From Epibacterium sp. Ofav1-8 (GTDB lineage Bacteria > Pseudomonadota > Alphaproteobacteria > Rhodobacterales > Rhodobacteraceae), in contig NZ_JAKRFD010000001.1 in assembly GCF_022348185.1 (NCBI RefSeq), positions 62,001-126,000 of the forward strand: a DNA stretch of 64,000 nt, given 5' to 3'. Of this stretch, positions 1 to 64,000 are shown one piece after another. The notes under the pieces were generated by a model. That model had not been told where the DNA came from and ran no database searches. It worked only from the letters and a program-made list of their open reading frames with translations. Numbering within the stretch: position 1 is the first letter of the stretch; each line of letters opens with the position of its first letter. Made by a program: the position numbers and the translations under genes.

Positions 1-1317
1 GGCGCGATCTTCGGGGGCTCGACCTCGTCGATCCTGCTCAACGCGCCGGGGGTCGCGGGCACCGTGGCCTCCAGTTTCGATGGCTACCCGATGGCGCGCG
101 CCGGCATGGCCGGCAAGGCGCTGACCATTGCGGCGATCTCGTCCTTCATGGGGGGCACCATCGGCGCGATCCTGTTGATGGTCTTTGCGCCGATGCTGTC
201 GACGGTTGCCCTCCTGTTCCACTCGGCCGAGTATTTCGCGCTGATGGTCGTGGGTCTTTCCGCGATCGCGGCCTTTGCCGGCACCGGCAATGTGGCCAAG
301 GCGCTGATGATGACGCTTCTGGGGCTGATGATGGCCACGGTCGGCGAGGGCGCATTGTTCAACATGCCGCGCTTCACCATGGGGCTGATGGATCTGCAAT
401 CCGGCTTCAGCTTTATCACGCTGGCGATGGCGATGTTTGCCCTGCCCGAGGCGATCTTTCTGGTGATGAACCCGAAACGCTCCGCCCAGGGGGGCGAGGA
501 CGGTGGCAAGATCACTGGCCTGCGGATCTCCGGCCAGGAGGCGCGCAAGATCGCGCCCGTGATCGGTCGCCAGTCCATCCAGGGTTTCTTTATTGGCGTG
601 TTGCCGGGCGCGGGGGCGACGATCGCCTCCTTCCTCGGCTACGCGGTGGAGCGTAATATCGCCTCTGAGGAAGAGCAGAAAGAGTTCGGCAAAGGCGCCA
701 TCAAGGGGCTCGCCGCACCGGAGACCGCAAATAACGCGGCCTGTACCGGATCGTTTGTGCCGCTCCTGACGCTGGGTATTCCGGGGTCGGGCACCACGGC
801 GATCCTGTTGGGGGCGTTGATTGCGCTCAACGTGACGCCGGGGCCGCGGCTGATGGTGGATAGCCCGCATATCTTCTGGGCGGTCATCATCTCGATGTAT
901 ATCGGCAACCTTGTGCTCCTGGTGCTGAACCTGCCGCTCATCCCCTATATCGCCAAGGTCCTGTCGATCCCGCGCAACTATCTGATCCCGTTCATTTTGT
1001 TCTTCACCCTAATGGGGTCCTATATCGGACAGAACAACGCGACAGAGCTGTTGATCCTCGTGGGCTTTGGCATCTGTGCGACGGTGCTGCGGTTTGCGGA
1101 TTATCCGCTGGCGCCTCTGCTCATCGGTTTCATTCTGGGGCGGATGCTGGAGGATAACTTTGCGCGCTCAATGCAGATCTATGACGGCATTTCCTTCATC
1201 CTTGACCGTCCGATGACGCTGGGGCTGTTGGTGTTGGCCATTCTGCTGGTGATCGTGCCGAGCTACCGTGCGCGCCGTGCCCGCGCCCGTGCGGCCGGGG
1301 TGGCCGATGGGGATTAA
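1..1317 (+). CDS. tctA: Tripartite tricarboxylate transporter large permease, TctA family (5' truncated by window edge)
   Basis: Large membrane subunit of a TTT-family secondary importer, which works with a small TctB subunit and a periplasmic TctC binding protein. The frame is open from base 1, so the gene starts upstream; 438 residues are present against about 500 in the family. The first codons read GAIFGGSTSSILLNAPG, the conserved glycine/serine-rich TctA loop, and a second family loop, FVPLLTLGIPGSGTTAILLG, lies in the middle. Many hydrophobic helices follow and the C-terminus is basic. The stop overlaps the next gene by 11 bases, which suggests one operon. The substrate is probably a di- or tricarboxylate (inference from family and neighbours). 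TctB and TctC would have to lie upstream of the window. Confidence 0.93.
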   Translation, partial: GAIFGGSTSSILLNAPGVAGTVASSFDGYPMARAGMAGKALTIAAISSFMGGTIGAILLMVFAPMLSTVALLFHSAEYFALMVVGLSAIAAFAGTGNVAKALMMTLLGLMMATVGEGALFNMPRFTMGLMDLQSGFSFITLAMAMFALPEAIFLVMNPKRSAQGGEDGGKITGLRISGQEARKIAPVIGRQSIQGFFIGVLPGAGATIASFLGYAVERNIASEEEQKEFGKGAIKGLAAPETANNAACTGSFVPLLTLGIPGSGTTAILLGALIALNVTPGPRLMVDSPHIFWAVIISMYIGNLVLLVLNLPLIPYIAKVLSIPRNYLIPFILFFTLMGSYIGQNNATELLILVGFGICATVLRFADYPLAPLLIGFILGRMLEDNFARSMQIYDGISFILDRPMTLGLLVLAILLVIVPSYRARRARARAAGVADGD

Positions 1318-2494
1318 ACCGCTCTCCGGGGTTCGGGTTCTTGACCTGACCAATGTGCTTGCGGGGCCGTATTGCTGTTATCAGCTGGCCCTGCTCGGTG
1401 CAGAAGTCATCAAGGTCGAGCGCCCCGGCACCGGCGATCTGGCCCGGCAACTGGGGGCCGATCCGGAGCGGAATAAATCCCTGATGGGGGTGAGTTTTCT
1501 GGCGCAGAACGCGCAGAAGAAATCCGTAACCCTCGACATGAAACACGACCAGGGCAAGGCGCTTCTCAAGCGCCTTGTTCGCACATCTGAGGTATTGGTT
1601 GAGAACTTCCGTCCCGGCGTCATGGCGCGTCTTGGCCTTGGATATGAAGTGCTGAAGGCGGAAAATCCAAACCTCATCTACTGCGCCATCAGCGGCTTTG
1701 GACAGGACGGTGCGTGGAAGGACAACCCCGCCTATGACCAGATCGTGCAGGGGATCAGCGGCGTGATGTCGATCACCGGAGATGGCGATAGCGCGCCGTT
1801 GCGGGTGGGCTACCCGCTGGCCGATACCGTGGGCGGCATGACCGCAGCCTTTGCGATCGCGGCAGCGCTCAACGACCCGGAGCGCGGCGCGTTTCTGGAT
1901 ATCTCCATGACCGAGGCGGTGATTTCCACCATGGGATGGGTGGTGTCCAACCATCTGATCGCAGGGCAAACCCCCGGCGCACATGGCAATGAGAACACCA
2001 CCTCCGCGCCCTCGGGCACCTTTGCCTGCGCGGATGGGCCGATCAATGTGGCCGCAAACCGGGATGAGCAATGGCAATCCATGGCGCGCCATCTCGGACG
2101 CGACGATCTTCTGGCGCATCCGGACTATGCCACCCGAGAGGACCGTAAACGCAACCGTCACATGCTGCGGGCAGAGCTGGAAAGCGTCCTTCGGACCCGG
2201 CCCGCTGCGGAATGGGTGGCCGAACTCAACGCGCTTGGCGTGCCCTCGGGGCCGGTGCTGACGGTGCCGCAAATTCTGAATGAGCCGCAAATCAAGGATC
2301 GTGGCCTGATTGCCGAGGTCGAAACCGAAGATGCCTCCCTGTCGCTGGCAGGCGCGCCGGTAAGGTTTGGCACGCACCGCCCGGTTCCGGATCAAGCACC
2401 CCCTGCCTTGGGTGCAGATAATGACAGTATCTGGCAGGACATTGGCCTGAGCGCCGATGAGATCGAAACCCTGAGACGGGAACGCGTGATATGA
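1307..2494 (+). CDS. CaiB/BaiF family (class III) CoA-transferase
   Basis: Moves CoA between two carboxylic acids in the cytoplasm. The 395-residue product opens with PLSGVRVLDLTNVLAGPYC, the usual N-terminus of the family, followed by GAEVIKVERPGTGD. The Asp in GYPLADTVGG (about residue 173) matches the nucleophilic Asp of formyl-CoA transferase. The ATG at 1307 is chosen because it starts the conserved domain; an upstream in-frame ATG at 1268 would add 13 residues lying inside the permease gene. It overlaps the TctA stop and is followed by a citryl-CoA-lyase-like gene (4-base overlap). A reasonable inference is that it activates the imported acid, perhaps citrate or a citrate analogue, for cleavage. 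The acid itself cannot be read from the sequence. Confidence 0.9.
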   Translation: MGIKPLSGVRVLDLTNVLAGPYCCYQLALLGAEVIKVERPGTGDLARQLGADPERNKSLMGVSFLAQNAQKKSVTLDMKHDQGKALLKRLVRTSEVLVENFRPGVMARLGLGYEVLKAENPNLIYCAISGFGQDGAWKDNPAYDQIVQGISGVMSITGDGDSAPLRVGYPLADTVGGMTAAFAIAAALNDPERGAFLDISMTEAVISTMGWVVSNHLIAGQTPGAHGNENTTSAPSGTFACADGPINVAANRDEQWQSMARHLGRDDLLAHPDYATREDRKRNRHMLRAELESVLRTRPAAEWVAELNALGVPSGPVLTVPQILNEPQIKDRGLIAEVETEDASLSLAGAPVRFGTHRPVPDQAPPALGADNDSIWQDIGLSADEIETLRRERVI

Positions 2495-3258
2495 GCGATG
2501 TGAGTGATTGGTGGCGCACGTCTATCATCGACATGGAACCGGGCCGCATCGACCTGCGCGGCACCCCCGTGCAGGATCTGATCGGCAACGTCAGCTTTGC
2601 CGAGATGATCTGGCTGATGGTGCGGGGTGACCGGCCGACACCTGCGCAGGCTCGACTGTTTGAGGCCGCCTTGGTCTCGGCTGTGGATCACGGCCCACAG
2701 GCGCCCTCGATTGCAGCGGCGCGGATGGCGGTCACCTGTGGGTTGCCACTCAACAATGCGATGGCGACGGCGGTCAACATGCTGGGCGATGTGCATGGCG
2801 GGGCCGGGCAGCAAGCGGTGGAGCTCTATCACCACGTCGATGCCCACGCGGGGGATCTGGCCGCGGCGCTGGCGGACTGGCGCGCAGAACATGGCAAGAT
2901 CATCCCCGGTTTTGGTCATCGGTTCCACAAACCGACTGACCCGCGCGCGCCGCGCCTGATGGCGCTGGTGTCCGAGGCGGCAGAGGCGGGCGCGGTTTCA
3001 GGACGGTTCCAACACATCGGTCAAGCGATCGAGGCGCAGATCTCGGCTGAAAAGGGCACGGCCCTGCCGATGAACATCGACGGTGCAACAGCCGTGATCT
3101 ATGCCGAGCTGGGCTTTGCCCCGCCGCTGGCGCGCGGGCTATTCTGCCTGTCACGCTCGGTGGGCATCCTCTCCCACGCCTGGGAGCAGCAACAACAGGG
3201 GGGGCGCAACAAGGGGCCGACCCCGCCAAAATACAGATGGACGTATGACCCTACGTGA
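2491..3258 (+). CDS. Citryl-CoA lyase-like protein (short citrate synthase fold)
   Basis: A 255-residue citrate-synthase-fold protein, well below the roughly 400 residues of true citrate synthase and in the range of stand-alone citryl-CoA lyases, which split citryl-CoA into acetyl-CoA and oxaloacetate. The residues used by the citrate synthase family are visible: His102 in DVHGGAG, His143 in PGFGHRFHK and Asp197 in MNIDGATA. It overlaps the CoA-transferase start by 4 bases and the next gene by 14, so translation is probably coupled. With a CoA-transferase and a carboxylate importer in the same unit, a role in degrading an imported tricarboxylate or homologue is likely. The substrate could also be a citramalyl- or methylcitryl-type CoA ester. 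Confidence 0.8.
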   Translation: MSDVSDWWRTSIIDMEPGRIDLRGTPVQDLIGNVSFAEMIWLMVRGDRPTPAQARLFEAALVSAVDHGPQAPSIAAARMAVTCGLPLNNAMATAVNMLGDVHGGAGQQAVELYHHVDAHAGDLAAALADWRAEHGKIIPGFGHRFHKPTDPRAPRLMALVSEAAEAGAVSGRFQHIGQAIEAQISAEKGTALPMNIDGATAVIYAELGFAPPLARGLFCLSRSVGILSHAWEQQQQGGRNKGPTPPKYRWTYDPT

Positions 3259-4273
3259 TACATTTGGCCTGATTGGTGCGCTTGTCGTCGCCGTATTGGG
3301 CACCTTGATTTTTGAAGCAATCGGATTTCCCTCCGCCCCCCTGACCGGATCGGCGGCGGCGGTGTCGCTGGCGGCGCTCTTTGGGGTGCCGATCAAGATG
3401 CCGGTGTGGCTCAGGACCACGGCCTTTGTGCTCTTGGGGATCAACATTGGCAGCAGCGTCACCCGCGACATGCTCGCCTCGGCGCTGGCGTGGCCGGTGA
3501 CCATCGCAATCCTCGCGGTGAGCCTCTGTGTCTCGCTGCAGATCTGCCGTATCGGGCTTCAGCGCTGGATGCGGTTCAGCGCGCGGGATTCGGTTCTCGC
3601 CGCCGCGCCCGGCCATCTGAGCTATGTGCTGGCGCTGTCGCTCAGCGGCAATGGGCAGACCTCTCGCATCGCCATCGTACAAAGCATCCGCGTGCTGTTT
3701 CTCACGCTCTGTGTGCCGGTGTTGGTCTCGACGGTCTTTGGGGCGACGGGTGTAGCGCTGATGCCGGAGCATCCGCTGGCCCTGTGGCAACTGGCGCTTT
3801 TGGTGGGGGTCACGCTTGCGGTCGGTGCGGTGTTTGATCGCCTGAACGTGCCCGCCGCCTATTTGCTGGCTGGTATTTTTTGCAGCGCCGCCGGACATAT
3901 CTTTGCGCTCACCCCCGGACGCCCACCGGAAGAGGCGACCTTTGTGGCGTTTCTGGTGATGGGCACCCTGATCGGCTCGCGTTTTGTCGGGCAAAAGCTC
4001 GCGGATCTGAAACTCGACTTTCTGGCAGGGCTGTGGGTCACGGGCGTCAATGTCGTGATCACCTTGATTGCCATCGGGGTCAGCATGCAGATCATGGGCC
4101 TGTCGCCCGCGCTGCTGATCGTGGCCTTTGCGCCCGGCGGGGTGGAGGCCATGGCCGCCATTGCCGTCACACTCGGGCTCGATCCCGCCTTTGTCGCGGC
4201 GCATCACGTGATGCGGCTGATGATCCTGACGGTGCTGATGCCGCTGGCGCTCAGCAGGGCCAGACCCACCTGA
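3245..4273 (+). CDS. AbrB-family membrane protein (AbrB duplication family, putative transporter)
   Basis: A 342-residue polytopic membrane protein with ten or so hydrophobic helices and two internally similar halves. The motif APGGVEAMAAIAVTLGLDPAFVAAHHVMR near the C-terminus, and its counterpart AAPGHLSYVLAL in the middle, are typical of this family. Automated pipelines often call such proteins 'AbrB transcriptional regulators' or 'ammonia monooxygenase'; there is no DNA-binding domain here. The start at 3245 lies inside the end of the lyase gene, and the alternative frame start at 3101 lies wholly within it. The family is often found beside TTT transporters, so an auxiliary transport or export role for the same acid is the best inference. 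Confidence 0.82.
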   Translation: MTLRDTFGLIGALVVAVLGTLIFEAIGFPSAPLTGSAAAVSLAALFGVPIKMPVWLRTTAFVLLGINIGSSVTRDMLASALAWPVTIAILAVSLCVSLQICRIGLQRWMRFSARDSVLAAAPGHLSYVLALSLSGNGQTSRIAIVQSIRVLFLTLCVPVLVSTVFGATGVALMPEHPLALWQLALLVGVTLAVGAVFDRLNVPAAYLLAGIFCSAAGHIFALTPGRPPEEATFVAFLVMGTLIGSRFVGQKLADLKLDFLAGLWVTGVNVVITLIAIGVSMQIMGLSPALLIVAFAPGGVEAMAAIAVTLGLDPAFVAAHHVMRLMILTVLMPLALSRARPT

Positions 4274-4276
4274 AAA

Positions 4277-4303
4277 AGCCCCGGCGCGACTGACGCCGGG
4301 GCT
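4277..4303. terminator. Convergent terminator hairpin
   Basis: A perfect 10-bp inverted repeat (AGCCCCGGCG / CGCCGGGGCT) with a 7-base loop. The run of five A at 4273-4277 reads as a U-tract on the minus strand, so it best terminates the entericidin transcript. It lies between convergent genes. Confidence 0.8.
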
Positions 4304-4316
4304 GTGCACAGAGAGG

Positions 4317-4445
4317 TTATTGCGCCTCCTGCGCCTCTTGTTCGATTTCATTGCCAAGGTTGGACACATCGCGGCCCAGTCCCTCGGTGGCCTCGCAGGC
4401 GGTCAGGCCCAGCACGGCCACCAGTGACAGATAGATCATACGCAT
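4317..4445 (-). CDS. Entericidin-like small lipoprotein (42 aa)
   Basis: A 42-residue lipoprotein. It starts MRMIYLSLVAVLGLTAC, a short hydrophobic signal with a lipobox ending in Cys17, followed by EATEGLGRDVSNLGNEIE, which matches the entericidin EcnA/EcnB pattern (C-E-x-T-x-G-x-G-x-D-x-x-x-x-G). The rest is a short acidic, Gln/Glu-rich tail. The upstream stop is 12 bases away and an ACGGAG ribosome site sits in that gap, so it is co-transcribed with the acidic secreted protein. Entericidins are envelope-stress lipoproteins controlled by stationary-phase or stress sigma factors in other bacteria; the EcfG-type promoter of this unit fits that. Antitoxin or toxin activity cannot be inferred. 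Confidence 0.85.
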   Translation of the reverse strand: MRMIYLSLVAVLGLTACEATEGLGRDVSNLGNEIEQEAQEAQ

Positions 4446-4457
4446 GGTGAGGCTCCG

Positions 4458-4952
4458 TTATTTCAGTTTCTCGGCAACATGGGTGGCAAAGGCATCCACC
4501 ATCGCGGTGTAGAAGACCTCGCTGCCCACGTTGAGCGTGGTCACATCGGTGCCCTCGGGGTAGTAGACATTCGCCTGCTCGGCACTCACGGTCAGGGTGT
4601 AGCGCTGGTCGTACTGGCTCCCCGGCAGGTCAACAGAGACGTCCCCTTCGAGAACGGAATCGGCGATGCCCATTTCCGCCTGCAGGCTCGAGGCCAGCGC
4701 CACGGTGTCGATCTCGATGTCGATCTCGGCGGCGTCTTCAGCCGTTTGACCCTCTTCCGCAAGCTGATGGACCAGCTGCGCCGCCAGGGCGGTTTCAAGA
4801 TCGGTCTCCAGCTCGCTCCAGACGGCCACGGCACCGCTGTTCTTCAGGGCGCTGGCATCGGCATCGACGTCGATGTCCTGCACCATGGTGGAGGCACCGG
4901 CGGCAGTTGCCATGGTGGCGACAAGGGCGGTGGTGCGGATCAGATGGGTCAT
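4458..4952 (-). CDS. Acidic secreted protein of unknown function, EcfG promoter
   Basis: A 164-residue product I do not recognise. The first 20 or so residues (MTHLIRTTALVATMATAAGA) form a plausible Sec signal, so the mature protein should be periplasmic. The mature part is strikingly acidic, with stretches such as DIDVDADA and EEGQTAEDAAEIDIEIDT, and ends in a regular alpha/beta-looking segment with basic residues only at the end. No catalytic motif was seen. AAAGGAG lies just upstream of the ATG. An EcfG-type promoter lies about 50 bases upstream, and the entericidin gene follows after 12 bases, so it looks like a stress-induced envelope protein. The function is open. Confidence 0.8.
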   Translation of the reverse strand: MTHLIRTTALVATMATAAGASTMVQDIDVDADASALKNSGAVAVWSELETDLETALAAQLVHQLAEEGQTAEDAAEIDIEIDTVALASSLQAEMGIADSVLEGDVSVDLPGSQYDQRYTLTVSAEQANVYYPEGTDVTTLNVGSEVFYTAMVDAFATHVAEKLK

Positions 4953-5002
4953 CTCGGTCTCCTTTCGAACTCATGTCATTCCCGGTGGGGATCTGACCTT
5001 AC

Positions 5003-5027
5003 AACACGGGAGAGTGTCGAATGTTCC
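5003..5027 (-). promoter_or_regulatory. EcfG-type promoter for acidic secreted protein/entericidin
   Basis: On the minus strand GGAAC (5027-5023), 16 bases, TGTT (5006-5003). This matches the alphaproteobacterial general-stress consensus GGAAC-N16/17-cGTT except for T in place of C at the first -10 base. The gene starts about 50 bases downstream. Confidence 0.6.
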
Positions 5028-5100
5028 TGATTTCACGAGAAAAATTCGCTGTTCCCTGTTCCGGGCCGGGCGGGCCTTGTCTCCTTGGCCACGCCGGGCG

Positions 5101-5126
5101 GGAACAATGCAGGCCGCACGGCGTTT
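5101..5126 (+). promoter_or_regulatory. EcfG-type promoter for the ExoD-like gene
   Basis: GGAAC (5101-5105), 16 bases, CGTTT (5122-5126). Full match to the EcfG consensus with the same spacing as the phyR/nepR promoter, 28 bases upstream of the ATG at 5155. Confidence 0.75.
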
Positions 5127-5154
5127 CGATTAGGAACGAGACCTATTCGAGAAA

Positions 5155-5751
5155 ATGGACCCCATGACAGAGACCTCCCACCCCGTCGAAGATGTGCTGG
5201 ATAAAACGGATGCGCTGCTCGAAGGGCGCAAGGATTATCTTGAAGTGGCCGAACTCATGGACGAGTTGGGCGTCAAGTCGATTGCTGCGGTCCTGGTTGC
5301 GCCGTCGCTGGCGCTGGTGTCACCCCTCAGCGGCATTCCCCTGTTTTCCTCCGCCTGCGGCATCACCATTGCCCTGATTTCCGGTCAGATGTTGATGGGG
5401 CGCAAGCATCTCTGGTTGCCGGACTTCCTGTCGCGCAGGGCGCTGTCGGCCAAGGCCACACAGAAAGCAACGCGTGGTTTGCGCCGTGTCGCGGCCTGGA
5501 TGGACCGCAAGTTCAAGAAACGGTTCCAATCCCTGCTGACACCTCCCTTCCTGCGGGTGATACAGGTGATCTGCCTGTTGTGCGGCCTGATGATGCCCTT
5601 TCTGGAACTGCTGCCGTTTACGTCTTCGATCCTGGGGGCGGTTGTGGCACTTTTGGCGGTGTCCATGCTCACCGGTGACGGTCTGATCGCATTGGTGACG
5701 GTCACGCTGCTGGCGCTGGGTCTCGGCGGGGTGGCATTCCAGCTTACGTAG
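5155..5751 (+). CDS. ExoD-like exopolysaccharide-synthesis family membrane protein
   Basis: A 198-residue membrane protein of the ExoD family. Conserved features are the N-terminal VAELMDELGVKSIAAVLVAPSLALVSPLSGIP pattern (about residues 36-65), a soluble basic middle (RGLRRVAAWMDRKFKKRF), and three C-terminal hydrophobic helices. In rhizobia exoD affects alkali tolerance and exopolysaccharide, but the biochemical role is unknown. The ATG at 5155 is used; ATG 5164 (residue 4) is equally possible because neither has a strong ribosome site. It is a single-gene unit with its own EcfG-type promoter, ending before a bidirectional terminator. The inferred role is envelope adaptation during general stress. 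Confidence 0.85.
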   Translation: MDPMTETSHPVEDVLDKTDALLEGRKDYLEVAELMDELGVKSIAAVLVAPSLALVSPLSGIPLFSSACGITIALISGQMLMGRKHLWLPDFLSRRALSAKATQKATRGLRRVAAWMDRKFKKRFQSLLTPPFLRVIQVICLLCGLMMPFLELLPFTSSILGAVVALLAVSMLTGDGLIALVTVTLLALGLGGVAFQLT

Positions 5752-5795
5752 GCACGTGGATGCGGGCGGCGCGACGCCATCGCCGCCCCGACATC

Positions 5796-5831
5796 AAACC
5801 TGACACCAAACCTGACACCAAACCTGACAGC
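5796..5831. repeat. Three 12-bp tandem repeats
   Basis: Three head-to-tail copies of AAACCTGACACC (5796-5807, 5808-5819, and 5820-5831 with one change, AGC for ACC at the end), sitting directly between the exoD-like stop and a terminator. Confidence 0.85.
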
Positions 5832-5832
5832 A

Positions 5833-5862
5833 AAAAGGCCGGCCCGAGGGGGCCGGCCTTTT
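5833..5862. terminator. Bidirectional terminator between exoD-like and PRC-barrel genes
   Basis: Perfect stem AAAAGGCCGGCC / GGCCGGCCTTTT with a 6-base loop. It gives an A-tract before and a T-tract after the GC stem, so it can act on both converging transcripts. Confidence 0.9.
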
Positions 5863-5881
5863 GTTCTGCGGGCGGGAGAGG

Positions 5882-6718
5882 TTAGCCCTGATAGCTGGGC
5901 ATCTCTTCCATCTGCTGCTTCGTCATCATGGTATAGATGCGCAGATGACCGTCCCGTTCCTCGATATTCACATCGCCAAGCTGCAGCTCGACCGGCTTGG
6001 CGCCGATCCCGAGAAAGCCACCGACGTCGACGATCACCGCATCCACATCACCGGAGTTGTCCATGACGATGTCGGCCACTTCGCCGATCATCTCGTCATT
6101 GGCGTCAAAGGCACTGGCGCCGGTCAGCTCATCCGCTGTCAGCTCGTCCGAGGCGACGGCGGGCGGTGTGTCACCGCTGTCCTCGAACAGGCCGGTGACC
6201 TGATCGACCACCTGATCCGAGGCGGTGTCCGCATCGGTTTCGGTCTGGATGGCGCCTTCTGCAGACAGTTCAGAATGGGCGTTGATGGTGCCGGACATTT
6301 TATAGGACGGCGCGGTTTCCAACGCTTCGGTCGGTGCGTTCAGCACCAGGAAATAGCCATCAGCGCCCGCCTCGGAATTGCCGTCGCGCACGAATTTCAG
6401 CGCGTCCATGTCGACGGCGATCTGGTTTTCGCCAATGCCGAGAAAACCGCCAATGTCGACCAGCACCGCCTCGGCCTTGCCGTCCCGGCTCAGGATCACG
6501 TCATTGACCTCGCCGATGTCGCTCCAGCCATCCTGGACGCCATCCATGACGTCCTTGAGGGCGTCGTTCTCGGTTTGATAGATCCGCTTGCCCACAAAGG
6601 AGGAGGCATGGAACTCGGCCGGTCCCGCCTCGCTGCGGAACATGTCACTGGTCTCGGCGGCTGCCACGGGCAGCCCCATGGTCAGGATGAGGGACGTGGA
6701 AATCAAAAGATTTTTCAT
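5882..6718 (-). CDS. Secreted protein with two PRC-barrel domains
   Basis: A 278-residue product with a clear signal peptide (residues 1-20, cleavage near AAA-ET). Two PRC-barrel repeats can be seen: about residues 36-125 with VLVDIGGFLGIGENQI, and about 193-265 with VIVDVGGFLGIGAKPV. The linker between them is acidic and low in complexity. PRC barrels bind proteins or RNA and occur in photosynthetic reaction centres and RimM. Secreted double-PRC proteins are common in Rhodobacterales and not well characterised. An EcfG-type promoter lies upstream and a terminator follows, so it is a monocistronic stress gene. A periplasmic or outer-layer scaffold role is inference. Confidence 0.85.
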   Translation of the reverse strand: MKNLLISTSLILTMGLPVAAAETSDMFRSEAGPAEFHASSFVGKRIYQTENDALKDVMDGVQDGWSDIGEVNDVILSRDGKAEAVLVDIGGFLGIGENQIAVDMDALKFVRDGNSEAGADGYFLVLNAPTEALETAPSYKMSGTINAHSELSAEGAIQTETDADTASDQVVDQVTGLFEDSGDTPPAVASDELTADELTGASAFDANDEMIGEVADIVMDNSGDVDAVIVDVGGFLGIGAKPVELQLGDVNIEERDGHLRIYTMMTKQQMEEMPSYQG

Positions 6719-6772
6719 GGTGTTGTCTCCTATTCCGTTTCACTCGCATGCGCGGGTGAGCTTCGGTGAGAC

Positions 6773-6797
6773 AACGTCGCACGGCCACAGGTGTTCC
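6773..6797 (-). promoter_or_regulatory. EcfG-type promoter for the PRC-barrel gene
   Basis: On the minus strand GGAAC (6797-6793), 16 bases, CGTT (6776-6773). Full consensus and identical spacing to the other EcfG-type sites in this window; the ATG is about 55 bases downstream. Confidence 0.75.
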
Positions 6798-6929
6798 GGT
6801 GCAGGAGGTGTTTTTTCGAAGGGTGCAAGGGGGGGCGGAGAGCGCGGGGGGGCCGGACCGCGACGCCCGGCACGGTTCCGGACCGACGAGGCCAACAGGG
6901 CAGGGCGATCCCCGGGCCGTACATAAATT

Positions 6930-6959
6930 CCGGCACCGCCCGCAGGGGAGCGGTGCCGG
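6930..6959 (-). terminator. Terminator after the nepR-ecfG-kinase operon
   Basis: Perfect 10-bp stem CCGGCACCGC / GCGGTGCCGG, 7 bases past the kinase stop. On the minus strand it is followed by the T-rich stretch GAATTTATG. Confidence 0.7.
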
Positions 6960-6966
6960 AGGCGGA

Positions 6967-8829
6967 TCAGCTGTCCTCGGCATCCACCCCGGCAGGCGCC
7001 GGGGCATCGGGCTCGAACTGCATCGCGTCGAAGGTCAGGCTGATGGCATAGCTGTCGGCCTCCTCCTGGACGGTCGGGCTGCATTCCAGCTGGCGGGCAA
7101 AGCCGCGGATCAACTGGCTGCCAAGCCCGGTGCCCTCTTCATCGAAGCTGGGGTCCTGAGCCGTGGAATTGGCGATCGTCAGGGTCACCCGGGTGTCGTC
7201 CTCCACGTTCAGCTTGAACGACACCCAGCGTTTGCCGGCACTGTCGACGCCAAGGTATTTCAGGGCGTTGGTGGCGGCTTCGACGGTGAGCAAGGCCAGG
7301 GGCACGGCCTGATCGGGATAGAGCACGACCGGCTCCAGGGAAATCTCGATATGCGGCACCGGGGCGGTGGTGGGCGCGAGCTCTGTCAGCGGGCGGATCA
7401 CGTCCCGCAGCAGGTCGTTTGCCTGAACCCGCCCCAGTTCTGACGCCTGGTACAGGGTCTGGTGCACGGTTGCCATGCTGGTCACCCGCCGGTTGACGGT
7501 CTGCAGCGCGTCAGCGGTGGTGGCATTTCGCGTGCGCCGGATCTGCATGGAAATGATCGACGAGATCAGTTGCAGATTGTTCTTCACCCGATGATGAAGC
7601 TCCTTGAGCAGCACATCCTTGTCATGCATCGCATCAAACAGATCGGCCTCGTCATGCAGCAGTTTCTCGGCCACCTGCATGAACTCGTTTTCGATGACCT
7701 CCATTTCATGCGGCATGAAAGACCGGGGCGGCGTTTTGGGCAGGGTGCGGGATCGGGCGAACTGCTGCATCTGGGTGGTGATCAGGCGCAGGTAGCGCAC
7801 CACCTGGCGATCCAGCGTGATGTAGATCAGCACCAGACTGACCAGCCACATCAGGATCGGAAACAGGGCAGGGGTCAGCACAAGCTGCCTGAACGGGCCG
7901 CTGTCCGCCGCAGCGTGGCGCCCATCCGGGTCCCAGCTGCCGACGACATAGAACCCGTTGCTCAGCACCGGAACGATCGAGAACAGCCGGGTCTCGCCGG
8001 CGGCGTTTTCGGTTTCAATGCGCCGTGGGTTGAGTTTGATCAGCTCCTTGAGCGGAATCCCGGCGGGCAGGCGTTCGCGTGCGGTTTCGCGAGCGCCGGA
8101 CGCGCTGAGGATGTCGCCATCCACGCTGATGGTCACGATATCGATGGGGCGATCCCCCAGTTTGACCTGAAACCCCTGATCGATCTTGTCATGGGGGACG
8201 TGGATGATCTGGTTGCCGATGAACCTGCCCTGTTCATTAAAGACCGGCTCGGAAATGATGAGAACGGCAGTGCCGGAAACGGGGCCGAAGGAATTCACGC
8301 GGACGTCACGCTTTGCGGTGAGCATCCAGTCGGAGAACCTGGGATTGTCGGAATAGTCGATCGTCAGATCGGCGGAGGCGCACTCCATGACCCCGTCCGT
8401 CGGCAGAAACCCCGCGAAGCTGTAGCGCTCTGCGGTGGCGTCGATGAAACGGGTCATCAGCGATTTGCAACGGGCCCGGTCCGCGGTCAGATCCGGCACG
8501 CTCAGCGCCAGGGTCTCTGCCGCTGAAAAGGCGGATTTGATGATCTCGCGCTCTTCCTGGGCGAATTCGGCGGTCAGGGCTTGCAGGCTGAGATTGTTGG
8601 ATTCGCGGACTTCAGCCTGCAGGCGGACGGTCTGATCGACCGCGATCAGCCCCAGCGGCACAAGCGCCCCGGACAGCAGTATGGCCAGCCGGACGGACAG
8701 GCTTCGCGTCCAGCCAAAGGGGCGCGATGCGCCCGGCGAGACATGTGTCCCGTCATCCGAAACGTCAGCGGAGGCGTCCTGACCCTGGCCCCGAAACAGG
8801 GCCAGGGAGGGAAAGTTCATTCGGTTCAC
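6967..8829 (-). CDS. Membrane sensor histidine kinase, HisKA_2/HWE type, of the general stress response
   Basis: Likely the sensor that controls PhyR phosphorylation. The 620 residues run: cytoplasmic N-terminus; TM1 about 45-66; an extracytoplasmic sensory domain of roughly 250 residues (Cache-like in length and position); TM2 about 317-339; the phosphoacceptor region LLKELHHRVKNNLQLISSII (about 407-426, His412/413); then an HATPase domain with Asn521 in EAATNALKYL and a G-box EGTGLGSQLI (about 565). The GTG start overlaps the ecfG stop (GTGA); an ATG three codons later is possible. It is co-transcribed with nepR and ecfG. Family knowledge: PhyR systems are driven by this kinase class, often encoded beside phyR. 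The ligand is unknown. Confidence 0.9.
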   Translation of the reverse strand: MNRMNFPSLALFRGQGQDASADVSDDGTHVSPGASRPFGWTRSLSVRLAILLSGALVPLGLIAVDQTVRLQAEVRESNNLSLQALTAEFAQEEREIIKSAFSAAETLALSVPDLTADRARCKSLMTRFIDATAERYSFAGFLPTDGVMECASADLTIDYSDNPRFSDWMLTAKRDVRVNSFGPVSGTAVLIISEPVFNEQGRFIGNQIIHVPHDKIDQGFQVKLGDRPIDIVTISVDGDILSASGARETARERLPAGIPLKELIKLNPRRIETENAAGETRLFSIVPVLSNGFYVVGSWDPDGRHAAADSGPFRQLVLTPALFPILMWLVSLVLIYITLDRQVVRYLRLITTQMQQFARSRTLPKTPPRSFMPHEMEVIENEFMQVAEKLLHDEADLFDAMHDKDVLLKELHHRVKNNLQLISSIISMQIRRTRNATTADALQTVNRRVTSMATVHQTLYQASELGRVQANDLLRDVIRPLTELAPTTAPVPHIEISLEPVVLYPDQAVPLALLTVEAATNALKYLGVDSAGKRWVSFKLNVEDDTRVTLTIANSTAQDPSFDEEGTGLGSQLIRGFARQLECSPTVQEEADSYAISLTFDAMQFEPDAPAPAGVDAEDS

Positions 8830-9383
8830 GCGGCGGTTCCACCACTTGCGGCGACCACGGCATGGGTGGCGGCGTCCGTCAGTTCCATCTGATCGTCGAT
8901 ATTGATCTGCATGCTGGAGGCCAGGGCTTCGCGTCCCCGGTTCAGCCGGCTCTTGATCGTGCCGACCTTGACGCCACAGACCTCGGCCGCCTCCTCATAG
9001 GAATATTGCAGAACGCCGATCAGGGTCAGCACCTCGCGCTGCTCGGCCGGCAGTTCCGCCAGGGCGACGCGGAATTCGGCCAGTTGCAGCCGGCCATCAT
9101 GGGCCGGTTTGACCGAGATGCTTTCGGTGATGGTGCCGGTGGAATCCTCGACCTCGCGGGCGGCCTTGCGGCGGTTGGAGTAAAAGGTGTTGCGCAGAAT
9201 GGTAAAGAGCCAGGCCCGCATGTTGGTGCCTTCCTGGAACTTGTCGAAGTTGCTCCAGGCTTTCAGCACCGTATCCTGCACCAGATCATCTGCTGCCGCA
9301 TCATTGCGCGTAAGGCTCATGGCGAAGGCGCGAAGCACCTTCATATGGCTGGTCAGTTCAGCCTTGGCATTCTGTCGGTCCAT
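8826..9383 (-). CDS. ecfG: General stress response ECF sigma factor EcfG
   Basis: An ECF15-type sigma factor that directs RNA polymerase to GGAAC/CGTT promoters once NepR is removed by phosphorylated PhyR. The 185-residue product has a region 2 with DDLVQDTVLKAW and MRAWLFTILRNTFYSNRRK, and a region 4 with LPAEQREVLTLIGVLQYSYEEAAEVCGV followed by GTIKSRLNRGREAL. Start ATG 9383 shares one base with the nepR stop (TAATG), so synthesis is probably coupled to its own anti-sigma factor. The nepR-ecfG promoter itself is an EcfG-type site, which implies autoregulation. Confidence 0.95.
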   Translation of the reverse strand: MDRQNAKAELTSHMKVLRAFAMSLTRNDAAADDLVQDTVLKAWSNFDKFQEGTNMRAWLFTILRNTFYSNRRKAAREVEDSTGTITESISVKPAHDGRLQLAEFRVALAELPAEQREVLTLIGVLQYSYEEAAEVCGVKVGTIKSRLNRGREALASSMQINIDDQMELTDAATHAVVAASGGTAA

Positions 9384-9577
9384 TATTCGGCCTCCTCCTG
9401 CGACTGGGAGGTCGCGCCGGTGGTGCCCGACGCATCCGCGACGGGGATCTTGTCCAGACGATCAAGTAGCTCCATCAGATGCGGCGGCAATTCCGCATTC
9501 GCATCCTCGTCGAAAACCCGCTTCAGGTTCTCGTCGATCAGAGTGTCCCATGGCTGTTTCTGAGGCCTGTTTGCCAT
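9383..9577 (-). CDS. nepR: Anti-sigma factor NepR
   Basis: A 64-residue protein that holds EcfG inactive and is sequestered by PhyR~P. It has the NepR core: WDTLIDENLKRVFDE (helix 1) followed by LPPHLMELLDRLD (helix 2), then a disordered Ser/Thr/Gln/Glu tail. I start it at ATG 9577 because GGGAG lies 7 bases upstream and NepR homologues begin close to this point; a GTG at 9595 would add six residues. It sits first in the nepR-ecfG-kinase operon, opposite phyR, which is the classical arrangement of this locus. Confidence 0.92.
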   Translation of the reverse strand: MANRPQKQPWDTLIDENLKRVFDEDANAELPPHLMELLDRLDKIPVADASGTTGATSQSQEEAE

Positions 9578-9631
9578 TCGTCTCTCCCGCAACACCTATA
9601 CCTTCAGGCGCGATAAAATTTTCATTTCCAT

Positions 9632-9662
9632 GGAACAAACGCCCAAAGCATGCGTTTGTTCC
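9632..9662. promoter_or_regulatory. Palindromic double EcfG promoter driving phyR (+) and nepR-ecfG (-)
   Basis: An 11-bp inverted repeat (GGAACAAACGC at 9632-9642, GCGTTTGTTCC at 9652-9662) with a 9-base centre. Read on either strand it gives GGAAC, 16 bases, CGTTT: -35 at 9632-9636 and -10 at 9653-9657 on plus; -35 at 9662-9658 and -10 at 9641-9637 on minus. Each arm therefore supplies the -35 of one promoter and the -10 of the other. The phyR start is 34 bases past its -10, and nepR about 60 bases past its own. Confidence 0.85.
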
Positions 9663-9690
9663 GAGAAATATTGGTGACAGGAGAAAAAAA

Positions 9691-10512
9691 TTGTCGACCC
9701 CCACCACTGGACAAGCCCTGACTCTGTCGGACCTGATCGGACCCCACCTGCCGTACCTGCGGCGTTACGCCAGAGCGCTCACCGGGGCGCAGCAATCCGG
9801 TGATACCTATGCGGCCTCCACGCTGGAGGCGATCCTGGCGGATCCAAGCTGCTTTGATGCCCAGGCACATGGCGGAAAAGTGGCACTTTTCAAGGTTTTC
9901 CACACGCTCTGGAGCAGTTCCGGACAGCCGGTGCCGGACACGGATGACGGTCCCCGGGCCCGGGCGCTGCAACATCTTTCGGCGCTGACCCCGAACACCC
10001 GCGAAGCGCTGCTTCTGAATACGGTGGAGGCCTTCTCCATCAGCGAAATCGCGGAAATCATGGACATCGACAGCGAAGAGGCCGGCCGCCTGATCCAGCT
10101 GGCGCATGATGAAATGCAGCAATCCGTCTCGGGCAAGATCATGATTATCGAGGATGAGGCGATCATCGCGATGGATCTTGAAGGGATCTGTACGATGATG
10201 GGTCACGAGGTCACCGGGATTGCCCGCACCCACAAGGCGGCGGTGAAACTGGGGCATGAGCAACGGCCCGATCTGATCCTGGCGGATATTCAGCTTGCCG
10301 ATAACTCCAGCGGCATCGATGCGGTTGCGGACCTGCTCGAAGATCTGGGTGACGTGCCGGTGATTTTCATCACGGCCTTCCCCGAGCGTCTGCTGACGGG
10401 TGAGCGGCATGAACCGGCGTTCATGATCGCCAAACCCTATGTTCCCGACCAGGTCATTTCCGCGATCAGCCAGGCCATGTTCTTTGCCTCGACCGATACG
10501 CTGACCAGCTGA
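9691..10512 (+). CDS. phyR: Response regulator PhyR with sigma-factor-like output domain
   Basis: Anti-anti-sigma factor of the general stress response: when phosphorylated, its EcfG-like domain captures NepR. The 273 residues comprise a sigma-like N-terminal part (PHLPYLRRYARALTGAQQSG at 18-37, sigma4-like to about 140) and a C-terminal receiver with acidic pocket Glu154/Asp155, phosphoacceptor Asp199 (ILADI), Thr228 (FITAF) and Lys248 (AKPY). The start is an unusual TTG at 9691. It is preceded by AGGAG at 9679-9683, and no in-frame ATG or GTG lies nearby, so the weak start codon looks genuine. Transcribed from the shared palindromic promoter and ended by a hairpin at 10542. Confidence 0.95.
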   Translation: MSTPTTGQALTLSDLIGPHLPYLRRYARALTGAQQSGDTYAASTLEAILADPSCFDAQAHGGKVALFKVFHTLWSSSGQPVPDTDDGPRARALQHLSALTPNTREALLLNTVEAFSISEIAEIMDIDSEEAGRLIQLAHDEMQQSVSGKIMIIEDEAIIAMDLEGICTMMGHEVTGIARTHKAAVKLGHEQRPDLILADIQLADNSSGIDAVADLLEDLGDVPVIFITAFPERLLTGERHEPAFMIAKPYVPDQVISAISQAMFFASTDTLTS

Positions 10513-10541
10513 TCCACGGCAGCCTCACCTTGGCGATTTCG

Positions 10542-10567
10542 ACGGCCCGGCACTGTCCGGGCCGTTT
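10542..10567 (+). terminator. Terminator after phyR
   Basis: Stem ACGGCCCGG / CCGGGCCGT with a 6-base loop, followed by TTTG; it starts 29 bases past the phyR stop. Confidence 0.8.
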
Positions 10568-10633
10568 GTGTTCGCGCGGGTGTGTCGGTGCAGCAGCGGC
10601 GCGGCGGCCAAAACGGCGCATGCGCAAACTAAA

Positions 10634-10665
10634 GGGGCCCCACACCCGACTGGGTGAAGGGCCCC
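10634..10665 (-). terminator. Terminator after dps
   Basis: Outer stem GGGGCCC / GGGCCCC enclosing an inner stem CACCC / GGGTG. On the minus strand it is followed by TTTAGTTT. Lies 20 bases past the dps stop. Confidence 0.75.
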
Positions 10666-10684
10666 CTGCGGAATGCATGCGTGC

Positions 10685-11182
10685 CTACGAGGCAGACAAA
10701 GCACGCAGCATCCAAGCCGCTTTTTCGTGGAAGGCCGCGCGTTCGGTGGCCAGGTCGCCCGTCACCATGTCCTTGCGCTGTTCGGCCAACTCGATCAGCG
10801 CGTGCAGGCGGTGGGCCAAACGCATATGGTCCTTTTCAAGATCTTTGCACATCTCCCCGGCGCTCGGCATCTGGCCGAGGTCGTCGACAATGCTGTCGGA
10901 CAAGACGCCGGTGATCTTGCCGGAGGTCAGGTGGCCGATGGCGCGGATGCGCTCTGCCAGCTCATCTGCCGCGGCAAACATGTTCTGATACTGCTCTTCG
11001 GTCAGATTGTGCAGCGAGAAGAACAGCGGTCCCTCGACGTTCCAGTGGTAGATGTGGGTTTTCAGCGTCAGGCGGTAGGTATCCGCCAGCACATCGCTCA
11101 GCCCTTCGGCGATGGCGGTGGTGTCCCGGACGCCGGTCTCGACAGGTGCGATTTGCGGTTTGACGTTCAATGCGGTGCTCAT
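10685..11182 (-). CDS. dps: Dps-family DNA-binding ferritin-like protein
   Basis: Stores iron, consumes peroxide and compacts DNA during starvation or oxidative stress. The 165-residue length is normal. The ferroxidase pattern is visible: THIYHWNVEGPLFFSLHNLTEEQY (about residues 42-65) carries the conserved His and Trp, followed by AADELAERIRAIGHL, the second metal-ligand helix. The N-terminal tail is short with one Lys. AAAGGA lies upstream of the ATG. The DUF1328 gene ends 51 bases upstream on the same strand, and the EcfG-type promoter at 11451-11475 would serve both. Dps is a typical member of the EcfG regulon in alphaproteobacteria. Confidence 0.93.
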   Translation of the reverse strand: MSTALNVKPQIAPVETGVRDTTAIAEGLSDVLADTYRLTLKTHIYHWNVEGPLFFSLHNLTEEQYQNMFAAADELAERIRAIGHLTSGKITGVLSDSIVDDLGQMPSAGEMCKDLEKDHMRLAHRLHALIELAEQRKDMVTGDLATERAAFHEKAAWMLRALSAS

Positions 11183-11233
11183 GTCATGTCCTTTCTGCGT
11201 GGAGTGTCGGTCGATCCGATGCGTGCCTTCGGG

Positions 11234-11395
11234 TCAGCGGCGAACTGCCCGAAAGATCAACGCGGCGACGAACATCACCAGGAAGATGAAAAAGAGGATC
11301 TGCGCGATCCCGGCCGAGGCGCTGGCGATACCGCCAAAGCCAAAGACGGCCGCGATCAGTGCGATCACCAGGAATGTCAGGGCCCAACCAAGCAT
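11234..11395 (-). CDS. DUF1328 small membrane protein (53 aa)
   Basis: A 53-residue protein starting [20 protein letters not shown] and continuing [20 protein letters not shown], which makes two hydrophobic helices with a short glycine-rich turn, and a basic end FRAVRR. This is the DUF1328 (YtjA-like) signature. Function is unknown; homologues are often stress-induced. An AAAGGAGG ribosome site lies 6 bases before the ATG, an EcfG-type promoter about 55 bases upstream, and dps follows on the same strand. Confidence 0.9.
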
Positions 11396-11450
11396 GGGGT
11401 GCCTCCTTTGCCGTGTTACAGTGCCCACCCTGTGCGGGCCTCGCAGACAC

Positions 11451-11475
11451 AACGGCGCGCGGCGCGAATTGTTCC
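11451..11475 (-). promoter_or_regulatory. EcfG-type promoter for DUF1328-dps
   Basis: On the minus strand GGAAC (11475-11471), 16 bases, CGTT (11454-11451). Full consensus and the same spacing as the other sites. Confidence 0.75.
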
Positions 11476-11604
11476 CGGAGAAACGCATCGTGGCGCCGTG
11501 GCCCGGACCGGGACCGCGTGCTGTCGGGCCTGTCGCCGGTTGCAAAACAGTTGACATATTCACTCTGTTTGGCCCATGTCTGGGCCAGATGGTTCTCCGT
11601 CGCC

Positions 11605-11776
11605 TCAGATGCGCGGGGATGAAAAGGGAATACGGTGAGGTGTAGCCAAAAGGCGCCAAACCCGTGACTGCCCCCGCAACTGTGAGCGGCGAATGACCCT
11701 GCCTGATACCACTGGATGTCCATCCGGGAAGGTGCAGGGGAATGACGAACCGCAAGTCAGGAGACCTGCCATCTGA
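11605..11776 (+). ncRNA. Cobalamin riboswitch
   Basis: The region contains the hallmarks of the B12 aptamer in order: GGGAATACGGTG at about 11626, GTGACTGCCCCCGCAACTGT at about 11664, GGGAAGGTGCAGG, and the B12 box AGTCAGGAGACCTGCC ending at 11770. TCAGAT (11605-11610) pairs with ATCTGA (11771-11776) to close P1. It leads into the BtuDFC-like operon after about 195 bases. A hairpin CTCCCG/CGGGAG at 11830-11844 may belong to the expression platform. Expected effect: repression of uptake genes when adenosyl- or other cobalamins are plentiful. Confidence 0.93.
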
Positions 11777-11970
11777 CCCGATGTGTAACCTGGGCGGGGT
11801 GTCCCGGTGAACGGTGGTAGCTGTCTGACCTCCCGACCCGGGAGCGACGCCGACCTGTGTTCTGCCTATCCCCCGCACGCAAGAGCGGAGCCGCGGATGG
11901 CGCTGTGTGATCGAGACATGTGCAGAGCCGGTGACGCGCCGCGTGCCGCGCTTGCCCGGAGGGGGCGGTG

Positions 11971-12771
11971 ATGGCTGCGACCCTGGAGGCGCGTGGCCTG
12001 ACCTGGGCGCCGCGACGCCGTGGCCCCCTGATCCTGCATGAAACCAGTTTCCACCTGCCCGCCGGGCGCGTGCTTGGGGTGGTCGGCGCCAATGGCGCCG
12101 GCAAGTCCAGCCTGCTGCGGCTCCTCTATCGCTATCAGTCGCCGCGCAGCGGACAGGTGCTCGTCGATGGGGCCGACCTGTGGGCCATGCCGCCGCGGCA
12201 GGCCGCGCGCAGGGTGGCGGCGGTGCTGCAAGAGCAACCGACCGATTTCGGCCTGACGGTGAAGGACATCGTGGCGCTGGGACGTCTGCCCCATCGCGAC
12301 GGTCTGGCCACATCGGGTCAGCGGGATGCGGCGATCATTGACTCCGCGCTGCGCAGGCTCGACCTGACCGGTTTTTCCCACCGCACGCTTGCCACCCTGT
12401 CCGGGGGCGAACGGCAGAGGGTCATGGTGGCCCGCGCCCTGGCGCAGGAACCGCAGGTGCTGATCCTCGATGAACCGACAAACCACATGGATGTGCGCCA
12501 TCAACTCGAACTGCTGGCGCTGATCCGGAACCTCGATCTGACCATCGTGACCTCGCTGCACGATCTCAATCTCGCCGCCGAGGTCTGTGATGACATGCTC
12601 TTGATGTCCGACGGCCGCGTCATGGGTTTTGGCACACCCGGCGTGGTGCTGTCCGAAACGCGCGTCTCCCAGGCCTTTGGCGTGCAGGCCCGCCGCGACC
12701 ACCTGGCCCGTGCGGGCCGGGATCACCTGACCTTTCACTTGTCCAATATTTCGCAGGAACACACCTCATGA
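11971..12771 (+). CDS. btuD: ABC transporter ATPase of a BtuCDF-like (cobalamin) importer
   Basis: Energises uptake of a chelate through the neighbouring permease. The 266 residues carry Walker [13 protein letters not shown]-loop AAVLQEQ, signature [10 protein letters not shown], Walker [13 protein letters not shown] and the H-loop SLHDLNL, typical of the FecE/BtuD class. ATG 11971 is preferred because GGAGG lies 8 bases upstream; a GTG directly before it (11968) is also in frame. The stop overlaps the binding-protein start by 4 bases. FecCDE-type systems carry iron siderophores, haem or B12; the cobalamin riboswitch in the leader is the reason for choosing corrinoid. Confidence 0.88.
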
Positions 12772-13703
12772 AAAATATCCTCTTTCCCGTCGCGCTGGCA
12801 CTGGCAGGCACCTCCGCCTGGGCTGAAACCACGGTTCAGAGCTGTGATCGCGACGTGACCTTTGACAGCGTCCCGCAAGCCGCGATCTCCAATGACGTCA
12901 ACCTGACCGAAATGATGCTGGCGCTGGGGCTGTCCGATCATATGGTCGGCTACACCGGCGTATCGGGCTGGAAAACCCTGGACGCGGAAATGCGCGATGG
13001 CGTTGCAGCGCTGCCGGAGCTCTCTGCCCGCTATCCCTCCAAGGAGGTGCTGGTCGGCGCCGATGCGGATTTCTTCTTTGCCGGATGGAACTATGGCATG
13101 AAAGTCGGTGGCGAGGTGACCCCCGAGACCCTCGCGCCCTTTGGCATCAAGGTCTACGAACTCACCGAAAGCTGCATCCACATCGGCGACAAGCCCAAGG
13201 TCAGCATGGATGACATGTACAATGACCTGCTGAACCTCGGCCGGATCTTTGATGTGGAGGACAAGGCCGAGACCCTGGTCGCCGGCTATCGCGCCGATCT
13301 CGCCGCCTTTACCGCGGAGCTGGAAGCGGATGGCGAACCCCCGCGGGTGTTTGTCTACGACAGCGGCGAGGATACGCCTTTCACGGCGGGGCGCTATGCC
13401 ATGCCCACCGCCCTGATCGAGGCCGCCGGCGGCAAGAACATCATGGATGATTTCGAAAAGAGCTGGGCCACCGTGACCTGGGAAGAGGTGGTGGACCGCA
13501 ACCCGGAGATCGTGGTGATCGTGAACTACGGCGACGTCACCGCCGCGCAGAAACGGGACTTCATGATGCAGAACCCGGCCTTTGCCGAGATGGATGCGGT
13601 CAAGAACGACAGGTTCGTCGTGCTGGAGTATGTCGAAGCGACCCCCGGACCGCGCAATATCAAGGCCGTGAAAAAACTCGCCGCCGGGTTCTGGGGCGAA
13701 TAA
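12768..13703 (+). CDS. btuF: Periplasmic binding protein of the BtuCDF-like importer
   Basis: A 311-residue class III (TroA-like) binding protein. Residues 1-19 ([19 protein letters not shown]) form a signal peptide. The mature protein has the two-lobe pattern of the family: N-lobe LTEMMLALGLSDHMVGYTGV, a long backbone helix about residues 140-175, and C-lobe DTPFTAGRYAMPTALIEAAGG ending in AVKKLAAGFWG. Its start overlaps the ATPase stop (ATGA) and the permease begins 3 bases after its stop. Assignment to cobalamin rests on the riboswitch; a siderophore ligand would look the same at this level. Confidence 0.87.
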   Translation: MKNILFPVALALAGTSAWAETTVQSCDRDVTFDSVPQAAISNDVNLTEMMLALGLSDHMVGYTGVSGWKTLDAEMRDGVAALPELSARYPSKEVLVGADADFFFAGWNYGMKVGGEVTPETLAPFGIKVYELTESCIHIGDKPKVSMDDMYNDLLNLGRIFDVEDKAETLVAGYRADLAAFTAELEADGEPPRVFVYDSGEDTPFTAGRYAMPTALIEAAGGKNIMDDFEKSWATVTWEEVVDRNPEIVVIVNYGDVTAAQKRDFMMQNPAFAEMDAVKNDRFVVLEYVEATPGPRNIKAVKKLAAGFWGE

Positions 13704-13706
13704 CCG

Positions 13707-14759
13707 ATGCAGGACAGCGAAGCGCATATTGGCCCGCTGCGGCGCACGCGCACTGCACCGATGCTGCTTGTTGGCGGTCTTGCTGCGCTTCTGGTGTCGC
13801 TGTCCTTTGCCATCAGCCTCGGGGCGGTGCCGGTGTCGACCGGCACCGTCTGGGGGGTGCTGGTCGACAAGATCTGGCCCGGCCTTGTAGAGCCGGTTTG
13901 GTCCAAGGGGCGGGCCGCGATCGTCTGGGATATCCGCTTTCCGCGTGCGCTGCTGGCGATCATGGTCGGCGCCGGGCTGGCGCTGGTCGGGGCCAGCCTG
14001 CAATCGGTGACCCGCAATCCGCTGGCAGATCCGCATTTGCTGGGGATTTCCTCTGGCGGGGCCTTCGGCGCGATCCTCGCCTTGCTGCACACCGGGTTGT
14101 TCCTTGGCCTGTTGACGGTTCCCCTGCTGGCCTTTGCCGGCGCTCTGGCGACAACGGCGGTGGTGCTTGGCGTCACGCGCCTGACCCAATCGACGACGGC
14201 GGATCGGCTGGTGCTGGCGGGGGTGGCGGTGTCCTTCATCGTGATGGCCGGGGCCAATGTGCTCATCTTTCTGGGCGATCCGCGGGCCTCTCACACCGTC
14301 GTGTTCTGGATGCTCGGGGGGCTTGGCATCGCGCAGTGGTCGCATCTGATCTATCCGTTGCTGATCCTGCTGGGCTGCGGCACCTGGCTCTGGTGGCGGC
14401 GGGCGGATTTCAACGCGATGACGGTGGGCGATGAAACCGCCGCCACACTGGGCATCGCCGTGGCGCGGTTCCGGCTGATGACCTTTGTCATCGGCGCGCT
14501 CATCACCGGGGTGATGGTGGCGTTTTCCGGCATCATCGGCTTTGTCGGCCTCATGGTGCCGCATATCGTGCGGCTGATCTGCGGCGGGGACTACCGGCTT
14601 GTGCTGCCGGCAAGCGCCCTGTTTGGCGGCGTCTTCCTGCTCTGGGCGGATATTCTGGCACGCACGGTCCTGGCGCCCGAGGATATTCCGATCGGCGTCG
14701 TGACCGGGCTGATTGGCGGGCTGTTCTTCATCTGGCTGCTGGGGCGGCGCAAGGGCTAG
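13707..14759 (+). CDS. btuC: FecCD/BtuC-type ABC permease
   Basis: A 350-residue inner-membrane permease with about ten hydrophobic helices. Family motifs include RFPRALLAIMVGAGLALVGA, the block TRNPLADPHLLGISSGGAFG, and the coupling segment GFVGLMVPHIVRLICGGDYR, which contacts the ATPase. The C-terminus, IPIGVVTGLIGGLFFIWLL, is also standard. It is the last gene of the riboswitch-controlled operon and meets tonB convergently. No outer-membrane BtuB is encoded here. Confidence 0.92.
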   Translation: MQDSEAHIGPLRRTRTAPMLLVGGLAALLVSLSFAISLGAVPVSTGTVWGVLVDKIWPGLVEPVWSKGRAAIVWDIRFPRALLAIMVGAGLALVGASLQSVTRNPLADPHLLGISSGGAFGAILALLHTGLFLGLLTVPLLAFAGALATTAVVLGVTRLTQSTTADRLVLAGVAVSFIVMAGANVLIFLGDPRASHTVVFWMLGGLGIAQWSHLIYPLLILLGCGTWLWWRRADFNAMTVGDETAATLGIAVARFRLMTFVIGALITGVMVAFSGIIGFVGLMVPHIVRLICGGDYRLVLPASALFGGVFLLWADILARTVLAPEDIPIGVVTGLIGGLFFIWLLGRRKG

Positions 14760-14778
14760 CGGCGCACGCCCGCGCCGC
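14759..14778. terminator. Hairpin between convergent btuC and tonB
   Basis: Perfect 7-bp stem GCGGCGC / GCGCCGC with a 6-base loop overlapping the btuC stop. There is no T-tract, so termination is only inferred. Confidence 0.45.
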
Positions 14779-14811
14779 GTCGGCCAGACCCGTGGGGCGT
14801 GTTGACGAGGC

Positions 14812-15660
14812 TCAGCGGCTGAAGGTGATCTTCAGTGCAAACGGGAACTGCGCCCCCGGCAGCCCGTTCGGGGCCTTGGGGAACCGCCGTGCGCTGGCAA
14901 TGGCGCGCAAGGCGGCCTGATCGAAGGCCGCGACGCCGGACGAGCGCACAACGCGATAGTTCAGCAACTGCCCACCCCGGCTGACAGTCAGCCCGACCAC
15001 AACAGCCCCATCACCGCGCGCGCCGGAAGGATAGCGTTTGCGCCGCTCGATGCGGGCGCGGATCTTGGCGCCCCAGACCTGTTGCAGCTTCGCCTGTTGA
15101 CCCTTTGTGCTGGTCGTGGTGCGGGCCGTGCGGGTGGTGCCCGCCTGCGCGCTGCCGCCTGATCCGGCGGCGCGTTGTTCGGCCCGCCCGGCGGTGGTGG
15201 TCTGGGCTTGCTGCGCGGTATCGGGCACATCTTCCGGCTCCGGCTCCGGCTCCGGTTCCGGCTCAGGTTCGGGCTCTGGCTCCGGTTCAGGCTCCGGTTC
15301 CGGCGGTGGCGGTGCGGGTGTAGTGTCGATCTCCGGCTGCGCGGCCTCTTCCGGGGGTGTCATGGCGAGGCGTACCTCGGCGCGTGGCGCGGGCGCGCTG
15401 TCGAGCTGCGGCAGCGTTGGTGCGGATGTCTCGGCAACCGGCGTATCGAGCGGTTCCAGCTCGACCGGCGGGGCGTCCGGCGGTTGCTCCCAGCGGTCCA
15501 CCATCTCGCGCACGGTGGGCGCGGCTCCGGCGATGGAGACGACATATTCGCCGCCTGATCCGCCGGCCTGGCTGCCCTGCTCCGGAACGCTTGCAAACAG
15601 GGCAACGTGGACGGCGACGGCCAGCGCCGCAAACAGAGAGCCTTCGATCCAGCGTTTCAT
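14812..15660 (-). CDS. tonB: TonB energy transducer
   Basis: Transmits proton-motive force from ExbBD to outer-membrane receptors. The 282 residues start with a single TM (about 7-25), then a long proline-rich periplasmic spacer with an uninterrupted Glu-Pro dipeptide run, a Thr/Ala/Ser linker, and a C-terminal TonB domain (about 193-282) with KRYPSGARGDGAVVVGLTV and VVRSSGVAAFDQAALRAI. It is the last gene of the exbB-exbD-exbD-tonB operon, with a 4-base overlap with exbD. The neighbouring receptor at 22603-24702 is a likely client. Confidence 0.93.
   Translation of the reverse strand: MKRWIEGSLFAALAVAVHVALFASVPEQGSQAGGSGGEYVVSIAGAAPTVREMVDRWEQPPDAPPVELEPLDTPVAETSAPTLPQLDSAPAPRAEVRLAMTPPEEAAQPEIDTTPAPPPPEPEPEPEPEPEPEPEPEPEPEPEDVPDTAQQAQTTTAGRAEQRAAGSGGSAQAGTTRTARTTTSTKGQQAKLQQVWGAKIRARIERRKRYPSGARGDGAVVVGLTVSRGGQLLNYRVVRSSGVAAFDQAALRAIASARRFPKAPNGLPGAQFPFALKITFSR
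15234..15303. repeat. Hexanucleotide repeat coding the Glu-Pro run of TonB
   Basis: About twelve imperfect copies of CCGGCTC/CCGGTTC-type 6-mers, read on the minus strand as Glu-Pro codons. Slippage here would change the length of the TonB spacer in steps of two residues without changing frame. Confidence 0.85.
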
Positions 15661-16040
15661 TTCGGGCTCACCACCAGTTCCACACGGGCAAAGCCGGCCG
15701 CCGACAGATCGCCGAGCAACCCGGCGGCCACCGTCGCCTCCAGCTCTGCATCCGCCCGCAGTTGCAGGATGGCGTCTTTGGCGGACACCTCGGCCAGCCG
15801 CGTCATCGCGGCGTCGCCGGTCTGGCCGTCGAACGACAGCGTGCCGGTCTTGTCGACATAGAGCGTGGCTTCCGCCTCCAGCGGCGCGTCAAGATCCGCC
15901 TCCGGCGGGGTGACCTCAAACGGGTCGGGCTGGGCCAGACGCGAGGTCATCAGAAAGAAGATCAACAGCAGGAACACCACGTTGATCATCGGCACGATCG
16001 ATTCCGCGCGCGGGCGGCGGGGGGCGTCAGACAGGTCCAT
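15657..16040 (-). CDS. exbD: ExbD/TolR-type biopolymer transport protein (second copy)
   Basis: A 127-residue protein with a short cytoplasmic tail, one TM helix (SIVPMINVVFLLLIFFLMTS, about 14-33) and a periplasmic domain. The sequence PMINVVFLLLIFF lacks the usual Asp of the ExbD channel: where most ExbD proteins have MIDVVFLL, this copy has Asn (MINVVFLL). It overlaps tonB by 4 bases and lies 6 bases after the first exbD. See the finding on the unequal pair. Confidence 0.9.
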   Translation of the reverse strand: MDLSDAPRRPRAESIVPMINVVFLLLIFFLMTSRLAQPDPFEVTPPEADLDAPLEAEATLYVDKTGTLSFDGQTGDAAMTRLAEVSAKDAILQLRADAELEATVAAGLLGDLSAAGFARVELVVSPK

Positions 16041-16046
16041 CGGCGC

Positions 16047-16424
16047 TCACTCCACCAGCACGACCGAGGTGAACCCGGCGGATCGCAGGGTCTCGGTCAG
16101 GGTCACGATCCGTTGCAGGCTGGCCCCATCCCGCCCGCGCAGGATCAGCGTGTCCGTGCGCGTCTCGACCAGCGGGTCCAGCACCGCCGCAAGCTCGGCA
16201 AGCGGGACCGGCTGCCCGTTCACAAAGACCTGCTCTGGCGCGATGTCGATCAGGCGCGGCGGGCCGGTGTAGTCCCCGCCGCCCGCCGCCAGCGGCAGCG
16301 ACAGTGCGGCGTCGATGCCAAACCGGGACGCCAGCATGAAGAAGACCAGCAGCAGGAACACCACGTCGATCATCGGCGTGAGGCTGGGCTTGCGCCGCGC
16401 GCGGGGAGGGGGATCCAGCAGCAT
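16047..16424 (-). CDS. exbD: ExbD-type biopolymer transport protein (first copy)
   Basis: A 125-residue ExbD with TM segment PMIDVVFLLLVFFMLASRF (about 17-35), which contains the channel Asp expected for proton translocation. The periplasmic part ends ILRGRDGASLQRIVTLTETLRSAGFTSVVLVE, standard for ExbD. It lies 6 bases downstream of exbB and 6 bases upstream of the second exbD, all on the minus strand. Confidence 0.92.
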   Translation of the reverse strand: MLLDPPPRARRKPSLTPMIDVVFLLLVFFMLASRFGIDAALSLPLAAGGGDYTGPPRLIDIAPEQVFVNGQPVPLAELAAVLDPLVETRTDTLILRGRDGASLQRIVTLTETLRSAGFTSVVLVE

Positions 16425-16430
16425 CGCGGA

Positions 16431-17432
16431 TTATTCCGCCGCCAGACGCAGCTGTTGCGGTTTGTCGCTGACGAACAGACGTGTTGCACCGTCTTCCACA
16501 TCGCGGCGGATGCGGTCGATGACCGCCTCGAACCAGGTCAGCGCCGCAGAGGCGGGGATCGCCACCGCCATGCCGGCTGCGGTGGTCAGCAGCGCTTCCC
16601 AGATCCCCCCGGCCAGCATCGAGGGATCGGCCTTGGAGCCCGCCGCCTGCAAGGCCTGGAACGCCGCGATCATGCCCAGAACCGTGCCCAGCAGACCCAG
16701 AAGCGGCGCGATGGTGGAAATCAGTTCCAGCGCGCCCAGCCCGCTGCGCGCCGAGGCCAGTTCGCGTTTGGCGACGCGCGCGGTTTCCTCGCGGGCATGG
16801 GCATCGGGCATCGTTTTCAGGGCATTCAGGGCCGCCGAAATAACCTTGGACCGCACCCCGCGCCGGCCTTCGACGATCGCAATGGCCCGATCGCTGTCGC
16901 CGGCCTGATAGGCGGCGATGGCCTGGCGCGCCTTGCCCCGGGACCAGGCGCCGATCAGGGCCAGACGCCAGATCTTCCACAGGATCAAGGCCAGCGTGAT
17001 GACGGAGAGGGCGGCAATCGCCCAGATCGACGGGCCACCATCGCGCAGGAATGTTCGGGCCGCGACCGCTGCCGACAGCGCCTTTTCTTGCAGCGTCAGC
17101 GGTGCTGCGGCGGGCGCCGCGACGGGCGCGGGCGCAGCATCGGCGCCTTGGTCGGACACTGCCGTGGACATGTCGGGCGACGCGCTCCCGGTCTCTGCGG
17201 ATCCTGCCGGGGTGGGCGCGAGGGACGCCGGGTCCGGCGCCTCAGAGCCGTTCGACGGCGCGGCAATCGGCGCTTCGGGCGCTGTCGGAGCCGCAGGTGC
17301 CGTTGGCGCGACGAGATCGGAGGCGACCTCGGGAACCGGCGTGGCGGGGGCGGCGCCGTCCGGTGCGGTTGATTGTGCCGAAGCCAATGCAGGCAGCAGG
17401 AAAAAAGTCGTCAGAAGAAGAATGTGTTTCAT
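16431..17432 (-). CDS. exbB: ExbB (MotA/TolQ/ExbB proton channel family) with extended N-terminus
   Basis: Forms the proton channel scaffold with ExbD. The 333 residues start with a signal peptide (about 1-19) and an Ala/Pro-rich periplasmic stretch of about 100 residues, longer than in E. coli ExbB but common in alphaproteobacteria. Three membrane segments follow. The family core is LELISTIAPLLGLLGTVLGMI (about 226-246) and IWEALLTTAAGMAVAIPASAAL (about 270-291). CGGAG lies 6 bases before the ATG. It is first gene of exbB-exbD-exbD-tonB; an AT-rich gap of 176 bases separates it from the upstream SIP gene. Confidence 0.92.
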   Translation of the reverse strand: MKHILLLTTFFLLPALASAQSTAPDGAAPATPVPEVASDLVAPTAPAAPTAPEAPIAAPSNGSEAPDPASLAPTPAGSAETGSASPDMSTAVSDQGADAAPAPVAAPAAAPLTLQEKALSAAVAARTFLRDGGPSIWAIAALSVITLALILWKIWRLALIGAWSRGKARQAIAAYQAGDSDRAIAIVEGRRGVRSKVISAALNALKTMPDAHAREETARVAKRELASARSGLGALELISTIAPLLGLLGTVLGMIAAFQALQAAGSKADPSMLAGGIWEALLTTAAGMAVAIPASAALTWFEAVIDRIRRDVEDGATRLFVSDKPQQLRLAAE

Positions 17433-17608
17433 ATTGGCTCCGTGTCGCAGCTTTGGGCTCAGGTCCGCCCCGTGCTCTGCCCCGATAAGGGCAGGTCACT
17501 GGCGGTTGGGCTTGGCTACATGGCGCAATGTCGAATGCACGTGATTGGCTAACGGAGGCCTACATCCCCCACGACTGGCGCCTAATTTAGTATAGCGTTT
17601 TTGTCAAG

Positions 17609-18679
17609 TTAAGCATGGTCTTCGGCAGGCGCCGGCCGGGACCAGTAGGCCGAGACATAGTGATCCCTGGCATTGAGACCGGCAGATTTGAAATGGGCGC
17701 GCAGTTTTTGCGCGGCGGTTTTCTCCGCAGCCAGCCAGACCATGTGGTCCGGCGCCGCCGCAAGCCCGGCAATGGCCAGATCGCCCAGGTCGTCGCCCCC
17801 GGCCGCGCGTCGCTCCACCGTCAGGCCGGTGTGTTCGGGCAAGGGATAGTCGCCGGAGACCGGATCGGTCAGCTCCAGAATGACCTGCCCCCGGGCGTCG
17901 GTATCGAGGGTTTCGAGGATCCGCGCCACGGCGGGAAATCCGGTTTCGTCCGCATAGATCCGCAGCGCCTTGGCCTCTGGAATGCCGCCGCCGCCGGGGC
18001 CGGTCAGGCCAACCCGGGTGCCCGGGGTCACAGTGCGGGCCCATTCCGTGGCACGGCCGCCCTCGTGCTCGAAGATGTCGAACACCAGACGCCCGCTGGC
18101 GGCGTCCATCTCGCGCACGGTATAGACCGGGCGATGCAGGCTGGCGTCGCCCTTTGGCCAGATGGTCTGACCGCTTTCGGACAGATAGGGCCATTCCGGA
18201 TGCGCCAGATTGGGATCGGGCAGCGCCAGCCGAAAGTGTATTGCGTCGGTGGTGAAATGCGACAGGTCTTCGGCCTCCGCCTCCACACGCAGGAAATGGC
18301 CGGGCACGCGGGTGACCGCGCGAATGGTGATGAACTGGAAATTCGGCGGCAGTTTGCCCGCTTGCTCCTGCGCATCGGACCAGCGGATGGCGGCGGCAAC
18401 ATCCGGCACCAGCTGCGCGATCGTATCGCTCAGGCTGTCTTTCAGGGTGAAGAGCCAGTCGGCACGGGAGGCGCCGATCACCGCGATCGTCTCCGTGGCC
18501 TGCCGCTGAAAACTGTAGTTGCCATAGACGGTTTCGATCTGGATCTCCTCCGCGGTATCGACAACGACCGGCAGGTCGTGCTCTCGGGCGCGGTTGCGGA
18601 TGTCGGCGTGCAGGGCGTCAAAGGGCAGCCCGGGCAAGGCTGTCTGGGCGTGAAAGTCAAAGTGGTCTAACAGGGACAT
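17609..18679 (-). CDS. DUF2218-siderophore-interacting protein fusion (ferric-siderophore reductase)
   Basis: A 356-residue protein. About residues 1-95 are a DUF2218 domain (ALHADIRNRAREHDLPVVVD...YGNYSFQRQ), normally a stand-alone protein of iron-regulated loci. From about 105 onward it is a siderophore-interacting protein of the ViuB/SIP family with a flavin-binding part (RPYTVR-like segment here RPVYTVREMD, then GRATEWARTVTPGTRVGLTGPGG) and a NAD(P)H-binding C-terminal part (ADETGFPAVARILETLD, ending HYVSAYWSRP). The predicted role is cytoplasmic reduction of the imported ferric siderophore to release Fe(II). It is the last gene of the uptake operon, 11 bases after the ATPase gene. Confidence 0.88.
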   Translation of the reverse strand: MSLLDHFDFHAQTALPGLPFDALHADIRNRAREHDLPVVVDTAEEIQIETVYGNYSFQRQATETIAVIGASRADWLFTLKDSLSDTIAQLVPDVAAAIRWSDAQEQAGKLPPNFQFITIRAVTRVPGHFLRVEAEAEDLSHFTTDAIHFRLALPDPNLAHPEWPYLSESGQTIWPKGDASLHRPVYTVREMDAASGRLVFDIFEHEGGRATEWARTVTPGTRVGLTGPGGGGIPEAKALRIYADETGFPAVARILETLDTDARGQVILELTDPVSGDYPLPEHTGLTVERRAAGGDDLGDLAIAGLAAAPDHMVWLAAEKTAAQKLRAHFKSAGLNARDHYVSAYWSRPAPAEDHA

Positions 18680-18690
18680 GTTCTACCCTT

Positions 18691-19473
18691 TCAGGTTGGG
18701 ATGACGTGAGGAGTGCCGTGATTGGGGTCGGCGATGATCGTGCAGGGCAGGTCGAACACCTCCTGCATCATGGCTTCGGTGACGACCTCGCGCGCCGGGC
18801 CCTCGCTGTGGACCGCGCCATTGCGCAGCGCGATCACGTGATCGCAATACCGCGCCGCGAGATTGATGTCGTGCAGCACCATGGCCACGGTGCGCCCGGT
18901 TTGCCGGTTCAGGTTGCGCACCAGTTCGAGCAGCTCGATCTGATGCGGCAGGTCGAGGAAAGTGGTCGGCTCGTCCAGCAACAGCAGCTGCGTGTCCTGG
19001 GCCAGCGCCATGGCGATCCAGGCCCGCTGGCGCTGACCGCCCGACAAGGTGTCAAGCACGCGATCCTCAAGCCCGTCCAGCCCGGTTGCCGTGAGCGCGG
19101 CGGAAACCGCTGCGGCATCCTCGACGGAGAATTGGCGCCAGGCGGATTGATGCGGCGTGCGCCCGCGCAGGACCAGATCGCGTATGGTCAGACCCTCCGG
19201 CGCCACCGGAGACTGGGACAGGATCGCCAGTCTGCGCGCCACGGAGCGGCTGTTCTGGGCGGCGATGCTCTGCCCGTCGAGGATCACCTGTCCTGCGCTG
19301 GCTTTCTGCAACCGCGCGAGGCTGCGCAACAGGGTGGATTTGCCGCAGGCATTGGGGCCGACGATTGCGGTCACCACCCCATCGGGCAGCCCGATCGAGA
19401 GGCGGTCAAGCACGGTGGTGCGCTGGAAACGGACGCTGAGGTCCCGGGCCGCGAGGCGATAGTCAGCGGTCAT
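18691..19473 (-). CDS. Ferric-siderophore ABC transporter ATPase (FecE/FhuC type)
   Basis: A 260-residue ATPase with Walker A GPNACGKSTLLRSL, Q-loop LAILSQSP, signature LSGGQRQRAWIAMA, Walker B LLLLDEPTTFLD and H-loop VLHDINLAARYCDHV. The sequence TFLDLPHQIELLELV is typical of the FecE/FhuC group. It lies 3 bases after the second permease gene, within a five-gene uptake operon, and would power siderophore transport. Confidence 0.93.
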   Translation of the reverse strand: MTADYRLAARDLSVRFQRTTVLDRLSIGLPDGVVTAIVGPNACGKSTLLRSLARLQKASAGQVILDGQSIAAQNSRSVARRLAILSQSPVAPEGLTIRDLVLRGRTPHQSAWRQFSVEDAAAVSAALTATGLDGLEDRVLDTLSGGQRQRAWIAMALAQDTQLLLLDEPTTFLDLPHQIELLELVRNLNRQTGRTVAMVLHDINLAARYCDHVIALRNGAVHSEGPAREVVTEAMMQEVFDLPCTIIADPNHGTPHVIPT

Positions 19474-19476
19474 GAT

Positions 19477-20511
19477 CTAGAGGGCTCCTTTGCGAAACTG
19501 GGCGACAAGCAGCCACATGAGGACAGGGGCGCCGATCACGGCGGTAAAGACCCCGGCGGGCAATTGCACCATTGGCACCATCCGTGCGGCGATGTCGGCG
19601 CCAAGGGTGACCAGCGCGCCGACGAGGGCGGCCGCCATCAATGCGGGCGCGCCGGTTCCGATCAGGCGACGGGCCACCGGACCGGCGACAAAGGCGACAA
19701 AGGGCAGCGGACCGGCAACACTGACGGCCAGCGCGGCCAGCAGAACGCCGGTGGCGGTCAGGAGCAGCCGATGGCGCGCCAGCCCCAGACCAAATCCCTG
19801 GGCAATGTCATCGTCCATGGTCAGCCGCGCGAGGGGGAAGTGCAGCCAGGCGAGCGCAGGCATCAGCAGCGCCAGACCGCCCCAGATCAGCGCCGCGTTG
19901 CCGAGGCTGCGGGCATTCAGGGTTCCGGTCAGCCATTGCGCCATGTCGGCGGCGCGCTGTTCGTCCGTCATGCTCAGCAGCAGATCGCTTGTGGCCCCCA
20001 GCGTCAGGCTGGCGCCGATGCCGACAAGGATCAGCCGATAGGGATCGAGCCCCGTTCCCCGCCGCCCGTCCCAGGCCAGTATCAGCACCAGGGCCGCCGT
20101 CAGCAGGCCGCCGACCAGCGCCCAGGGCAGTACAAAGCGCACGGTGCCGAAGACCAGGATCGCCAGCACCGCGCCGCAGCTGGCGCCCGCGTTGAACCCG
20201 ATCACATCGGGCGAGGCCATGGGGTTGCGCAACATCGATTGGAAGATCGCGCCGGACAGGCCAAAGGCCGCCCCAGCGCCAATCGCAACCAGGATGCGCG
20301 GCAGGCGATGGTCGAGCAGTATCATGGTCGGGATCTCGCCGATCTCGCCCCGGAGGGCGGGCCACAGATCCTGCGCAGCGACCGGAAAGCTGCCGATCTG
20401 AAGGGCCGCCAGCGCAAAGGTGACAACCGCCAGCGTCAGCCCCAGCCCCACCAGCAGGTTGCGCCGGTGGATCTGCAGGGACAGACGATGGAGTCGAAAC
20501 GTGTAGCTCAT
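19477..20511 (-). CDS. Ferric-siderophore ABC permease (second, FecD type)
   Basis: A 344-residue FecCD-family permease with about ten hydrophobic helices, motifs RLPRILVAIGAGAAFGLSGA, MLRNPMASPDVIGFNAGASCG, and the coupling loop GPLPFVAFVAGPVARRLIG. The start overlaps the first permease stop by 4 bases. Two different permease genes make a heterodimeric channel of the FecC/FecD or FepD/FepG kind, unlike the single-permease B12 system upstream. Confidence 0.93.
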   Translation of the reverse strand: MSYTFRLHRLSLQIHRRNLLVGLGLTLAVVTFALAALQIGSFPVAAQDLWPALRGEIGEIPTMILLDHRLPRILVAIGAGAAFGLSGAIFQSMLRNPMASPDVIGFNAGASCGAVLAILVFGTVRFVLPWALVGGLLTAALVLILAWDGRRGTGLDPYRLILVGIGASLTLGATSDLLLSMTDEQRAADMAQWLTGTLNARSLGNAALIWGGLALLMPALAWLHFPLARLTMDDDIAQGFGLGLARHRLLLTATGVLLAALAVSVAGPLPFVAFVAGPVARRLIGTGAPALMAAALVGALVTLGADIAARMVPMVQLPAGVFTAVIGAPVLMWLLVAQFRKGAL

Positions 20512-21536
20512 AGCTTCCGTGCTCCTCTGCTGCGGACCAGCCAGATCAGCACCGGACCGCCGAGAATGGCGGACATCACGCCCGCCTGCATCACGCCGCC
20601 GAACAGCGGTGCGCGCGCGATCAGATCCGCAAGTCCCATCAGTGTCGCGCCATAGACCGCGCTATAGAGCGACAGCCAGCGCATGTCGGCGGGGGCGGTT
20701 GCACGGGCCAGATGCGGCACGATCAACCCGACAAAGGCGATCGGCCCGGCCATGGCCACGGTTGCGCCGCACAGGACGACGATCGCGCTCCCGGTCAGCA
20801 GTTGCAACAGGCCGACACGCACGCCAAGCCCCTGCGCGGTGCTCTCGCCCAGTTGCAGCGCGTTGAGGCTGAAGCCCGCGACAAAGGCCAGCAGCAGCCC
20901 CACGATGATGAAGGGCAGGAGCGCCGAGACCATGTCGAGGGTGGCATTGTCGAACCCACCCAGAATCCAGACCCGGTAGACCTCCAGTGACGCGCGGCTG
21001 ATCAGCAGCACGCCGCGGGTCAGGGCATAGAACAGGGCGCTGACGGCCGCCCCCGCAAGGATCAGGCGCCCGGTGCGCGACGGTGCATTGCCGCCCAGCA
21101 GGAACACCAGCACCGAGGCCAGCGCCGCCCCGGCCAGTGCGGCCCAGACAAACTGCGCCGGGTCGGTGATGCGCAGCACGAAGGTGCTCAGCACCACGGC
21201 GAGCGCAGCCCCTGCATTGACGCCGAGCAGCCCCGGATCGGCCAGCGGGTTGCGGGTCAGCGCCTGCATCAATGCGCCCGCAACGCCAAGGCTGGCTCCG
21301 CACAGCAGCGCGGCCACCATCCGGGGCATGCGCAGCTGCCAGATCACGATATGATCCGGCTGATCGGGATCAAAAGCGGTGAGGGCCTGCCACAGATCCG
21401 ACCAGCCCAGCGGGCGCACCCCCAGCCGCAGCGCCAGCAGCGCCGTCAGGCCCAGGGCGCCAAGGCCGACCGCCAGCCAGATCAGCCGGTGCGCGGGGCG
21501 TCCGGACAGGCGGGGCAGGGTGGTCTCAGCTGTCAT
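20508..21536 (-). CDS. Ferric-siderophore ABC permease (first, FecC type)
   Basis: A 342-residue FecCD-family permease. Motifs: RMPRMVAALLCGASLGVAGA, ALTRNPLADPGLLGVNAGAA, and GPIAFVGLIVPHLARATAP for the coupling helix. About ten hydrophobic helices; the C-terminus PVLIWLVRSRGARKL is basic and cytoplasmic. It overlaps the binding-protein gene by 11 bases and the next permease by 4. Confidence 0.93.
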   Translation of the reverse strand: MTAETTLPRLSGRPAHRLIWLAVGLGALGLTALLALRLGVRPLGWSDLWQALTAFDPDQPDHIVIWQLRMPRMVAALLCGASLGVAGALMQALTRNPLADPGLLGVNAGAALAVVLSTFVLRITDPAQFVWAALAGAALASVLVFLLGGNAPSRTGRLILAGAAVSALFYALTRGVLLISRASLEVYRVWILGGFDNATLDMVSALLPFIIVGLLLAFVAGFSLNALQLGESTAQGLGVRVGLLQLLTGSAIVVLCGATVAMAGPIAFVGLIVPHLARATAPADMRWLSLYSAVYGATLMGLADLIARAPLFGGVMQAGVMSAILGGPVLIWLVRSRGARKL

Positions 21537-22530
21537 CTGCCGGCCCTCCGGTCAGGATACCCGCCGTGCGCGAGGAGGTGACTTCGGTGGCGGGATCGCC
21601 ATCCATGGCCTGTTCGAGCAGCGGAACCAGCCGGTCGAGCGCATAGGAAATGCTCAGCGGGCTGGAATGCGACAGCGCCGCCGAAAGCATCAGGTCCGAG
21701 TAGATCTCGCGGCCTTCGAGATTGGCCCGCATGAAGCGGCGCAGCGGCAGGCGGTTCAACCGATCCACCGATGCGCCGCTGTCGAGCCAGATCAGAACAT
21801 CGGCGTCGATGGGCGAGAGATCCTCGTCCGGGACCTTGAAGTAGGCCAGGTCGAGGCTGCTGCGCTGCTGGATCGCCGGCGGGATGACAAACCCGAGATC
21901 GCCGAGGAATTTGCCGCGGATGTCATGGCCGGTATAGGCGCCGGTGGTGCCGGCCCAGACCATGATGCCGGTCGCGCCCTGCCACTCGGGATGGGCCGCG
22001 CGCAGGTCCGCCAACCGCTGATCGAGGCGGGCGATGATCGACTGCGCCGTTGTCGCATGGCCGGTGGCCTCACCAAGGCGCAGCAGCATCTGCTGCCAGG
22101 ATATGCTGTAATCCCCGGCACCGGGGGCCGGGGCGACGGTGGGGGCGATCTGCGACAGCAGCGCATACTCGCGACGGGTCATGCCGGACCATTGACCGAC
22201 GATCAGATCGGGCTCCAGGGCGGCGATGGCCTCGATGTCGATTTCCCCCTGCATGACCACGGGCGTGCCGCTGCCAAGCGCCTCTTGCGCCCAGGGCCAG
22301 ACGCCGAAGGCGTGCGGGCCGTACCATTTGCGCAATGCCACCGGCACCACGCCGAGCGACAGGAGGAAATCATGCCCGATGAAGCTCAGCGACACCACGC
22401 GCTCTGGCCGTGCCTCGATCCGGGCGCTGCCGTAGATATGGTCGATCTCCACCGGAAAGCTCTGCGCTGCGCCCTGTTTCGGCAGCAGGGCGGCGGTGCA
22501 GAGGGCAACCAGGAGCAATATCTGGCGCAT
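21526..22530 (-). CDS. Iron-siderophore periplasmic binding protein
   Basis: A 334-residue class III binding protein (FecB/FhuD-like). The start is taken at ATG 22530, where GGAAAGGCG lies upstream and a clean signal peptide follows (MRQILLLVALCTAALLPKQGAAQ); an in-frame start at 22563 would add 11 residues. The mature part has RVVSLSFIGHDFLLSLGVVPVA (N-lobe), IAALEPDLIVGQWSGM, and an Arg/Leu-rich C-lobe. The C-terminal 20 or so residues (MDGDPATEVTSSRTAGILTG) look unstructured. First gene of the uptake operon; a strong hairpin separates it from the receptor gene. Confidence 0.88.
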   Translation of the reverse strand: MRQILLLVALCTAALLPKQGAAQSFPVEIDHIYGSARIEARPERVVSLSFIGHDFLLSLGVVPVALRKWYGPHAFGVWPWAQEALGSGTPVVMQGEIDIEAIAALEPDLIVGQWSGMTRREYALLSQIAPTVAPAPGAGDYSISWQQMLLRLGEATGHATTAQSIIARLDQRLADLRAAHPEWQGATGIMVWAGTTGAYTGHDIRGKFLGDLGFVIPPAIQQRSSLDLAYFKVPDEDLSPIDADVLIWLDSGASVDRLNRLPLRRFMRANLEGREIYSDLMLSAALSHSSPLSISYALDRLVPLLEQAMDGDPATEVTSSRTAGILTGGPADDS

Positions 22531-22565
22531 GAGACGCCTTTCCGTACTGGGAGGGTAAAGCAAGC

Positions 22566-22592
22566 CCCCGGACCCTGGCGGAGGGTCCGGGG
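22566..22592 (-). terminator. Hairpin between receptor and siderophore uptake operon
   Basis: Perfect 11-bp stem CCCCGGACCCT / AGGGTCCGGGG with a 5-base loop, 10 bases past the receptor stop. On the minus strand it is followed by GCTTGCTTTACC, a weak T-tract. It may terminate, or attenuate read-through into the uptake genes. Confidence 0.7.
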
Positions 22593-22602
22593 AAGGTTCG
22601 GA

Positions 22603-24702
22603 TCAGAACTTTGATGTGAGCGTCAGCGCGACGTTGCGGCCCTCGCCGAGGTAGCACGCGCCGGACTGGCAGGTGGTCACGTAGTTCTCGTCCAGCAGGT
22701 TCTGCACGTTCAATGCCACCTGCCAGTTGTCGCGGGAATAGGTGACCGCCGCATCATAGAGCGTGTAGGACGGGGTTTCGTAGGTATCGCTGCCGCCCCA
22801 GGACGCACCGGTGTAGCGCACGCCCGCGCCGAATTTCCAGCCTTGCAGCTGACCGGCGGTCGGTTCGTAGTTGACCCAGAGCGAGGCCGCGTTCTCCGGC
22901 ACCTGCGCGATCTGCGCACCGCTGGAGTTCTCGGTATCGAGATAGGTATAGGCCGCATCAAAGCTGACATCGCCAAGCCGGTGGAACAGCTCCAGCTCCA
23001 GCCCCCGCGACGTCGCCTCGCCGGTTTGGATCGAGAACCCGGGGTTGGCCGGATCGGAGACGGTCATGTTGGATTTGGTCAGATCGAACACCGACGCGAC
23101 AAAGAGGGTATCACTCCCGGCGGGCTGGTATTTCACACCGATTTCATACTGGGTGCCCTCGGTCGGCTCGAACGGCGTGCCGTTGACATCGGTGCCGACC
23201 TCGTCCTGACGGAAGCTTTCAGAATAGCTGATATAGGGCGCGATGCCGTTGTCGAACCGGTAGAGCATGGCGATGTTGCCGGTCCAGGCGCTGTCGTCTG
23301 CGGCCACCGATGTGGCGCCAAAGCTGCCGGTGCTGGCGCCGGTCTCGATGTGGCCGTAGCGCAGCCCGAAGTCGACGAACAGACGGTCATCCACGACGGC
23401 CCGGTTTTGCAGGTAGACCCCCCATTCCGTGATCGCGGTGCCGTCGCTGTCGGTGACGGTGATGTTGGGATACCCCGCATAGGTTGGGTTGAACGGATCG
23501 ATGGGCGCGACCTGGGCACCGTATCCGGTATCGCTGTCATAGTAGCCGCGCGAATAGCTCGCGCCGATGATGCTGCGCATGTTCACGCGCCCCAGCGTGT
23601 ACCGGGCGGTGGCATAGGCGTCGAGTGCCGCGGTCTTCATCTCGTTTTCGGCGCGATAGAAGGTGCGGTTGACGGTGCCGTCGGGGTTGTAGCGGCCAGT
23701 GGTGACATTGTCGAAGGCCCACCAGGCGTGCTGATAGAGCGCCTCGCCTTCCAGATAGCGGGCGTTTGCATTCATGCTCCAGACATCGTTGAAACGGTGC
23801 CGGAACATGGCGGTGATGCCGCGCTGTTCGCTCTCGAAGGTGTCAAACCCCGGCTCGCCGACAAACAGGCTGTCATCAAAGAACGTGCCATTGCCAAAGC
23901 CGGTTGCTGGTTCCAGCGTGCCATAGAGCGAGGCGAACTGGATCAGCGGGCTGCCATCGGTTTTCTGATAGTTGGCCAGGACGGTCAGTTCGGTGTCGTC
24001 ATTCGGGCGCCAGGTGATCGAGGGGGCAAAGGCGAACGAGTCATCCTGGGAGAAATCGACCGGGGTCTCCGCATTGCGCAGCAGACCGACAAGGCGATAC
24101 CGCAGGGTGCCGGATGGGTTCAGCGTGCCGCTGACGTCACCGGCGATCTGCGCCCGCTGGTTGGAACCGACAGAGAGCTGCCAGAGGTTGTCGCTGTCCT
24201 GCGCGGCGGTTTTCGAGGTGGTATTGACCACGCCGCCGACCGACCCGCTGCCATAGAGGCCGGACACCGGCCCCTTGAGGACTTCGACACTGTTCAGCAG
24301 GAAGGGTTCGGGCTTGGTGTCATTGTAATAGCCGTAGCGCGCGTTCAGGCCGTCATGCAGGGTGGTGGGCGCAAAGCCCCGCACCAGCGACCAGTCGGAG
24401 CGATTGTCCAGCCCCCACTGCCCGGCGGTGATGCCCGAGGCATACTGAAGCGCCTGCTCCACGTTGGTGGCGCCCCGTTCCGCGATCTGTTGTGCCGTCA
24501 CGATATGAACCGCGCGCGGCGTTTCGATGATCGCGTCACCGGTCTTGGCGACGGTGCCGGTTTCCGTGGCAACGCTGTCGCCGAAAAAGGCCTGGGTGTC
24601 GCCGTCGGTGACGTGGATGGGTTGAAGTTCGATCACCTGAGCCGCGGCGGGCAGGGCCGCCATCAAGGCCAGGATGGATACAGGTGTTGTCCGCAGGTGC
24701 AT
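22603..24702 (-). CDS. TonB-dependent siderophore receptor
   Basis: Outer-membrane receptor of 699 residues. A signal peptide (about 1-21) is followed by a TonB-box-like IHVTDGD near residue 30, then a plug domain (TPRAVHIVTAQQIAERGATN, DNRSDWSLVRGFAPT, GPVSGLYGSGSVGGVVN) and a 22-strand barrel with many Tyr/Trp-rich strands. The protein ends LTLTSKF with the C-terminal aromatic residue used in outer-membrane assembly. The plug and barrel patterns fit FhuA/FoxA-like siderophore receptors. It precedes the matching ABC genes, and the AT-rich region upstream probably holds an iron-regulated promoter. Confidence 0.93.
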   Translation of the reverse strand: MHLRTTPVSILALMAALPAAAQVIELQPIHVTDGDTQAFFGDSVATETGTVAKTGDAIIETPRAVHIVTAQQIAERGATNVEQALQYASGITAGQWGLDNRSDWSLVRGFAPTTLHDGLNARYGYYNDTKPEPFLLNSVEVLKGPVSGLYGSGSVGGVVNTTSKTAAQDSDNLWQLSVGSNQRAQIAGDVSGTLNPSGTLRYRLVGLLRNAETPVDFSQDDSFAFAPSITWRPNDDTELTVLANYQKTDGSPLIQFASLYGTLEPATGFGNGTFFDDSLFVGEPGFDTFESEQRGITAMFRHRFNDVWSMNANARYLEGEALYQHAWWAFDNVTTGRYNPDGTVNRTFYRAENEMKTAALDAYATARYTLGRVNMRSIIGASYSRGYYDSDTGYGAQVAPIDPFNPTYAGYPNITVTDSDGTAITEWGVYLQNRAVVDDRLFVDFGLRYGHIETGASTGSFGATSVAADDSAWTGNIAMLYRFDNGIAPYISYSESFRQDEVGTDVNGTPFEPTEGTQYEIGVKYQPAGSDTLFVASVFDLTKSNMTVSDPANPGFSIQTGEATSRGLELELFHRLGDVSFDAAYTYLDTENSSGAQIAQVPENAASLWVNYEPTAGQLQGWKFGAGVRYTGASWGGSDTYETPSYTLYDAAVTYSRDNWQVALNVQNLLDENYVTTCQSGACYLGEGRNVALTLTSKF

Positions 24703-24892
24703 TGTCCCGATTCCGCTGGTTTTGTTATTTTTTGTGCCTGGCGGATATGCTCGGTAGGACTGCCGCTATTAAAACCTTATAAAAGAGTCAAGTATCCGGG
24801 AGCGCACGGCGGTGCGCTGGGCCACGCAAAAGCGGCTGCCGATCAATCTTCAGGCAGGGAACAGGGACGGCGTTTTGCGGATCGGGATGGTC
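24703..24892. promoter_or_regulatory. AT-rich upstream region of the siderophore receptor
   Basis: The stretch 24720-24795 is clearly richer in A+T than its surroundings (for example TTTTGTTATTTTTTG and TATTAAAACCTTATAAAAG). It would carry the receptor promoter on the minus strand. No convincing Fur, RirA or Irr box was recognised by eye. Confidence 0.45.
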
Positions 24893-25780
24893 TCAGGCGT
24901 TCCAGAGCACGATGCCAAACCGGCTGACGTCATAGCCCTTCGTGGTGTCCGCCCGCTGGGCAAAGGCATCTGTGCGGCAGAAGGCGAGAAAGCTCTGGAA
25001 GGCCGGTTCGAACCAGGCCTTGCGATCCACCAGAAGGGCAAATTCTTCCTGCACGATAGGCGCGAACCGCAGACCGTAGCTCTGCGCCACCGCTTCGAGG
25101 CCAAAGGTCACATCCGCGTCTCCCCGGCGCACGGCCTCCACCGCTTCGTCTTCGGACCGCGCGATGTCCGCCGTGGGGATTGTGCTCGGGTCGAGGTCGG
25201 CCTGTTCTGCCAGGTCGCGAAACAGCTGATCGGTCCCGGAGCCGGGTTGCCGTGGCGCAAGGCGCAGCTTCTGAATGTCGCGCAGGCTGCTCAGATCTCC
25301 GACACCGTCCCGGTAGACGAGGCCGCGCTGTCGGCTGGCAAAATGCACGAGGGTGGCGTTCTGGCTGGCCACGCTGCGCTGAACGGCCGGGATGTTCCAC
25401 TGTCCGGTCTTGCTGTCGCGCAGATGCAGACCGGTGGCGATGCCATCACCGCCGGCAAAGCGCTCCAGCCCGTCCATCGAGCCGTCGAAATAGCTGGCAA
25501 GGCCGGAGCGGGACTGGCGCACCGCCCAATCCAGGAGCGGATCATGGCTGCCCAGCAGGATCTGCGGGCGCTCTGCTGGCGGCGCGGTGCCGCCGGATTT
25601 GGCCCGATCAAGCCAGGCGCGGATCTCCTCGGCCGGAAACAGCAATTTGCCGGTCGCGCGGGAACAGGGCACTTCACCGGAAGCGGCGAGGTCATAGATC
25701 TTGCGTTCCTTCAGGCGCAGAAGGTCCGCCAGTTCCGGGACGGTCAGGTAGGCGTGGTCGGGAAAATCGAAGTCGGTCAT
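24893..25780 (-). CDS. One-component regulator: excisionase-type HTH fused to periplasmic-binding-like domain
   Basis: A 295-residue cytoplasmic protein. Residues about 9-58 form an excisionase-family winged HTH (AYLTVPELADLLRLKERKIYDLAASGEVPC...LLFPAEEIRAWL). Residues about 72-285 are a molybdate/tungstate-type binding-protein fold without a signal peptide (PQILLGSHDPLLDWAVRQS, ATLVHFASRQRGLVYRDG, RQPGSGTDQLFRDL, DVTFGLEAVAQSYGL). Such proteins are taken to sense the oxyanion and bind DNA. It lies 48 bases after tupA on the same strand, so it probably controls the tungstate importer or molybdenum/tungsten genes. The ligand is inferred from its neighbours. Confidence 0.85.
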   Translation of the reverse strand: MTDFDFPDHAYLTVPELADLLRLKERKIYDLAASGEVPCSRATGKLLFPAEEIRAWLDRAKSGGTAPPAERPQILLGSHDPLLDWAVRQSRSGLASYFDGSMDGLERFAGGDGIATGLHLRDSKTGQWNIPAVQRSVASQNATLVHFASRQRGLVYRDGVGDLSSLRDIQKLRLAPRQPGSGTDQLFRDLAEQADLDPSTIPTADIARSEDEAVEAVRRGDADVTFGLEAVAQSYGLRFAPIVQEEFALLVDRKAWFEPAFQSFLAFCRTDAFAQRADTTKGYDVSRFGIVLWNA

Positions 25781-25828
25781 GTCACAGTCTGATGGGGCGG
25801 CCCTGAATGGCGCGCCCCGCAGACTCTA

Positions 25829-26650
25829 TCAGTTCTTCGGTGCGTTGGGGAAGAACAGTTGCTGATCGTCGACCTTATAGGCCGCGATGGCGGATTGGCC
25901 CTCTTGCGAGGTCAGCCAATCGGCAAAGGTCTGCGCCGCCTCGATCTGGACCGAGGGGCATTTGCCCGGATCTACGGGGATCACGCCGTATTGGTTGAAC
26001 AGATCTTCGTCGCCCTGAACCTTGATTTCATAGTCCTGCTTGTTGGCAAAGCTGATCCAGGTGGCCCGGTCGGTCATGACATAGGCGCCCATGCCGATGC
26101 CCGCGTTGAGGGTCGCGCCCATGCCGGATCCGGTCTCGCGATACCAGTCGCCCGAGGCCGCGGTGGGATCGACACCGGTCTCTGCCCAGAGCGCCACCTC
26201 TTTCTTGTGGGTGCCGGAATCATCCCCGCGCGAGGCAAAGAGCGCACCGGCTTGCGCAATCTTGCCGAGCGCCTCCTGCACATCGGTCAGGCCTGCGACC
26301 TGCGCCGGGTCGCCGGTCGGCCCCACGACGACAAAGTCATTGTACATCAGGTCGGTACGCGTCACGCCAAAGCCTGCCTCGACGAATTTCTCCTCGGCGG
26401 GTTTGGCGTGGACCAGCAGCACGTCACCGTCACAGTTCTGGGCATTCCGGATCGCCTGTCCGGTGCCGACCGCAACGACGTTGACCTGGATGCCGGTCTT
26501 GTCCTGAAACAGCGGCAGCAGATAATCGTAGAGCCCCGAATTCGCGGTCGAGGTGGTCGATTGCACGATAATGGATTGCTCCGAGGCCAGAGCGCTGGTG
26601 GCAATCGTGAGCGCAGCGAGGCTCGCACCAAATGTGTGGCTTAGCTTCAT
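25829..26650 (-). CDS. tupA: Tungstate ABC transporter binding protein TupA-like
   Basis: A 273-residue periplasmic protein with signal peptide (about 1-22, cleavage near ALA-SE). The mature N-terminus IIVQSTTSTANSGLYDYLLP contains the TTST oxyanion-binding motif of TupA, and FASRGDDSGTHKKE is the second binding segment (SRGDxSGTH). Both are hallmarks that separate TupA from ModA. It lies 24 bases after the ATPase gene. Expected role: high-affinity capture of tungstate, possibly also molybdate, for pterin-cofactor enzymes. Confidence 0.92.
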   Translation of the reverse strand: MKLSHTFGASLAALTIATSALASEQSIIVQSTTSTANSGLYDYLLPLFQDKTGIQVNVVAVGTGQAIRNAQNCDGDVLLVHAKPAEEKFVEAGFGVTRTDLMYNDFVVVGPTGDPAQVAGLTDVQEALGKIAQAGALFASRGDDSGTHKKEVALWAETGVDPTAASGDWYRETGSGMGATLNAGIGMGAYVMTDRATWISFANKQDYEIKVQGDEDLFNQYGVIPVDPGKCPSVQIEAAQTFADWLTSQEGQSAIAAYKVDDQQLFFPNAPKN

Positions 26651-26674
26651 GTTTAAATCTCCAATCGAGGGGTA

Positions 26675-27436
26675 TTAAAGGACAAGACGTCCATCGAGGT
26701 AGGCGCGCGCAGCAGGCGACTGCGGCGCCGAGAAAAAGCGATCCGCCGGGCTGTGCTCTGCCACCCGCCCGCCGTGCAGGAACACGACGTCATCCGCGAT
26801 ACGGCGGGCCTGGCCGCTGTCATGGGTGACGCAGATCACCCGGATGCCCCGGGCGCAGGCGTCCTGCACGATTGTTTCGATCACCTGAACCGAGCTGGGG
26901 TCGAGGCTGGCCGTGGCCTCGTCAAGGAACAGCACCTCGGGGTCGGTTGCCAGGGCGCGGGCCAGCGCCAGCCGCTGCGCCTCGCCGCCGGACAGGCGGC
27001 GGGCGGGCGCGCGGGCCTTGTGCAGCAGGCCGACCCGATCCAGAAGCGCATCACGGGCCTGCCGCGGCTTGCCCCGGGCCTTCAGGACAAAGTCGATATT
27101 GGCCGCCACGGACCGGCGCAGCAGCACCGGCTTCTGGAACACCAGCGCCTGTCGCGCGGTGACCGCGGCGGGCGGCTGGCTGCCCCAGCAGACCTCTCCC
27201 GCCGTTGGGGTCAGAAGCCCGTGCAGCACCTTCAGAAGCAGGCTTTTACCGGCTCCGTTTGGTCCCATGATCGCGGTGCATCCATGTGGGGACAGGTCCA
27301 GATTCAGCCCGGTCAGGATGGGGGTGCCGCCGCAGGACAGCTCCAGCCCGCGCACCCGCAGCGGCAGCAGATTTGCATAGCGCGCTTCGGGCAACGCCTG
27401 GGGGCGGAGCAGGGCGGCGGTGTCGATACTAGACAT
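26675..27436 (-). CDS. tupC: Tungstate ABC transporter ATPase TupC-like
   Basis: A 253-residue ATPase with Walker A GPNGAGKSLLLKVL, Q-loop ALVFQKPVLLRRS, signature LSGGEAQRLALARA, Walker B VLFLDEATASLD and H-loop VTHDSGQARR. The serine in GKS-L and the FQKPVLLRRS segment fit the TupC/phosphate-type ATPases. It overlaps the permease gene by 8 bases and precedes tupA. Confidence 0.9.
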   Translation of the reverse strand: MSSIDTAALLRPQALPEARYANLLPLRVRGLELSCGGTPILTGLNLDLSPHGCTAIMGPNGAGKSLLLKVLHGLLTPTAGEVCWGSQPPAAVTARQALVFQKPVLLRRSVAANIDFVLKARGKPRQARDALLDRVGLLHKARAPARRLSGGEAQRLALARALATDPEVLFLDEATASLDPSSVQVIETIVQDACARGIRVICVTHDSGQARRIADDVVFLHGGRVAEHSPADRFFSAPQSPAARAYLDGRLVL

Positions 27437-28136
27437 AGGCGTGTCTCCGGGCGCTCATGCGCAGGCTTTGCACGGCGGCGTTGACGCCAAGGGCAATCAC
27501 CAGCAGCACGAGGCCAAGGGCCAGGGCCAGCGCCAGATCGCCTTTGGAGGTTTCAAGGGCGATCGCCGTGGTCATCACCCGGGTCAGGTGGTCGATGTTG
27601 CCTCCGACGATGATCACCGCACCAACCTCGGCCACCGCGCGTCCGAACCCTGCAAGGCTCACCGTCAGCAGCGAATACCGCGCATCCCAAAGCAGCGCCG
27701 ACACCGTCTGCCCCCGGGTCAGGCACAGCGAGCGGAACTGCTCGGCGTATTCGCCATGCAGATCTTCCAGAACCTGCCGCGACAGCGCCGCCACGATCGG
27801 CGCAATCAGGATGGTCTGGGCAATGATCATGGCGCTGGGCGTGTACAGAAGGCCCAGAAACCCAAGCGGACCGGAGCGGGAGAGGTGCAGATAAACCAAG
27901 AGCCCGACCACCACCGGCGGCAACCCCATCAGCGCGTTCATCAGCACCAGCACGGCGCCACGCCCGGGAAAGCGGCTGATCGCCACCAGGGCCCCGAGAG
28001 GCAGACCGATGAGGCAGGCAAAGAAGGTGGCGCTGAGGCTGACGCGCAGGGACAGGGCGACGATCTCGAACAGATCGGCGTTTCCTGTTATCACCAGCTG
28101 GATCGCCAGCGAGACCGCTTCTCCGATACCTTGCAA
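27429..28136 (-). CDS. tupB: Tungstate ABC transporter permease TupB-like
   Basis: A 235-residue permease with five or six hydrophobic helices. The binding-protein-dependent coupling motif is visible as EYAEQFRSLCLTRGQTVSALLWDARYSLLTV, followed by SLAGFGRAVAEVGAVIIVGGN, which is conserved in TupB. It is the first gene of tupB-tupC-tupA-regulator and diverges from the trmO-like gene across 150 bases. Confidence 0.9.
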   Translation of the reverse strand: MQGIGEAVSLAIQLVITGNADLFEIVALSLRVSLSATFFACLIGLPLGALVAISRFPGRGAVLVLMNALMGLPPVVVGLLVYLHLSRSGPLGFLGLLYTPSAMIIAQTILIAPIVAALSRQVLEDLHGEYAEQFRSLCLTRGQTVSALLWDARYSLLTVSLAGFGRAVAEVGAVIIVGGNIDHLTRVMTTAIALETSKGDLALALALGLVLLVIALGVNAAVQSLRMSARRHAYV

Positions 28137-28286
28137 AATTTCCGGCCTTTGCGTTTCTTTCGGTGTCGAGCCTAGGGGCGGATTTCACGCATATGCAAGC
28201 CTGCCATCGGCATCCGGGGCCTTTGAGGCGACATTTGGGACAATTTGGATTGCAAAAGACTGCATAATTTACGAAAGGCGGACAAA
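28137..28286. promoter_or_regulatory. Divergent promoter region, tupB / trmO-like
   Basis: A 150-base gap between divergent starts that must hold both promoters. The octamer TTGCAAAA occurs near each end (about 28130 and 28250), and the trmO-proximal half is AT-rich. No oxyanion-regulator operator could be assigned with confidence. Confidence 0.4.
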
Positions 28287-28787
28287 ATGACCCCTCCCGA
28301 TATCCGGCCAAACGAGATCGTGGTGCAGCTGACGCCTCCCGATGACGCGCAGTTGCGATTCATCGGCCGGGTTCGCACGCCGTGGCGGGATCGCAGCCAG
28401 TGCCCGCGTCAGGGCAGCGTGGAGGGGCCCGAGTGCCGTCTCTGCCTCGATCCGGTCTGGGCGCCTGCGCTGGCGGGGCTGGAGGCCTATGCGCGCATCG
28501 AGGTGCTCTATTGGCTCGATCAGAGCCGCCGGGATCTGGTGACACAATCCCCACGGTTGGACGGGGTGACCACGGGCACGTTCTCCCTGCGGTCTCCGGT
28601 GCGTCCGAATCCGATCGGCACAGCGCTTGTCCAGCTGGTACGGATCGACGGCTGCGAGGTGGTTGTACGCGGCCTTGATTGTCTGGACGGCACGCCGCTG
28701 CTGGATATCAAGCCCGACCGCTGCGCCTATTCGCCAAGGGCGCTTGCAAAACCGGGCGCAGAGGAGCCGCCAACAGGGCACTCCTAG
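28287..28787 (+). CDS. trmO: TrmO/TsaA-like SAM-dependent methyltransferase family protein
   Basis: A 166-residue protein of the UPF0066/TrmO family, whose E. coli member methylates t6A37 in tRNA. Motifs: FIGRVRTPW near residue 25, LEAYARIEVLYWLDQS, and the family signature TTGTFSLRSPVRPNPIGTALVQL. The end is PLLDIKPDRCAYSP, also conserved. GAAAGGCGG lies upstream of the ATG at 28287. In alphaproteobacteria a TrmO-like gene often sits beside molybdate or tungstate transporters, as here; whether this subgroup acts on tRNA is not known, so the symbol is provisional. Confidence 0.78.
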   Translation: MTPPDIRPNEIVVQLTPPDDAQLRFIGRVRTPWRDRSQCPRQGSVEGPECRLCLDPVWAPALAGLEAYARIEVLYWLDQSRRDLVTQSPRLDGVTTGTFSLRSPVRPNPIGTALVQLVRIDGCEVVVRGLDCLDGTPLLDIKPDRCAYSPRALAKPGAEEPPTGHS

Positions 28788-30378
<1,591 letters not shown>

Positions 30379-30406
30379 GCTTTAACCTTCGGGGACGCTG
30401 GTGTGC

Positions 30407-30441
30407 GGGGGCCTGCCTTTGAGGGCGGGCCCCTCTTTTTT
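30407..30441 (+). terminator. Terminator after the Rieske gene
   Basis: Stem based on GGGGCCTGCC / GGGCGGGCCCC (one G-U pair) followed by a run of six T at 30436-30441; starts 29 bases after the stop. It separates this gene from the mttB-like transcript. Confidence 0.8.
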
Positions 30442-30583
30442 GTTGGGGGGCGCCGGGGGCTGATCGATGAGATCGGCAATGCGGTGCCGTGTCGGCGGGG
30501 GTCGTTTCCTGCAAGCATGTTTCGGAATCCTACAGGCGCCTGGCGGCCGGAGTCGCAAAACTGTCATCAAAGGAGATCCCGCG

Positions 30584-32140
30584 ATGACCGAAACCCTGCC
30601 CCGCTCCCGTAGCCGCTCCGGTGGCCGTTCCGCCCGCCGCAGCCTGCGCACCGCCAGCAATTTCACCATGCTGCCGGGCCTGACCCGCGCCATTCCGTGG
30701 TGCGAGGTGATGGACGGCGCGCAGGTCGAAAAGATCGACGCGGCGTCGATGGACATCCTCGAAAACGTTGGCGTGCAGTTTCGCGACGACATCGCGCTGG
30801 CAGATTGGAAACGGGTCGGTGCCAAGGTCGAAGGCGAGATGGTTTACCTGGATCGGGGGCTTGTGCGCGAGCTGATCGCCTCGATCCCGTCGGAGTTCAC
30901 CTACCACGCCCGCAACCCGGCCAATAACCTGCGTCTTGGCGGCAAGCACTCGGTCTTTGTGCCGATGACCGGCGCGCCCTTCCTGCGCGACCTCGACGAT
31001 GTGCGCCGCAACCCGACGCTCGACGATTTGGCGATGTTCCACAAACTCAGCCACATGCTGCCCGGCCTGCATTCCTCGGCGCACCACATCGTGGAACCCT
31101 ATGATCACCCGATCAGCCAACGCCACCTGCGCATCACCTATTCGTCGATGAAACATTCCGACAAGATGTTCATGGGCATGACCACCAGCCCGAAGAACGC
31201 CGAAGACGTGATGGAGATGTGCGCGATCCTCTTTGGCGAGGACTTCCTGGAGGAACACCCGGTCACCACCGGCAATTGCAACGGCAACTCGCCATTGGTG
31301 TGGGATGAAACCATGCTGGGCGCCATGCGGGCCTTCTGCAAGCGCAAGCAGCCGGTGCTGTGCTCGCCCTTCGTGCTGGGCGGCGCCAATACGCCCGCCT
31401 CGGTCCCGGCGGCGGTGGCGCAGCTCAATGCCGAAGCGCTTTCGGCGCTGGCTTATACGCAGGTGATCCGCAAGGGCGCGCCCGCGATCTATGGTCACTA
31501 CCTGTCGACCGTCAGCATGAAGTCCGGCGCGCCGATGGCGGGGACGCCTGAGATTTCGCTGATGAACTTCATGATCGGCCAGATGGCACGCTACTACGGG
31601 GTGCCGTGGCGAACCTCGAACACGCTCGGCGGCGCCAAGACCTTTGACGCGCAGGCGGGGTATGAGAGCGCCACGACCCTTTCGGCGGTGCTGCACGCGG
31701 GCGCCAACTACATCTGGCACTCTGCCGGCTGGAACGAGGCGGGGATGCATTGCTCGGTGGCGAAATTCATCGTCGATGCGGAGCAATGCGCCATGGGGCA
31801 CCGCATGGCGTCGGGGCCGCGCTGGGACGACTTCGATCAGGCGGTTGCAGCGGTGCCGGATGTCGGCCCCGGTGGTCACTACCTCGGCCACCCGCACACG
31901 CAGGAGAATTTCCAGTCCGCGTTCTTCATGCCGGAGATGTTCGACAACAACTCGATCGAGCAATGGCAGGCCGAGGGCGGTGTCGAGATCACCGAACGGG
32001 CGCTCACCCGCGCCAAGAAACTGCTGTCGGAATATCAGGAACCCAAACTCGACGAGGCCAAGAACGAGGAACTCCTCGCCTATATCGCGCGCCGCGAGCG
32101 CGAGATCCCGGCGGCGGACGAGCTGAACCAGACGTATTAA
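30584..32140 (+). CDS. MttB-family (non-pyrrolysine) corrinoid methyltransferase
   Basis: A 518-residue TIM-barrel methyltransferase of the trimethylamine methyltransferase MttB superfamily. It begins with a basic low-complexity tail (RSRSRSGGRSARRSLR), then PWCEVMDGAQVEKIDAASMDILENVGVQF, the family N-terminus; later blocks include TGNCNGNSPLVWDETMLGAM and GAKTFDAQAGYESATTLSAVLHAGANYIWHSAGW. The frame is uninterrupted, so it lacks the in-frame amber (pyrrolysine) codon of methanogen MttB. Non-Pyl members such as MtgB use glycine betaine and hand the methyl to a corrinoid protein; none is encoded here. AAGGAG precedes ATG 30584. Many homologues occur in roseobacters and are not characterised. 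Confidence 0.88.
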   Translation: MTETLPRSRSRSGGRSARRSLRTASNFTMLPGLTRAIPWCEVMDGAQVEKIDAASMDILENVGVQFRDDIALADWKRVGAKVEGEMVYLDRGLVRELIASIPSEFTYHARNPANNLRLGGKHSVFVPMTGAPFLRDLDDVRRNPTLDDLAMFHKLSHMLPGLHSSAHHIVEPYDHPISQRHLRITYSSMKHSDKMFMGMTTSPKNAEDVMEMCAILFGEDFLEEHPVTTGNCNGNSPLVWDETMLGAMRAFCKRKQPVLCSPFVLGGANTPASVPAAVAQLNAEALSALAYTQVIRKGAPAIYGHYLSTVSMKSGAPMAGTPEISLMNFMIGQMARYYGVPWRTSNTLGGAKTFDAQAGYESATTLSAVLHAGANYIWHSAGWNEAGMHCSVAKFIVDAEQCAMGHRMASGPRWDDFDQAVAAVPDVGPGGHYLGHPHTQENFQSAFFMPEMFDNNSIEQWQAEGGVEITERALTRAKKLLSEYQEPKLDEAKNEELLAYIARREREIPAADELNQTY

Positions 32141-32161
32141 TTCCTCTCTCCGGAGCACCTT

Positions 32162-32194
32162 GCCCGCCCTTTGACACAAGGGGCGGGCTTTTTT
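32162..32194 (+). terminator. Terminator after the mttB-like gene
   Basis: Perfect stem GCCCGCCC / GGGCGGGC with an 11-base loop, followed directly by six T. Confidence 0.9.
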
Positions 32195-32206
32195 GCGTCT
32201 GTCAGC

Positions 32207-32236
32207 AAAAAATGAGCGGCCGCAGTGCGACCGCTC
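32207..32236 (-). terminator. Terminator of the GntR-dapA-aldh-FAD oxidoreductase operon
   Basis: Stem GAGCGG / CCGCTC extended by inner CGC/GCG pairs; on the minus strand it is followed by ATTTTTTG. Lies 25 bases past the oxidoreductase stop. Confidence 0.85.
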
Positions 32237-32261
32237 GGGGCGAGGTATCAAGACGAAGGGG

Positions 32262-33602
32262 TCACTCCGCGCGGGCGCGCCATTCCTTCCACCGCAGCAC
32301 CGCATTGGCGCCGATCTGCTGGAAGGGCTGCGGTGGCAGCAGTTTGGGGCGGGCCTCGGCGCTGAAGTGGCGTGAGATTTCGCTGCTCTCACCCGCCGCC
32401 AGTTCCGCCGCTGCAATACCGGTGAGGGTGCCGCGCGCCGTGCCAAGCCCATTCTGTACACAGCCGGAAAACACGCCCTCCTCCAGCTGCCGTGTCACAC
32501 TCACTCCATTGAGGCTCAGGCACAGGTGCCCGGCCCAGGCATGCTGCATCTTCATGCCCGCAAGCTGAGGAAAACGCTGATCGAATTTGCGCTGCATCAC
32601 CCGCGCGGCACGGGCCATCTCTCGCGCAGAGGGACGCGTATTGGGCAACAGGGTGGCGCAGGTGCGGGTCACGATGCGGTTGCCGCCCTGTCCGCTGTCG
32701 ATCCGGCGCATGGTGGTGCCCATCGGGTCCGACGGCGTGATGCCCCAGCGCGATGCTCCCCCCAGTCGCGCAAGCGCATCGGCGTCCAGCTCCGGTGTCA
32801 TCACCGCATAGAGGAAGAGCTGCATCAGCCGCCCCTTCTCAAAGCCAAAACTCTCCAGATGGCCATTCACCGTCAGAATCACACGCGGCGTGGTCACCTG
32901 CGCGCCCCTGGTCTTGACCACCCAGTCGGACCCAGTGCGGACAAATCCGGTTACGGGGGAGTTTTCGCAAACCCGCACGCCTGCCCGCTGCAAACCCGCC
33001 GCCAAGCCGCGAATATAGCCTGCGGGCTGCAACATCACCGTGCCCGCCGTATAAAGCCCGCTGATGTAGTGCGCAGAGCCGGTCAACTCCTGCATTGCCT
33101 GCGCATCCAGCATCTCGCTGGCCTCGCCGAGCGACGCAAGATGTGCCGCATAGCTCTGGTTGTGGCGCGCGGCTTCCGGGCTCGCCGCACCATTCACCTT
33201 GCCCGCGCGGTCAAAATAGTCCGGGTTGATTTGATATTCATCCACCGCGCCCCCGGCAAAGGCGATGGCCTGCCGGTTGAGGTCGATCATCCTGCGATCA
33301 TCGCCAGCGCCTGCGTAGTCATCCGACGCGAGGTCATGCGGCAGGTCGATCATAAAGCCGGAGTTGCGCCCGGCCGACCCTTCGGCCAGCCGCCCTGCCT
33401 CCAGCACCACCACACGGGCAGTGGGGTGTAGTTGCATCAGCCGTCGCGCGGCGGAAAACCCTGCAAACCCCGCGCCCACCACGACGAAGTCCGCTGTGGT
33501 GTCTTCGCTCAGCGGCTGAGGGGCCGCTTGCGGGCCGAGGATGCTGTTCCAGGCTGCCGGCCCCTCATGGACCGGCAGTCGCTTGGCCGCGTGGGCCGTC
33601 AA
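32262..33602 (-). CDS. FAD-dependent amine/amino-acid oxidoreductase (DadA/PuuB-like)
   Basis: A 446-residue flavoprotein of the DAO family. The dinucleotide fold VVVGAGFAGFSAARRL lies at about residues 40-55, VVLEAGRLAEGSAGRNSG follows at about 68-86, and the C-terminal part carries HAWAGHLCLSLNGVSV, the second FAD-binding region. These features fit enzymes that oxidise secondary amines such as N-methyl or D-amino acids or gamma-glutamylputrescine. Its start overlaps the aldehyde dehydrogenase stop by 4 bases. In this operon it could oxidise a cyclic or N-methylated amino acid feeding the DapA-like and dehydrogenase steps. Confidence 0.85.
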   Translation of the reverse strand: MTAHAAKRLPVHEGPAAWNSILGPQAAPQPLSEDTTADFVVVGAGFAGFSAARRLMQLHPTARVVVLEAGRLAEGSAGRNSGFMIDLPHDLASDDYAGAGDDRRMIDLNRQAIAFAGGAVDEYQINPDYFDRAGKVNGAASPEAARHNQSYAAHLASLGEASEMLDAQAMQELTGSAHYISGLYTAGTVMLQPAGYIRGLAAGLQRAGVRVCENSPVTGFVRTGSDWVVKTRGAQVTTPRVILTVNGHLESFGFEKGRLMQLFLYAVMTPELDADALARLGGASRWGITPSDPMGTTMRRIDSGQGGNRIVTRTCATLLPNTRPSAREMARAARVMQRKFDQRFPQLAGMKMQHAWAGHLCLSLNGVSVTRQLEEGVFSGCVQNGLGTARGTLTGIAAAELAAGESSEISRHFSAEARPKLLPPQPFQQIGANAVLRWKEWRARAE

Positions 33603-35098
33603 GACACGGCCTCATCCGCGTCGTCGGCAAGGTCGATCCAGATGGTTTTCAGCTGGGTGTATTGGTCATGTGCATGCACGGAATTATCCCGCCCGCCAAA
33701 CCCCGACTGCTTGTAGCCGCCAAAGGGCGTGGAGATGTCCCCCTCGCCAAAGCTGTTCACTGTCACAGTGCCCGCCCGCAAGCTGCGCGCGCCGCGAATG
33801 GCGCGTTTGGCATTGGCGGTGAAGATCGACGCGCAGAGCCCGTATTCGGTGTCATTGGCGATGCGGATGGCCTCGTCAAAGCCGGTAACCTCGATCACGC
33901 TCAACACCGGGCCAAAGATCTCTTCCTGCGCCAGCACCGCGTCATTGCCGGAGACATTGACCACGGTCGCCTCGACAAAAGCGCCATCATGGGATTTGCC
34001 GCCGATCACCACGTCATCGGCCTGTTCCAGATAGCTGCACACCTTGTCGAAATGCGCCTTCGAGACCAGCGCGCCCATGCGGGTTTCGGGGTCCAGCGGA
34101 TCGCCGACGTTCCAGGCCTTGGCGTGGTGGGCAATGCGGTCCAGCAGGTCTGCCTTGACCGATTTATGCACGATCAGCCGCGACGAGGCCGAGCAATTCT
34201 CGCCCATGTTCCAGAACGCGCCCTGCACCAGATGCTGCGCCACCCGGTCGAGGTTCTCGGCGTCGTCCATGACAATGGCGGGGTTCTTGCCGCCCATCTC
34301 CAGAACCACCTCCTTGGCGTTGCTCTCTGCGGAATAGCTGAGGAACCGCTTGCCGGTCACGGTGGAGCCGGTGAAGGACACCATGTCGATGTCCATATGG
34401 CGGCCGATCACCTCGCCCACATCGGCGCCGCCGCCGGGGACCACGTTGAAAACGCCGCGCGGCACGCCGGCCTCATGCGCCAGTTCCGCAACGCGCAGGG
34501 CGGTCAGCGTGGTTTCCTTGGCCGGTTTCACCACCAGCGAGCATCCCGCTGCCAGCGCCGGGCCGATTTTCCACGCCAGCATCAGCAGGGGGAAGTTCCA
34601 GGGCAGAACCAGCCCGACCACGCCAATAGGTTCGCGCACCACCATGGCGATATGATCGTCCGAGGCGGGTGCGACCTGATCGTAGATCTTGTCGATCGCC
34701 TCGGCGTGCCATTTGAGGCAATGGATGGTTTCCGGCACATCCACCGTTTCGCAGTCAAAGATGGTCTTGCCGCTATCAAGGCTCTCCATCACCGCCAGTT
34801 CGCGGGCGTTGCGGGTCAGGAGCTTGCAGAACCGGATCAGCACGTCCTTGCGCTCGGACGGATGCAGACGCGACCAGCGGCCATCCTCAAAGGCCTCGCG
34901 CGCCTTCTCGACGGCAAAATTCACATCCTCCGCCGCGCAGGCGGCGATCTCGGCAAGGGGCGCGCCAGTGGCCGGGTTCACGGTGGTGAAGGTCTTGCCC
35001 GAGGCCGCCGGGCGCGAGGTGCCGTCGATGAAAGCACCGGTCGGCAGGTTCAGGGTCGCGGCAATGGCGCGGTATTCGTCTTGTGTCAGCAGATCCAT
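33599..35098 (-). CDS. NAD(P)-dependent aldehyde dehydrogenase
   Basis: A 499-residue ALDH. Catalytic residues can be read: Cys302 in NMGENCSASSRL and Glu267 in LEMGGK; the fold around PWNFPLLMLAWKIGPALAAG binds the cofactor and FTGSTVTGKR is the phosphate loop. The GENCSASSRL segment resembles PuuC-type enzymes. The start is taken at ATG 35098 with GAGGG upstream; a longer frame from 35128 runs into the preceding gene. It follows the dapA-like gene after 4 bases. The likely substrate is a semialdehyde made by the DapA-like and FAD enzymes, for instance 2-oxoglutarate semialdehyde (inference). Confidence 0.9.
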   Translation of the reverse strand: MDLLTQDEYRAIAATLNLPTGAFIDGTSRPAASGKTFTTVNPATGAPLAEIAACAAEDVNFAVEKAREAFEDGRWSRLHPSERKDVLIRFCKLLTRNARELAVMESLDSGKTIFDCETVDVPETIHCLKWHAEAIDKIYDQVAPASDDHIAMVVREPIGVVGLVLPWNFPLLMLAWKIGPALAAGCSLVVKPAKETTLTALRVAELAHEAGVPRGVFNVVPGGGADVGEVIGRHMDIDMVSFTGSTVTGKRFLSYSAESNAKEVVLEMGGKNPAIVMDDAENLDRVAQHLVQGAFWNMGENCSASSRLIVHKSVKADLLDRIAHHAKAWNVGDPLDPETRMGALVSKAHFDKVCSYLEQADDVVIGGKSHDGAFVEATVVNVSGNDAVLAQEEIFGPVLSVIEVTGFDEAIRIANDTEYGLCASIFTANAKRAIRGARSLRAGTVTVNSFGEGDISTPFGGYKQSGFGGRDNSVHAHDQYTQLKTIWIDLADDADEAVS

Positions 35099-35102
35099 GT
35101 TC

Positions 35103-36020
35103 TTAACCCTCGGCCACGATGTCGGCAATTGTGGTTTTCAGCACGCGCACAACCTGTTCCAGCGCGCGCTTGTCGTCCTTGTTGAGCCCGGTCAGAGGCG
35201 CCCGCATCGCGCCCGCCTCGATCCCGTTGAGGGTGACGCCGTGCTTGATCGTCTGGATGAACTTGCCCCCCTGTTCCAGCACTCGCATCAGGGGCATCAT
35301 CGCCGACATGATCCGACGGCCCTTGGTGTAATTGCCTTCGATCACGCAGGCATTATACAGCGCCACGTGTTCCGCTGGCAGGAAGTTCGACCCGCCGCAG
35401 ACCCAGAAGGGCGCGCCCCAGGCAAAGAACTCCAGCGCCTGATCGTCCATGCCGCAGCCCAGCTGAATATGCGGATAGTCGCGCGCCAGGAGGTGCACCC
35501 GGTTGATGTCGCCAGAGCTTTCCTTGATGCCGCAGAAATTGCGGCTGCGGCCCACGCGGTCGAGGAACTCTTCGCCCATCATGGTACCGGTGCGGTGGGG
35601 GTAGTTGTAGAGCATGATCGGCAGATCCGCCGCCTTGTCGATCGCCAGCGCATTCAATGCGTTTTCACGGTCGGTCGGCACCGAGTAGGGCGGGCTCGCC
35701 AGCAGGATCGAGTCAGCGCCGATCTCCTTGGCCCCCGTGGCCAGCGCAATGGAATCCGGTGTCATCATCGCACCGGTGCCCACCACCAGCGGCAGCCGCC
35801 CGTTCAGGCGTTCCTTGGTAAAGCGCGCCAGCTCCAGCCGCTCCTCGACGGTCTGGGCATAGTTTTCACCGGTCGAGCCCCCACTGATCAGTCCATGCAC
35901 GCCCTGTTCGACGAGGAATTCGACCTGGTCCGCCAAAGCGTCCCACATGACGTCGCCCGCGCCCGTATAGGGCGTGACAACAGGGGTATAGATCCCTTGA
36001 AACTGAAAGATGGGGGGCAT
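35103..36020 (-). CDS. DapA/NanA-family Schiff-base lyase or dehydratase
   Basis: A 305-residue class I aldolase-type TIM barrel. Residue Lys166 in CGIKESSGD is the Schiff-base lysine, Tyr138 in MLYNYPHRTG the proton relay, and GGSTGEN (about 47-53) the carboxylate-binding loop. Metabolic DapA in a lysine pathway is unlikely given the setting next to an ALDH and an FAD oxidoreductase under a GntR regulator. The same trio of families carries out hydroxyproline breakdown (dehydrogenase, 1-pyrroline-4-hydroxy-2-carboxylate deaminase, 2-oxoglutarate semialdehyde dehydrogenase). That is my preferred, unproven, reading. Confidence 0.85.
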   Translation of the reverse strand: MPPIFQFQGIYTPVVTPYTGAGDVMWDALADQVEFLVEQGVHGLISGGSTGENYAQTVEERLELARFTKERLNGRLPLVVGTGAMMTPDSIALATGAKEIGADSILLASPPYSVPTDRENALNALAIDKAADLPIMLYNYPHRTGTMMGEEFLDRVGRSRNFCGIKESSGDINRVHLLARDYPHIQLGCGMDDQALEFFAWGAPFWVCGGSNFLPAEHVALYNACVIEGNYTKGRRIMSAMMPLMRVLEQGGKFIQTIKHGVTLNGIEAGAMRAPLTGLNKDDKRALEQVVRVLKTTIADIVAEG

Positions 36021-36029
36021 CGAAGTCCT

Positions 36030-36773
36030 CTAGGCTGATGTGTTTCGGCTAAACGTCCCCATCGGCACATCCAGCGCCGTTGGCATGACGAACAATTCGA
36101 TCTGGCCGCGCGACAGGTTCCAGTGGTCCTCGGCCAGTTTGGCGGCGGTTGCCTCGTCGCCCGCCTCGATGGCGGCGATGATGGCGTCGTGCTGGTCGGC
36201 GGCCTCGGTGAGGTTTTCCGCCATTTCATTGGTCTGCGGCCGGTAGAAGGTCATGCCGATACGGGCGTGGTCGATCAGCAACCGCTTGAACGACGGCAAC
36301 AGGTAGACATTCGCCGCCATGTCGCCGGTGATCTCGTGGAACCGGTTGTTGGCCAGCGCCCGCTCTGCGCTTGAACCGCTGCGCAGTGCAGCGCGGAAGT
36401 CCTCTTGGGTGGCCTTCAAATCTGCGATCTGGGCCGGTTTTGCATGCTGCGCCGCCAGCCGCAGGATGGCGCCATAGATCATCGGTGCCGCCAGAAAGAA
36501 ATCGCGCAAGGTCGTATAGGACATCTCCGTCACGCGGGCGCCCCGGTTCTCGCGCAGATCAACGTAGCCTTCGCCCGCCAATTGCCGCAGCACCTCGCGC
36601 AGCGGTGTGCGCGACAGGCCGAAGCGTTCCGACAGGTCGCTCTCATCCAGATCCGCCCCGGGCCGCAGCTCCAGGGTCAGGACCTGCTGCTTCAGGCTGT
36701 CATAGAGGGTCGATTTGCGCTGTTTGGCTGCGTCTTTCACCGGGCTTCTCCATCCGAAGGTCTCGTATCGCAT
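36030..36773 (-). CDS. GntR-family transcriptional regulator (FCD/FadR subfamily)
   Basis: A 247-residue regulator. The N-terminal winged HTH (about 20-90) reads DSLKQQVLTLELRPGADLDE...LSERFGLSRTPLREVLRQLAGEGYV, the classic GntR pattern. The all-helical FCD effector domain follows, with RFHEITGDMAAN and HDAIIAAIEAGD carrying the metal-ligand Asp/His positions. It is first in the operon with the dapA-like gene (9-base gap) and divergent from proV. The palindrome TTGTGTACAA between them is a plausible operator, which would link control of degradation and betaine uptake. Confidence 0.9.
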   Translation of the reverse strand: MRYETFGWRSPVKDAAKQRKSTLYDSLKQQVLTLELRPGADLDESDLSERFGLSRTPLREVLRQLAGEGYVDLRENRGARVTEMSYTTLRDFFLAAPMIYGAILRLAAQHAKPAQIADLKATQEDFRAALRSGSSAERALANNRFHEITGDMAANVYLLPSFKRLLIDHARIGMTFYRPQTNEMAENLTEAADQHDAIIAAIEAGDEATAAKLAEDHWNLSRGQIELFVMPTALDVPMGTFSRNTSA

Positions 36774-36839
36774 CAGAATTCATCGAAGCGAGTCTGAGTT
36801 CAATCAGAACCTACGCTTTGTCCTAATTCAAAATACAAT

Positions 36840-36849
36840 TTGTGTACAA
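36840..36849. promoter_or_regulatory. Putative GntR/FCD operator in the divergent region
   Basis: The perfect palindrome TTGTGTACAA has the TNGT-N2-ACNA form common for FCD-type GntR operators. It lies 66 bases upstream of the gntR start and 49 upstream of proV, in an AT-rich stretch (about 36800-36870). Confidence 0.5.
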
Positions 36850-36897
36850 GAAAAAAATCTGCTGTGTTGTGCGCCATAACGAACGCGGAGAAACGTG

Positions 36898-37995
36898 ATG
36901 ACAGACAGGGTCCCAAGCGGGGAAAGCGCGGTGATCGACTGCCGCAATCTATGGAAGATCTTTGGCAAGCGCGCCGATGAGGCGATGAAAGCTGTGCGCG
37001 AACAGGGGCTTGGGAAACTCGAAGTTCGCGATGCATTCGGCTGCGTGGTGGGCGTTCAGGATGCCAGCTTCACCGTCGCCCGGGGCGAGATCTTCTGCAT
37101 CATGGGGCTTTCGGGCTCCGGCAAATCGACCTTGATTCGCCATATCAACCGGCTGATCGAGCCCACATCGGGGCAATTGTTCATCGAAGGGCAGGACGTC
37201 AACGCCCTGTCGGCGCGCGATCTGCGGGGCCTGCGGGCCGAAAAAATCGGCATGGTGTTCCAGAACATGGCGCTGATGCCGCATCGCACGGTGCTGGAAA
37301 ACGTCTCCTTCAGCCAGGAGGTGCGGGGCCATGATGCTCGCGCCCGTCGCGAAACCGCCCTGCGCGCCATTGATGCGGTGGATCTCAACGGTTGGGATCA
37401 GAAATACCCCGACGAGCTGTCGGGCGGCATGCAGCAGCGTGTGGGCCTGGCGCGCGCCATCGCCGCCGATCCGTCCATCCTGTTGATGGACGAACCTTTC
37501 TCTGCCCTTGATCCGCTGATCCGCCGCCAGTTGCAGGACAAGTTCATGGCGCTGTCGGCAAACATGAAGAAGACCACGCTCTTCATCACCCATGACCTCG
37601 ACGAGGCAATCCGCATCGGTGACCGCATCGCCATCATGAAGGACGGCCAGCTGGTTCAGGTCGGCACACCCGAGGACATCGTGACCAACCCGGCCGACGA
37701 CTATGTGGCCGATTTTGTCGCCGGCATTTCCAAGCTGGAACTGATCTCCGCCGGCAAGATCATGGAGCCGGTGGCCGCCTACGAACAGCGCCGCGGTCCG
37801 GTGGACCTGGCGGACTGGCCAGAGGCGCATCCGGACCAGCCGCTCGACGATCTCGTCAACCTGTCCATCGCGACCCAGCATCCGGTGGTGGTGAAGATCG
37901 ACGGCAAACCCCTTGGGATTGTCACCAAGAACGCGCTCTTGCGCGGCATCAAGGGCGAAACCCCGGGCGCGGACGCTGCCCGCGCGGCGCAGTAA
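36898..37995 (+). CDS. proV: Glycine betaine/proline-type ABC transporter ATPase (ProV-like)
   Basis: A 365-residue ATPase with an N-terminal extension of the ProV kind, Walker A GLSGSGKSTLIRHI, Q-loop GMVFQNMALMPHRTV, signature LSGGMQQRVGLARA, Walker B ILLMDEPFSALDP and H-loop ITHDLDEAIRIGD. The C-terminus has one recognisable CBS-like unit (SIATQHPVVVKIDGKPLGIVTKNALL), fewer than the two in ProV/OpuAA that sense ionic strength. ATG 36898 follows GCGGAG; a GTG at 36895 is directly upstream. Likely imports a betaine for the demethylating enzymes nearby rather than for osmoprotection alone. Confidence 0.92.
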   Translation: MTDRVPSGESAVIDCRNLWKIFGKRADEAMKAVREQGLGKLEVRDAFGCVVGVQDASFTVARGEIFCIMGLSGSGKSTLIRHINRLIEPTSGQLFIEGQDVNALSARDLRGLRAEKIGMVFQNMALMPHRTVLENVSFSQEVRGHDARARRETALRAIDAVDLNGWDQKYPDELSGGMQQRVGLARAIAADPSILLMDEPFSALDPLIRRQLQDKFMALSANMKKTTLFITHDLDEAIRIGDRIAIMKDGQLVQVGTPEDIVTNPADDYVADFVAGISKLELISAGKIMEPVAAYEQRRGPVDLADWPEAHPDQPLDDLVNLSIATQHPVVVKIDGKPLGIVTKNALLRGIKGETPGADAARAAQ

Positions 37996-38010
37996 CGGGA
38001 GGGTAGACCC

Positions 38011-38985
38011 ATGGCCGAAGAACAGACTTTCAACATCCTCGATCCGTTTTCCTCGGTCGACCTCGGCATCGCCGACAAGACCGATGGCATCAAGCAGTGG
38101 GCGATTGCCAACCGCGACCTGATCCAGCCGATCAAGGGCTTTTTCAACGAGATGATCGTGGGCATCGACAGCGCGCTCAATGCGGTGCCGCCGCTGGTGA
38201 TGCTGGTGATCCTGGCGCTGATTGCCTGGCAGGCGGCCGGGCCGCGTGTCGGCATTCTGGTGGCGGCCAGCCTCACCTTCCTCGGGTTCCTCGCCCCCAA
38301 TGCCTGGGAGCTGGCGATGACGACGCTGGCGATCGTGGTCTCGGCGGTGATCCTGTGCTTTCTCATTGGGCTGCCGCTCGGCATTTTTGCGGGCAAGAAC
38401 GACCGGTTCGAAGCGCTGATGCGCCCCATCCTCGACACCATGCAGACCATCCCCGCCTTTGTGTATCTGGTGCCGGTGGTGATGCTGATCGGGATCGGCA
38501 ATGTGTCTGGTGTCATCGTGACGATCATCTTTTCGCTGCCGCCGCTGATCCGCCTGACCTCGCTTGGCATTCGTGGCGTCAACCCCTCGGTGGTGGAGGC
38601 GGCGCGTGCCTTTGGCGCCAGCCCATCGCAAGTGCTGTTCAAGGTCGAACTGCCACTTGCCACCCCCACCATCCTCGCCGGTGTGAACCAGACCATCATG
38701 CTGTCGCTGTCGATGGTGGTGATTGCCTCGATGATCGCCGTCAAGGGCCTCGGCAACGAGGTGTTGCGCGCCATGGGGCGGCTTGATGCGGGCAAGGCCA
38801 TCGTCGGTGGCCTCGGCATCGTGATCCTGGCCATCGTGCTCGACCGCATCACCCAGGGCATGGGCCAGTCGGGACGCGAGCGCGGCCACCGTCACTGGTG
38901 GCAGGGCGGTCCCATCGGCGCGGTTCTGCGCCTGCTGTCCAAACCCAAACAGACCGCCACCGGCGATCTGAAAACCGAAACCTGA
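38011..38985 (+). CDS. proW: Glycine betaine/proline-type ABC permease (ProW-like)
   Basis: A 324-residue permease with six or seven hydrophobic helices and a short soluble N-terminus. The EAA coupling loop is LTSLGIRGVNPSVVEAARAFGASPSQVLFKVELPLATPTI, the form used by ProW/OpuAB. The segment DTMQTIPAFVYLVPVVML is also diagnostic. It begins 15 bases after the proV stop. Confidence 0.93.
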   Translation: MAEEQTFNILDPFSSVDLGIADKTDGIKQWAIANRDLIQPIKGFFNEMIVGIDSALNAVPPLVMLVILALIAWQAAGPRVGILVAASLTFLGFLAPNAWELAMTTLAIVVSAVILCFLIGLPLGIFAGKNDRFEALMRPILDTMQTIPAFVYLVPVVMLIGIGNVSGVIVTIIFSLPPLIRLTSLGIRGVNPSVVEAARAFGASPSQVLFKVELPLATPTILAGVNQTIMLSLSMVVIASMIAVKGLGNEVLRAMGRLDAGKAIVGGLGIVILAIVLDRITQGMGQSGRERGHRHWWQGGPIGAVLRLLSKPKQTATGDLKTET

Positions 38986-39009
38986 ACAACACACAGGGAG
39001 ATAACAACC

Positions 39010-39999
39010 ATGTTCAGATCCACACTCACCGCGGCCCTTGCGGCCAGCACATTCCTCGGCACCGCCGCCCTGGCGCAGGACATGCCCGGCGACGGCACCA
39101 CCGTGCGCCCCGTCGTCGGCCTGATCGCCGAGGAATACTTCCAGTCCCGCATCCTGTTCCGCGCGCTGGAGGACCTCGGCTATGAGGTAGCTGAGCCGCT
39201 AGAAACCGAGATCCAGACCGCTCACCTCGCGGTCGGTACTGGCGATGGCGATTTCTACCCGATCCACTGGGGCAATCTCCATCAGGCATTCTTCAACGAG
39301 TCCGGCGGTGACGACGTGCTGGAAAAGGTCGGCCCCTTCGTCGAGGGCATGTTGCAGGGCTATCTGGTGGACAAGGCCAGCTATGATGCGGGCGTCACCA
39401 ACCTCGGCGACCTTCAGGACCCGGACGTTGCGGCGCGGTTCGATGCCGATGGTGACGGCAAGGCGGATCTCGCGGGCTGCGTGCCCGGCTGGGGCTGCGA
39501 GCGCATCATCGAGCATCAGCTGACGGAATATGGCCTGCGCGACACGGTCTCTCACAATCAGGGCGCTTATAACGCGATCATCGCCGACACCATGGCGCGC
39601 AAGGGCAATGGCGATGCGATCCTCTATTACACCTGGACGCCCTATTGGGTCTCCGGCGCGCTGGTGCCGGGGCAGGATGTGGAGTGGCTCGACGTGCCGC
39701 ATACCTCGCTGCCGGATGGGGTTGAGACGGAAACCACCTTCAACGGCAAGAACCTCGGCTTTGCGGTCGACAGCATGTATGTGCTGACCACCGATGATTT
39801 CCTCGCCGAGAACCCGGCCGCGGCAAAACTGTTCGAGGTGGCCCGGCTCGACGTGAATGACATCTCCGCCCAGAACAAGCTGATGGCGGATGGCGAGGAC
39901 AGCTCCGACGACATCGACCGTCATGTGGAGGCGTGGATCGCCGCCCATCAGGCCGACTATGACAGCTGGCTTGAGGCCGCCCGCGCCGCCGCGCAATAA
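39010..39999 (+). CDS. proX: Glycine betaine/proline-type substrate-binding protein (ProX-like)
   Basis: A 329-residue periplasmic protein (OpuAC domain) with signal peptide (about 1-23, cleavage near ALA-QD). Tryptophans expected to form the cation-pi cage for a quaternary ammonium are visible in YPIHWGNLH, CVPGWGCER and YYTWTPYWVSGAL. The Cys pair in GCVPGWGCE is also typical of ProX. It lies 24 bases after proW with an AGGGAG ribosome site. Ligand specificity (glycine betaine, carnitine, proline betaine) cannot be read from sequence alone. Confidence 0.92.
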   Translation: MFRSTLTAALAASTFLGTAALAQDMPGDGTTVRPVVGLIAEEYFQSRILFRALEDLGYEVAEPLETEIQTAHLAVGTGDGDFYPIHWGNLHQAFFNESGGDDVLEKVGPFVEGMLQGYLVDKASYDAGVTNLGDLQDPDVAARFDADGDGKADLAGCVPGWGCERIIEHQLTEYGLRDTVSHNQGAYNAIIADTMARKGNGDAILYYTWTPYWVSGALVPGQDVEWLDVPHTSLPDGVETETTFNGKNLGFAVDSMYVLTTDDFLAENPAAAKLFEVARLDVNDISAQNKLMADGEDSSDDIDRHVEAWIAAHQADYDSWLEAARAAAQ

Positions 40000-40056
40000 T
40001 TCTCTTGCCGTGCTCCTTGCGAGGGGCGCGGCATCCCTCGCCCCGGAGGTCGTACC

Positions 40057-41007
40057 ATGGCAACCCCGCAGCACTTTGTTTTTGCCCTCGTCGAGGATTT
40101 TACCCACATGGCGCTGTCCTGCGCGGTGGATCCCTTGCGCATTGCCAACCTGATCGCGGGCAAGCCGCTCTATCGCTGGTCCTTCGCCTCGGAGGATGGC
40201 GAAACCGCGCGCGCCTCCAACGACTCGCACACATTGGTGCACCACAGCTTTGAGACGGTGCCCGATTGTGACCGGCTGTTTGTGCTCTCCGGCATCCATA
40301 TGAAGGACAAGGACACCAGTCGGCTCATTGCCACCCTGCGCCGCGAACGCGCCCGGGGCACGCTGATCGGCGCCCTGTGTTCGGGGGCCTACATCCTTGC
40401 AAAGGCAGGGTTTCTGGAAGGCATGCAAACGGCGATCCATTGGGATTACCACGACAGTTTCATGGAAACCTTCCCGGAGGTGAACCTGGTCCGCAACGTC
40501 TTTGTCGCCGATGAAAAACATGTGACCGCCTCGGGCGGAACCGCCACCGCCGACCTGATGCTGCACCTGATCGAACGGGACCATGGCTATGACCTCTCCG
40601 TCGCGGTGGCGGATCAGATGGTCTATAACGCCGTGCGCAACGCCACCGCCGCCCAGCGGGTGTCGCTGCAATCGCGCAACGGCATGCGGAACAAGCATCT
40701 GGCCAAGGCCATCCAGGTGATGCACGACAACCTCGAAACGCCGATCTCACCGACGGTCATTGCCCGCGATCTGGGTATTTCCACGCGTCAGCTTGAGCGG
40801 TTGTTCGGCAAATACCTCAATGCCTCGCCCAAGAAGTATTTCATGGAAATGCGTCTCGAACGCGCCCGCCATCTGCTGCTGCAAAGCGAGGCGTCGATCA
40901 CCGAGGTCGCCATGGCCTGTGGTTTCGACAGCCCGGGGCATTTTTCACGTGTCTACCGATCCGCCTTTGGCGTGACCCCGATGTTGCAGCGCGACAGGAT
41001 GAGCTGA
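40057..41007 (+). CDS. GlxA-family AraC-type regulator (GbdR-like)
   Basis: A 316-residue regulator with an N-terminal DJ-1/PfpI-like domain (about 1-180; the nucleophile-elbow position reads IGALCSGAYILAKAG) and a C-terminal AraC HTH pair (about 210-316; ISTRQLERLFGKYLNASPKKYFMEMRLERARHLLLQSEASI then VAMACGFDSPGHFSRVYRSAFGVTP). This architecture includes GbdR and CdhR, which activate glycine betaine and carnitine catabolism. It follows proX by 57 bases on the same strand, so control of the betaine genes is the natural inference. Confidence 0.88.
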   Translation: MATPQHFVFALVEDFTHMALSCAVDPLRIANLIAGKPLYRWSFASEDGETARASNDSHTLVHHSFETVPDCDRLFVLSGIHMKDKDTSRLIATLRRERARGTLIGALCSGAYILAKAGFLEGMQTAIHWDYHDSFMETFPEVNLVRNVFVADEKHVTASGGTATADLMLHLIERDHGYDLSVAVADQMVYNAVRNATAAQRVSLQSRNGMRNKHLAKAIQVMHDNLETPISPTVIARDLGISTRQLERLFGKYLNASPKKYFMEMRLERARHLLLQSEASITEVAMACGFDSPGHFSRVYRSAFGVTPMLQRDRMS

Positions 41008-41016
41008 GGGACATGG

Positions 41017-41036
41017 CGGCGCCCCGTGCGGCGCCG
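41017..41036 (+). terminator. Short hairpin after the GlxA-family gene
   Basis: Perfect 7-bp stem CGGCGCC / GGCGCCG with a 6-base loop, 10 bases past the stop. It lacks a T-tract, so function is uncertain. Confidence 0.4.
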
Positions 41037-41116
41037 AAAAGCCAGGGTTTCAGGGCAGGCCGTTGCCCGTTTTTGCGGTGGGAACGGCGAAGCCGACTCA
41101 GGTTATCCACAATTCG

Positions 41117-41145
41117 TTGACATGATTCGGGTCGATGGTTAACAA
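41117..41145 (+). promoter_or_regulatory. Candidate sigma-70 promoter for the LysM/solute-binding trio
   Basis: TTGACA (41117-41122), 17-base spacer, TAACAA (41140-41145, four of six consensus bases). Lies in the AT-rich gap before the first gene of the trio. Confidence 0.45.
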
Positions 41146-41192
41146 AAGGTAAACGTCAATTCACAAGTCTTGGATCGGTGGCTTTCCGCGCG

Positions 41193-41210
41193 CCGATATA
41201 TTTTTATCGG
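41193..41210 (+). promoter_or_regulatory. Leader hairpin adjoining the ribosome site
   Basis: CCGATA / TATCGG with a U-rich 6-base loop (TATTTT), ending where the GGGGG ribosome-binding stretch of the next gene begins. It could tune access of ribosomes. Confidence 0.4.
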
Positions 41211-41218
41211 GGGTGTTC

Positions 41219-42049
41219 ATGCAGCAGTTGAAGCGGAAACAGCAGGTCTCTGACGTGGCGCACGCCACCGGTTTCACCCCTTCACAGGCCATGGCGTCCA
41301 CGTCGGCGACACCGCTGAAGCCGGCGCAAACCAGAATTGAAACGGTGTCATCGTCGGGCAACGTCAAGGTTGCACTCAAGCGCAAGCCAGCCGGCGGCGC
41401 CACGGCCCCCACCACAGCAGCATCGCCGGCCAACGCAGGGCAGGGGGCACCCGCAGGCCCGCAGTCCGCGTCCGAGCCCGTCGCCCCGGTCTTTTCGGAT
41501 CCGGAGGCCTATGCAACGGGGCGCAGCAGGATGCCGCTCCTGATGGCGCTGGGCGCGGCAAGCCTGCTGGCGCTGGGACTGGTCTCGTTCACGCTCTTTA
41601 CGGGCAACGATCAGGCGCATGCCGATGTGGCGGCTGCCACGGACGCGCCCGACGGCCAGCCCCGGCCTGCGGCCGCGGCAGGGCACGGCGGGGCGCAAAG
41701 TGCTGCGGACCCAGGGGCATCTTCCGCCCTGGCCGCCGCAGGCAGCACCGCCGCCGGTGAGGACCTGATCGCCAAGATGACCCAAGGCACATTGGCCGCG
41801 CTGCGCAGTGGTGCAGCCAGCCCCGCCACCGCGCCGGCTGCCCCGGCGACGGCCGCGGAAACCGCCTCTGTTTCGGCCCTCTATCAGATGGTGATGACCG
41901 CCCATGCGCAGGGGCAATCAGAGGCCTATATCGACCAATTGCTGAACGATGCGCATGCACGCCAGCAGATCACCGTCCCAGAGGGGCTGATCGGGGCCGA
42001 CGGGCGCGTCGACACGTCGACCATCCTCAGCCTGCTGATCCAGAAATAG
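41219..42049 (+). CDS. Single-pass proline/alanine-rich membrane protein, unknown function
   Basis: A 276-residue product I do not recognise. Residues 1-104 are basic and low in complexity (Ala, Pro, Gln, Lys; for example VKVALKRKPAGG) and would be cytoplasmic. One TM helix runs about 105-127 (MPLLMALGAASLLALGLVSF). The periplasmic part is Ala/Gly/Pro-rich, then ends in a compact conserved-looking domain (about 218-276: SALYQMVMTAHAQGQSEAYIDQLLNDA...LIGADGRVDTSTILSLLIQK). The start is ATG 41219 behind GGGGG; a GTG at 41213 is possible. It heads the same strand as two LysM/solute-binding genes, 106 bases upstream of the first. Confidence 0.72.
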   Translation: MQQLKRKQQVSDVAHATGFTPSQAMASTSATPLKPAQTRIETVSSSGNVKVALKRKPAGGATAPTTAASPANAGQGAPAGPQSASEPVAPVFSDPEAYATGRSRMPLLMALGAASLLALGLVSFTLFTGNDQAHADVAAATDAPDGQPRPAAAAGHGGAQSAADPGASSALAAAGSTAAGEDLIAKMTQGTLAALRSGAASPATAPAAPATAAETASVSALYQMVMTAHAQGQSEAYIDQLLNDAHARQQITVPEGLIGADGRVDTSTILSLLIQK

Positions 42050-42078
42050 ATGCCGATAACGGCACGGTCCTGACAACG

Positions 42079-42101
42079 CGCGCGCCCCGACCGGGCGCGC
42101 G
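42079..42101 (+). terminator. GC hairpin between the membrane protein and LysM gene 1
   Basis: Perfect 9-bp stem CGCGCGCCC / GGGCGCGCG with a 5-base loop. No T-tract; could be an attenuator or an mRNA-stabilising element. Confidence 0.45.
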
Positions 42102-42154
42102 GACGAACGACACCTACCTTCAACACAAAAACAAATGATCCTTCGGGGGGATAC

Positions 42155-43234
42155 ATGAAAGCACTGATCGCAGCCGCCGCGCTGGGGCTGGCCTCTGTTC
42201 TTGGGCATGGGGCCGCAGCCGAAACCTGTGGTGGCGTCTACACCGTACAGCCGGGCGACAGCCTCTCGGTGATCGCCGACAAGCTCTACAAGAACGCCGG
42301 CATGTGGAGCATCATCCACAATCGCAACATCGACGCCATCGGCCCGAAACCCAGCGCGATCCGCGTCGGGATGAAGCTGGATCTGGCCTGCGTCAATGGT
42401 CTGCCGCTGGGGCTGGCCGGGGGGCGCGCGTTGCAGGATGCGACGCCGGTGGCCGCACAGCCGATCCGGATCGAGGCGGGCAATGCCGCGGTGCGCCACA
42501 AGATCAACCTGCTCACCGGGGATGATTTCGAACCCTTCACCGGCAAGGAACTGCACAACGGCGGTCTGCTCACCGATCTGGTCAATGCGGCGATGACCGA
42601 GGCCAACCCGGAGCGTGGCTTTGCCATCCACTGGGTGGATCACTGGGCGGCGCATTTTGATCCGCTGCTGTCCAATGCGCTGCTGGATGTGGGCTTTCCC
42701 TGGTACAAGCCCAACTGCACCGAGCTGCCCGACAACTACCGCTGCAAGAACCTGCTGTTCTCCGACCCGCTGTTTGAGACCCTGACGCTGATGTTTGCCG
42801 ATGCCAGCCGTCCGGTGAGCTTTGCATCCGATGAGGATCTGTTCGGCAAGTCGATCTGCCGCCCCAAGGGATATGACACCTCGATCTTCAACGAGAACGG
42901 GCGCAACTGGTTGCGCGAGGAGAAGATCACCCTGGTTGTGGCGGCAACGCCCGGAGATTGCTTTGATCTGGTGCTCGAAGGCGGCGCCGACGGTGTTGTG
43001 CTGAATGAATTCACCGGCCGGGACAAGATGAAGGAAATGGGGATCGCCGACCGCATCCAGGTGGTGCCGGAGCCGATCTCGATCCAGTCTCACCATGTGG
43101 TCGTGCATAAATCCCACCCCGAGGCGCAGGAGCTGCTGGCCATCGTCAACGACGGTCTGCGCGGCATCCGCGAGGATGGCTCCTATCAGAAGATCGTCGA
43201 AGATCACCTGGCCCGCGTCTGGGCCGGGTTCTGA
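42155..43234 (+). CDS. Secreted LysM-solute-binding-domain fusion protein 1
   Basis: A 359-residue protein with signal peptide (about 1-22). Residues about 29-76 are a LysM domain (GVYTVQPGDSLSVIADKLYKN...AIRVGMKLDLAC), which binds peptidoglycan glycans. After a linker comes a family 3 solute-binding domain (about 110-359) starting NLLTGDDFEPFTGKELHNGG and including LLDVGFPWYKPNC and RPKGYDTSIF. Paired Cys (CTELPDNYRCK, GDCFDLV) suggest disulfides. No ABC permease or ATPase accompanies it, so it is more likely a wall-attached sensor or scavenger than a transporter subunit. The next gene is a paralogue. Function is unknown. Confidence 0.82.
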   Translation: MKALIAAAALGLASVLGHGAAAETCGGVYTVQPGDSLSVIADKLYKNAGMWSIIHNRNIDAIGPKPSAIRVGMKLDLACVNGLPLGLAGGRALQDATPVAAQPIRIEAGNAAVRHKINLLTGDDFEPFTGKELHNGGLLTDLVNAAMTEANPERGFAIHWVDHWAAHFDPLLSNALLDVGFPWYKPNCTELPDNYRCKNLLFSDPLFETLTLMFADASRPVSFASDEDLFGKSICRPKGYDTSIFNENGRNWLREEKITLVVAATPGDCFDLVLEGGADGVVLNEFTGRDKMKEMGIADRIQVVPEPISIQSHHVVVHKSHPEAQELLAIVNDGLRGIREDGSYQKIVEDHLARVWAGF

Positions 43235-43247
43235 TCGGGGGATGGTG

Positions 43248-44273
43248 ATGCAACGCATTCTGATACCGCTGCTTTGGCGGCTGGCGCTGCTGTGCGGCCT
43301 GGCCCCCTCTGCCGCGCTGGCGATCTGCGATGTCGAATATGTGGTCCAGCCGGGCGACAACCTCTTTACCATCGCCGAGGCGCATTACGGTGATCGCAAC
43401 CGCTGGACGCTGATCTACTACCGCAACCAGGGCGAATTGGTGGGGCCGTCGACGGTGCCCGGGCGCACGCTCCATATCCCCTGTCCGCCGGATGCGGTGG
43501 AGGCGGACGCCACGCCGCTGCGCAAACCCACCGCAGAGCTGAACCTGCTGACCGGGGGCAACTACGCGCCCTTCACCGATCAGAGCCTGCCGGGGCAGGG
43601 GATGATCACCGAACTGGTCAATGCCGCGCTGGAACTGGCGCCCTCGCCGGTGCCCTATGCGGTGACCTGGGAGAACGACTGGAGCCAGCATCTGTTTCCG
43701 ATGCTGGACGGCAAGGAATTCGACATGGGCTTCCCCTGGGTGAAGCCGGATTGCGAGGCCACGCCCGACAACGAGCGCTGTGCCAGGTTCCACTTCTCCG
43801 ATCCGCTTGTGGTGGTGCCGATCATGCTGTTTGCGCGCACCGGCGGCGATATGGTCTATGCCAGTGATGCCGATGTGCTGGGCAAGACGCTCTGCCGGCC
43901 CAAAGGGTTCTACACCTTTGACCTCGACCGCGCGGATCGCCGCTGGCTCAGCGAGGAAAAGATCACCCTGTTGCAGCCGGACACGCCCGGAGACTGCATG
44001 CGCATGGTGGCCGAGGGCCGCGTGGATGCGGCGGCGATGAACCTCTTTGTCGGCGCAGAGGCGGTGGTGGCCGAGGGGCTGCGCGGCACGGTGGAGCCGC
44101 TTGAGAAGCAGCTGTCGGAAACCGGCATGCATGTGGTGATCTCAAAGACCCACTGGCGCGGCACGTCGCATCTCTATCGGGTCAACGCGGGGCTGCGCAA
44201 ACTGCGCGAGAGCGGCCGCTTTGACGAGATCATGAGCCGCCACCTGGAGCTGTTCTGGGCCAAGCTGCAATAA
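43248..44273 (+). CDS. Secreted LysM-solute-binding-domain fusion protein 2
   Basis: A 341-residue paralogue of the preceding gene. Signal peptide about 1-24, LysM about residues 30-75 (EYVVQPGDNLFTIAEAHYGDRNRWTLIYYRN), then the solute-binding domain opening NLLTGGNYAPFTDQSLPGQG and containing FDMGFPWVKPDCEATPDNERC, which lines up with copy 1 (LLDVGFPWYKPNC...PDNYRC). I start it at ATG 43248 because GGGGGA lies at the right distance; ATG 43242 is too close to that site. It begins 13 bases after copy 1 and ends at a strong bidirectional hairpin, so it closes the trio. Confidence 0.8.
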   Translation: MQRILIPLLWRLALLCGLAPSAALAICDVEYVVQPGDNLFTIAEAHYGDRNRWTLIYYRNQGELVGPSTVPGRTLHIPCPPDAVEADATPLRKPTAELNLLTGGNYAPFTDQSLPGQGMITELVNAALELAPSPVPYAVTWENDWSQHLFPMLDGKEFDMGFPWVKPDCEATPDNERCARFHFSDPLVVVPIMLFARTGGDMVYASDADVLGKTLCRPKGFYTFDLDRADRRWLSEEKITLLQPDTPGDCMRMVAEGRVDAAAMNLFVGAEAVVAEGLRGTVEPLEKQLSETGMHVVISKTHWRGTSHLYRVNAGLRKLRESGRFDEIMSRHLELFWAKLQ

Positions 44274-44281
44274 ATAGCACA

Positions 44282-44313
44282 GCGCCGCCCGCCGAGGTGA
44301 CGGCGGGCGGCGC
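44282..44313. terminator. Strong bidirectional hairpin between LysM gene 2 and the inositol isomerase gene
   Basis: Perfect 13-bp stem GCGCCGCCCGCCG / CGGCGGGCGGCGC with a 6-base loop between convergent genes. There is no clear T-tract on either side. Confidence 0.7.
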
Positions 44314-44325
44314 AATGTGATGGGG

Positions 44326-45105
44326 TCAGGCGGCGACGGTAAAGGCCGCGCGAAACGCATCCAGCGCCGCAAGCTCATCGCCCGCGGCAAAGGCCTCCAT
44401 TGCCACCGGACCGTCATAGCCCATGCGCTGCAAGGCGCGCGCAACCCCGGCGTAGTTGATCTCACCCGTGCCCGGCTCGCACCGCCCCGGCACATCGGCG
44501 ACCTGAATCTCTCCGATCCACGGCAGGCAGGCCTGACACAACTCGATCAGGTTCCCCTCGCCAATCTGCGCATGATAAAGGTCGAGGTTCAGCCGCAACT
44601 GAGGCCGGTTCACCGCCGAGACCAAGGCCAGCGTCTCTTCGGCCCGTGCAAAGGGCACGCCCGCGTGGTCCACCGGCAGGTTCAGGTTCTCCAGCGTGAA
44701 CTGCACGTCCAGCTCTTCGGCCAGATCACAGATCCGGTGCAGCGTGTCGATGGCCTTGACCCATTTCAGCGGCGTGGCCACTTCGGCCAGCTTTGGCCGT
44801 CCGCCCTCACCCAGCCCGGTGCCATGCAGGTTCAGCCGCGCCACGCCCAGCCGCTTGCCCACCAGCGCCGTTTCCCGCGCCGAGGCCAGCAGCATATCCG
44901 CGCCCGCATCATCCGACAGCCGCCCCTCAAGGTAGCCATTCATGATCGAGAACACCGCGCCAGAGGCCTCGAGCTTGTTCAGATCATGGTCAGGCCAGTT
45001 CCACAGCCCAACCTGAAACCCCATCTCGTGCAGCTGCGCGCAGCGCCAATCGATCGGTTTGTCCTGCCAGAGCATCTCGGCGCAGGCGGCAAGAGTAAAC
45101 GCCAT
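44326..45105 (-). CDS. Hydroxypyruvate isomerase/inosose isomerase-like TIM barrel
   Basis: A 259-residue AP-endonuclease-2-type TIM barrel. Metal and catalytic residues of the family are suggested by VQFTLENLN, LRLNLDLYHAQIGEGNL, GEIQVADVPGRCEPGTGEINY and GPVAMEAF. This pattern resembles hydroxypyruvate isomerase Hyi and IolI-type inosose isomerases. It is the third gene of a minus-strand unit led by two inositol-type dehydrogenases, 3 bases after iolG, so an isomerase step in inositol stereoisomer use is more likely than a role in glyoxylate metabolism. Confidence 0.82.
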   Translation of the reverse strand: MAFTLAACAEMLWQDKPIDWRCAQLHEMGFQVGLWNWPDHDLNKLEASGAVFSIMNGYLEGRLSDDAGADMLLASARETALVGKRLGVARLNLHGTGLGEGGRPKLAEVATPLKWVKAIDTLHRICDLAEELDVQFTLENLNLPVDHAGVPFARAEETLALVSAVNRPQLRLNLDLYHAQIGEGNLIELCQACLPWIGEIQVADVPGRCEPGTGEINYAGVARALQRMGYDGPVAMEAFAAGDELAALDAFRAAFTVAA

Positions 45106-45108
45106 GGA

Positions 45109-46110
45109 TCAGCCCCCGATCAGATCCGAGGTGATCGCCACCGGACGCCCCTCGGCCAGCGAACGGTTCGCAGCTTCAGCCAGAGCCAGCGCATTGACGC
45201 CGTCCTGTATCGATGCGGGCACCGGCGCGCCCGCAACCACCGCATCGACAAAGGCCGACCACTCGATCGCATAGGCGCGCATGTAGCGTTCAAGAAAGAA
45301 ATAGACGGGCTTGGCCGACTGCACCCCGGCGGTGGTCGATTTCACCACGGTGTTTTCAACCTCATTCTCGGCCGCCAGCGTGCCCTCGGAGCCCAGGACC
45401 TCCACCCGCTGGTCATAGCCATAGGGCGCGCGGCGCGAGTTGCGGATGGTGGCGATGCGCCCGTCCGCATAGGTCAGCACCACAACGGCGGTGTCGACAT
45501 CGCCTGCCGCGCCGATCTCCGGATCGACAAGGCACGACCCATGCGCCATCACGCTCACCGGCATCCCAAACAGGAATGAACACATGTCGAAATCATGGAT
45601 CATCATGTCCCGGTACAGGCCGCCAGAGACCTTGATATAGCTCACCGGCGGCGGCGCGGGGTCATAGGAGGTCACCGCCAGCATCTCGCCCTTGCCGACC
45701 TCGCCCGCGTCCAGCGCCGCCTTGACGGCGGCAAAGTTCGGGTCAAAGCGGCGGTTGAAGCCCATCATCATCGGCTTGTCGTGGCTGGCGGCAATCTGGC
45801 GGACCTGAAGCGCGCGCTCCAGCGACAGATCAATGGGCTTTTCGCAAAAGATCGCTTTGCCCGCCTTCACGCCCGCCTCGATCAGGTCGGAATGCGTGTT
45901 GGTCGAGGAGGCAATCAGGATCGCGTCAATGCTTGTATCGGCAAAGATCTCTTCCGGTGTGCGCACCGCAATGCCATGCTCCTGTGCAAGCGCCTCGGCG
46001 GCCTCGGTCATGACGTCAGTGACCGCAACCAGTTCTGAGCGCGGATCCATCTTGATCGAGGCGGCATGGACCTTGCCGATGCGGCCCGCGCCAAACAATG
46101 CGACTTTCAT
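45109..46110 (-). CDS. iolG: Inositol 2-dehydrogenase (Gfo/Idh/MocA family)
   Basis: Oxidises myo-inositol to scyllo-inosose with NAD. The 333-residue enzyme begins MKVALFGAGRIGKVHAASI (Rossmann GxGxxG), has the signature CEKPIDLSLERAL (Glu-Lys-Pro, about residue 92), and the catalytic triad region GGLYRDMMIHDFDMCSFLFG with Asp and His of the IolG type. It lies between the second dehydrogenase and the isomerase gene on the minus strand, divergent from rpiR and the inositol importer. Best member of the pair for the first step of the pathway. Confidence 0.9.
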   Translation of the reverse strand: MKVALFGAGRIGKVHAASIKMDPRSELVAVTDVMTEAAEALAQEHGIAVRTPEEIFADTSIDAILIASSTNTHSDLIEAGVKAGKAIFCEKPIDLSLERALQVRQIAASHDKPMMMGFNRRFDPNFAAVKAALDAGEVGKGEMLAVTSYDPAPPPVSYIKVSGGLYRDMMIHDFDMCSFLFGMPVSVMAHGSCLVDPEIGAAGDVDTAVVVLTYADGRIATIRNSRRAPYGYDQRVEVLGSEGTLAAENEVENTVVKSTTAGVQSAKPVYFFLERYMRAYAIEWSAFVDAVVAGAPVPASIQDGVNALALAEAANRSLAEGRPVAITSDLIGG

Positions 46111-46134
46111 AGGCGTATTCCTTTTGTGCTGGCG

Positions 46135-47250
46135 TCACAGGGTGACGCGGCGGCCCTCACGAGCCGAAGTGTCGATAGCGTGAATGACGCGCTCAAACTC
46201 CAGCGCGTCGGTGAAATTGGGAAAGCTCTCCTCGCCCGCCGCAATGGCACGCAGGAACCCCGCGACCTCGATGGTTTTCAAATCGCCAAAGCCCAGCTGA
46301 TGCCCCGGTGCCGGGCAGAACGCCCCATAGGGTGCATGCTCCGGCCCCGTCAGAATGGTGCGGAACCCTTGCTGCGCGCGCGGGCCTTCGTTGACGTAGA
46401 GATTCAGTTCATTCAGCCGCTCTTGACTGAAGGTAATCATACCCTTGGTGCCATGTACCTCCCAGTCGAGCTTGTTCTTGCGTCCCCAGGCCGAACGCGA
46501 GGTGCACAGCGTGCCCTGCGCCCCGTTGCGATAGCGGATGATGGCCGAGGCGGTGTCCTCGTTCTCCACCGCCGCGCGGCCGCTTCCATCGGGCAGGGGG
46601 CGGGTTTCATGGATGATCTGTGTATCGGCAATCAGGCTCTCGATCTCGCCCATCAGCACATGCGACATGGACACAAGATGACAGCCCAGATCGCCCAGCG
46701 TACCAAGCCCCGCATCCGCGCGGGTGGCGCGCCAGGTCCACGGCAGGTCCGGGTCGGCCTGATAATCCTCGTCCACCCAGCCGCGGAAATGCACGGGCTT
46801 TCCGATCACCCCTTCGGCGATCAATGCGCGGGCATGGGTGACGGCGGGATTGTGGATGTAGTTATACCCCACCTTTGTGCGCACCCCAGCGGCGCGCGCC
46901 GCGGCTTCCATCTCCTGTGCATCCTCCAGCGTCAGCGCCAGTGGCTTTTCGCAATGCACATGTTTTCCGGCTGCAATCGCCGCCAGCGCCATCTCCTTAT
47001 GCAGCGCATTGGGTGTGGTGATGGAGACAATATCGACCTCCGGACTGGCGATCAGGGCGCGCCAATCATCGGTGGCGGCGGCAAACCCGAACTGAGCCGC
47101 CAGGTCGCGCGCCTTCTGCGCAGGCGTGTCGCACAATTGCGCCAGACGCACCGGCGCCAGATCCCCAAATACCGCCGCGGCAGAGCCATAGGCCAGCGCA
47201 TGCGCCTTGCCCATGAAGCCGGTTCCGATCAAACCAAGACCTAGAGTCAC
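46135..47250 (-). CDS. Second Gfo/Idh/MocA-family dehydrogenase (inositol-stereoisomer type)
   Basis: A 371-residue oxidoreductase. Residues 1-20 hold a Rossmann fold (GLIGTGFMGKAHALAYG), CEKPLALTLEDAQEMEAAARA is the Glu-Lys-Pro signature, and GLGTLGDLGCHLVSMSHVL carries the conserved His/Asp pocket of the family. It is longer than IolG (333), in the range of enzymes acting on scyllo-inositol or on other inositol isomers or derivatives. First gene of the minus-strand unit; its promoter region holds a GGAA-N6-TTCC operator shared with rpiR. Confidence 0.87.
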   Translation of the reverse strand: MTLGLGLIGTGFMGKAHALAYGSAAAVFGDLAPVRLAQLCDTPAQKARDLAAQFGFAAATDDWRALIASPEVDIVSITTPNALHKEMALAAIAAGKHVHCEKPLALTLEDAQEMEAAARAAGVRTKVGYNYIHNPAVTHARALIAEGVIGKPVHFRGWVDEDYQADPDLPWTWRATRADAGLGTLGDLGCHLVSMSHVLMGEIESLIADTQIIHETRPLPDGSGRAAVENEDTASAIIRYRNGAQGTLCTSRSAWGRKNKLDWEVHGTKGMITFSQERLNELNLYVNEGPRAQQGFRTILTGPEHAPYGAFCPAPGHQLGFGDLKTIEVAGFLRAIAAGEESFPNFTDALEFERVIHAIDTSAREGRRVTL

Positions 47251-47265
47251 AAAAACCTCCCTTAT

Positions 47266-47279
47266 GGAATTTTCATTCC
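47266..47279. promoter_or_regulatory. IolR/RpiR-type operator between divergent inositol units
   Basis: GGAA-TTTTCA-TTCC, an exact match to the GGAA-N6-TTCC motif reported for the RpiR-family repressor IolR of Sinorhizobium meliloti inositol genes. It sits 16 bases upstream of the minus-strand dehydrogenase and 52 upstream of rpiR, so it can control both. Confidence 0.75.
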
Positions 47280-47330
47280 AATTTCGGTGATGAGCGATTA
47301 CAGTGACCCTGTCAAGAGAGAGGACATTGA

Positions 47331-48161
47331 ATGCGCGAGAACGAAGCTGTCGCCACGCCGCCCGCCAATATCAGCGAAACCATCGAGCGGCTGGACCGGA
47401 TGATGGATGAGCTGCCGAAACGGTTGAAGCAATGCGCGTCGTTCACCCGTCGACATCTGCATCTTGTGGCGGTCTCCACCGTCTCTGACATGGCGGAGGC
47501 ATCGGGCGTCGCGCCCTCTGCCTATATCCGGTTCTGCCAGGCCATCGGCTTTAGCGGCTATTCCGAGATGCAGGGGCTGTTTCGGGTGCAGTACACGTCC
47601 TTTCGTCCCGACTATGAACAGCGTCTCGCTCAGGTGCGCCCCGACGTGGCGCAGGGCAGTGGGCAGCTGTTGGGCGAATTTGCTGAGGCGGGGCATAAGT
47701 CATTGCTGTCTCTCGGCAATTCCGTTGCCAATGAGGGGCTTAACAGTGTTGCGGGTGGGTTGGCCAAGGGGCGAATTTTGCATCTTCTGGGCATGCGGCG
47801 CGCCTTTGCCGTGGTCAGCAATATGTCCTATCTGCTGGGCAAGATGGATGTGCCTGCCTTGTTGCATTCCGATGTTGGTCAGCTCGACAATACCCCTCTG
47901 ATGACGCCCGATGATGCGCTGTTTGCGGTGACCTTTGCGCCCTTCTCCGAGGATGTGATCCAACAGGCCAGAGAGGCCGCCGAGCGTGGCGTACCGGTCT
48001 ACGGGCTGAGCGACTCCGAGAAATGCCCGCTGTTCGAATTCGCCCGCGAGGTGCTCATCGTGCACGAACACGAGGTGGCGGGGTTCCGGGCGCTCAATGC
48101 CTCCATCTCGCTGACCACGACGCTTGCGGTTCTGGTCGGATCGCAGCGACACGAAACTTGA
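47331..48161 (+). CDS. iolR: RpiR-family regulator of inositol catabolism (IolR-like)
   Basis: A 276-residue regulator with an N-terminal HTH_6 domain (about 25-85; LHLVAVSTVSDMAEASGVAPSAYIRFCQAIGFSGYSEMQ) and a C-terminal SIS sugar-phosphate-binding domain (about 125-265; RILHLLGMRRAFAVVSNMSYLL). It lies between the divergent dehydrogenase operon and the importer/iol operon, with a GGAA-N6-TTCC palindrome on each side. In S. meliloti IolR of this family represses iol genes until a late intermediate accumulates; the same is inferred here. Confidence 0.9.
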   Translation: MRENEAVATPPANISETIERLDRMMDELPKRLKQCASFTRRHLHLVAVSTVSDMAEASGVAPSAYIRFCQAIGFSGYSEMQGLFRVQYTSFRPDYEQRLAQVRPDVAQGSGQLLGEFAEAGHKSLLSLGNSVANEGLNSVAGGLAKGRILHLLGMRRAFAVVSNMSYLLGKMDVPALLHSDVGQLDNTPLMTPDDALFAVTFAPFSEDVIQQAREAAERGVPVYGLSDSEKCPLFEFAREVLIVHEHEVAGFRALNASISLTTTLAVLVGSQRHET

Positions 48162-48178
48162 CAGGTCTGCCTCAAAAC

Positions 48179-48192
48179 GGAATAAATGTTCC
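48179..48192. promoter_or_regulatory. IolR/RpiR-type operator upstream of the inositol importer operon
   Basis: GGAA-TAAATG-TTCC, a second exact GGAA-N6-TTCC match, 18 bases past the rpiR stop and about 130 bases upstream of the binding-protein gene. Confidence 0.75.
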
Positions 48193-48320
48193 ATAAACGC
48201 GATTCGACATCGTTTTGCGTTGACCGGTGGGAGGCCGGTCGCACCGAAGCCCCTCCGGCGCAACCGCGCATCGAGGGGCCTGCAATCCGGGAAACCGGGC
48301 TTTGTCTAAGGGAGGACAAA

Positions 48321-49247
48321 TTGAAAAAAATCTTGAAAACCGCAGCTGTTGTCGCCGGGATGGCCGTCGCAGCCCCCGCCATGGCGCAGGACATCATCGT
48401 CGTCGCCCACGGTCAGGCCAATGATCCGTTCTGGTCCGTGGTGAAGAACGGCGTGGAAAAGGCCGCAGCGGACTCCGGTGCCAATGTCGATTTCCGCTCG
48501 CCCGAGACCTTTGACATGGTGCAGATGAGCCAGCTGATCGACGCCGCCGTCAATCAGGAACCCGACGGGCTGGTGGTTTCCATCCCCGATGCCGACGCGC
48601 TGTCGCCCTCGATCCGCCGCGCGGTCGAGGCTGGCATCCCGGTGATCTCGATGAACTCCGGCTCTGACGTCTCCAAGGATCTCGGCGCGCTGCTGCACGT
48701 AGGTCAGGACGAATACACCGCAGGCAAGGCCGCCGGTGAAAAGCTCGCCTCCATGGGCGGCACGACCGGCATCTGCGTCAACCAGGAAGTCGGCAACGTG
48801 GCGCTCGACCTGCGCTGTCAGGGCTTTTCTGACGGGTTCGGCGGCTCTGTCGAGGTGATCCCGACCCAGAACGACCCGGCCGAAGTCGAAGCCAAGGTCA
48901 AGGCGGCGCTGGAATCCAACCCCGACATCGACACCGTGATGGGCCTTGGCGCCTCACTGGTGGGTGAGCCGGCGATCCGCGCTGTCGCTGCCGTTGGCCG
49001 CACCGGCGAAGTCAACGTCGCCACCTTCGACCTGTCGGCCAGCTTCCTTGAAAGCGTTGCCGAGGGGGAGGCCGCCTTTGCCATCGACCAGCAGCAATTC
49101 CTGCAAGGCTACCTGCCGGTGTCCTTCCTGGCGCTGAACGCAAAATTCGGCCTGATCCCCGGCGGCAACGTGCCCTCCGGCCCCAACCTGATCACTCAGG
49201 ACAAAGCTGCCCAGGTGGTCGAGCTGAGTGCTGAAGGCATCCGCTAA
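48321..49247 (+). CDS. Inositol ABC transporter periplasmic binding protein
   Basis: A 308-residue sugar-binding protein (Peripla_BP_4 fold). The start is TTG 48321, behind GGGAGG; it gives a proper signal peptide (MKKILKTAAVVAGMAVAAPAMAQ), while upstream frame codons do not. The mature protein opens IIVVAHGQANDPFWSVVKNG, typical of ribose/inositol binders, and has LVVSIPDADALSPSIRRAVEAGIPVISMNSG in the hinge. First gene of the importer/iolCDEB operon, with an operator upstream and a strong hairpin downstream that probably makes it the most abundant product. Confidence 0.9.
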   Translation: MKKILKTAAVVAGMAVAAPAMAQDIIVVAHGQANDPFWSVVKNGVEKAAADSGANVDFRSPETFDMVQMSQLIDAAVNQEPDGLVVSIPDADALSPSIRRAVEAGIPVISMNSGSDVSKDLGALLHVGQDEYTAGKAAGEKLASMGGTTGICVNQEVGNVALDLRCQGFSDGFGGSVEVIPTQNDPAEVEAKVKAALESNPDIDTVMGLGASLVGEPAIRAVAAVGRTGEVNVATFDLSASFLESVAEGEAAFAIDQQQFLQGYLPVSFLALNAKFGLIPGGNVPSGPNLITQDKAAQVVELSAEGIR

Positions 49248-49278
49248 GCCACGCACTTAAAAAGCTAAATCGCATTTG

Positions 49279-49316
49279 GGGCCGTGGTGCAAACGCCGCG
49301 CCACGGCCCTTCTTTG
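49279..49316 (+). terminator. Intercistronic hairpin after the inositol binding-protein gene
   Basis: Perfect 9-bp stem GGGCCGTGG / CCACGGCCC with a 13-base loop, then TTCTTT. A partial terminator here would explain higher binding-protein than permease expression. Confidence 0.7.
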
Positions 49317-49337
49317 TCCCCAAGGGAGGATCACGCC

Positions 49338-50444
49338 ATGGCCGACACGGCCCAAACCGTCACCGACGAACGCCTGAAACAAGAAGGCTTTGGCGCGCGG
49401 CTGATGAAGCGCCCGGAGCTTGGGGCCATCGCCGGTGTCATTCTTGTCACCACATTCTTTTTGATCACTGCCGACAGCACCATGTTCACGCTCTCGGGCA
49501 TCATGAACTTCATGACCCCCGCGGCGCAGCTCGGCATCCTCGCCATCGGCGCGGCGATGCTGATGATTGGCGGTGAATTTGACCTCTCCATCGGCTCCAT
49601 GGTGGCCTTTGCGGGTCTGATCTTTGGCGCCTGCGTCGTGACCCTTGGCCTGCCCCTGATCCTCGCGATCCCGCTGACATTGGCGGTGGCGGCTGGGCTT
49701 GGCGCGGTGAATGGCGTGATCGTTCTAAAAACCGGACTGCCGTCCTTTATCGTCACACTGGCCTTCCTGTTCATCCTGCGCGGCGCGTCGCTGGTGGGGC
49801 TGAAACTGGCCTCTGGCGGCTCCACCCAGCTGCGTGGCGTGCGCGATGCAGTTGAGGGCGACTGGCTTGCGCCCATGTTCTCTGGCGATGCATTCGGCCC
49901 GATCTTTGCCTGGCTTGCCCAGATCGGCCTGATCGACACCTTCAAGAACGGCACCCCCAAAGTGCCCGGCATCCCGGTTGAAATCCTCTGGTTCATCGCG
50001 CTGGCGCTGGTGGCGACCTATGTGCTGCTGCGCACCCCGCAGGGCAACTGGATCTTTGCCTCTGGCGGCGATCGCAACGCGGCCTCCAACTCCGGTGTGC
50101 CGGTGCGCAAGGTGAAGATCTCGCTCTTTATGGTGACGGCGCTCTGCGGCGCGCTGGTTGCGATCATCACCGTAATGGATGCAGGCTCAACCGACGCCCG
50201 CCGCGGTTTCATGAAAGAGTTCGAGGCCATCATCGCCGCAGTGATCGGCGGCTGCCTGCTGACCGGCGGCTACGGCTCCGCCATCGGCGCATTCTTTGGC
50301 GCGATCATCTTTGGCATGGTCACCATCGGCCTCACTTATACGGACTTCGATCAGGACTGGTTCCAGATCTTCCTCGGCGGCATGCTGCTGATCGCGGTTC
50401 TGTTCAACAACTACATCCGCAAGCGCGTGACGGGGGAACGCTGA
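49338..50444 (+). CDS. iatP: Inositol/sugar ABC transporter permease
   Basis: A 368-residue permease of the RbsC/IatP type (BPD_transp_2) with about ten hydrophobic helices. Family motifs: [24 protein letters not shown], the sugar-permease signature, and [59 protein letters not shown] is the conserved C-terminal block. ATG 49338 is chosen behind AGGGAGGA; the longer frame from 49284 covers the hairpin. The stop is 1 base before the ATPase start. Confidence 0.92.
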
Positions 50445-50445
50445 G

Positions 50446-51279
50446 ATGACCCAGCAGATGACCGAAGACACGAGTTTCCACCACGGCAGCCCGCAGGATG
50501 CGGCCAAGCCGATCATCGAAATGCAGAACATCGAGAAGCACTTCGGCAATATCATCGCGCTTGCCGGTGTCAGCTTTGATGTGAAACCGGGCGAATGCCA
50601 CTGTCTGCTTGGCGACAATGGCGCGGGTAAATCCACCTTTATCAAGACCATGTCGGGCGTGCACAAACCCACCAAGGGCGCGATCACCATCGACGGGCAA
50701 CCGATGAATTTCGACAGCCCCCGCGATGCGATGGAAGCCGGGATTGCCACGGTGTTTCAGGATCTTGCGATGATCCCGCTGATGAGTGTGACGCGCAATT
50801 TCTTCATGGGACGAGAGCCGCTCAAAGGTTCCAAACCCTTCCGCCGCATGGACATCGAGATGATGAACCAGACCACCGTGGAGGAGATGCGCAAGATGGG
50901 CATCAACCTGCGCGGCCCCGATCAGGCGGTCGGCACGCTCTCGGGCGGCGAACGCCAGACGGTGGCGATTGCGCGCGCGGTCTATTTCGGCGCGCGGGTG
51001 CTGATCCTGGACGAACCCACCTCGGCGCTTGGCGTGCGGCAGACCTCGAATGTGCTGGCGACCATTGACCGGGTGCGCAAACAAGGCGTCGGCGTGGTGT
51101 TCATCAGTCACAACGTGCGCCATGCGCTGGCCGTGGGCGACCGGTTCACCGTGCTCAATCGCGGCAAGACGCTGGGCACCGCACAGCGCGGCCAGATCAC
51201 ACCGGAGGAGCTGCAGGATCTGATGGCGGGTGGTCAGGAAATGGCCCAGCTCGAAGGCTCGCTCGGGGGCACTGTGTAA
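50446..51279 (+). CDS. iatA: Inositol/sugar ABC transporter ATPase
   Basis: A 277-residue single-domain ATPase: Walker [15 protein letters not shown], signature [14 protein letters not shown], Walker [14 protein letters not shown] and H-loop [13 protein letters not shown]. Typical IatA/RbsA proteins have two fused domains of about 500 residues; the one-domain form is the FrcA-like variant found in alphaproteobacteria. It shares its final base with the iolC start (TAATG). Confidence 0.92.
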
Positions 51280-53192
51280 TGACCAAAGATCTGGACCTCA
51301 TCACCATCGGGCGCGCGTCCGTTGACCTTTACGGCGCGCAGGTCGGTGGCCGTCTGGAGGACATGCGCAGTTTCGAGAAATACGTCGGTGGCTCCCCCAC
51401 CAATATGGCGACGGGCACCGCGCGTCTGGGCTTGCGTTCGGCGCTGCTGACCAAGGTTGGCGACGAGCATATGGGCCGTTTCCTGCGCGAGGAACTGGAG
51501 AAGGAGGGCGTCGACGTCACCGGCGTCCTCACCGACCCGGAGCGGTTGACCGCGCTGGTGCTGCTGGGCATTCGCGATGAGGACCAGTTCCCGCTGATCT
51601 TCTACCGCGAAAACTGCGCCGATATGGCGCTAAGCGCACAGGACGTGGACGAAGGCTTCATTGCCCGTGCCCGCGCCGTGGTCGCCACCGGCACCCATCT
51701 GTCGAACCCGCAGACCGAGGCGGCAGTGTTGAAAGCGCTGGACTTCGCGCGCAAACACGGCGCGCAGACCGCGCTGGACATTGATTTCCGCCCCAACCTC
51801 TGGGGGCTATCCGGCCATGGCGACGGCGAAAACCGCTTTATTGCCTCAGCAGCGGTGACGGAAAAACTGCAATCCACCCTGCATCTGTTTGACCTGATCG
51901 TCGGCACCGAAGAGGAATTCCACATCGCAGGCGGCACCACCGACACCGTCGCGGCACTGCGCGCCGTGCGCGCGGTTTCGGGCGCGACGCTGGTATGTAA
52001 ACGCGGCGCCGATGGCGCGGTGGCCTTCACCGGCGCGATCCCGGACAGGTTGGACGACGGCCAAAGCGGCCCTGGTTTTCCCATCGAGGTCTTTAATGTG
52101 CTCGGCGCGGGCGATGGCTTCATGTCCGGTCTTCTGAAGGGTTGGCTTGATGGCGAAGACTGGCCCACCTCGCTCAAATACGCCAATGCCTGCGGGGCCT
52201 TTGCCGTCAGCCGTCATGGCTGCACCCCGGCCTATCCCAGCTGGGAAGAGCTGCAATTCTTCCTCCAGCGCGGCGTGGTGGAGAAAGCCCTGCGCAACGA
52301 CACCGCGCTGGAGCAGATACACTGGTCCACCACCCGCAAGCGTGACTGGGACGATCTGAGGGTCTTTGCCTTTGATCACCGCATGCAGATGGAAGAGATG
52401 GACGGCGCCACGCCCGAGCGCATCGGCGCGTTCAAGGAGCTTTGCCTCAGGGCGGCGCTCATGCAGGCCGCTGGCCGCCCCGGTCACGGCATCCTCTGCG
52501 ATGGCCGCCTTGGCGCGCGCGCGCTCTATGCCGCAGCGGGTCAGGGTCTGTGGATCGGCCGCCCGGTGGAATGGCCCGGCTCTCGCCCCTTGCGGCTGGA
52601 ACCTCAGGTGGGCGAGGATGCGGGCGGGCTGAAGGAATGGCCCGGCGAACATGTGGTCAAATGCCTGTGCTTCCCGCATCCCGACGATGATGACGCGATG
52701 TGGGCCGACCAGATCGCCACCATCACCCGCGTGTTCCAGTCCTGCCGCCGCAACGGGCTTGAATTCCTGCTGGAGGTGATCCCCTCCAAGGTCGGCCCCT
52801 TTGACGATAAAACCACGCCAGATGTCATCCAGCGCGTGTACGATGCGGGCATCTACCCCGATTGGTGGAAGCTCGAACCCTTCCGCTCCGAGGCCGCATG
52901 GGCCGCAAGCTGCGATGCGATCGAGCGCAACGACAAACGCACCCGTGGTATCGTGGTGCTGGGTCTGGACGCCCCGGAGGACGAGCTGCGCGAGAGCTTT
53001 GCCCTCGCCGTGCGCTTCCCGCTGGTCAAAGGATTTGCTGTGGGGCGGACGATCTTTGGCGATGTGGCCCGCGACTGGTTTGCAGGCCGCATTGACGATG
53101 ACAGCGCCGTGGCGCGCATGACAGAGAATTACGCCCGGCTTTGCGATGTCTGGGCGCAGGCACGCGCACGCACAATGGAGGCGGCACAATGA
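51279..53192 (+). CDS. iolC: IolC 5-dehydro-2-deoxygluconokinase fused to DUF2090 (aldolase-like) domain
   Basis: A 637-residue two-domain protein. Residues about 5-325 are a PfkB-family kinase (IGRASVDLYGAQVGG, KYVGGSPTNMATGTARLGL, and the nucleotide/anion-hole motif NVLGAGDGFMSGLLKGWL). Residues about 335-637 are DUF2090 (WDDLRVFAFDHRMQMEEM, EFLLEVIPSK, LVKGFAVGRTIFGD), which is reported to supply the later 5-dehydro-2-deoxyphosphogluconate aldolase step (IolJ activity). This explains why no separate iolJ is present. Four-base overlap with iolD. Confidence 0.93.
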   Translation: MTKDLDLITIGRASVDLYGAQVGGRLEDMRSFEKYVGGSPTNMATGTARLGLRSALLTKVGDEHMGRFLREELEKEGVDVTGVLTDPERLTALVLLGIRDEDQFPLIFYRENCADMALSAQDVDEGFIARARAVVATGTHLSNPQTEAAVLKALDFARKHGAQTALDIDFRPNLWGLSGHGDGENRFIASAAVTEKLQSTLHLFDLIVGTEEEFHIAGGTTDTVAALRAVRAVSGATLVCKRGADGAVAFTGAIPDRLDDGQSGPGFPIEVFNVLGAGDGFMSGLLKGWLDGEDWPTSLKYANACGAFAVSRHGCTPAYPSWEELQFFLQRGVVEKALRNDTALEQIHWSTTRKRDWDDLRVFAFDHRMQMEEMDGATPERIGAFKELCLRAALMQAAGRPGHGILCDGRLGARALYAAAGQGLWIGRPVEWPGSRPLRLEPQVGEDAGGLKEWPGEHVVKCLCFPHPDDDDAMWADQIATITRVFQSCRRNGLEFLLEVIPSKVGPFDDKTTPDVIQRVYDAGIYPDWWKLEPFRSEAAWAASCDAIERNDKRTRGIVVLGLDAPEDELRESFALAVRFPLVKGFAVGRTIFGDVARDWFAGRIDDDSAVARMTENYARLCDVWAQARARTMEAAQ

Positions 53193-55018
53193 GCACGATC
53201 CGGCTAACCGCAGCGCAGGCGATGGTGAAATATATCGCCGCACAACTGAACGAGGAGGGCGAACCCTTCCTCGCCGGGATCTGGGCGATCTTTGGTCACG
53301 GAAATGTGGCCGGTCTGGGCGAGGCGCTGCATGGCGCGCGCGAAGAATTCCGCACCTATCGCGGCCACAATGAGCAGACCATGGCCCATGCGGCGATTGC
53401 CTATGCCAAGCAGTCCGCGCGCAAGCGGGCGATGGCGGTCACCTCCTCCATCGGCCCCGGTGCCACCAATATGGTGACGGCGGCGGCGCTGGCGCATGTG
53501 AACCGGCTGCCGCTGTTGCTGATCCCCGGCGATGTCTTTGCCAACCGAGGCCCCGACCCGGTGTTGCAGCAGATCGAGGATTTCGGCGATGGCACCACCA
53601 GCGCCAATGACTGTTTCAAACCGGTCACGCGCTATTTCGACCGCATTATGCGCCCCGAGCAGCTGCTGACCGCCCTGCCGCGCGCCTTTCGCACCATGAC
53701 CGACCCGGCAGACTGCGGCCCGGTCTGCCTGTCGTTCTGTCAGGACGTGCAGGCCGAGGCCTATGACTGGCCCGAGGCCTTCTTTGCGCCGCGCATTTGG
53801 CAAACCCGCCGTCCCCGCTCTGATGAGGGCGAGCTGGCGCGGGTGGCCGACCTGCTGAAAGCCGCAAAATCGCCGGTGATCGTGGCCGGGGGTGGCGTGC
53901 ATTACGCGGACGCCTGCGCCGCGCTGCAACGCTTTGCCGAGGCACATCAAATCCCGGTTGTCGAAAGCCAGGCCGGCAAATCCGCCCTCGCGTGGGATCA
54001 TCCACTGAACCTTGGCCCCGTCGGCGTGACCGGTGCGGGCTCCGCCAACGAGGTCTGCGCCGGGGCCGATCTGGTTCTGGGAGTTGGCACAAGGTTTCAG
54101 GATTTCACCACCGGCTCGTGGAACCTGTTCCAAAACCCGGGTCGCACGCTCGTCTCCCTCAATGTTGCCGCCTATGACGCAATGAAACATGGCGCAGAGC
54201 CGCTCTGCTGCGATGCCCGCGTCGGGCTGGAGCTGCTGGGCGCGGCGCTTGGCGATCTGCAATTCGCCGCCCCCTCCGCCGCCCTCAAGGACGCGTGGTT
54301 CAGCGCCGTTGACCCGCTCACCGCCGCCCCGCGCGAGGACATCCAACTGCCGAGTGACCAGCAGGTGATCGGCGCGGTGCAACGGGCCTCTGGTCCCGAC
54401 ACGGTGGTGATGTGCGCGGCGGGCACCATGCCGGGCGAGCTGCACAAACTCTGGAAAGCCCCACGCCCCGGTGCCTATCACATGGAATACGGCTATTCCT
54501 GCATGGGGTATGAGATCGCCGGCGCCATGGGCATCAAGATGGCGCAGCCAGACCGCGATGTGGTCTGCATGATCGGCGACGGCAGCTATATGATGGCCAA
54601 CTCGGAACTGGCGACGGCGGCGATGCTGGGCATCGACATGACCGTGGTGATCACCGACAATCGCGGCTACGGCTGCATCAACCGGCTGCAAATGGGCACC
54701 GGCGGGGCAGAGTTTAACAACCTCCTCGACCACTCCCATCACGTGACGCCGTCCAACATCGACTTTGCCGCCCATGCCGCGTCCATGGGCGCGGCCGCCG
54801 TACATGTCAGCAGCATCGCAGAGCTGGAAGAGGCCCTGAGCCGCGCCAAAGCCGCCAAAGGACCGTTTGTGGTGGTGATCGACACCGACCCCTACCCCTC
54901 GACCCCCGATGGCGGCCATTGGTGGGACGTGGCAGTGCCCGAAGTGTCCGAGCGGGCCGAGGTGCGCGCCAAACGCGCCGAATATGAAAAACAGATCAAG
55001 GCCCGCGCGCTCAACTGA
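53189..55018 (+). CDS. iolD: IolD, 3D-(3,5/4)-trihydroxycyclohexane-1,2-dione acylhydrolase
   Basis: A 609-residue ThDP-dependent enzyme that opens the ring of the dione made by IolE. The three-domain layout is that of acetohydroxyacid synthase relatives: catalytic Glu region GEPFLAGIWAIFGHGNV and RTYRGHNEQTMAHAAIAYAK, a middle domain (KSPVIVAGGGVHYADACAAL), and the ThDP motif MIGDGSYMMANSELATAAMLGI...DNRGYGC. Starts at ATG 53189 overlapping the iolC stop (ATGA), the longer frame from 53141 lying inside iolC. Confidence 0.94.
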   Translation: MSTIRLTAAQAMVKYIAAQLNEEGEPFLAGIWAIFGHGNVAGLGEALHGAREEFRTYRGHNEQTMAHAAIAYAKQSARKRAMAVTSSIGPGATNMVTAAALAHVNRLPLLLIPGDVFANRGPDPVLQQIEDFGDGTTSANDCFKPVTRYFDRIMRPEQLLTALPRAFRTMTDPADCGPVCLSFCQDVQAEAYDWPEAFFAPRIWQTRRPRSDEGELARVADLLKAAKSPVIVAGGGVHYADACAALQRFAEAHQIPVVESQAGKSALAWDHPLNLGPVGVTGAGSANEVCAGADLVLGVGTRFQDFTTGSWNLFQNPGRTLVSLNVAAYDAMKHGAEPLCCDARVGLELLGAALGDLQFAAPSAALKDAWFSAVDPLTAAPREDIQLPSDQQVIGAVQRASGPDTVVMCAAGTMPGELHKLWKAPRPGAYHMEYGYSCMGYEIAGAMGIKMAQPDRDVVCMIGDGSYMMANSELATAAMLGIDMTVVITDNRGYGCINRLQMGTGGAEFNNLLDHSHHVTPSNIDFAAHAASMGAAAVHVSSIAELEEALSRAKAAKGPFVVVIDTDPYPSTPDGGHWWDVAVPEVSERAEVRAKRAEYEKQIKARALN

Positions 55019-55030
55019 CGCCCGTGGCCT

Positions 55031-55068
55031 GCCTTTCCGGGGTGCGTCCTCCCGCGCGTCGGAAAGGC
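55031..55068 (+). other. Intercistronic inverted repeat between iolD and iolE
   Basis: GCCTTTCCG (55031-55039) and CGGAAAGGC (55060-55068), 20 bases apart, followed by CCCAATTTTGG. Could be a leaky terminator or stability hairpin; no operator motif was recognised. Confidence 0.5.
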
Positions 55069-55119
55069 CCCAATTTTGGATCAGGCGCGAACATGCGCCC
55101 TCAACGAAAGACACCGCCC

Positions 55120-56025
55120 ATGAGCGTCAAGATCGGCATCTCCCCCATCGCATGGCAGAACGACGACCTGCCCGACCTCACCGCCGCCTACACGATGGAA
55201 CAGGCCCTGAGCGAAGCGCGCGAGATCGGCTATACCGGGGTCGAACGTGGCCGCCGCATGCCCCAGGACACCGAAGGGCTGCGCAAGTATCTGAACGAAT
55301 ACGACATTTCGCTTTGTGGTGGCTGGTGCTCGGGCAACCTATTGGTGAATGACGTCGAGACCGAAAAAGCCGCCATCGCAGAGCAGGTCGAGCAATTCGC
55401 CGCTTTGGGCGCGCCCTGTCTGGTCTATGCGGAATGCTCCAACACCGTGCAGGGCGACCGCACGACCCCGGTGAACAACCGCCCCAAGCTTGCGCGGGAC
55501 GACGTCCGCGCCTATGGCGCAAAACTCTCTGAACTGGCCAAGTGGATGACCGACAAGGGCCTGCCTCTGGCCTATCACCACCACATGGGGGCCTTCATCG
55601 AGGATCAGGAGGATATCGACTGGCTGATGGAGGCCAGCAGCCCCGAGGTGACGCTGCTTTATGACACCGGCCATTTGGTCTTTGGCGGCGGCGATCTGCT
55701 GGGCACGCTCGAAAAATGGGGCGAGCGCATCCACCACGTCCACTACAAGGATCTGCGCGCCAGTATCGCCGCACAGGCCCGCGCCGAGAACTGGTCCTTT
55801 CTGGATGCGGTCATCGCCGGGGCCTTTACCGTGCCAGGAGATGCCGAAGGGTCCATCGATTTTGCCGCCGTGACCGAGCGTCTGGCCAAAATGGGTTATC
55901 AGGGCTGGATCGTGGTCGAGGCCGAGCAAGACCCCGCCAAGGTCGCGCCCTATGCGGCGTCAAAACTGGGCTATCAGACCATTCGCGACCTCTGCGCGCG
56001 CTATGGGCTAGAGGTTGCGGGTTAA
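55120..56025 (+). CDS. iolE: IolE, myo-inosose-2 dehydratase
   Basis: A 301-residue TIM barrel that dehydrates scyllo-inosose to the trione intermediate. The N-terminus VKIGISPIAWQNDDLPDL is diagnostic of IolE, and GLPLAYHHHMGAFIEDQEDIDWLMEA, LLYDTGHLVFGGGDL, HVHYKD and GWIVVEAEQDP supply the metal ligands (Glu/Asp/His). I start it at ATG 55120, the first that gives the canonical N-terminus; upstream in-frame ATGs belong to a low-quality leader. Confidence 0.94.
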   Translation: MSVKIGISPIAWQNDDLPDLTAAYTMEQALSEAREIGYTGVERGRRMPQDTEGLRKYLNEYDISLCGGWCSGNLLVNDVETEKAAIAEQVEQFAALGAPCLVYAECSNTVQGDRTTPVNNRPKLARDDVRAYGAKLSELAKWMTDKGLPLAYHHHMGAFIEDQEDIDWLMEASSPEVTLLYDTGHLVFGGGDLLGTLEKWGERIHHVHYKDLRASIAAQARAENWSFLDAVIAGAFTVPGDAEGSIDFAAVTERLAKMGYQGWIVVEAEQDPAKVAPYAASKLGYQTIRDLCARYGLEVAG

Positions 56026-56057
56026 TCCCCGCGCCCCAACAACAGGAGGCAAGACCC

Positions 56058-56864
56058 ATGAGCGATCTGCTGCAAAAACCCTTTGGCACCCATGGCGAGG
56101 TGCACCGCATCACCCCCGAAAGTGCAGGCTGGCGCTACGTGGGCTTTGCCCTGCACCGCCTGCGCGCGGGCGAGAGGGTGGCGGACGTCACCGGCGACCG
56201 CGAGGTGATCCTCGTGATGGTGGAAGGCAAAGCCAACCTGACCGGCGCAGGCCAGGACTGGGGCGAACTGGGCGAACGCATGTCGGTGTTTGAGAAAACC
56301 CCGCCCCATTGCCTGTATCTGCCCAATGGCAGCGACTGGAGCGCCGAGGCCACCACCGATTGCACCATCGCGGTCTGCTCCGCACCGGGCAAGGGCGGCC
56401 ATGCGGCACGCCGGATCGGCCCCGAGGGCATCACCCTCACCGAGCGCGGCAAGGGCACCAATACCCGCTACATCAACAATATCGCGATGGAGAATGAGGA
56501 CTATTGCGACAGCCTGCTGGTCACCGAGGTCTTCACCCCCGCCGGCCATTGGTCGTCCTTCCCCAGCCACCGCCACGACGAGGATGATTTCCCCCGGATC
56601 ACCTATCTGGAGGAGACCTATTATCACCGCCTGAACCCGGCAAGCGGCTTTGGCGTCCAGCGCGTCTATACCGATGACGGCCAGCTGGATGAGACCATGG
56701 CGGTCGCGGATGGCGATGTGGTCTTGGTGCCGCGCGGTCACCACCCCTGCGGCGCGCCATATGGGTTTGAGATGTATTACCTCAACGTCATGGCGGGCCC
56801 CTTGCGCAAATGGCGCTTTGTCGCCGCACCAGAGGTCGAGTGGATCATGGAGCGCGACGCCTGA
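56058..56864 (+). CDS. iolB: IolB, 5-deoxy-glucuronate isomerase
   Basis: A 268-residue cupin-fold isomerase. Blocks: GWRYVGFALHRLRAGE, the metal-site motif HWSSFPSHRHDEDD, YYHRLNPASGFGVQRVYTDDG, and MYYLNVMAGPLRKW. An ACAGGAGGC ribosome site lies 8 bases before ATG 56058. It is the last gene of the iolCDEB part. The final pathway enzyme IolA (methylmalonate-semialdehyde dehydrogenase) is not in the window. Confidence 0.94.
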   Translation: MSDLLQKPFGTHGEVHRITPESAGWRYVGFALHRLRAGERVADVTGDREVILVMVEGKANLTGAGQDWGELGERMSVFEKTPPHCLYLPNGSDWSAEATTDCTIAVCSAPGKGGHAARRIGPEGITLTERGKGTNTRYINNIAMENEDYCDSLLVTEVFTPAGHWSSFPSHRHDEDDFPRITYLEETYYHRLNPASGFGVQRVYTDDGQLDETMAVADGDVVLVPRGHHPCGAPYGFEMYYLNVMAGPLRKWRFVAAPEVEWIMERDA

Positions 56865-56869
56865 TCCCG

Positions 56870-56903
56870 GCACCGCCCGGGGGTGACCTGCTCCGGGCGG
56901 TGC
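56870..56903. terminator. Bidirectional terminator between iolB and the ligase gene
   Basis: Perfect 11-bp stem GCACCGCCCGG / CCGGGCGGTGC with a 12-base loop between convergent genes. Confidence 0.75.
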
Positions 56904-56917
56904 GTGTTCCGCCCTTC

Positions 56918-58447
56918 TCAGAGGCGGGCCAGTACGCCTTTTTCCGGCTTCCCGGTGGGGGTGCGCGGCATCTCCTCCAGCGGCACAAATTCACAGGGCA
57001 CCATGAATTTTGCCATGCGGCCCGCGCAATGGCGGCGCAGCGCCTCCAGATCCAGGCTGTGGCCGTCCTTCGCGGTGACAAAGGCCTTGATGTCCTCTTC
57101 TCCCATCGCGCCGGGCACGGCGATCACCGCACAATCCTGCACCGATGGGTGGCTGAGGATGCCTTCTTCGACCTCGTAGCCGGACACCATTTCGCCCCGG
57201 ACCCGGATGCGCTCGCTGACGCGATGCAGGAAATAGAACCGACCTTGGTCATCCATGCGGCCGATGTCGCCGGTCTGGAACCAGAGGTTGCGGCGACTGT
57301 CGAGCGTGCGCTCCGGCATGCCGAAATACCCGTCTGCCATCACGCCGGGCTCCTTGGGGCGGACCGCCACGTGACCGGGGCTGCCCGCCGGCAGGCGTTC
57401 GCCGTGATCGTCCTGGATCTCCACCTCGAAATGCGGCAGCACCACCCCGCCCGGGTGGTCCCATTGCGGCACCACCACCCAGCCCGCATCGGTAGAGCCA
57501 TAGCCGCCGCCGGGGATCAGATGGGTGTTGAAACGGGCATCAAACGCCGCCTTGGGCACCGGCGCGGGCGTCGCCCAGCAGCGGCTGATCCGGTGGGTTT
57601 TTTCCAGCTCTGACGGCGGGTTGGCCCACAACAGCTGCTGCACCGATCCCAGCATCATGAACCAGGTGGCGCCGTATTCGTTCACGTCCGTCCAGAAGGT
57701 CGACAGGCTGAACCGGTCCCGCAGGATCACATGCCCGCCGGTCATCAGGGTGGTCAGAATATCGTAATAGGCCGCCCCGATGTGGGACAGCGGATAGGGC
57801 GCGTAGACACAATCCGCCTCCGTGACCCGGAAGGGGGCGATCATGTTCTCGGCGGTGCGCACCGCATAGCGATGCGACAGCATGCAGCCCTTGGAGGTCC
57901 CGGTGGTGCCGGAGGTGAACAGGATGGTGGCGGTGTCGGTGTCGCGGGCGGCGGCGGTGATATGAGAGGTCTCCTGCGACAACAGGCTGGCAAAGGCCCG
58001 CACCTCCAGCTGCGGAAACAGGCGCCGGGCGTCCTCCGCGCCATCCATCATCACCAGGCAACGCAGATGCGGCAGCTGATCCCGGATCTGGTCGAGCGCC
58101 TCCAGATGGGCGGCGGAGGTGAACAGCACCGGTGCGCCGGTCTGGCTGATCATGCGCGCCAGCGGTTCGGCACGCATGGCCCGGTTGACCGATACCTCGA
58201 TCACGTCGATCTTCTTCAGCGCATAGGTGAGCGCCAGATATTCGATGCTGTTTTCCAGCAGGATCGCGCCATGACCGAGCTGCGCGCCAAACTGCGCCAG
58301 CAGACCATGGGCGATGCGATTGGTCAGACGTTCAAACGCCGCATAGGTGATGCTGCGCCCGGTCTCGGCCTGAGTCACAAACGGACGATCCGCAAACATC
58401 GCGGCGCGTTCGGTCAACAGGTCTCCCAGAGTGGTTCTGAGGGTCAT
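56918..58447 (-). CDS. AMP-dependent acyl-CoA ligase (CaiC-like)
   Basis: A 509-residue member of the ANL superfamily that makes an acyl-adenylate and then a CoA thioester. Motifs: P-loop TILFTSGTTGTSKGCMLSH (about 173-191), the A5 region GGGYGSTDAGWV, hinge GDIGRMDDQGRFYFLHR (about 405-421) and the catalytic Lys500 in PRTPTGKPEKG. The general layout is closest to crotonobetaine/carnitine-CoA ligase. It lies downstream of a LysR gene on the same strand, with a 188-base gap. Because the rest of a carnitine racemase pathway is absent, the substrate stays open. Confidence 0.85.
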   Translation of the reverse strand: MTLRTTLGDLLTERAAMFADRPFVTQAETGRSITYAAFERLTNRIAHGLLAQFGAQLGHGAILLENSIEYLALTYALKKIDVIEVSVNRAMRAEPLARMISQTGAPVLFTSAAHLEALDQIRDQLPHLRCLVMMDGAEDARRLFPQLEVRAFASLLSQETSHITAAARDTDTATILFTSGTTGTSKGCMLSHRYAVRTAENMIAPFRVTEADCVYAPYPLSHIGAAYYDILTTLMTGGHVILRDRFSLSTFWTDVNEYGATWFMMLGSVQQLLWANPPSELEKTHRISRCWATPAPVPKAAFDARFNTHLIPGGGYGSTDAGWVVVPQWDHPGGVVLPHFEVEIQDDHGERLPAGSPGHVAVRPKEPGVMADGYFGMPERTLDSRRNLWFQTGDIGRMDDQGRFYFLHRVSERIRVRGEMVSGYEVEEGILSHPSVQDCAVIAVPGAMGEEDIKAFVTAKDGHSLDLEALRRHCAGRMAKFMVPCEFVPLEEMPRTPTGKPEKGVLARL

Positions 58448-58527
58448 GGCGGGGGTCCTCCTCGTGCAATCCTGTCCGCTGCCGGATCATTAGAACCGGA
58501 GGCGGGGACCCAAGAAGGGGGCGTTTT

Positions 58528-58557
58528 CTAATGCTATGATGAGCCGCGCCTAATGCT
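58528..58557. repeat. Two CTAATGCT direct repeats, 22 bp apart, upstream of the ligase gene
   Basis: CTAATGCT at 58528-58535 and 58550-58557. The 22-bp phase is two helical turns, as expected for a dimeric regulator, and the pair lies about 80-110 bases before the ligase ATG (minus strand). Confidence 0.55.
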
Positions 58558-58635
58558 GTTCCGGCGCGGGCGGCGGCTCGGTTCTGCTCTGGTGGAACAG
58601 GCCAGGCTGCGCGGCGGGTCAGGCTGCGCGGCGGC

Positions 58636-59532
58636 TCAGGCGGCGCCGGAGGCCGGAGGGCGCGCCACCTCGCGCAGCCATTCAATCAGCGCGGTGACCT
58701 CCGGTCGCTGGTGGTTCTGCCCCGCCGGCAGCACCAGATAATGCCCCTGCCGCGCAGGCAGCCTCTGCTCCGTGGCCTGCACCAGCGTGCCGCGGTCCAG
58801 ATAGGGCTGGACAAAGACATCGGCAATCAGCGCCGCGCCCAGGTTCTGCGCCGCCAGTTCCAGGGCGATCAGCGACTGGTCGACCCGGTAGGCGGGGGCG
58901 GGCACCGGGCAATCGGGGGCGTGCAGGGCAAAGAAATGGTGCCAGGTGTCAATCACCCCTGTCACTTCGATCAGCGGGCCCTGCGCCAGGCTTTGCAGGC
59001 TGCCATCCCCGCGTTGCTCCGGCGTGCAGACCGCGATGATCTCGTTGTGCATCAGCGGGATCACCTCCCCGTCCGACCAGCTGCCATCCCCATAGCGAAT
59101 GTCGATGTCGATATCCTCGCCGCTGGCCAGTTCCGCCCAATAGGCCGACAGGACCCGCAGGCGGCTGTTGGGGTGCTGCGCGCGATAGTGCGCCAGCCGG
59201 GGCACCAGCCACAACAGGTTCAGCGAACTCAGGCAGCGCAGGGTCACCTCCCGCTCCGCGCCCATGCCGAACAGGTTCGACGTGGTGGCCTCGAGATCGC
59301 CAAAGGCTTTGCTCACCACGGGCAGATAGGCCTGACCCAGGCGGGTCAGATACAGGGATTTGCGCTCTCGTCTGAACAGCATGTGGCCCAGATGCGCCTC
59401 CAGCCCGCGCACCTGATAGCTGACGGCGGAGGGGGTCAGGCCCAGCTCTTCGGCGGCCAGTGTGAACGTCCCGAGCCGCGCACTTGCATCAAAGGCGCGC
59501 AACCAGGGCAGGGGGGGCAATTCCTTGTACAT
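58636..59532 (-). CDS. LysR-family transcriptional regulator (GcvA-like)
   Basis: A 298-residue regulator. The N-terminal winged HTH begins LPPLPWLRAFDASARLGTFTLAAEELGLTPSAVSYQVRGLEAHLG, the form seen in GcvA/AmpR-type LysR proteins, and the C-terminal effector domain has GEDIDIDIRYGDGSW. It faces the GMC operon divergently across 119 bases and precedes the CaiC-like gene on its own strand, so it probably controls one or both. Confidence 0.9.
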   Translation of the reverse strand: MYKELPPLPWLRAFDASARLGTFTLAAEELGLTPSAVSYQVRGLEAHLGHMLFRRERKSLYLTRLGQAYLPVVSKAFGDLEATTSNLFGMGAEREVTLRCLSSLNLLWLVPRLAHYRAQHPNSRLRVLSAYWAELASGEDIDIDIRYGDGSWSDGEVIPLMHNEIIAVCTPEQRGDGSLQSLAQGPLIEVTGVIDTWHHFFALHAPDCPVPAPAYRVDQSLIALELAAQNLGAALIADVFVQPYLDRGTLVQATEQRLPARQGHYLVLPAGQNHQRPEVTALIEWLREVARPPASGAA

Positions 59533-59651
59533 GGCGGGACCATAGCAGGTCTGCGAATTTTTTTAAGGATATGACGAATATTTTTTCGTTTTGGATTTTG
59601 ACGGGTGGTTTGTAACGGTGCTGTGACGCGACATCGAGCAGGCACCAGACC
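59533..59651. promoter_or_regulatory. Divergent promoter region, lysR / GMC operon
   Basis: An AT-rich 119-base gap (for example TTTTTTTAAGG and ATATTTTTTCG at about 59560-59590). LysR T-N11-A half-sites were not assigned with confidence. Confidence 0.4.
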
Positions 59652-61262
59652 GTGAAAACCTACGACTACATCATCATCGGCGCGGGATCGGCGGGCTGTG
59701 TGCTTGCAGAACGCCTGAGCGCCTCCGGACGTCACAGCGTATTGGTGCTGGAGGCGGGCGGGCGTGGCCGCACCCCCTGGATTGCGCTGCCGCTGGGCTA
59801 TGGCAAGACCTTCTTCAATCCGGCGGTCAACTGGAAGTACGAAACCGATCCCGAGGACAGCCTGGGCGGACGCCGGGGCTACTGGCCGCGCGGCAAGGTC
59901 GTCGGCGGATCCGGCGCCATCAACGCATTGGTCTACGCCCGTGGCCTGCCGCGTGATTTTGACGATTGGGAGGCCGCCGGCGCCACCGGCTGGAACTGGC
60001 AGGCGGCCCGCAGCACCTATGAGCAGATGGAGACCCGTGTCAGCGCCTGCGGGGCGCGACAGGGGCAGGGGCCACTGCATGTGCAGGATGTCTCGGATCA
60101 GATCCACCCGGCGACGCGGCATTTCTTCCACGCGGCAGAGGAGTTGCGCCTGCCGCGCACCGCCGACATCAACGGCGACAGCAATGAAGGGGCGGCGACC
60201 TATCGCATCAACACCAGCGGCGGACGGCGGATGCATTCGGCCCGCGCCTATCTTGGCCCGGCGCTGAAGCGGGAGAATGTCACGCTGATGACCGGCGCTC
60301 TGGTGGAACGGATCGGGTTTGACGGCCGGCGCGCAACCTCGGTCGAGATCCGCCACAAGGGGCGCTGCCAGAGCCTGCACGCCGGACGTGAGATCATCCT
60401 GTCCGCTGGGGCGGTGACCTCGCCACGGGTGCTGCAACTCTCCGGCATCGGCCCGGCGTCGGAGCTGCGCGCCCATGGGATCACGCCGCTGCTGGATGCG
60501 CCGCATGTGGGCGGCAATCTTCAGGACCACCTCGGCGTCAACTACTACTTCCGCGCCACCGAGCCGACGTTGAACAACCAGCTGCGCCCGCTGCACGGCA
60601 AGATCCGCGCGGCGCTGCAATATGCGCTGACCCGGCGCGGGCCGCTGTCGCTGTCGGTCAACCAGTGCGGCGGCTATTTCCGGTCCGGCGCCAGCCTGAG
60701 TGCGCCGGATCAGCAGCTCTATTTCAACCCGGTGACCTATACGACAACGCCAAACGGCACGCGCACCGTGGTGCAGCCGGATCCCTTTGCGGGCTTTATC
60801 ATCGGGTTTCAGCCCACCCGCCCCACCAGCCGCGGGCGGATCGACATCAGCGCCAACGACCCGCAGGCGCCGCCGCGCATCCGCCCCAACTCGCTGGCGA
60901 CCGAGGAAGATCGCGCGCAGGTCATCGCGGGCGGGTTGCTGTGCCAGCGCCTGGCCCGGACCACCGCCATCACGCGCCTGATCGAAGGCCCGATGGAGCC
61001 GGACCTGCGCGGCCTGACGCCGGAACAGATCCTGGCCGATTTCCGGGCGCGGTGCGGCACCGTGTTCCACCCGGTCGGCACCTGCCGCATGGGGACGGAG
61101 GCGGCGCAATCCGTGGTCTGCCCCCGGCTCAAGGTGCACGGCGTGGCGGGCTTGCGGGTGGTGGATGCGTCGGTCTTTCCCAATATCACCTCGGGCAACA
61201 CCAATGCGCCGACCATGATGCTGGCCCACCGGGCCGCCGACCTTATTCTGGAGGATGCATGA
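59652..61262 (+). CDS. GMC-family FAD alcohol dehydrogenase (choline-dehydrogenase-like)
   Basis: A 536-residue flavoenzyme. Features: FAD fold YIIIGAGSAGCVLAERL (about 6-22), GMC signature 1 GKVVGGSGAINALVYARG (about 84-101), signature 2 GAVTSPRVLQLSGIG (about 256-270), and the catalytic His/Asn pair in VFHPVGTCRMG and ITSGNTNAPTMM. The start is GTG 59652, with no nearby ATG that keeps the FAD motif. Broad family of choline, polyol and long-chain alcohol oxidases; no feature fixes the substrate. Four-base overlap with the enolase-superfamily gene. Confidence 0.9.
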   Translation: MKTYDYIIIGAGSAGCVLAERLSASGRHSVLVLEAGGRGRTPWIALPLGYGKTFFNPAVNWKYETDPEDSLGGRRGYWPRGKVVGGSGAINALVYARGLPRDFDDWEAAGATGWNWQAARSTYEQMETRVSACGARQGQGPLHVQDVSDQIHPATRHFFHAAEELRLPRTADINGDSNEGAATYRINTSGGRRMHSARAYLGPALKRENVTLMTGALVERIGFDGRRATSVEIRHKGRCQSLHAGREIILSAGAVTSPRVLQLSGIGPASELRAHGITPLLDAPHVGGNLQDHLGVNYYFRATEPTLNNQLRPLHGKIRAALQYALTRRGPLSLSVNQCGGYFRSGASLSAPDQQLYFNPVTYTTTPNGTRTVVQPDPFAGFIIGFQPTRPTSRGRIDISANDPQAPPRIRPNSLATEEDRAQVIAGGLLCQRLARTTAITRLIEGPMEPDLRGLTPEQILADFRARCGTVFHPVGTCRMGTEAAQSVVCPRLKVHGVAGLRVVDASVFPNITSGNTNAPTMMLAHRAADLILEDA

Positions 61263-62434
61263 GCACGCCTTATTCCACATCCGGCGCGGTGCCGGTGACC
61301 TTTGCGCGCGGCGACGCCGACACCGGCCCGCGCATCACCCGGATCGAGACCTTCTGCGCGCCGCTGATCGGCTTTGTCCGTGTCACCGCCGAGGATGGCA
61401 CCCAGGGCTGGGGGCAGGTCTCGACCTACAACAGCGACCTGACCTGCGAGATCCTGCACCGCCAGGTGGCCCCCTGGGCGCTCGGCCGGGGCATGGATGC
61501 GCTGGAGGCGGTGATCGCCGAGATCCCGCTGCGCGAACATAAATTCCCCGGCACCTACCTGCGCCGGGCGATGGCGGGGCTGGATACGGCGGTCTGGGAC
61601 TGGCGCGGCAAGGCGCAGGGCAAACCGGTGGCGGAGCTTTTGGGCGGATCGAGCGGTCCGGTGCGGGCCTATGCCTCCTCGATGCGGCGCGACATCACCC
61701 CCGAGGCGGAGGCTGAACGCATGCAGCGGCTGCGCGATGCATACGGGTTTGATGCCTTCAAGGTCCGGGTCGGCGCCGAATGCGGGCAGGACCGGGATGA
61801 ATGGGAGGGCCGCACCGAGGCGATCATCCCCGCCCTGCGCCAGGCCATGGGACCGGAGGCCGCGCTTCTGGTCGATGGCAATTCCGGCTTCAGCCCCGCC
61901 CGCGCGATCGAGGTCGGGCGCATGCTGGAGGCCAACGGCTATGAGCATTTCGAGGAACCCTGCCCCTATTGGGAGCAGGAGCAGACGCAGGAGGTCACCC
62001 GCGCTCTGAGCATCGATGTGGCGGGCGGAGAGCAGGACTGCGATCTCCAGCACTGGAAACGCATGATCGAGAACCGCGTGGTCGACATCATCCAGCCGGA
62101 TATCCTCTATCTTGGCGGCATGGTGCGCAGCATGGATGTGGCGCGCATGGGCCACGCGGCGGGGCTGCCCTGCACGCCGCATGCGGCCAACCTGTCGCTG
62201 GTGACGCTCTTCACCATGCATCTTTTGCGCGCGGTGCCCAATCCGGGCCGCTATCTGGAATTCTCCATCGAGGGGGACGACTACTACCCCTGGCAACGCG
62301 AGCTGTTCGTGACTGATCCCTATCAGATCTCCGACGGTCAGGCGCAGGTCTCCGATGCCCCCGGCTGGGGGGTGGAGATCTGTCCCGAGTGGCTCGCCAA
62401 ATCCACCTACACATGCAGCGAGGACGGCCAATGA
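61259..62434 (+). CDS. Enolase-superfamily protein, mandelate-racemase subgroup
   Basis: A 391-residue mandelate racemase/muconate lactonizing enzyme homologue. The Mg ligands Asp206 (LLVDGNSGF), Glu232 (FEEPC) and Glu258 (AGGEQD) are present, as are the general-base dyad Asp281 (QPDILYLGG) and His308 (PHAANLS), and a Lys168-x-Arg170 motif in FKVRVG on the opposite face. The complete set means an active enzyme, probably an acid-sugar dehydratase or racemase/epimerase. The Lys-x-Arg variant differs from the Lys-x-Lys of mandelate racemase. Start overlaps the GMC stop (ATGA); stop overlaps the ALDH start. Confidence 0.88.
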   Translation: MSTPYSTSGAVPVTFARGDADTGPRITRIETFCAPLIGFVRVTAEDGTQGWGQVSTYNSDLTCEILHRQVAPWALGRGMDALEAVIAEIPLREHKFPGTYLRRAMAGLDTAVWDWRGKAQGKPVAELLGGSSGPVRAYASSMRRDITPEAEAERMQRLRDAYGFDAFKVRVGAECGQDRDEWEGRTEAIIPALRQAMGPEAALLVDGNSGFSPARAIEVGRMLEANGYEHFEEPCPYWEQEQTQEVTRALSIDVAGGEQDCDLQHWKRMIENRVVDIIQPDILYLGGMVRSMDVARMGHAAGLPCTPHAANLSLVTLFTMHLLRAVPNPGRYLEFSIEGDDYYPWQRELFVTDPYQISDGQAQVSDAPGWGVEICPEWLAKSTYTCSEDGQ

Positions 62435-63915
62435 CTGCCGATCACCTGATTTCGACCTATTTTGCCACCGGCACCCTGCCGGACCTGCCCCGCGATCACT
62501 TCATCGACGGGCAATTCGTGTCCCCCGCAGGCGGGGCCCGGATGCAAAGCTACGACCCCGGGCGCGCGGTGCCCTTTGGCGATTTTGCCGCGGGCACGGC
62601 GGCGGATGTGGACCACGCGGTGCGCAGCGCCACCCGAGGCTTTGCGATCTGGCGCGAGACACCGCCGGCGCAGCGCTGCGCCATCCTGATGGAGGTGGCG
62701 CGGCTGATACGGGCGGAGGCGGACCGGCTGGCGGTTGTCGAGAGCCTCGACAGCGGCAAGACGCTGGCCGAGGCGCAGGGCGACATCGCGGGCTCTGCCC
62801 GGTTGTTCGAATATTACGCCGGTGCCGCGGACAAGCTCGACGGGCGCAGCGTCAATCTGGGCAATGACAATGCTGCCTTCACCCTGCGCGAACCGGTGGG
62901 GGTCACCGCCCATATCGTGCCGTGGAACTATCCGACCTCGACCCTGGTGCGGGGCATTGCCCCGGCGCTGGCGGCGGGATGCTCGGCGGTGGTGAAACCG
63001 GCAGAGACCACGCCCTATACGGCGCTGATGATTGCCGAACTGCTGATCCGCGCCGGGGTTCCGGCGGGGGTGGTGAATGTGGTGACGGGCACGGGCCAGG
63101 AGGCCGGCGCGCCGCTGGTCCAGGATCCGCGCGTGCGCCACGTGACCTTTACCGGCTCGGTGGCAACCGGCGTCGGCGTGATGCAGGCGGTGGCGCCGAA
63201 TGTCACCGGCCTGACGCTGGAGCTGGGCGGAAAATCCCCGCTGGTGGCCTGCGCCGATGCCGACCCCGAGGCGGTGGCCGAGGGCGCACTCTGGGCGATC
63301 TTCTCCAATGCGGGCCAGATCTGTTCTGCGGGTTCGCGTCTGGTGATCCACCGCGACCTGCACGCGCCGGTGCTGGAGCGGCTGGTCGCCAAGGCGCAGG
63401 CGCTGCGGTTCGGGCATGGGCTGCGCAACGCCGACATGGGGGCGGTGAACTCGGACCGCCACCTGGCCGCCATCACCGCCCATCTCGACAGTGCCCGCGC
63501 CCGCGGGGCAGAGATCCTCTGCGGTGGCAACCCCGCCTGCGATCCCGACACCGGCACCGGCTGGTTCTTTGAACCGACGATCCTGGACCGGCTGCCGGCG
63601 GAGGATCCGGCGATCCAGCAGGAGATCTTTGGGCCGGTGCTTGGCGTGCAGGTCTTTGAGGATGAGGATCAGGCGATCGCGCTGGCCAATGGCACCGATT
63701 TTGCCCTGGCCGCCGGGATCTACACCCGGGACATTTCAACCGCGCTGCGCCTGTCACGCCGGATTGACGCCGGTCAGGTTACGGTCAATGACTATTGGGC
63801 CGGCGGCATCGAACTGCCCTTTGGCGGCAACCGTAAATCGGGTTTTGGCCGGGAAAAGGGTCTCGAAGGTCTCGATGCCTATACCCGGGCAAAGGCGATC
63901 ACGCTGTCGGTCTAG
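62431..63915 (+). CDS. NAD-dependent aldehyde dehydrogenase (betaine-aldehyde-dehydrogenase-like)
   Basis: A 494-residue ALDH with Cys298 in NAGQICSAGSRL, Glu264 in LELGGK, cofactor-site blocks VPWNYPTSTLVRGIAPALAAG and FTGSVATG, and a C-terminal FGGNRKSGFGREKG. The sequence resembles the betaine/gamma-aminobutyraldehyde class. It is translationally coupled to the enolase-family gene (ATGA). Together with the GMC enzyme it would oxidise an alcohol to aldehyde and acid; the middle enolase member would then act on that acid or its precursor. Confidence 0.9.
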   Translation: MTADHLISTYFATGTLPDLPRDHFIDGQFVSPAGGARMQSYDPGRAVPFGDFAAGTAADVDHAVRSATRGFAIWRETPPAQRCAILMEVARLIRAEADRLAVVESLDSGKTLAEAQGDIAGSARLFEYYAGAADKLDGRSVNLGNDNAAFTLREPVGVTAHIVPWNYPTSTLVRGIAPALAAGCSAVVKPAETTPYTALMIAELLIRAGVPAGVVNVVTGTGQEAGAPLVQDPRVRHVTFTGSVATGVGVMQAVAPNVTGLTLELGGKSPLVACADADPEAVAEGALWAIFSNAGQICSAGSRLVIHRDLHAPVLERLVAKAQALRFGHGLRNADMGAVNSDRHLAAITAHLDSARARGAEILCGGNPACDPDTGTGWFFEPTILDRLPAEDPAIQQEIFGPVLGVQVFEDEDQAIALANGTDFALAAGIYTRDISTALRLSRRIDAGQVTVNDYWAGGIELPFGGNRKSGFGREKGLEGLDAYTRAKAITLSV

Positions 63916-63934
63916 CGCGCCGGAGCACAGATAC

Positions 63935-63955
63935 CCGCCCGGAGGGTCCGGGCGG
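63935..63955 (+). terminator. Hairpin after the aldehyde dehydrogenase gene
   Basis: Perfect 9-bp stem CCGCCCGGA / TCCGGGCGG with a 3-base loop, 19 bases past the stop. No T-tract is seen before the window ends; the remaining 45 bases hold nothing recognised. Confidence 0.5.
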
Positions 63956-64000
63956 TGTCGGTCAGGGGCGGGGGCCGGGGCACATGCGTGTTTCGGCCCG

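Follow-up and report, generated by a model that had tools for sequence, protein, structure and literature searches.

The window, that is, the whole 64,000-nucleotide stretch of DNA considered here, contains a 31-bp palindrome lying between the divergently oriented genes phyR (TTG start at 9691, + strand) and nepR-ecfG (ATG start at 9577, - strand), with cognate EcfG, NepR and PhyR all encoded beside it (Table 1). The TTG start of phyR is preceded by a ribosome site, GGAG, at 9680-9683. For nepR, the ATG at 9577 is the preferred start, with a GTG at 9595 likewise open. The HWE/HisKA_2 histidine kinase, judging from its place and its family, probably is the PhyR kinase. Also near these GSR genes is a small stress island of PRC-barrel, ferritin-like (Dps-like) and DUF1328 proteins (5885-6718, 10688-11182 and 11237-11395), where the PRC and DUF1328 genes are each preceded by a strict EcfG-like site, at 6773-6797 (-) and 11451-11475 (-), respectively.

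Table 1. Genes and predicted promoter features at the phyR/nepR-ecfG locus (positions within the window).
Feature	Position	Strand	Remarks
HWE/HisKA_2 histidine kinase	6967..8829	-	PF07568, PF07536
ecfG, ECF sigma factor, 185 aa	8826..9383	-	PF04542, PF08281
nepR, anti-sigma factor, 64 aa	9383..9577	-	PF18557
Nested bidirectional EcfG promoter element (predicted)	9632..9662	.	31-bp palindrome, 11-bp arms, 9-bp centre
GGAAC, predicted phyR promoter -35	9632..9636	+	Consensus match
CGTT, predicted nepR-ecfG promoter -10	9638..9641	-	Spacer 16; start site probably ~9632-9629
CGTT, predicted phyR promoter -10	9653..9656	+	Spacer 16; start site probably ~9662-9665
GGAAC, predicted nepR-ecfG promoter -35	9658..9662	-	Consensus match
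phyR, anti-anti-sigma response regulator, 273 aa	9691..10512	+	PF22029, PF22233, PF00072; sigma-like and receiver domains

The palindrome, GGAACAAACGCCCAAAGCATGCGTTTGTTCC in full, can be divided into arm, centre and arm as GGAACAAACGC-CCAAAGCAT-GCGTTTGTTCC, with both 11-bp arms perfect. Each strand carries a perfect EcfG consensus, GGAAC-N16-CGTT, at 9632-9656 (+) and 9638-9662 (-), and on both strands what is found matches an EcfG-type promoter, i.e., GGAAC, a spacer of 16-17 and C/G-GTT, which is the consensus given in passages of PMC12148442 and PMC3892343. Each arm includes one promoter's -35, then one base, then the other promoter's -10 reversed, -35 GGAAC and -10 CGTT being near reverse complements. 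Between the two -10 boxes there are 11 bp; neither -10 is shared, and each abuts the -35 of the opposed promoter. The initial annotation had described just such a palindrome, with two opposed consensus promoters in register and with each arm doubling as the -35 of one and the -10 of the other, and the coordinates agree with that description, one base separating the two boxes.

Transcription usually starts 6-9 bp beyond the -10. The predicted start sites are at the element's outer ends, which would keep the two RNAs from overlapping. These starts would be roughly 30-36 bp apart, with predicted leaders of approximately 26-29 nt for phyR and approximately 52-55 nt for nepR.

Conservation within Rhodobacterales and chance expectation

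PhyR was found in 110 of 158 evenly drawn genomes of the order, with 122 hits which, upon dropping two incomplete matches, correspond to 120 phyR loci in 108 genomes. Within 350 bp upstream of each, a motif was sought that consists of a GGAAC -35, a spacer of 16 or 17 and a C/G-GTT -10, each promoter being allowed no more than one mismatch. Allowing C or G as first -10 base follows PMC12148442; with C alone, the pair is present in 87 of the 120 loci. Counting any pair, 88/120 loci are nested at span 31-33 and 23 possess a pair of span 27, with 12 holding both and hence 11 further loci displaying a span-27 pair but none at 31-33 (five mismatch-free, five with one and one with two mismatches in all). 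Filing each locus instead by its best pair yields 82 at 31-33, 16 at 27 and 1 back-to-back. Neither span is seen in 21 of the 120, i.e., eight with a site on the nepR side only, three on the phyR side only, seven with both sites elsewhere (two of them, L182 and L191, at span 28) and three with no site. The loci having a nepR-side EcfG-like promoter without a phyR-side one are L195, L202, L217, L223, L236, L263, L287 and L288, and this excess of one-sided loci on the nepR side (8/120 vs 3/120) is as if ecfG autoregulation were more strictly kept than that of phyR. A match to the NepR profile is present divergently within 450 bp in 117 of the 120 loci, and the three without NepR are not nested.

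A conditional test does not choose the pair but instead starts with a strict promoter on one side and then locates an opposed GGAAC. Among the loci having a strict nepR-side promoter (57/120), 51 show the opposed GGAAC at span 31-33, and elsewhere between spans 6 and 139 there is none. Given a strict phyR-side promoter (63/120 loci), it is at span 31-33 in 60 of the 63 and at other spans in three. All 51 and all 60 of these partners possess a -10 within one mismatch.

Close relatives, among which it had been proposed that loss of the palindrome be looked for, keep it as well. That is, among 79 loci (the best 80 of 376 confirmed relatives, a set probably sharing species with the order sample, less one locus with 69 bp upstream), 75 have a pair of span 31-33, two of span 27 and two something other. 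The nested element, as predicted from its motifs, is much more general than one window, and the earlier reading of one element as two opposed EcfG promoters, while still a prediction, finds strong support in position, in register and in conservation.

For a null set, the 120 Rhodobacterales regions upstream of phyR were dinucleotide-shuffled (2,400 shuffles) and scored by the same any-pair rule; a pair of span 31-33 was found 0 times, of span 27 32 times and back-to-back three times. The nested pair, at 0/2,400 shuffles vs 88/120 real loci for span 31-33, exceeds chance. A single consensus match, by contrast, is uninformative, since strict sites number 68 in the 4.76-Mb genome, which is fewer than the 118 seen with a reversed control pattern; genome-wide matches accordingly were dropped as support. 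Nor are opposed GGAAC/GTTCC pairs of spans 27-33 enriched over the whole genome (40 vs 67 in the control). Of these 40 pairs, 14 possess on each strand a -10 with no more than one mismatch, and the phyR site alone does so at span 31-33; besides it, 11 of the remaining 13 are of span 27 or 28. At those two spans the opposed -35 supplies the GTT for free, making span-27 matches with mismatches weak. A further mismatch-free, span-27 EcfG-like pair exists in the window's own genome, at G000:C31:204851-204877.

Fine structure of the element

Pooling both Rhodobacterales sets and counting identical elements once yields 151 distinct nested elements, with spans of 31 (22 elements), 32 (82) and 33 (47). 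In 138 of these, spacers of 16 or 17 leave a linker of 1-2 bases from a -10 to the opposed -35, and in the other 13 one or both linkers are of 0 or 3 bases. Each side has GGAAC in 151/151, every departure being found in the -10, though this invariance is partly built in because elements were picked by motif, with spacers of 16-17 and no more than one mismatch. Among the 82 best-pair loci of span 31-33, the -10 is consensus on both sides in 47, on the phyR side only in 21, on the nepR side only in six and on neither in eight. Such departures from consensus fit with what is described in part of a Sphingopyxis study, in which the -35 of GSR promoters is well kept and the -10 is flexible (PMC7083833).

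In six close sequences (the window, L009-L012 and L178), 20/20 arm columns are invariant vs 0/11 central ones. Adding L013 and L014, the PhyR proteins of which are closer than that of L178, leaves the left arm still invariant but breaks the right one, L014 having TGTT as phyR -10 instead of CGTT and L013 one extra T. The distance from element to gene varies over the 82 loci, from 65 to 159 bp to the start of the NepR profile and from 28 to 72 bp to the phyR match; that these distances vary while the element does not was counted in favor of the bidirectional-promoter reading. Complementarity of paired positions over the 151 elements mostly is about what independent columns would give, with an exception at position 6 of span 31 (0.86 vs 0.60) and, to a lesser degree, an excess at 7 and 11. 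Lacking, for the most part, an excess over independent columns, arm covariation was dropped as a demonstration either that the arms pair or that they form an operator, and the palindrome would seem to be mainly two facing copies of one promoter consensus. To the right of the nepR-side -35, i.e., upstream of it, there is in addition an A-rich tract (positions 36-39; A at 62-81% for span 32 and 74-78% for span 33) with no mirror on the phyR side, which could be an upstream element favoring nepR-ecfG or instead could be the first transcribed bases of phyR.

The second form of nesting, of span 27 (spacer 16) or 28 (spacer 17), places the GTT of each -10 inside the opposed GTTCC. In GGAAC-N17-GTTCC, that is, ten bases supply each strand with 8 or 9 of 9 consensus positions. 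Span-27/28 pairs are cheap by chance, and those with mismatches are weak.

Might the dyad be something other than a promoter pair? It could be supposed that one promoter alone works, the other being a vestige or a coincidence of symmetry, and indeed one side only matches fully in 27 of the 82 best-pair loci at span 31-33 while 11 of the 120 loci keep one side only. This would seem to be very unlikely, nevertheless, given results of the conditional test (51/57 and 60/63) as well as GGAAC on both sides of all 151 elements, albeit elements picked at one mismatch or fewer. Less likely still is that the palindrome serves as operator for a dimeric regulator rather than as two promoters, a reading for which the long, near-perfect dyad of the window and of several relatives speaks. 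The distance between half-sites is not constant, however, with spans of 31, 32 and 33 seen where no spacing condition was set, and arm spacings over both forms of 27, 28, 31, 32 and 33 bp. In addition, the arms equal the EcfG consensus and pair mostly as independent columns do, although independent columns by themselves would not exclude an operator.

Other orders and evolutionary history

In a sample of the class, PhyR was found in 54 of 289 genomes, providing 57 loci outside of Rhodobacterales. Paired sites are back-to-back in 11 of these, of span 31-33 in four and of span 27 in nine (three without mismatch, all from family f29). Of the 33 that are unpaired, nine have both sites elsewhere, five a nepR-side site only, 10 a phyR-side site only and nine none. 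The four loci of span 31-33 are three from family f34 and one from a lone genome (L104). Within its own order, family f34 displays span 32 in 4/5 loci, with one mismatch each, and family f29 (11 hits, from 11/16 genomes of its order) is nested in 9/11, with six pairs of span 27 and three of span 28 (spacer 17), one of the latter three having a mismatch. For the order to which family f4 belongs, a back-to-back pair is present in 24 of 30 loci (the best of 49 hits), the gap from GTTCC to GGAAC, measured between the two -35 boxes, being mostly 5-10 bp; the 19 other hits are outside of that count, and the class sample includes two of these, L115 and L303. Family f91 has a back-to-back arrangement in its three close PhyR loci and not in its five remote ones. 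Four loci (L115, L172, L174 and L177) have three -35-like boxes upstream of phyR, that is, a back-to-back pair along with a GTTCC that forms span 27 with the phyR-side GGAAC, as though the two geometries were present together. Close juxtaposition of two predicted EcfG promoters is in any case recurrent, with nesting predominating in Rhodobacterales, f34 and f29.

On a PhyR tree of 84 proteins, built by a quick method, at least four changes between nested and back-to-back are required, or two if five groups are counted. By AU tests, a tree uniting the nested groups in a single clade is not rejected (p of 0.605, 0.661 and 0.652), and trees so constrained scored above the free tree. As a single clade is allowed by these tests, the number of independent origins of nesting was dropped as a result.

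This history is what an evolutionary lock-in would draw upon, which is a rival to function and not to architecture. Both promoters, that is, would be real and overlapping but without regulatory value, persisting by descent because neither can shift without destroying the other. Common descent does account for most of the Rhodobacterales data, back-to-back promoters are what other orders use (24/30 in the order of f4, from the best of 49 hits), nesting is cheap given that GGAAC and CGTT are near reverse complements, and the AU tests leave a single nested clade standing (p of 0.605-0.661). Such a lock-in falls just short of an even chance. Against it are the two span classes (27/28 and 31-33) together with nesting in f34 (4/5) and f29 (9/11), which may suggest that nesting has been used or rebuilt more than once, the tree being no proof of this, plus one-sided losses which, at eight and three of 120, are uncommon but do occur.

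Proposed mechanism and known systems

The explanation which best covers these data as a whole, and which may be held with considerable confidence, is that one element constitutes two divergent EcfG promoters that are mutually exclusive and ratio-setting. EcfG-RNA polymerase would bind this element in either orientation, expressing phyR one way and nepR-ecfG the other, with an arm supplying one promoter's -35 and, usually one or two bases further in, the other promoter's -10. That the element is used as two promoters is, from its motifs, very likely, and mutual exclusion of two polymerases is likely from the geometry. Both holoenzymes would need the same 31-33 bp and so should exclude each other; an EcfG-polymerase set for phyR, that is, would cover the entire nepR promoter and vice versa, so exclusive binding is to be expected. 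Total output from the shared site would be capped, and PhyR and NepR/EcfG would stay in step while the autoregulatory loop switches on.

The PhyR-NepR-EcfG partner switch works by titration, and its behaviour consequently depends upon the ratio of its parts. A single element would set the PhyR:NepR/EcfG ratio by geometry, and that element is kept in most of the order loci sampled. As both directions use one site, the phyR:nepR-ecfG ratio in the model is set by relative promoter quality, independent of free EcfG. In a two-state model with a 5-fold affinity gap, rising sigma takes the ratio for separate promoters from 4.96 down to 1.04, whereas with exclusive promoters the ratio is constant at 5.00, with the weaker promoter capped (0.165 vs 0.952). 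At low occupancy, the designs hardly differ, separate promoters likewise giving a nearly constant ratio, which agrees with part of a study of five E. coli bidirectional promoters, where there is no competition at basal activity (PMC12825309). The fixed phyR:nepR ratio suggested by the initial annotation thus holds within the exclusive-binding model, independent of sigma, but at low occupancy it is not peculiar to exclusion, and the E. coli result counts against it as well. Candidates for the high-occupancy regime would be, under full stress, those EcfG promoters with a match on either side of the element. Exclusion is in addition unnecessary for the switch as such, given back-to-back promoters in 24/30 loci of the f4 order and 11/57 of the class sample.

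A stronger version is that the element is a selected, constant-ratio device, holding PhyR:NepR/EcfG transcription constant at any active sigma and lowering noise in the loop, and that it represents an ECF class of bidirectional promoter that rests on -35/-10 near-complementarity and has been used or rebuilt in several alphaproteobacterial lineages, in abutting (31-33) and GTT-sharing (27-28) forms. Selection for ratio is possible, but this version as a whole is rather unlikely. The mutually exclusive promoter pair would be a concrete and easily testable case of polymerase mutual exclusion as regulatory design, for which back-to-back relatives vs nested loci offer a natural comparison.

The likeness to phyR/nepR-ecfG loci of other Alphaproteobacteria is one of genes, divergent order and a promoter on each side (PMC4814048, PMC8103513, PMC3892343). 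Passages of the first two papers describe nepR-ecfG and phyR as usually divergent, each with a GSR-dependent promoter, and suggest that their co-regulation keeps stoichiometry (PMC4814048, PMC8103513). Measurements reported for Rhizobium etli show that phyR and ecfG1 expression depends on EcfG1 (PMC3892343), and in Rubellimicrobium thermophilum GGAAC-N16-17-C/GGTT promoters are predicted at two GSR loci (PMC12148442). Within those passages, the Alphaproteobacterial loci are described as two promoters or units, with complete overlap unmentioned (PMC4814048, PMC8103513, PMC3892343). Among open papers, as gone through by titles and the starts of abstracts and with subscription journals mostly outside, no description of overlapping phyR/nepR promoters was found, though a figure of PMC12148442 may show overlap. 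With hrpL-hrpJ of Pseudomonas syringae, the element shares an ECF sigma holoenzyme which, at one divergent promoter, affects the other; what is described in part of that paper is adjacent sigma54 and ECF elements with one-way repression rather than one element and one sigma acting both ways (PMC5263251).

In its architecture the element is like the E. coli bidirectional promoters of Warman and colleagues (PMC12825309), i.e., a short, pseudo-symmetric sequence, divergent RNAs and two polymerase orientations with one binding blocking the other, here as predicted from sequence. From the portion of that study consulted, strengthening one RNA represses the other, competition occurs only when promoters are strong, polymerase concentration is without effect on the ratio, and interference reduces noise (PMC12825309). 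The E. coli set involves sigma70 and symmetry within a shared -10, where 18, 10 or 23 bp commonly separate the two starts, while here there is instead an ECF sigma, -35/-10 symmetry and, at span 31-33, no shared -10, with start distances that, as predicted, would differ from 18, 10 and 23 bp (PMC12825309). Unlike with that set, moreover, the two genes here control the sigma factor itself (PMC12825309). The basis of bidirectional promoters would in this way be extended from -10 symmetry to the -35/-10 symmetry of an alternative sigma, and the nested element is, then, a new geometry of a known element kind.
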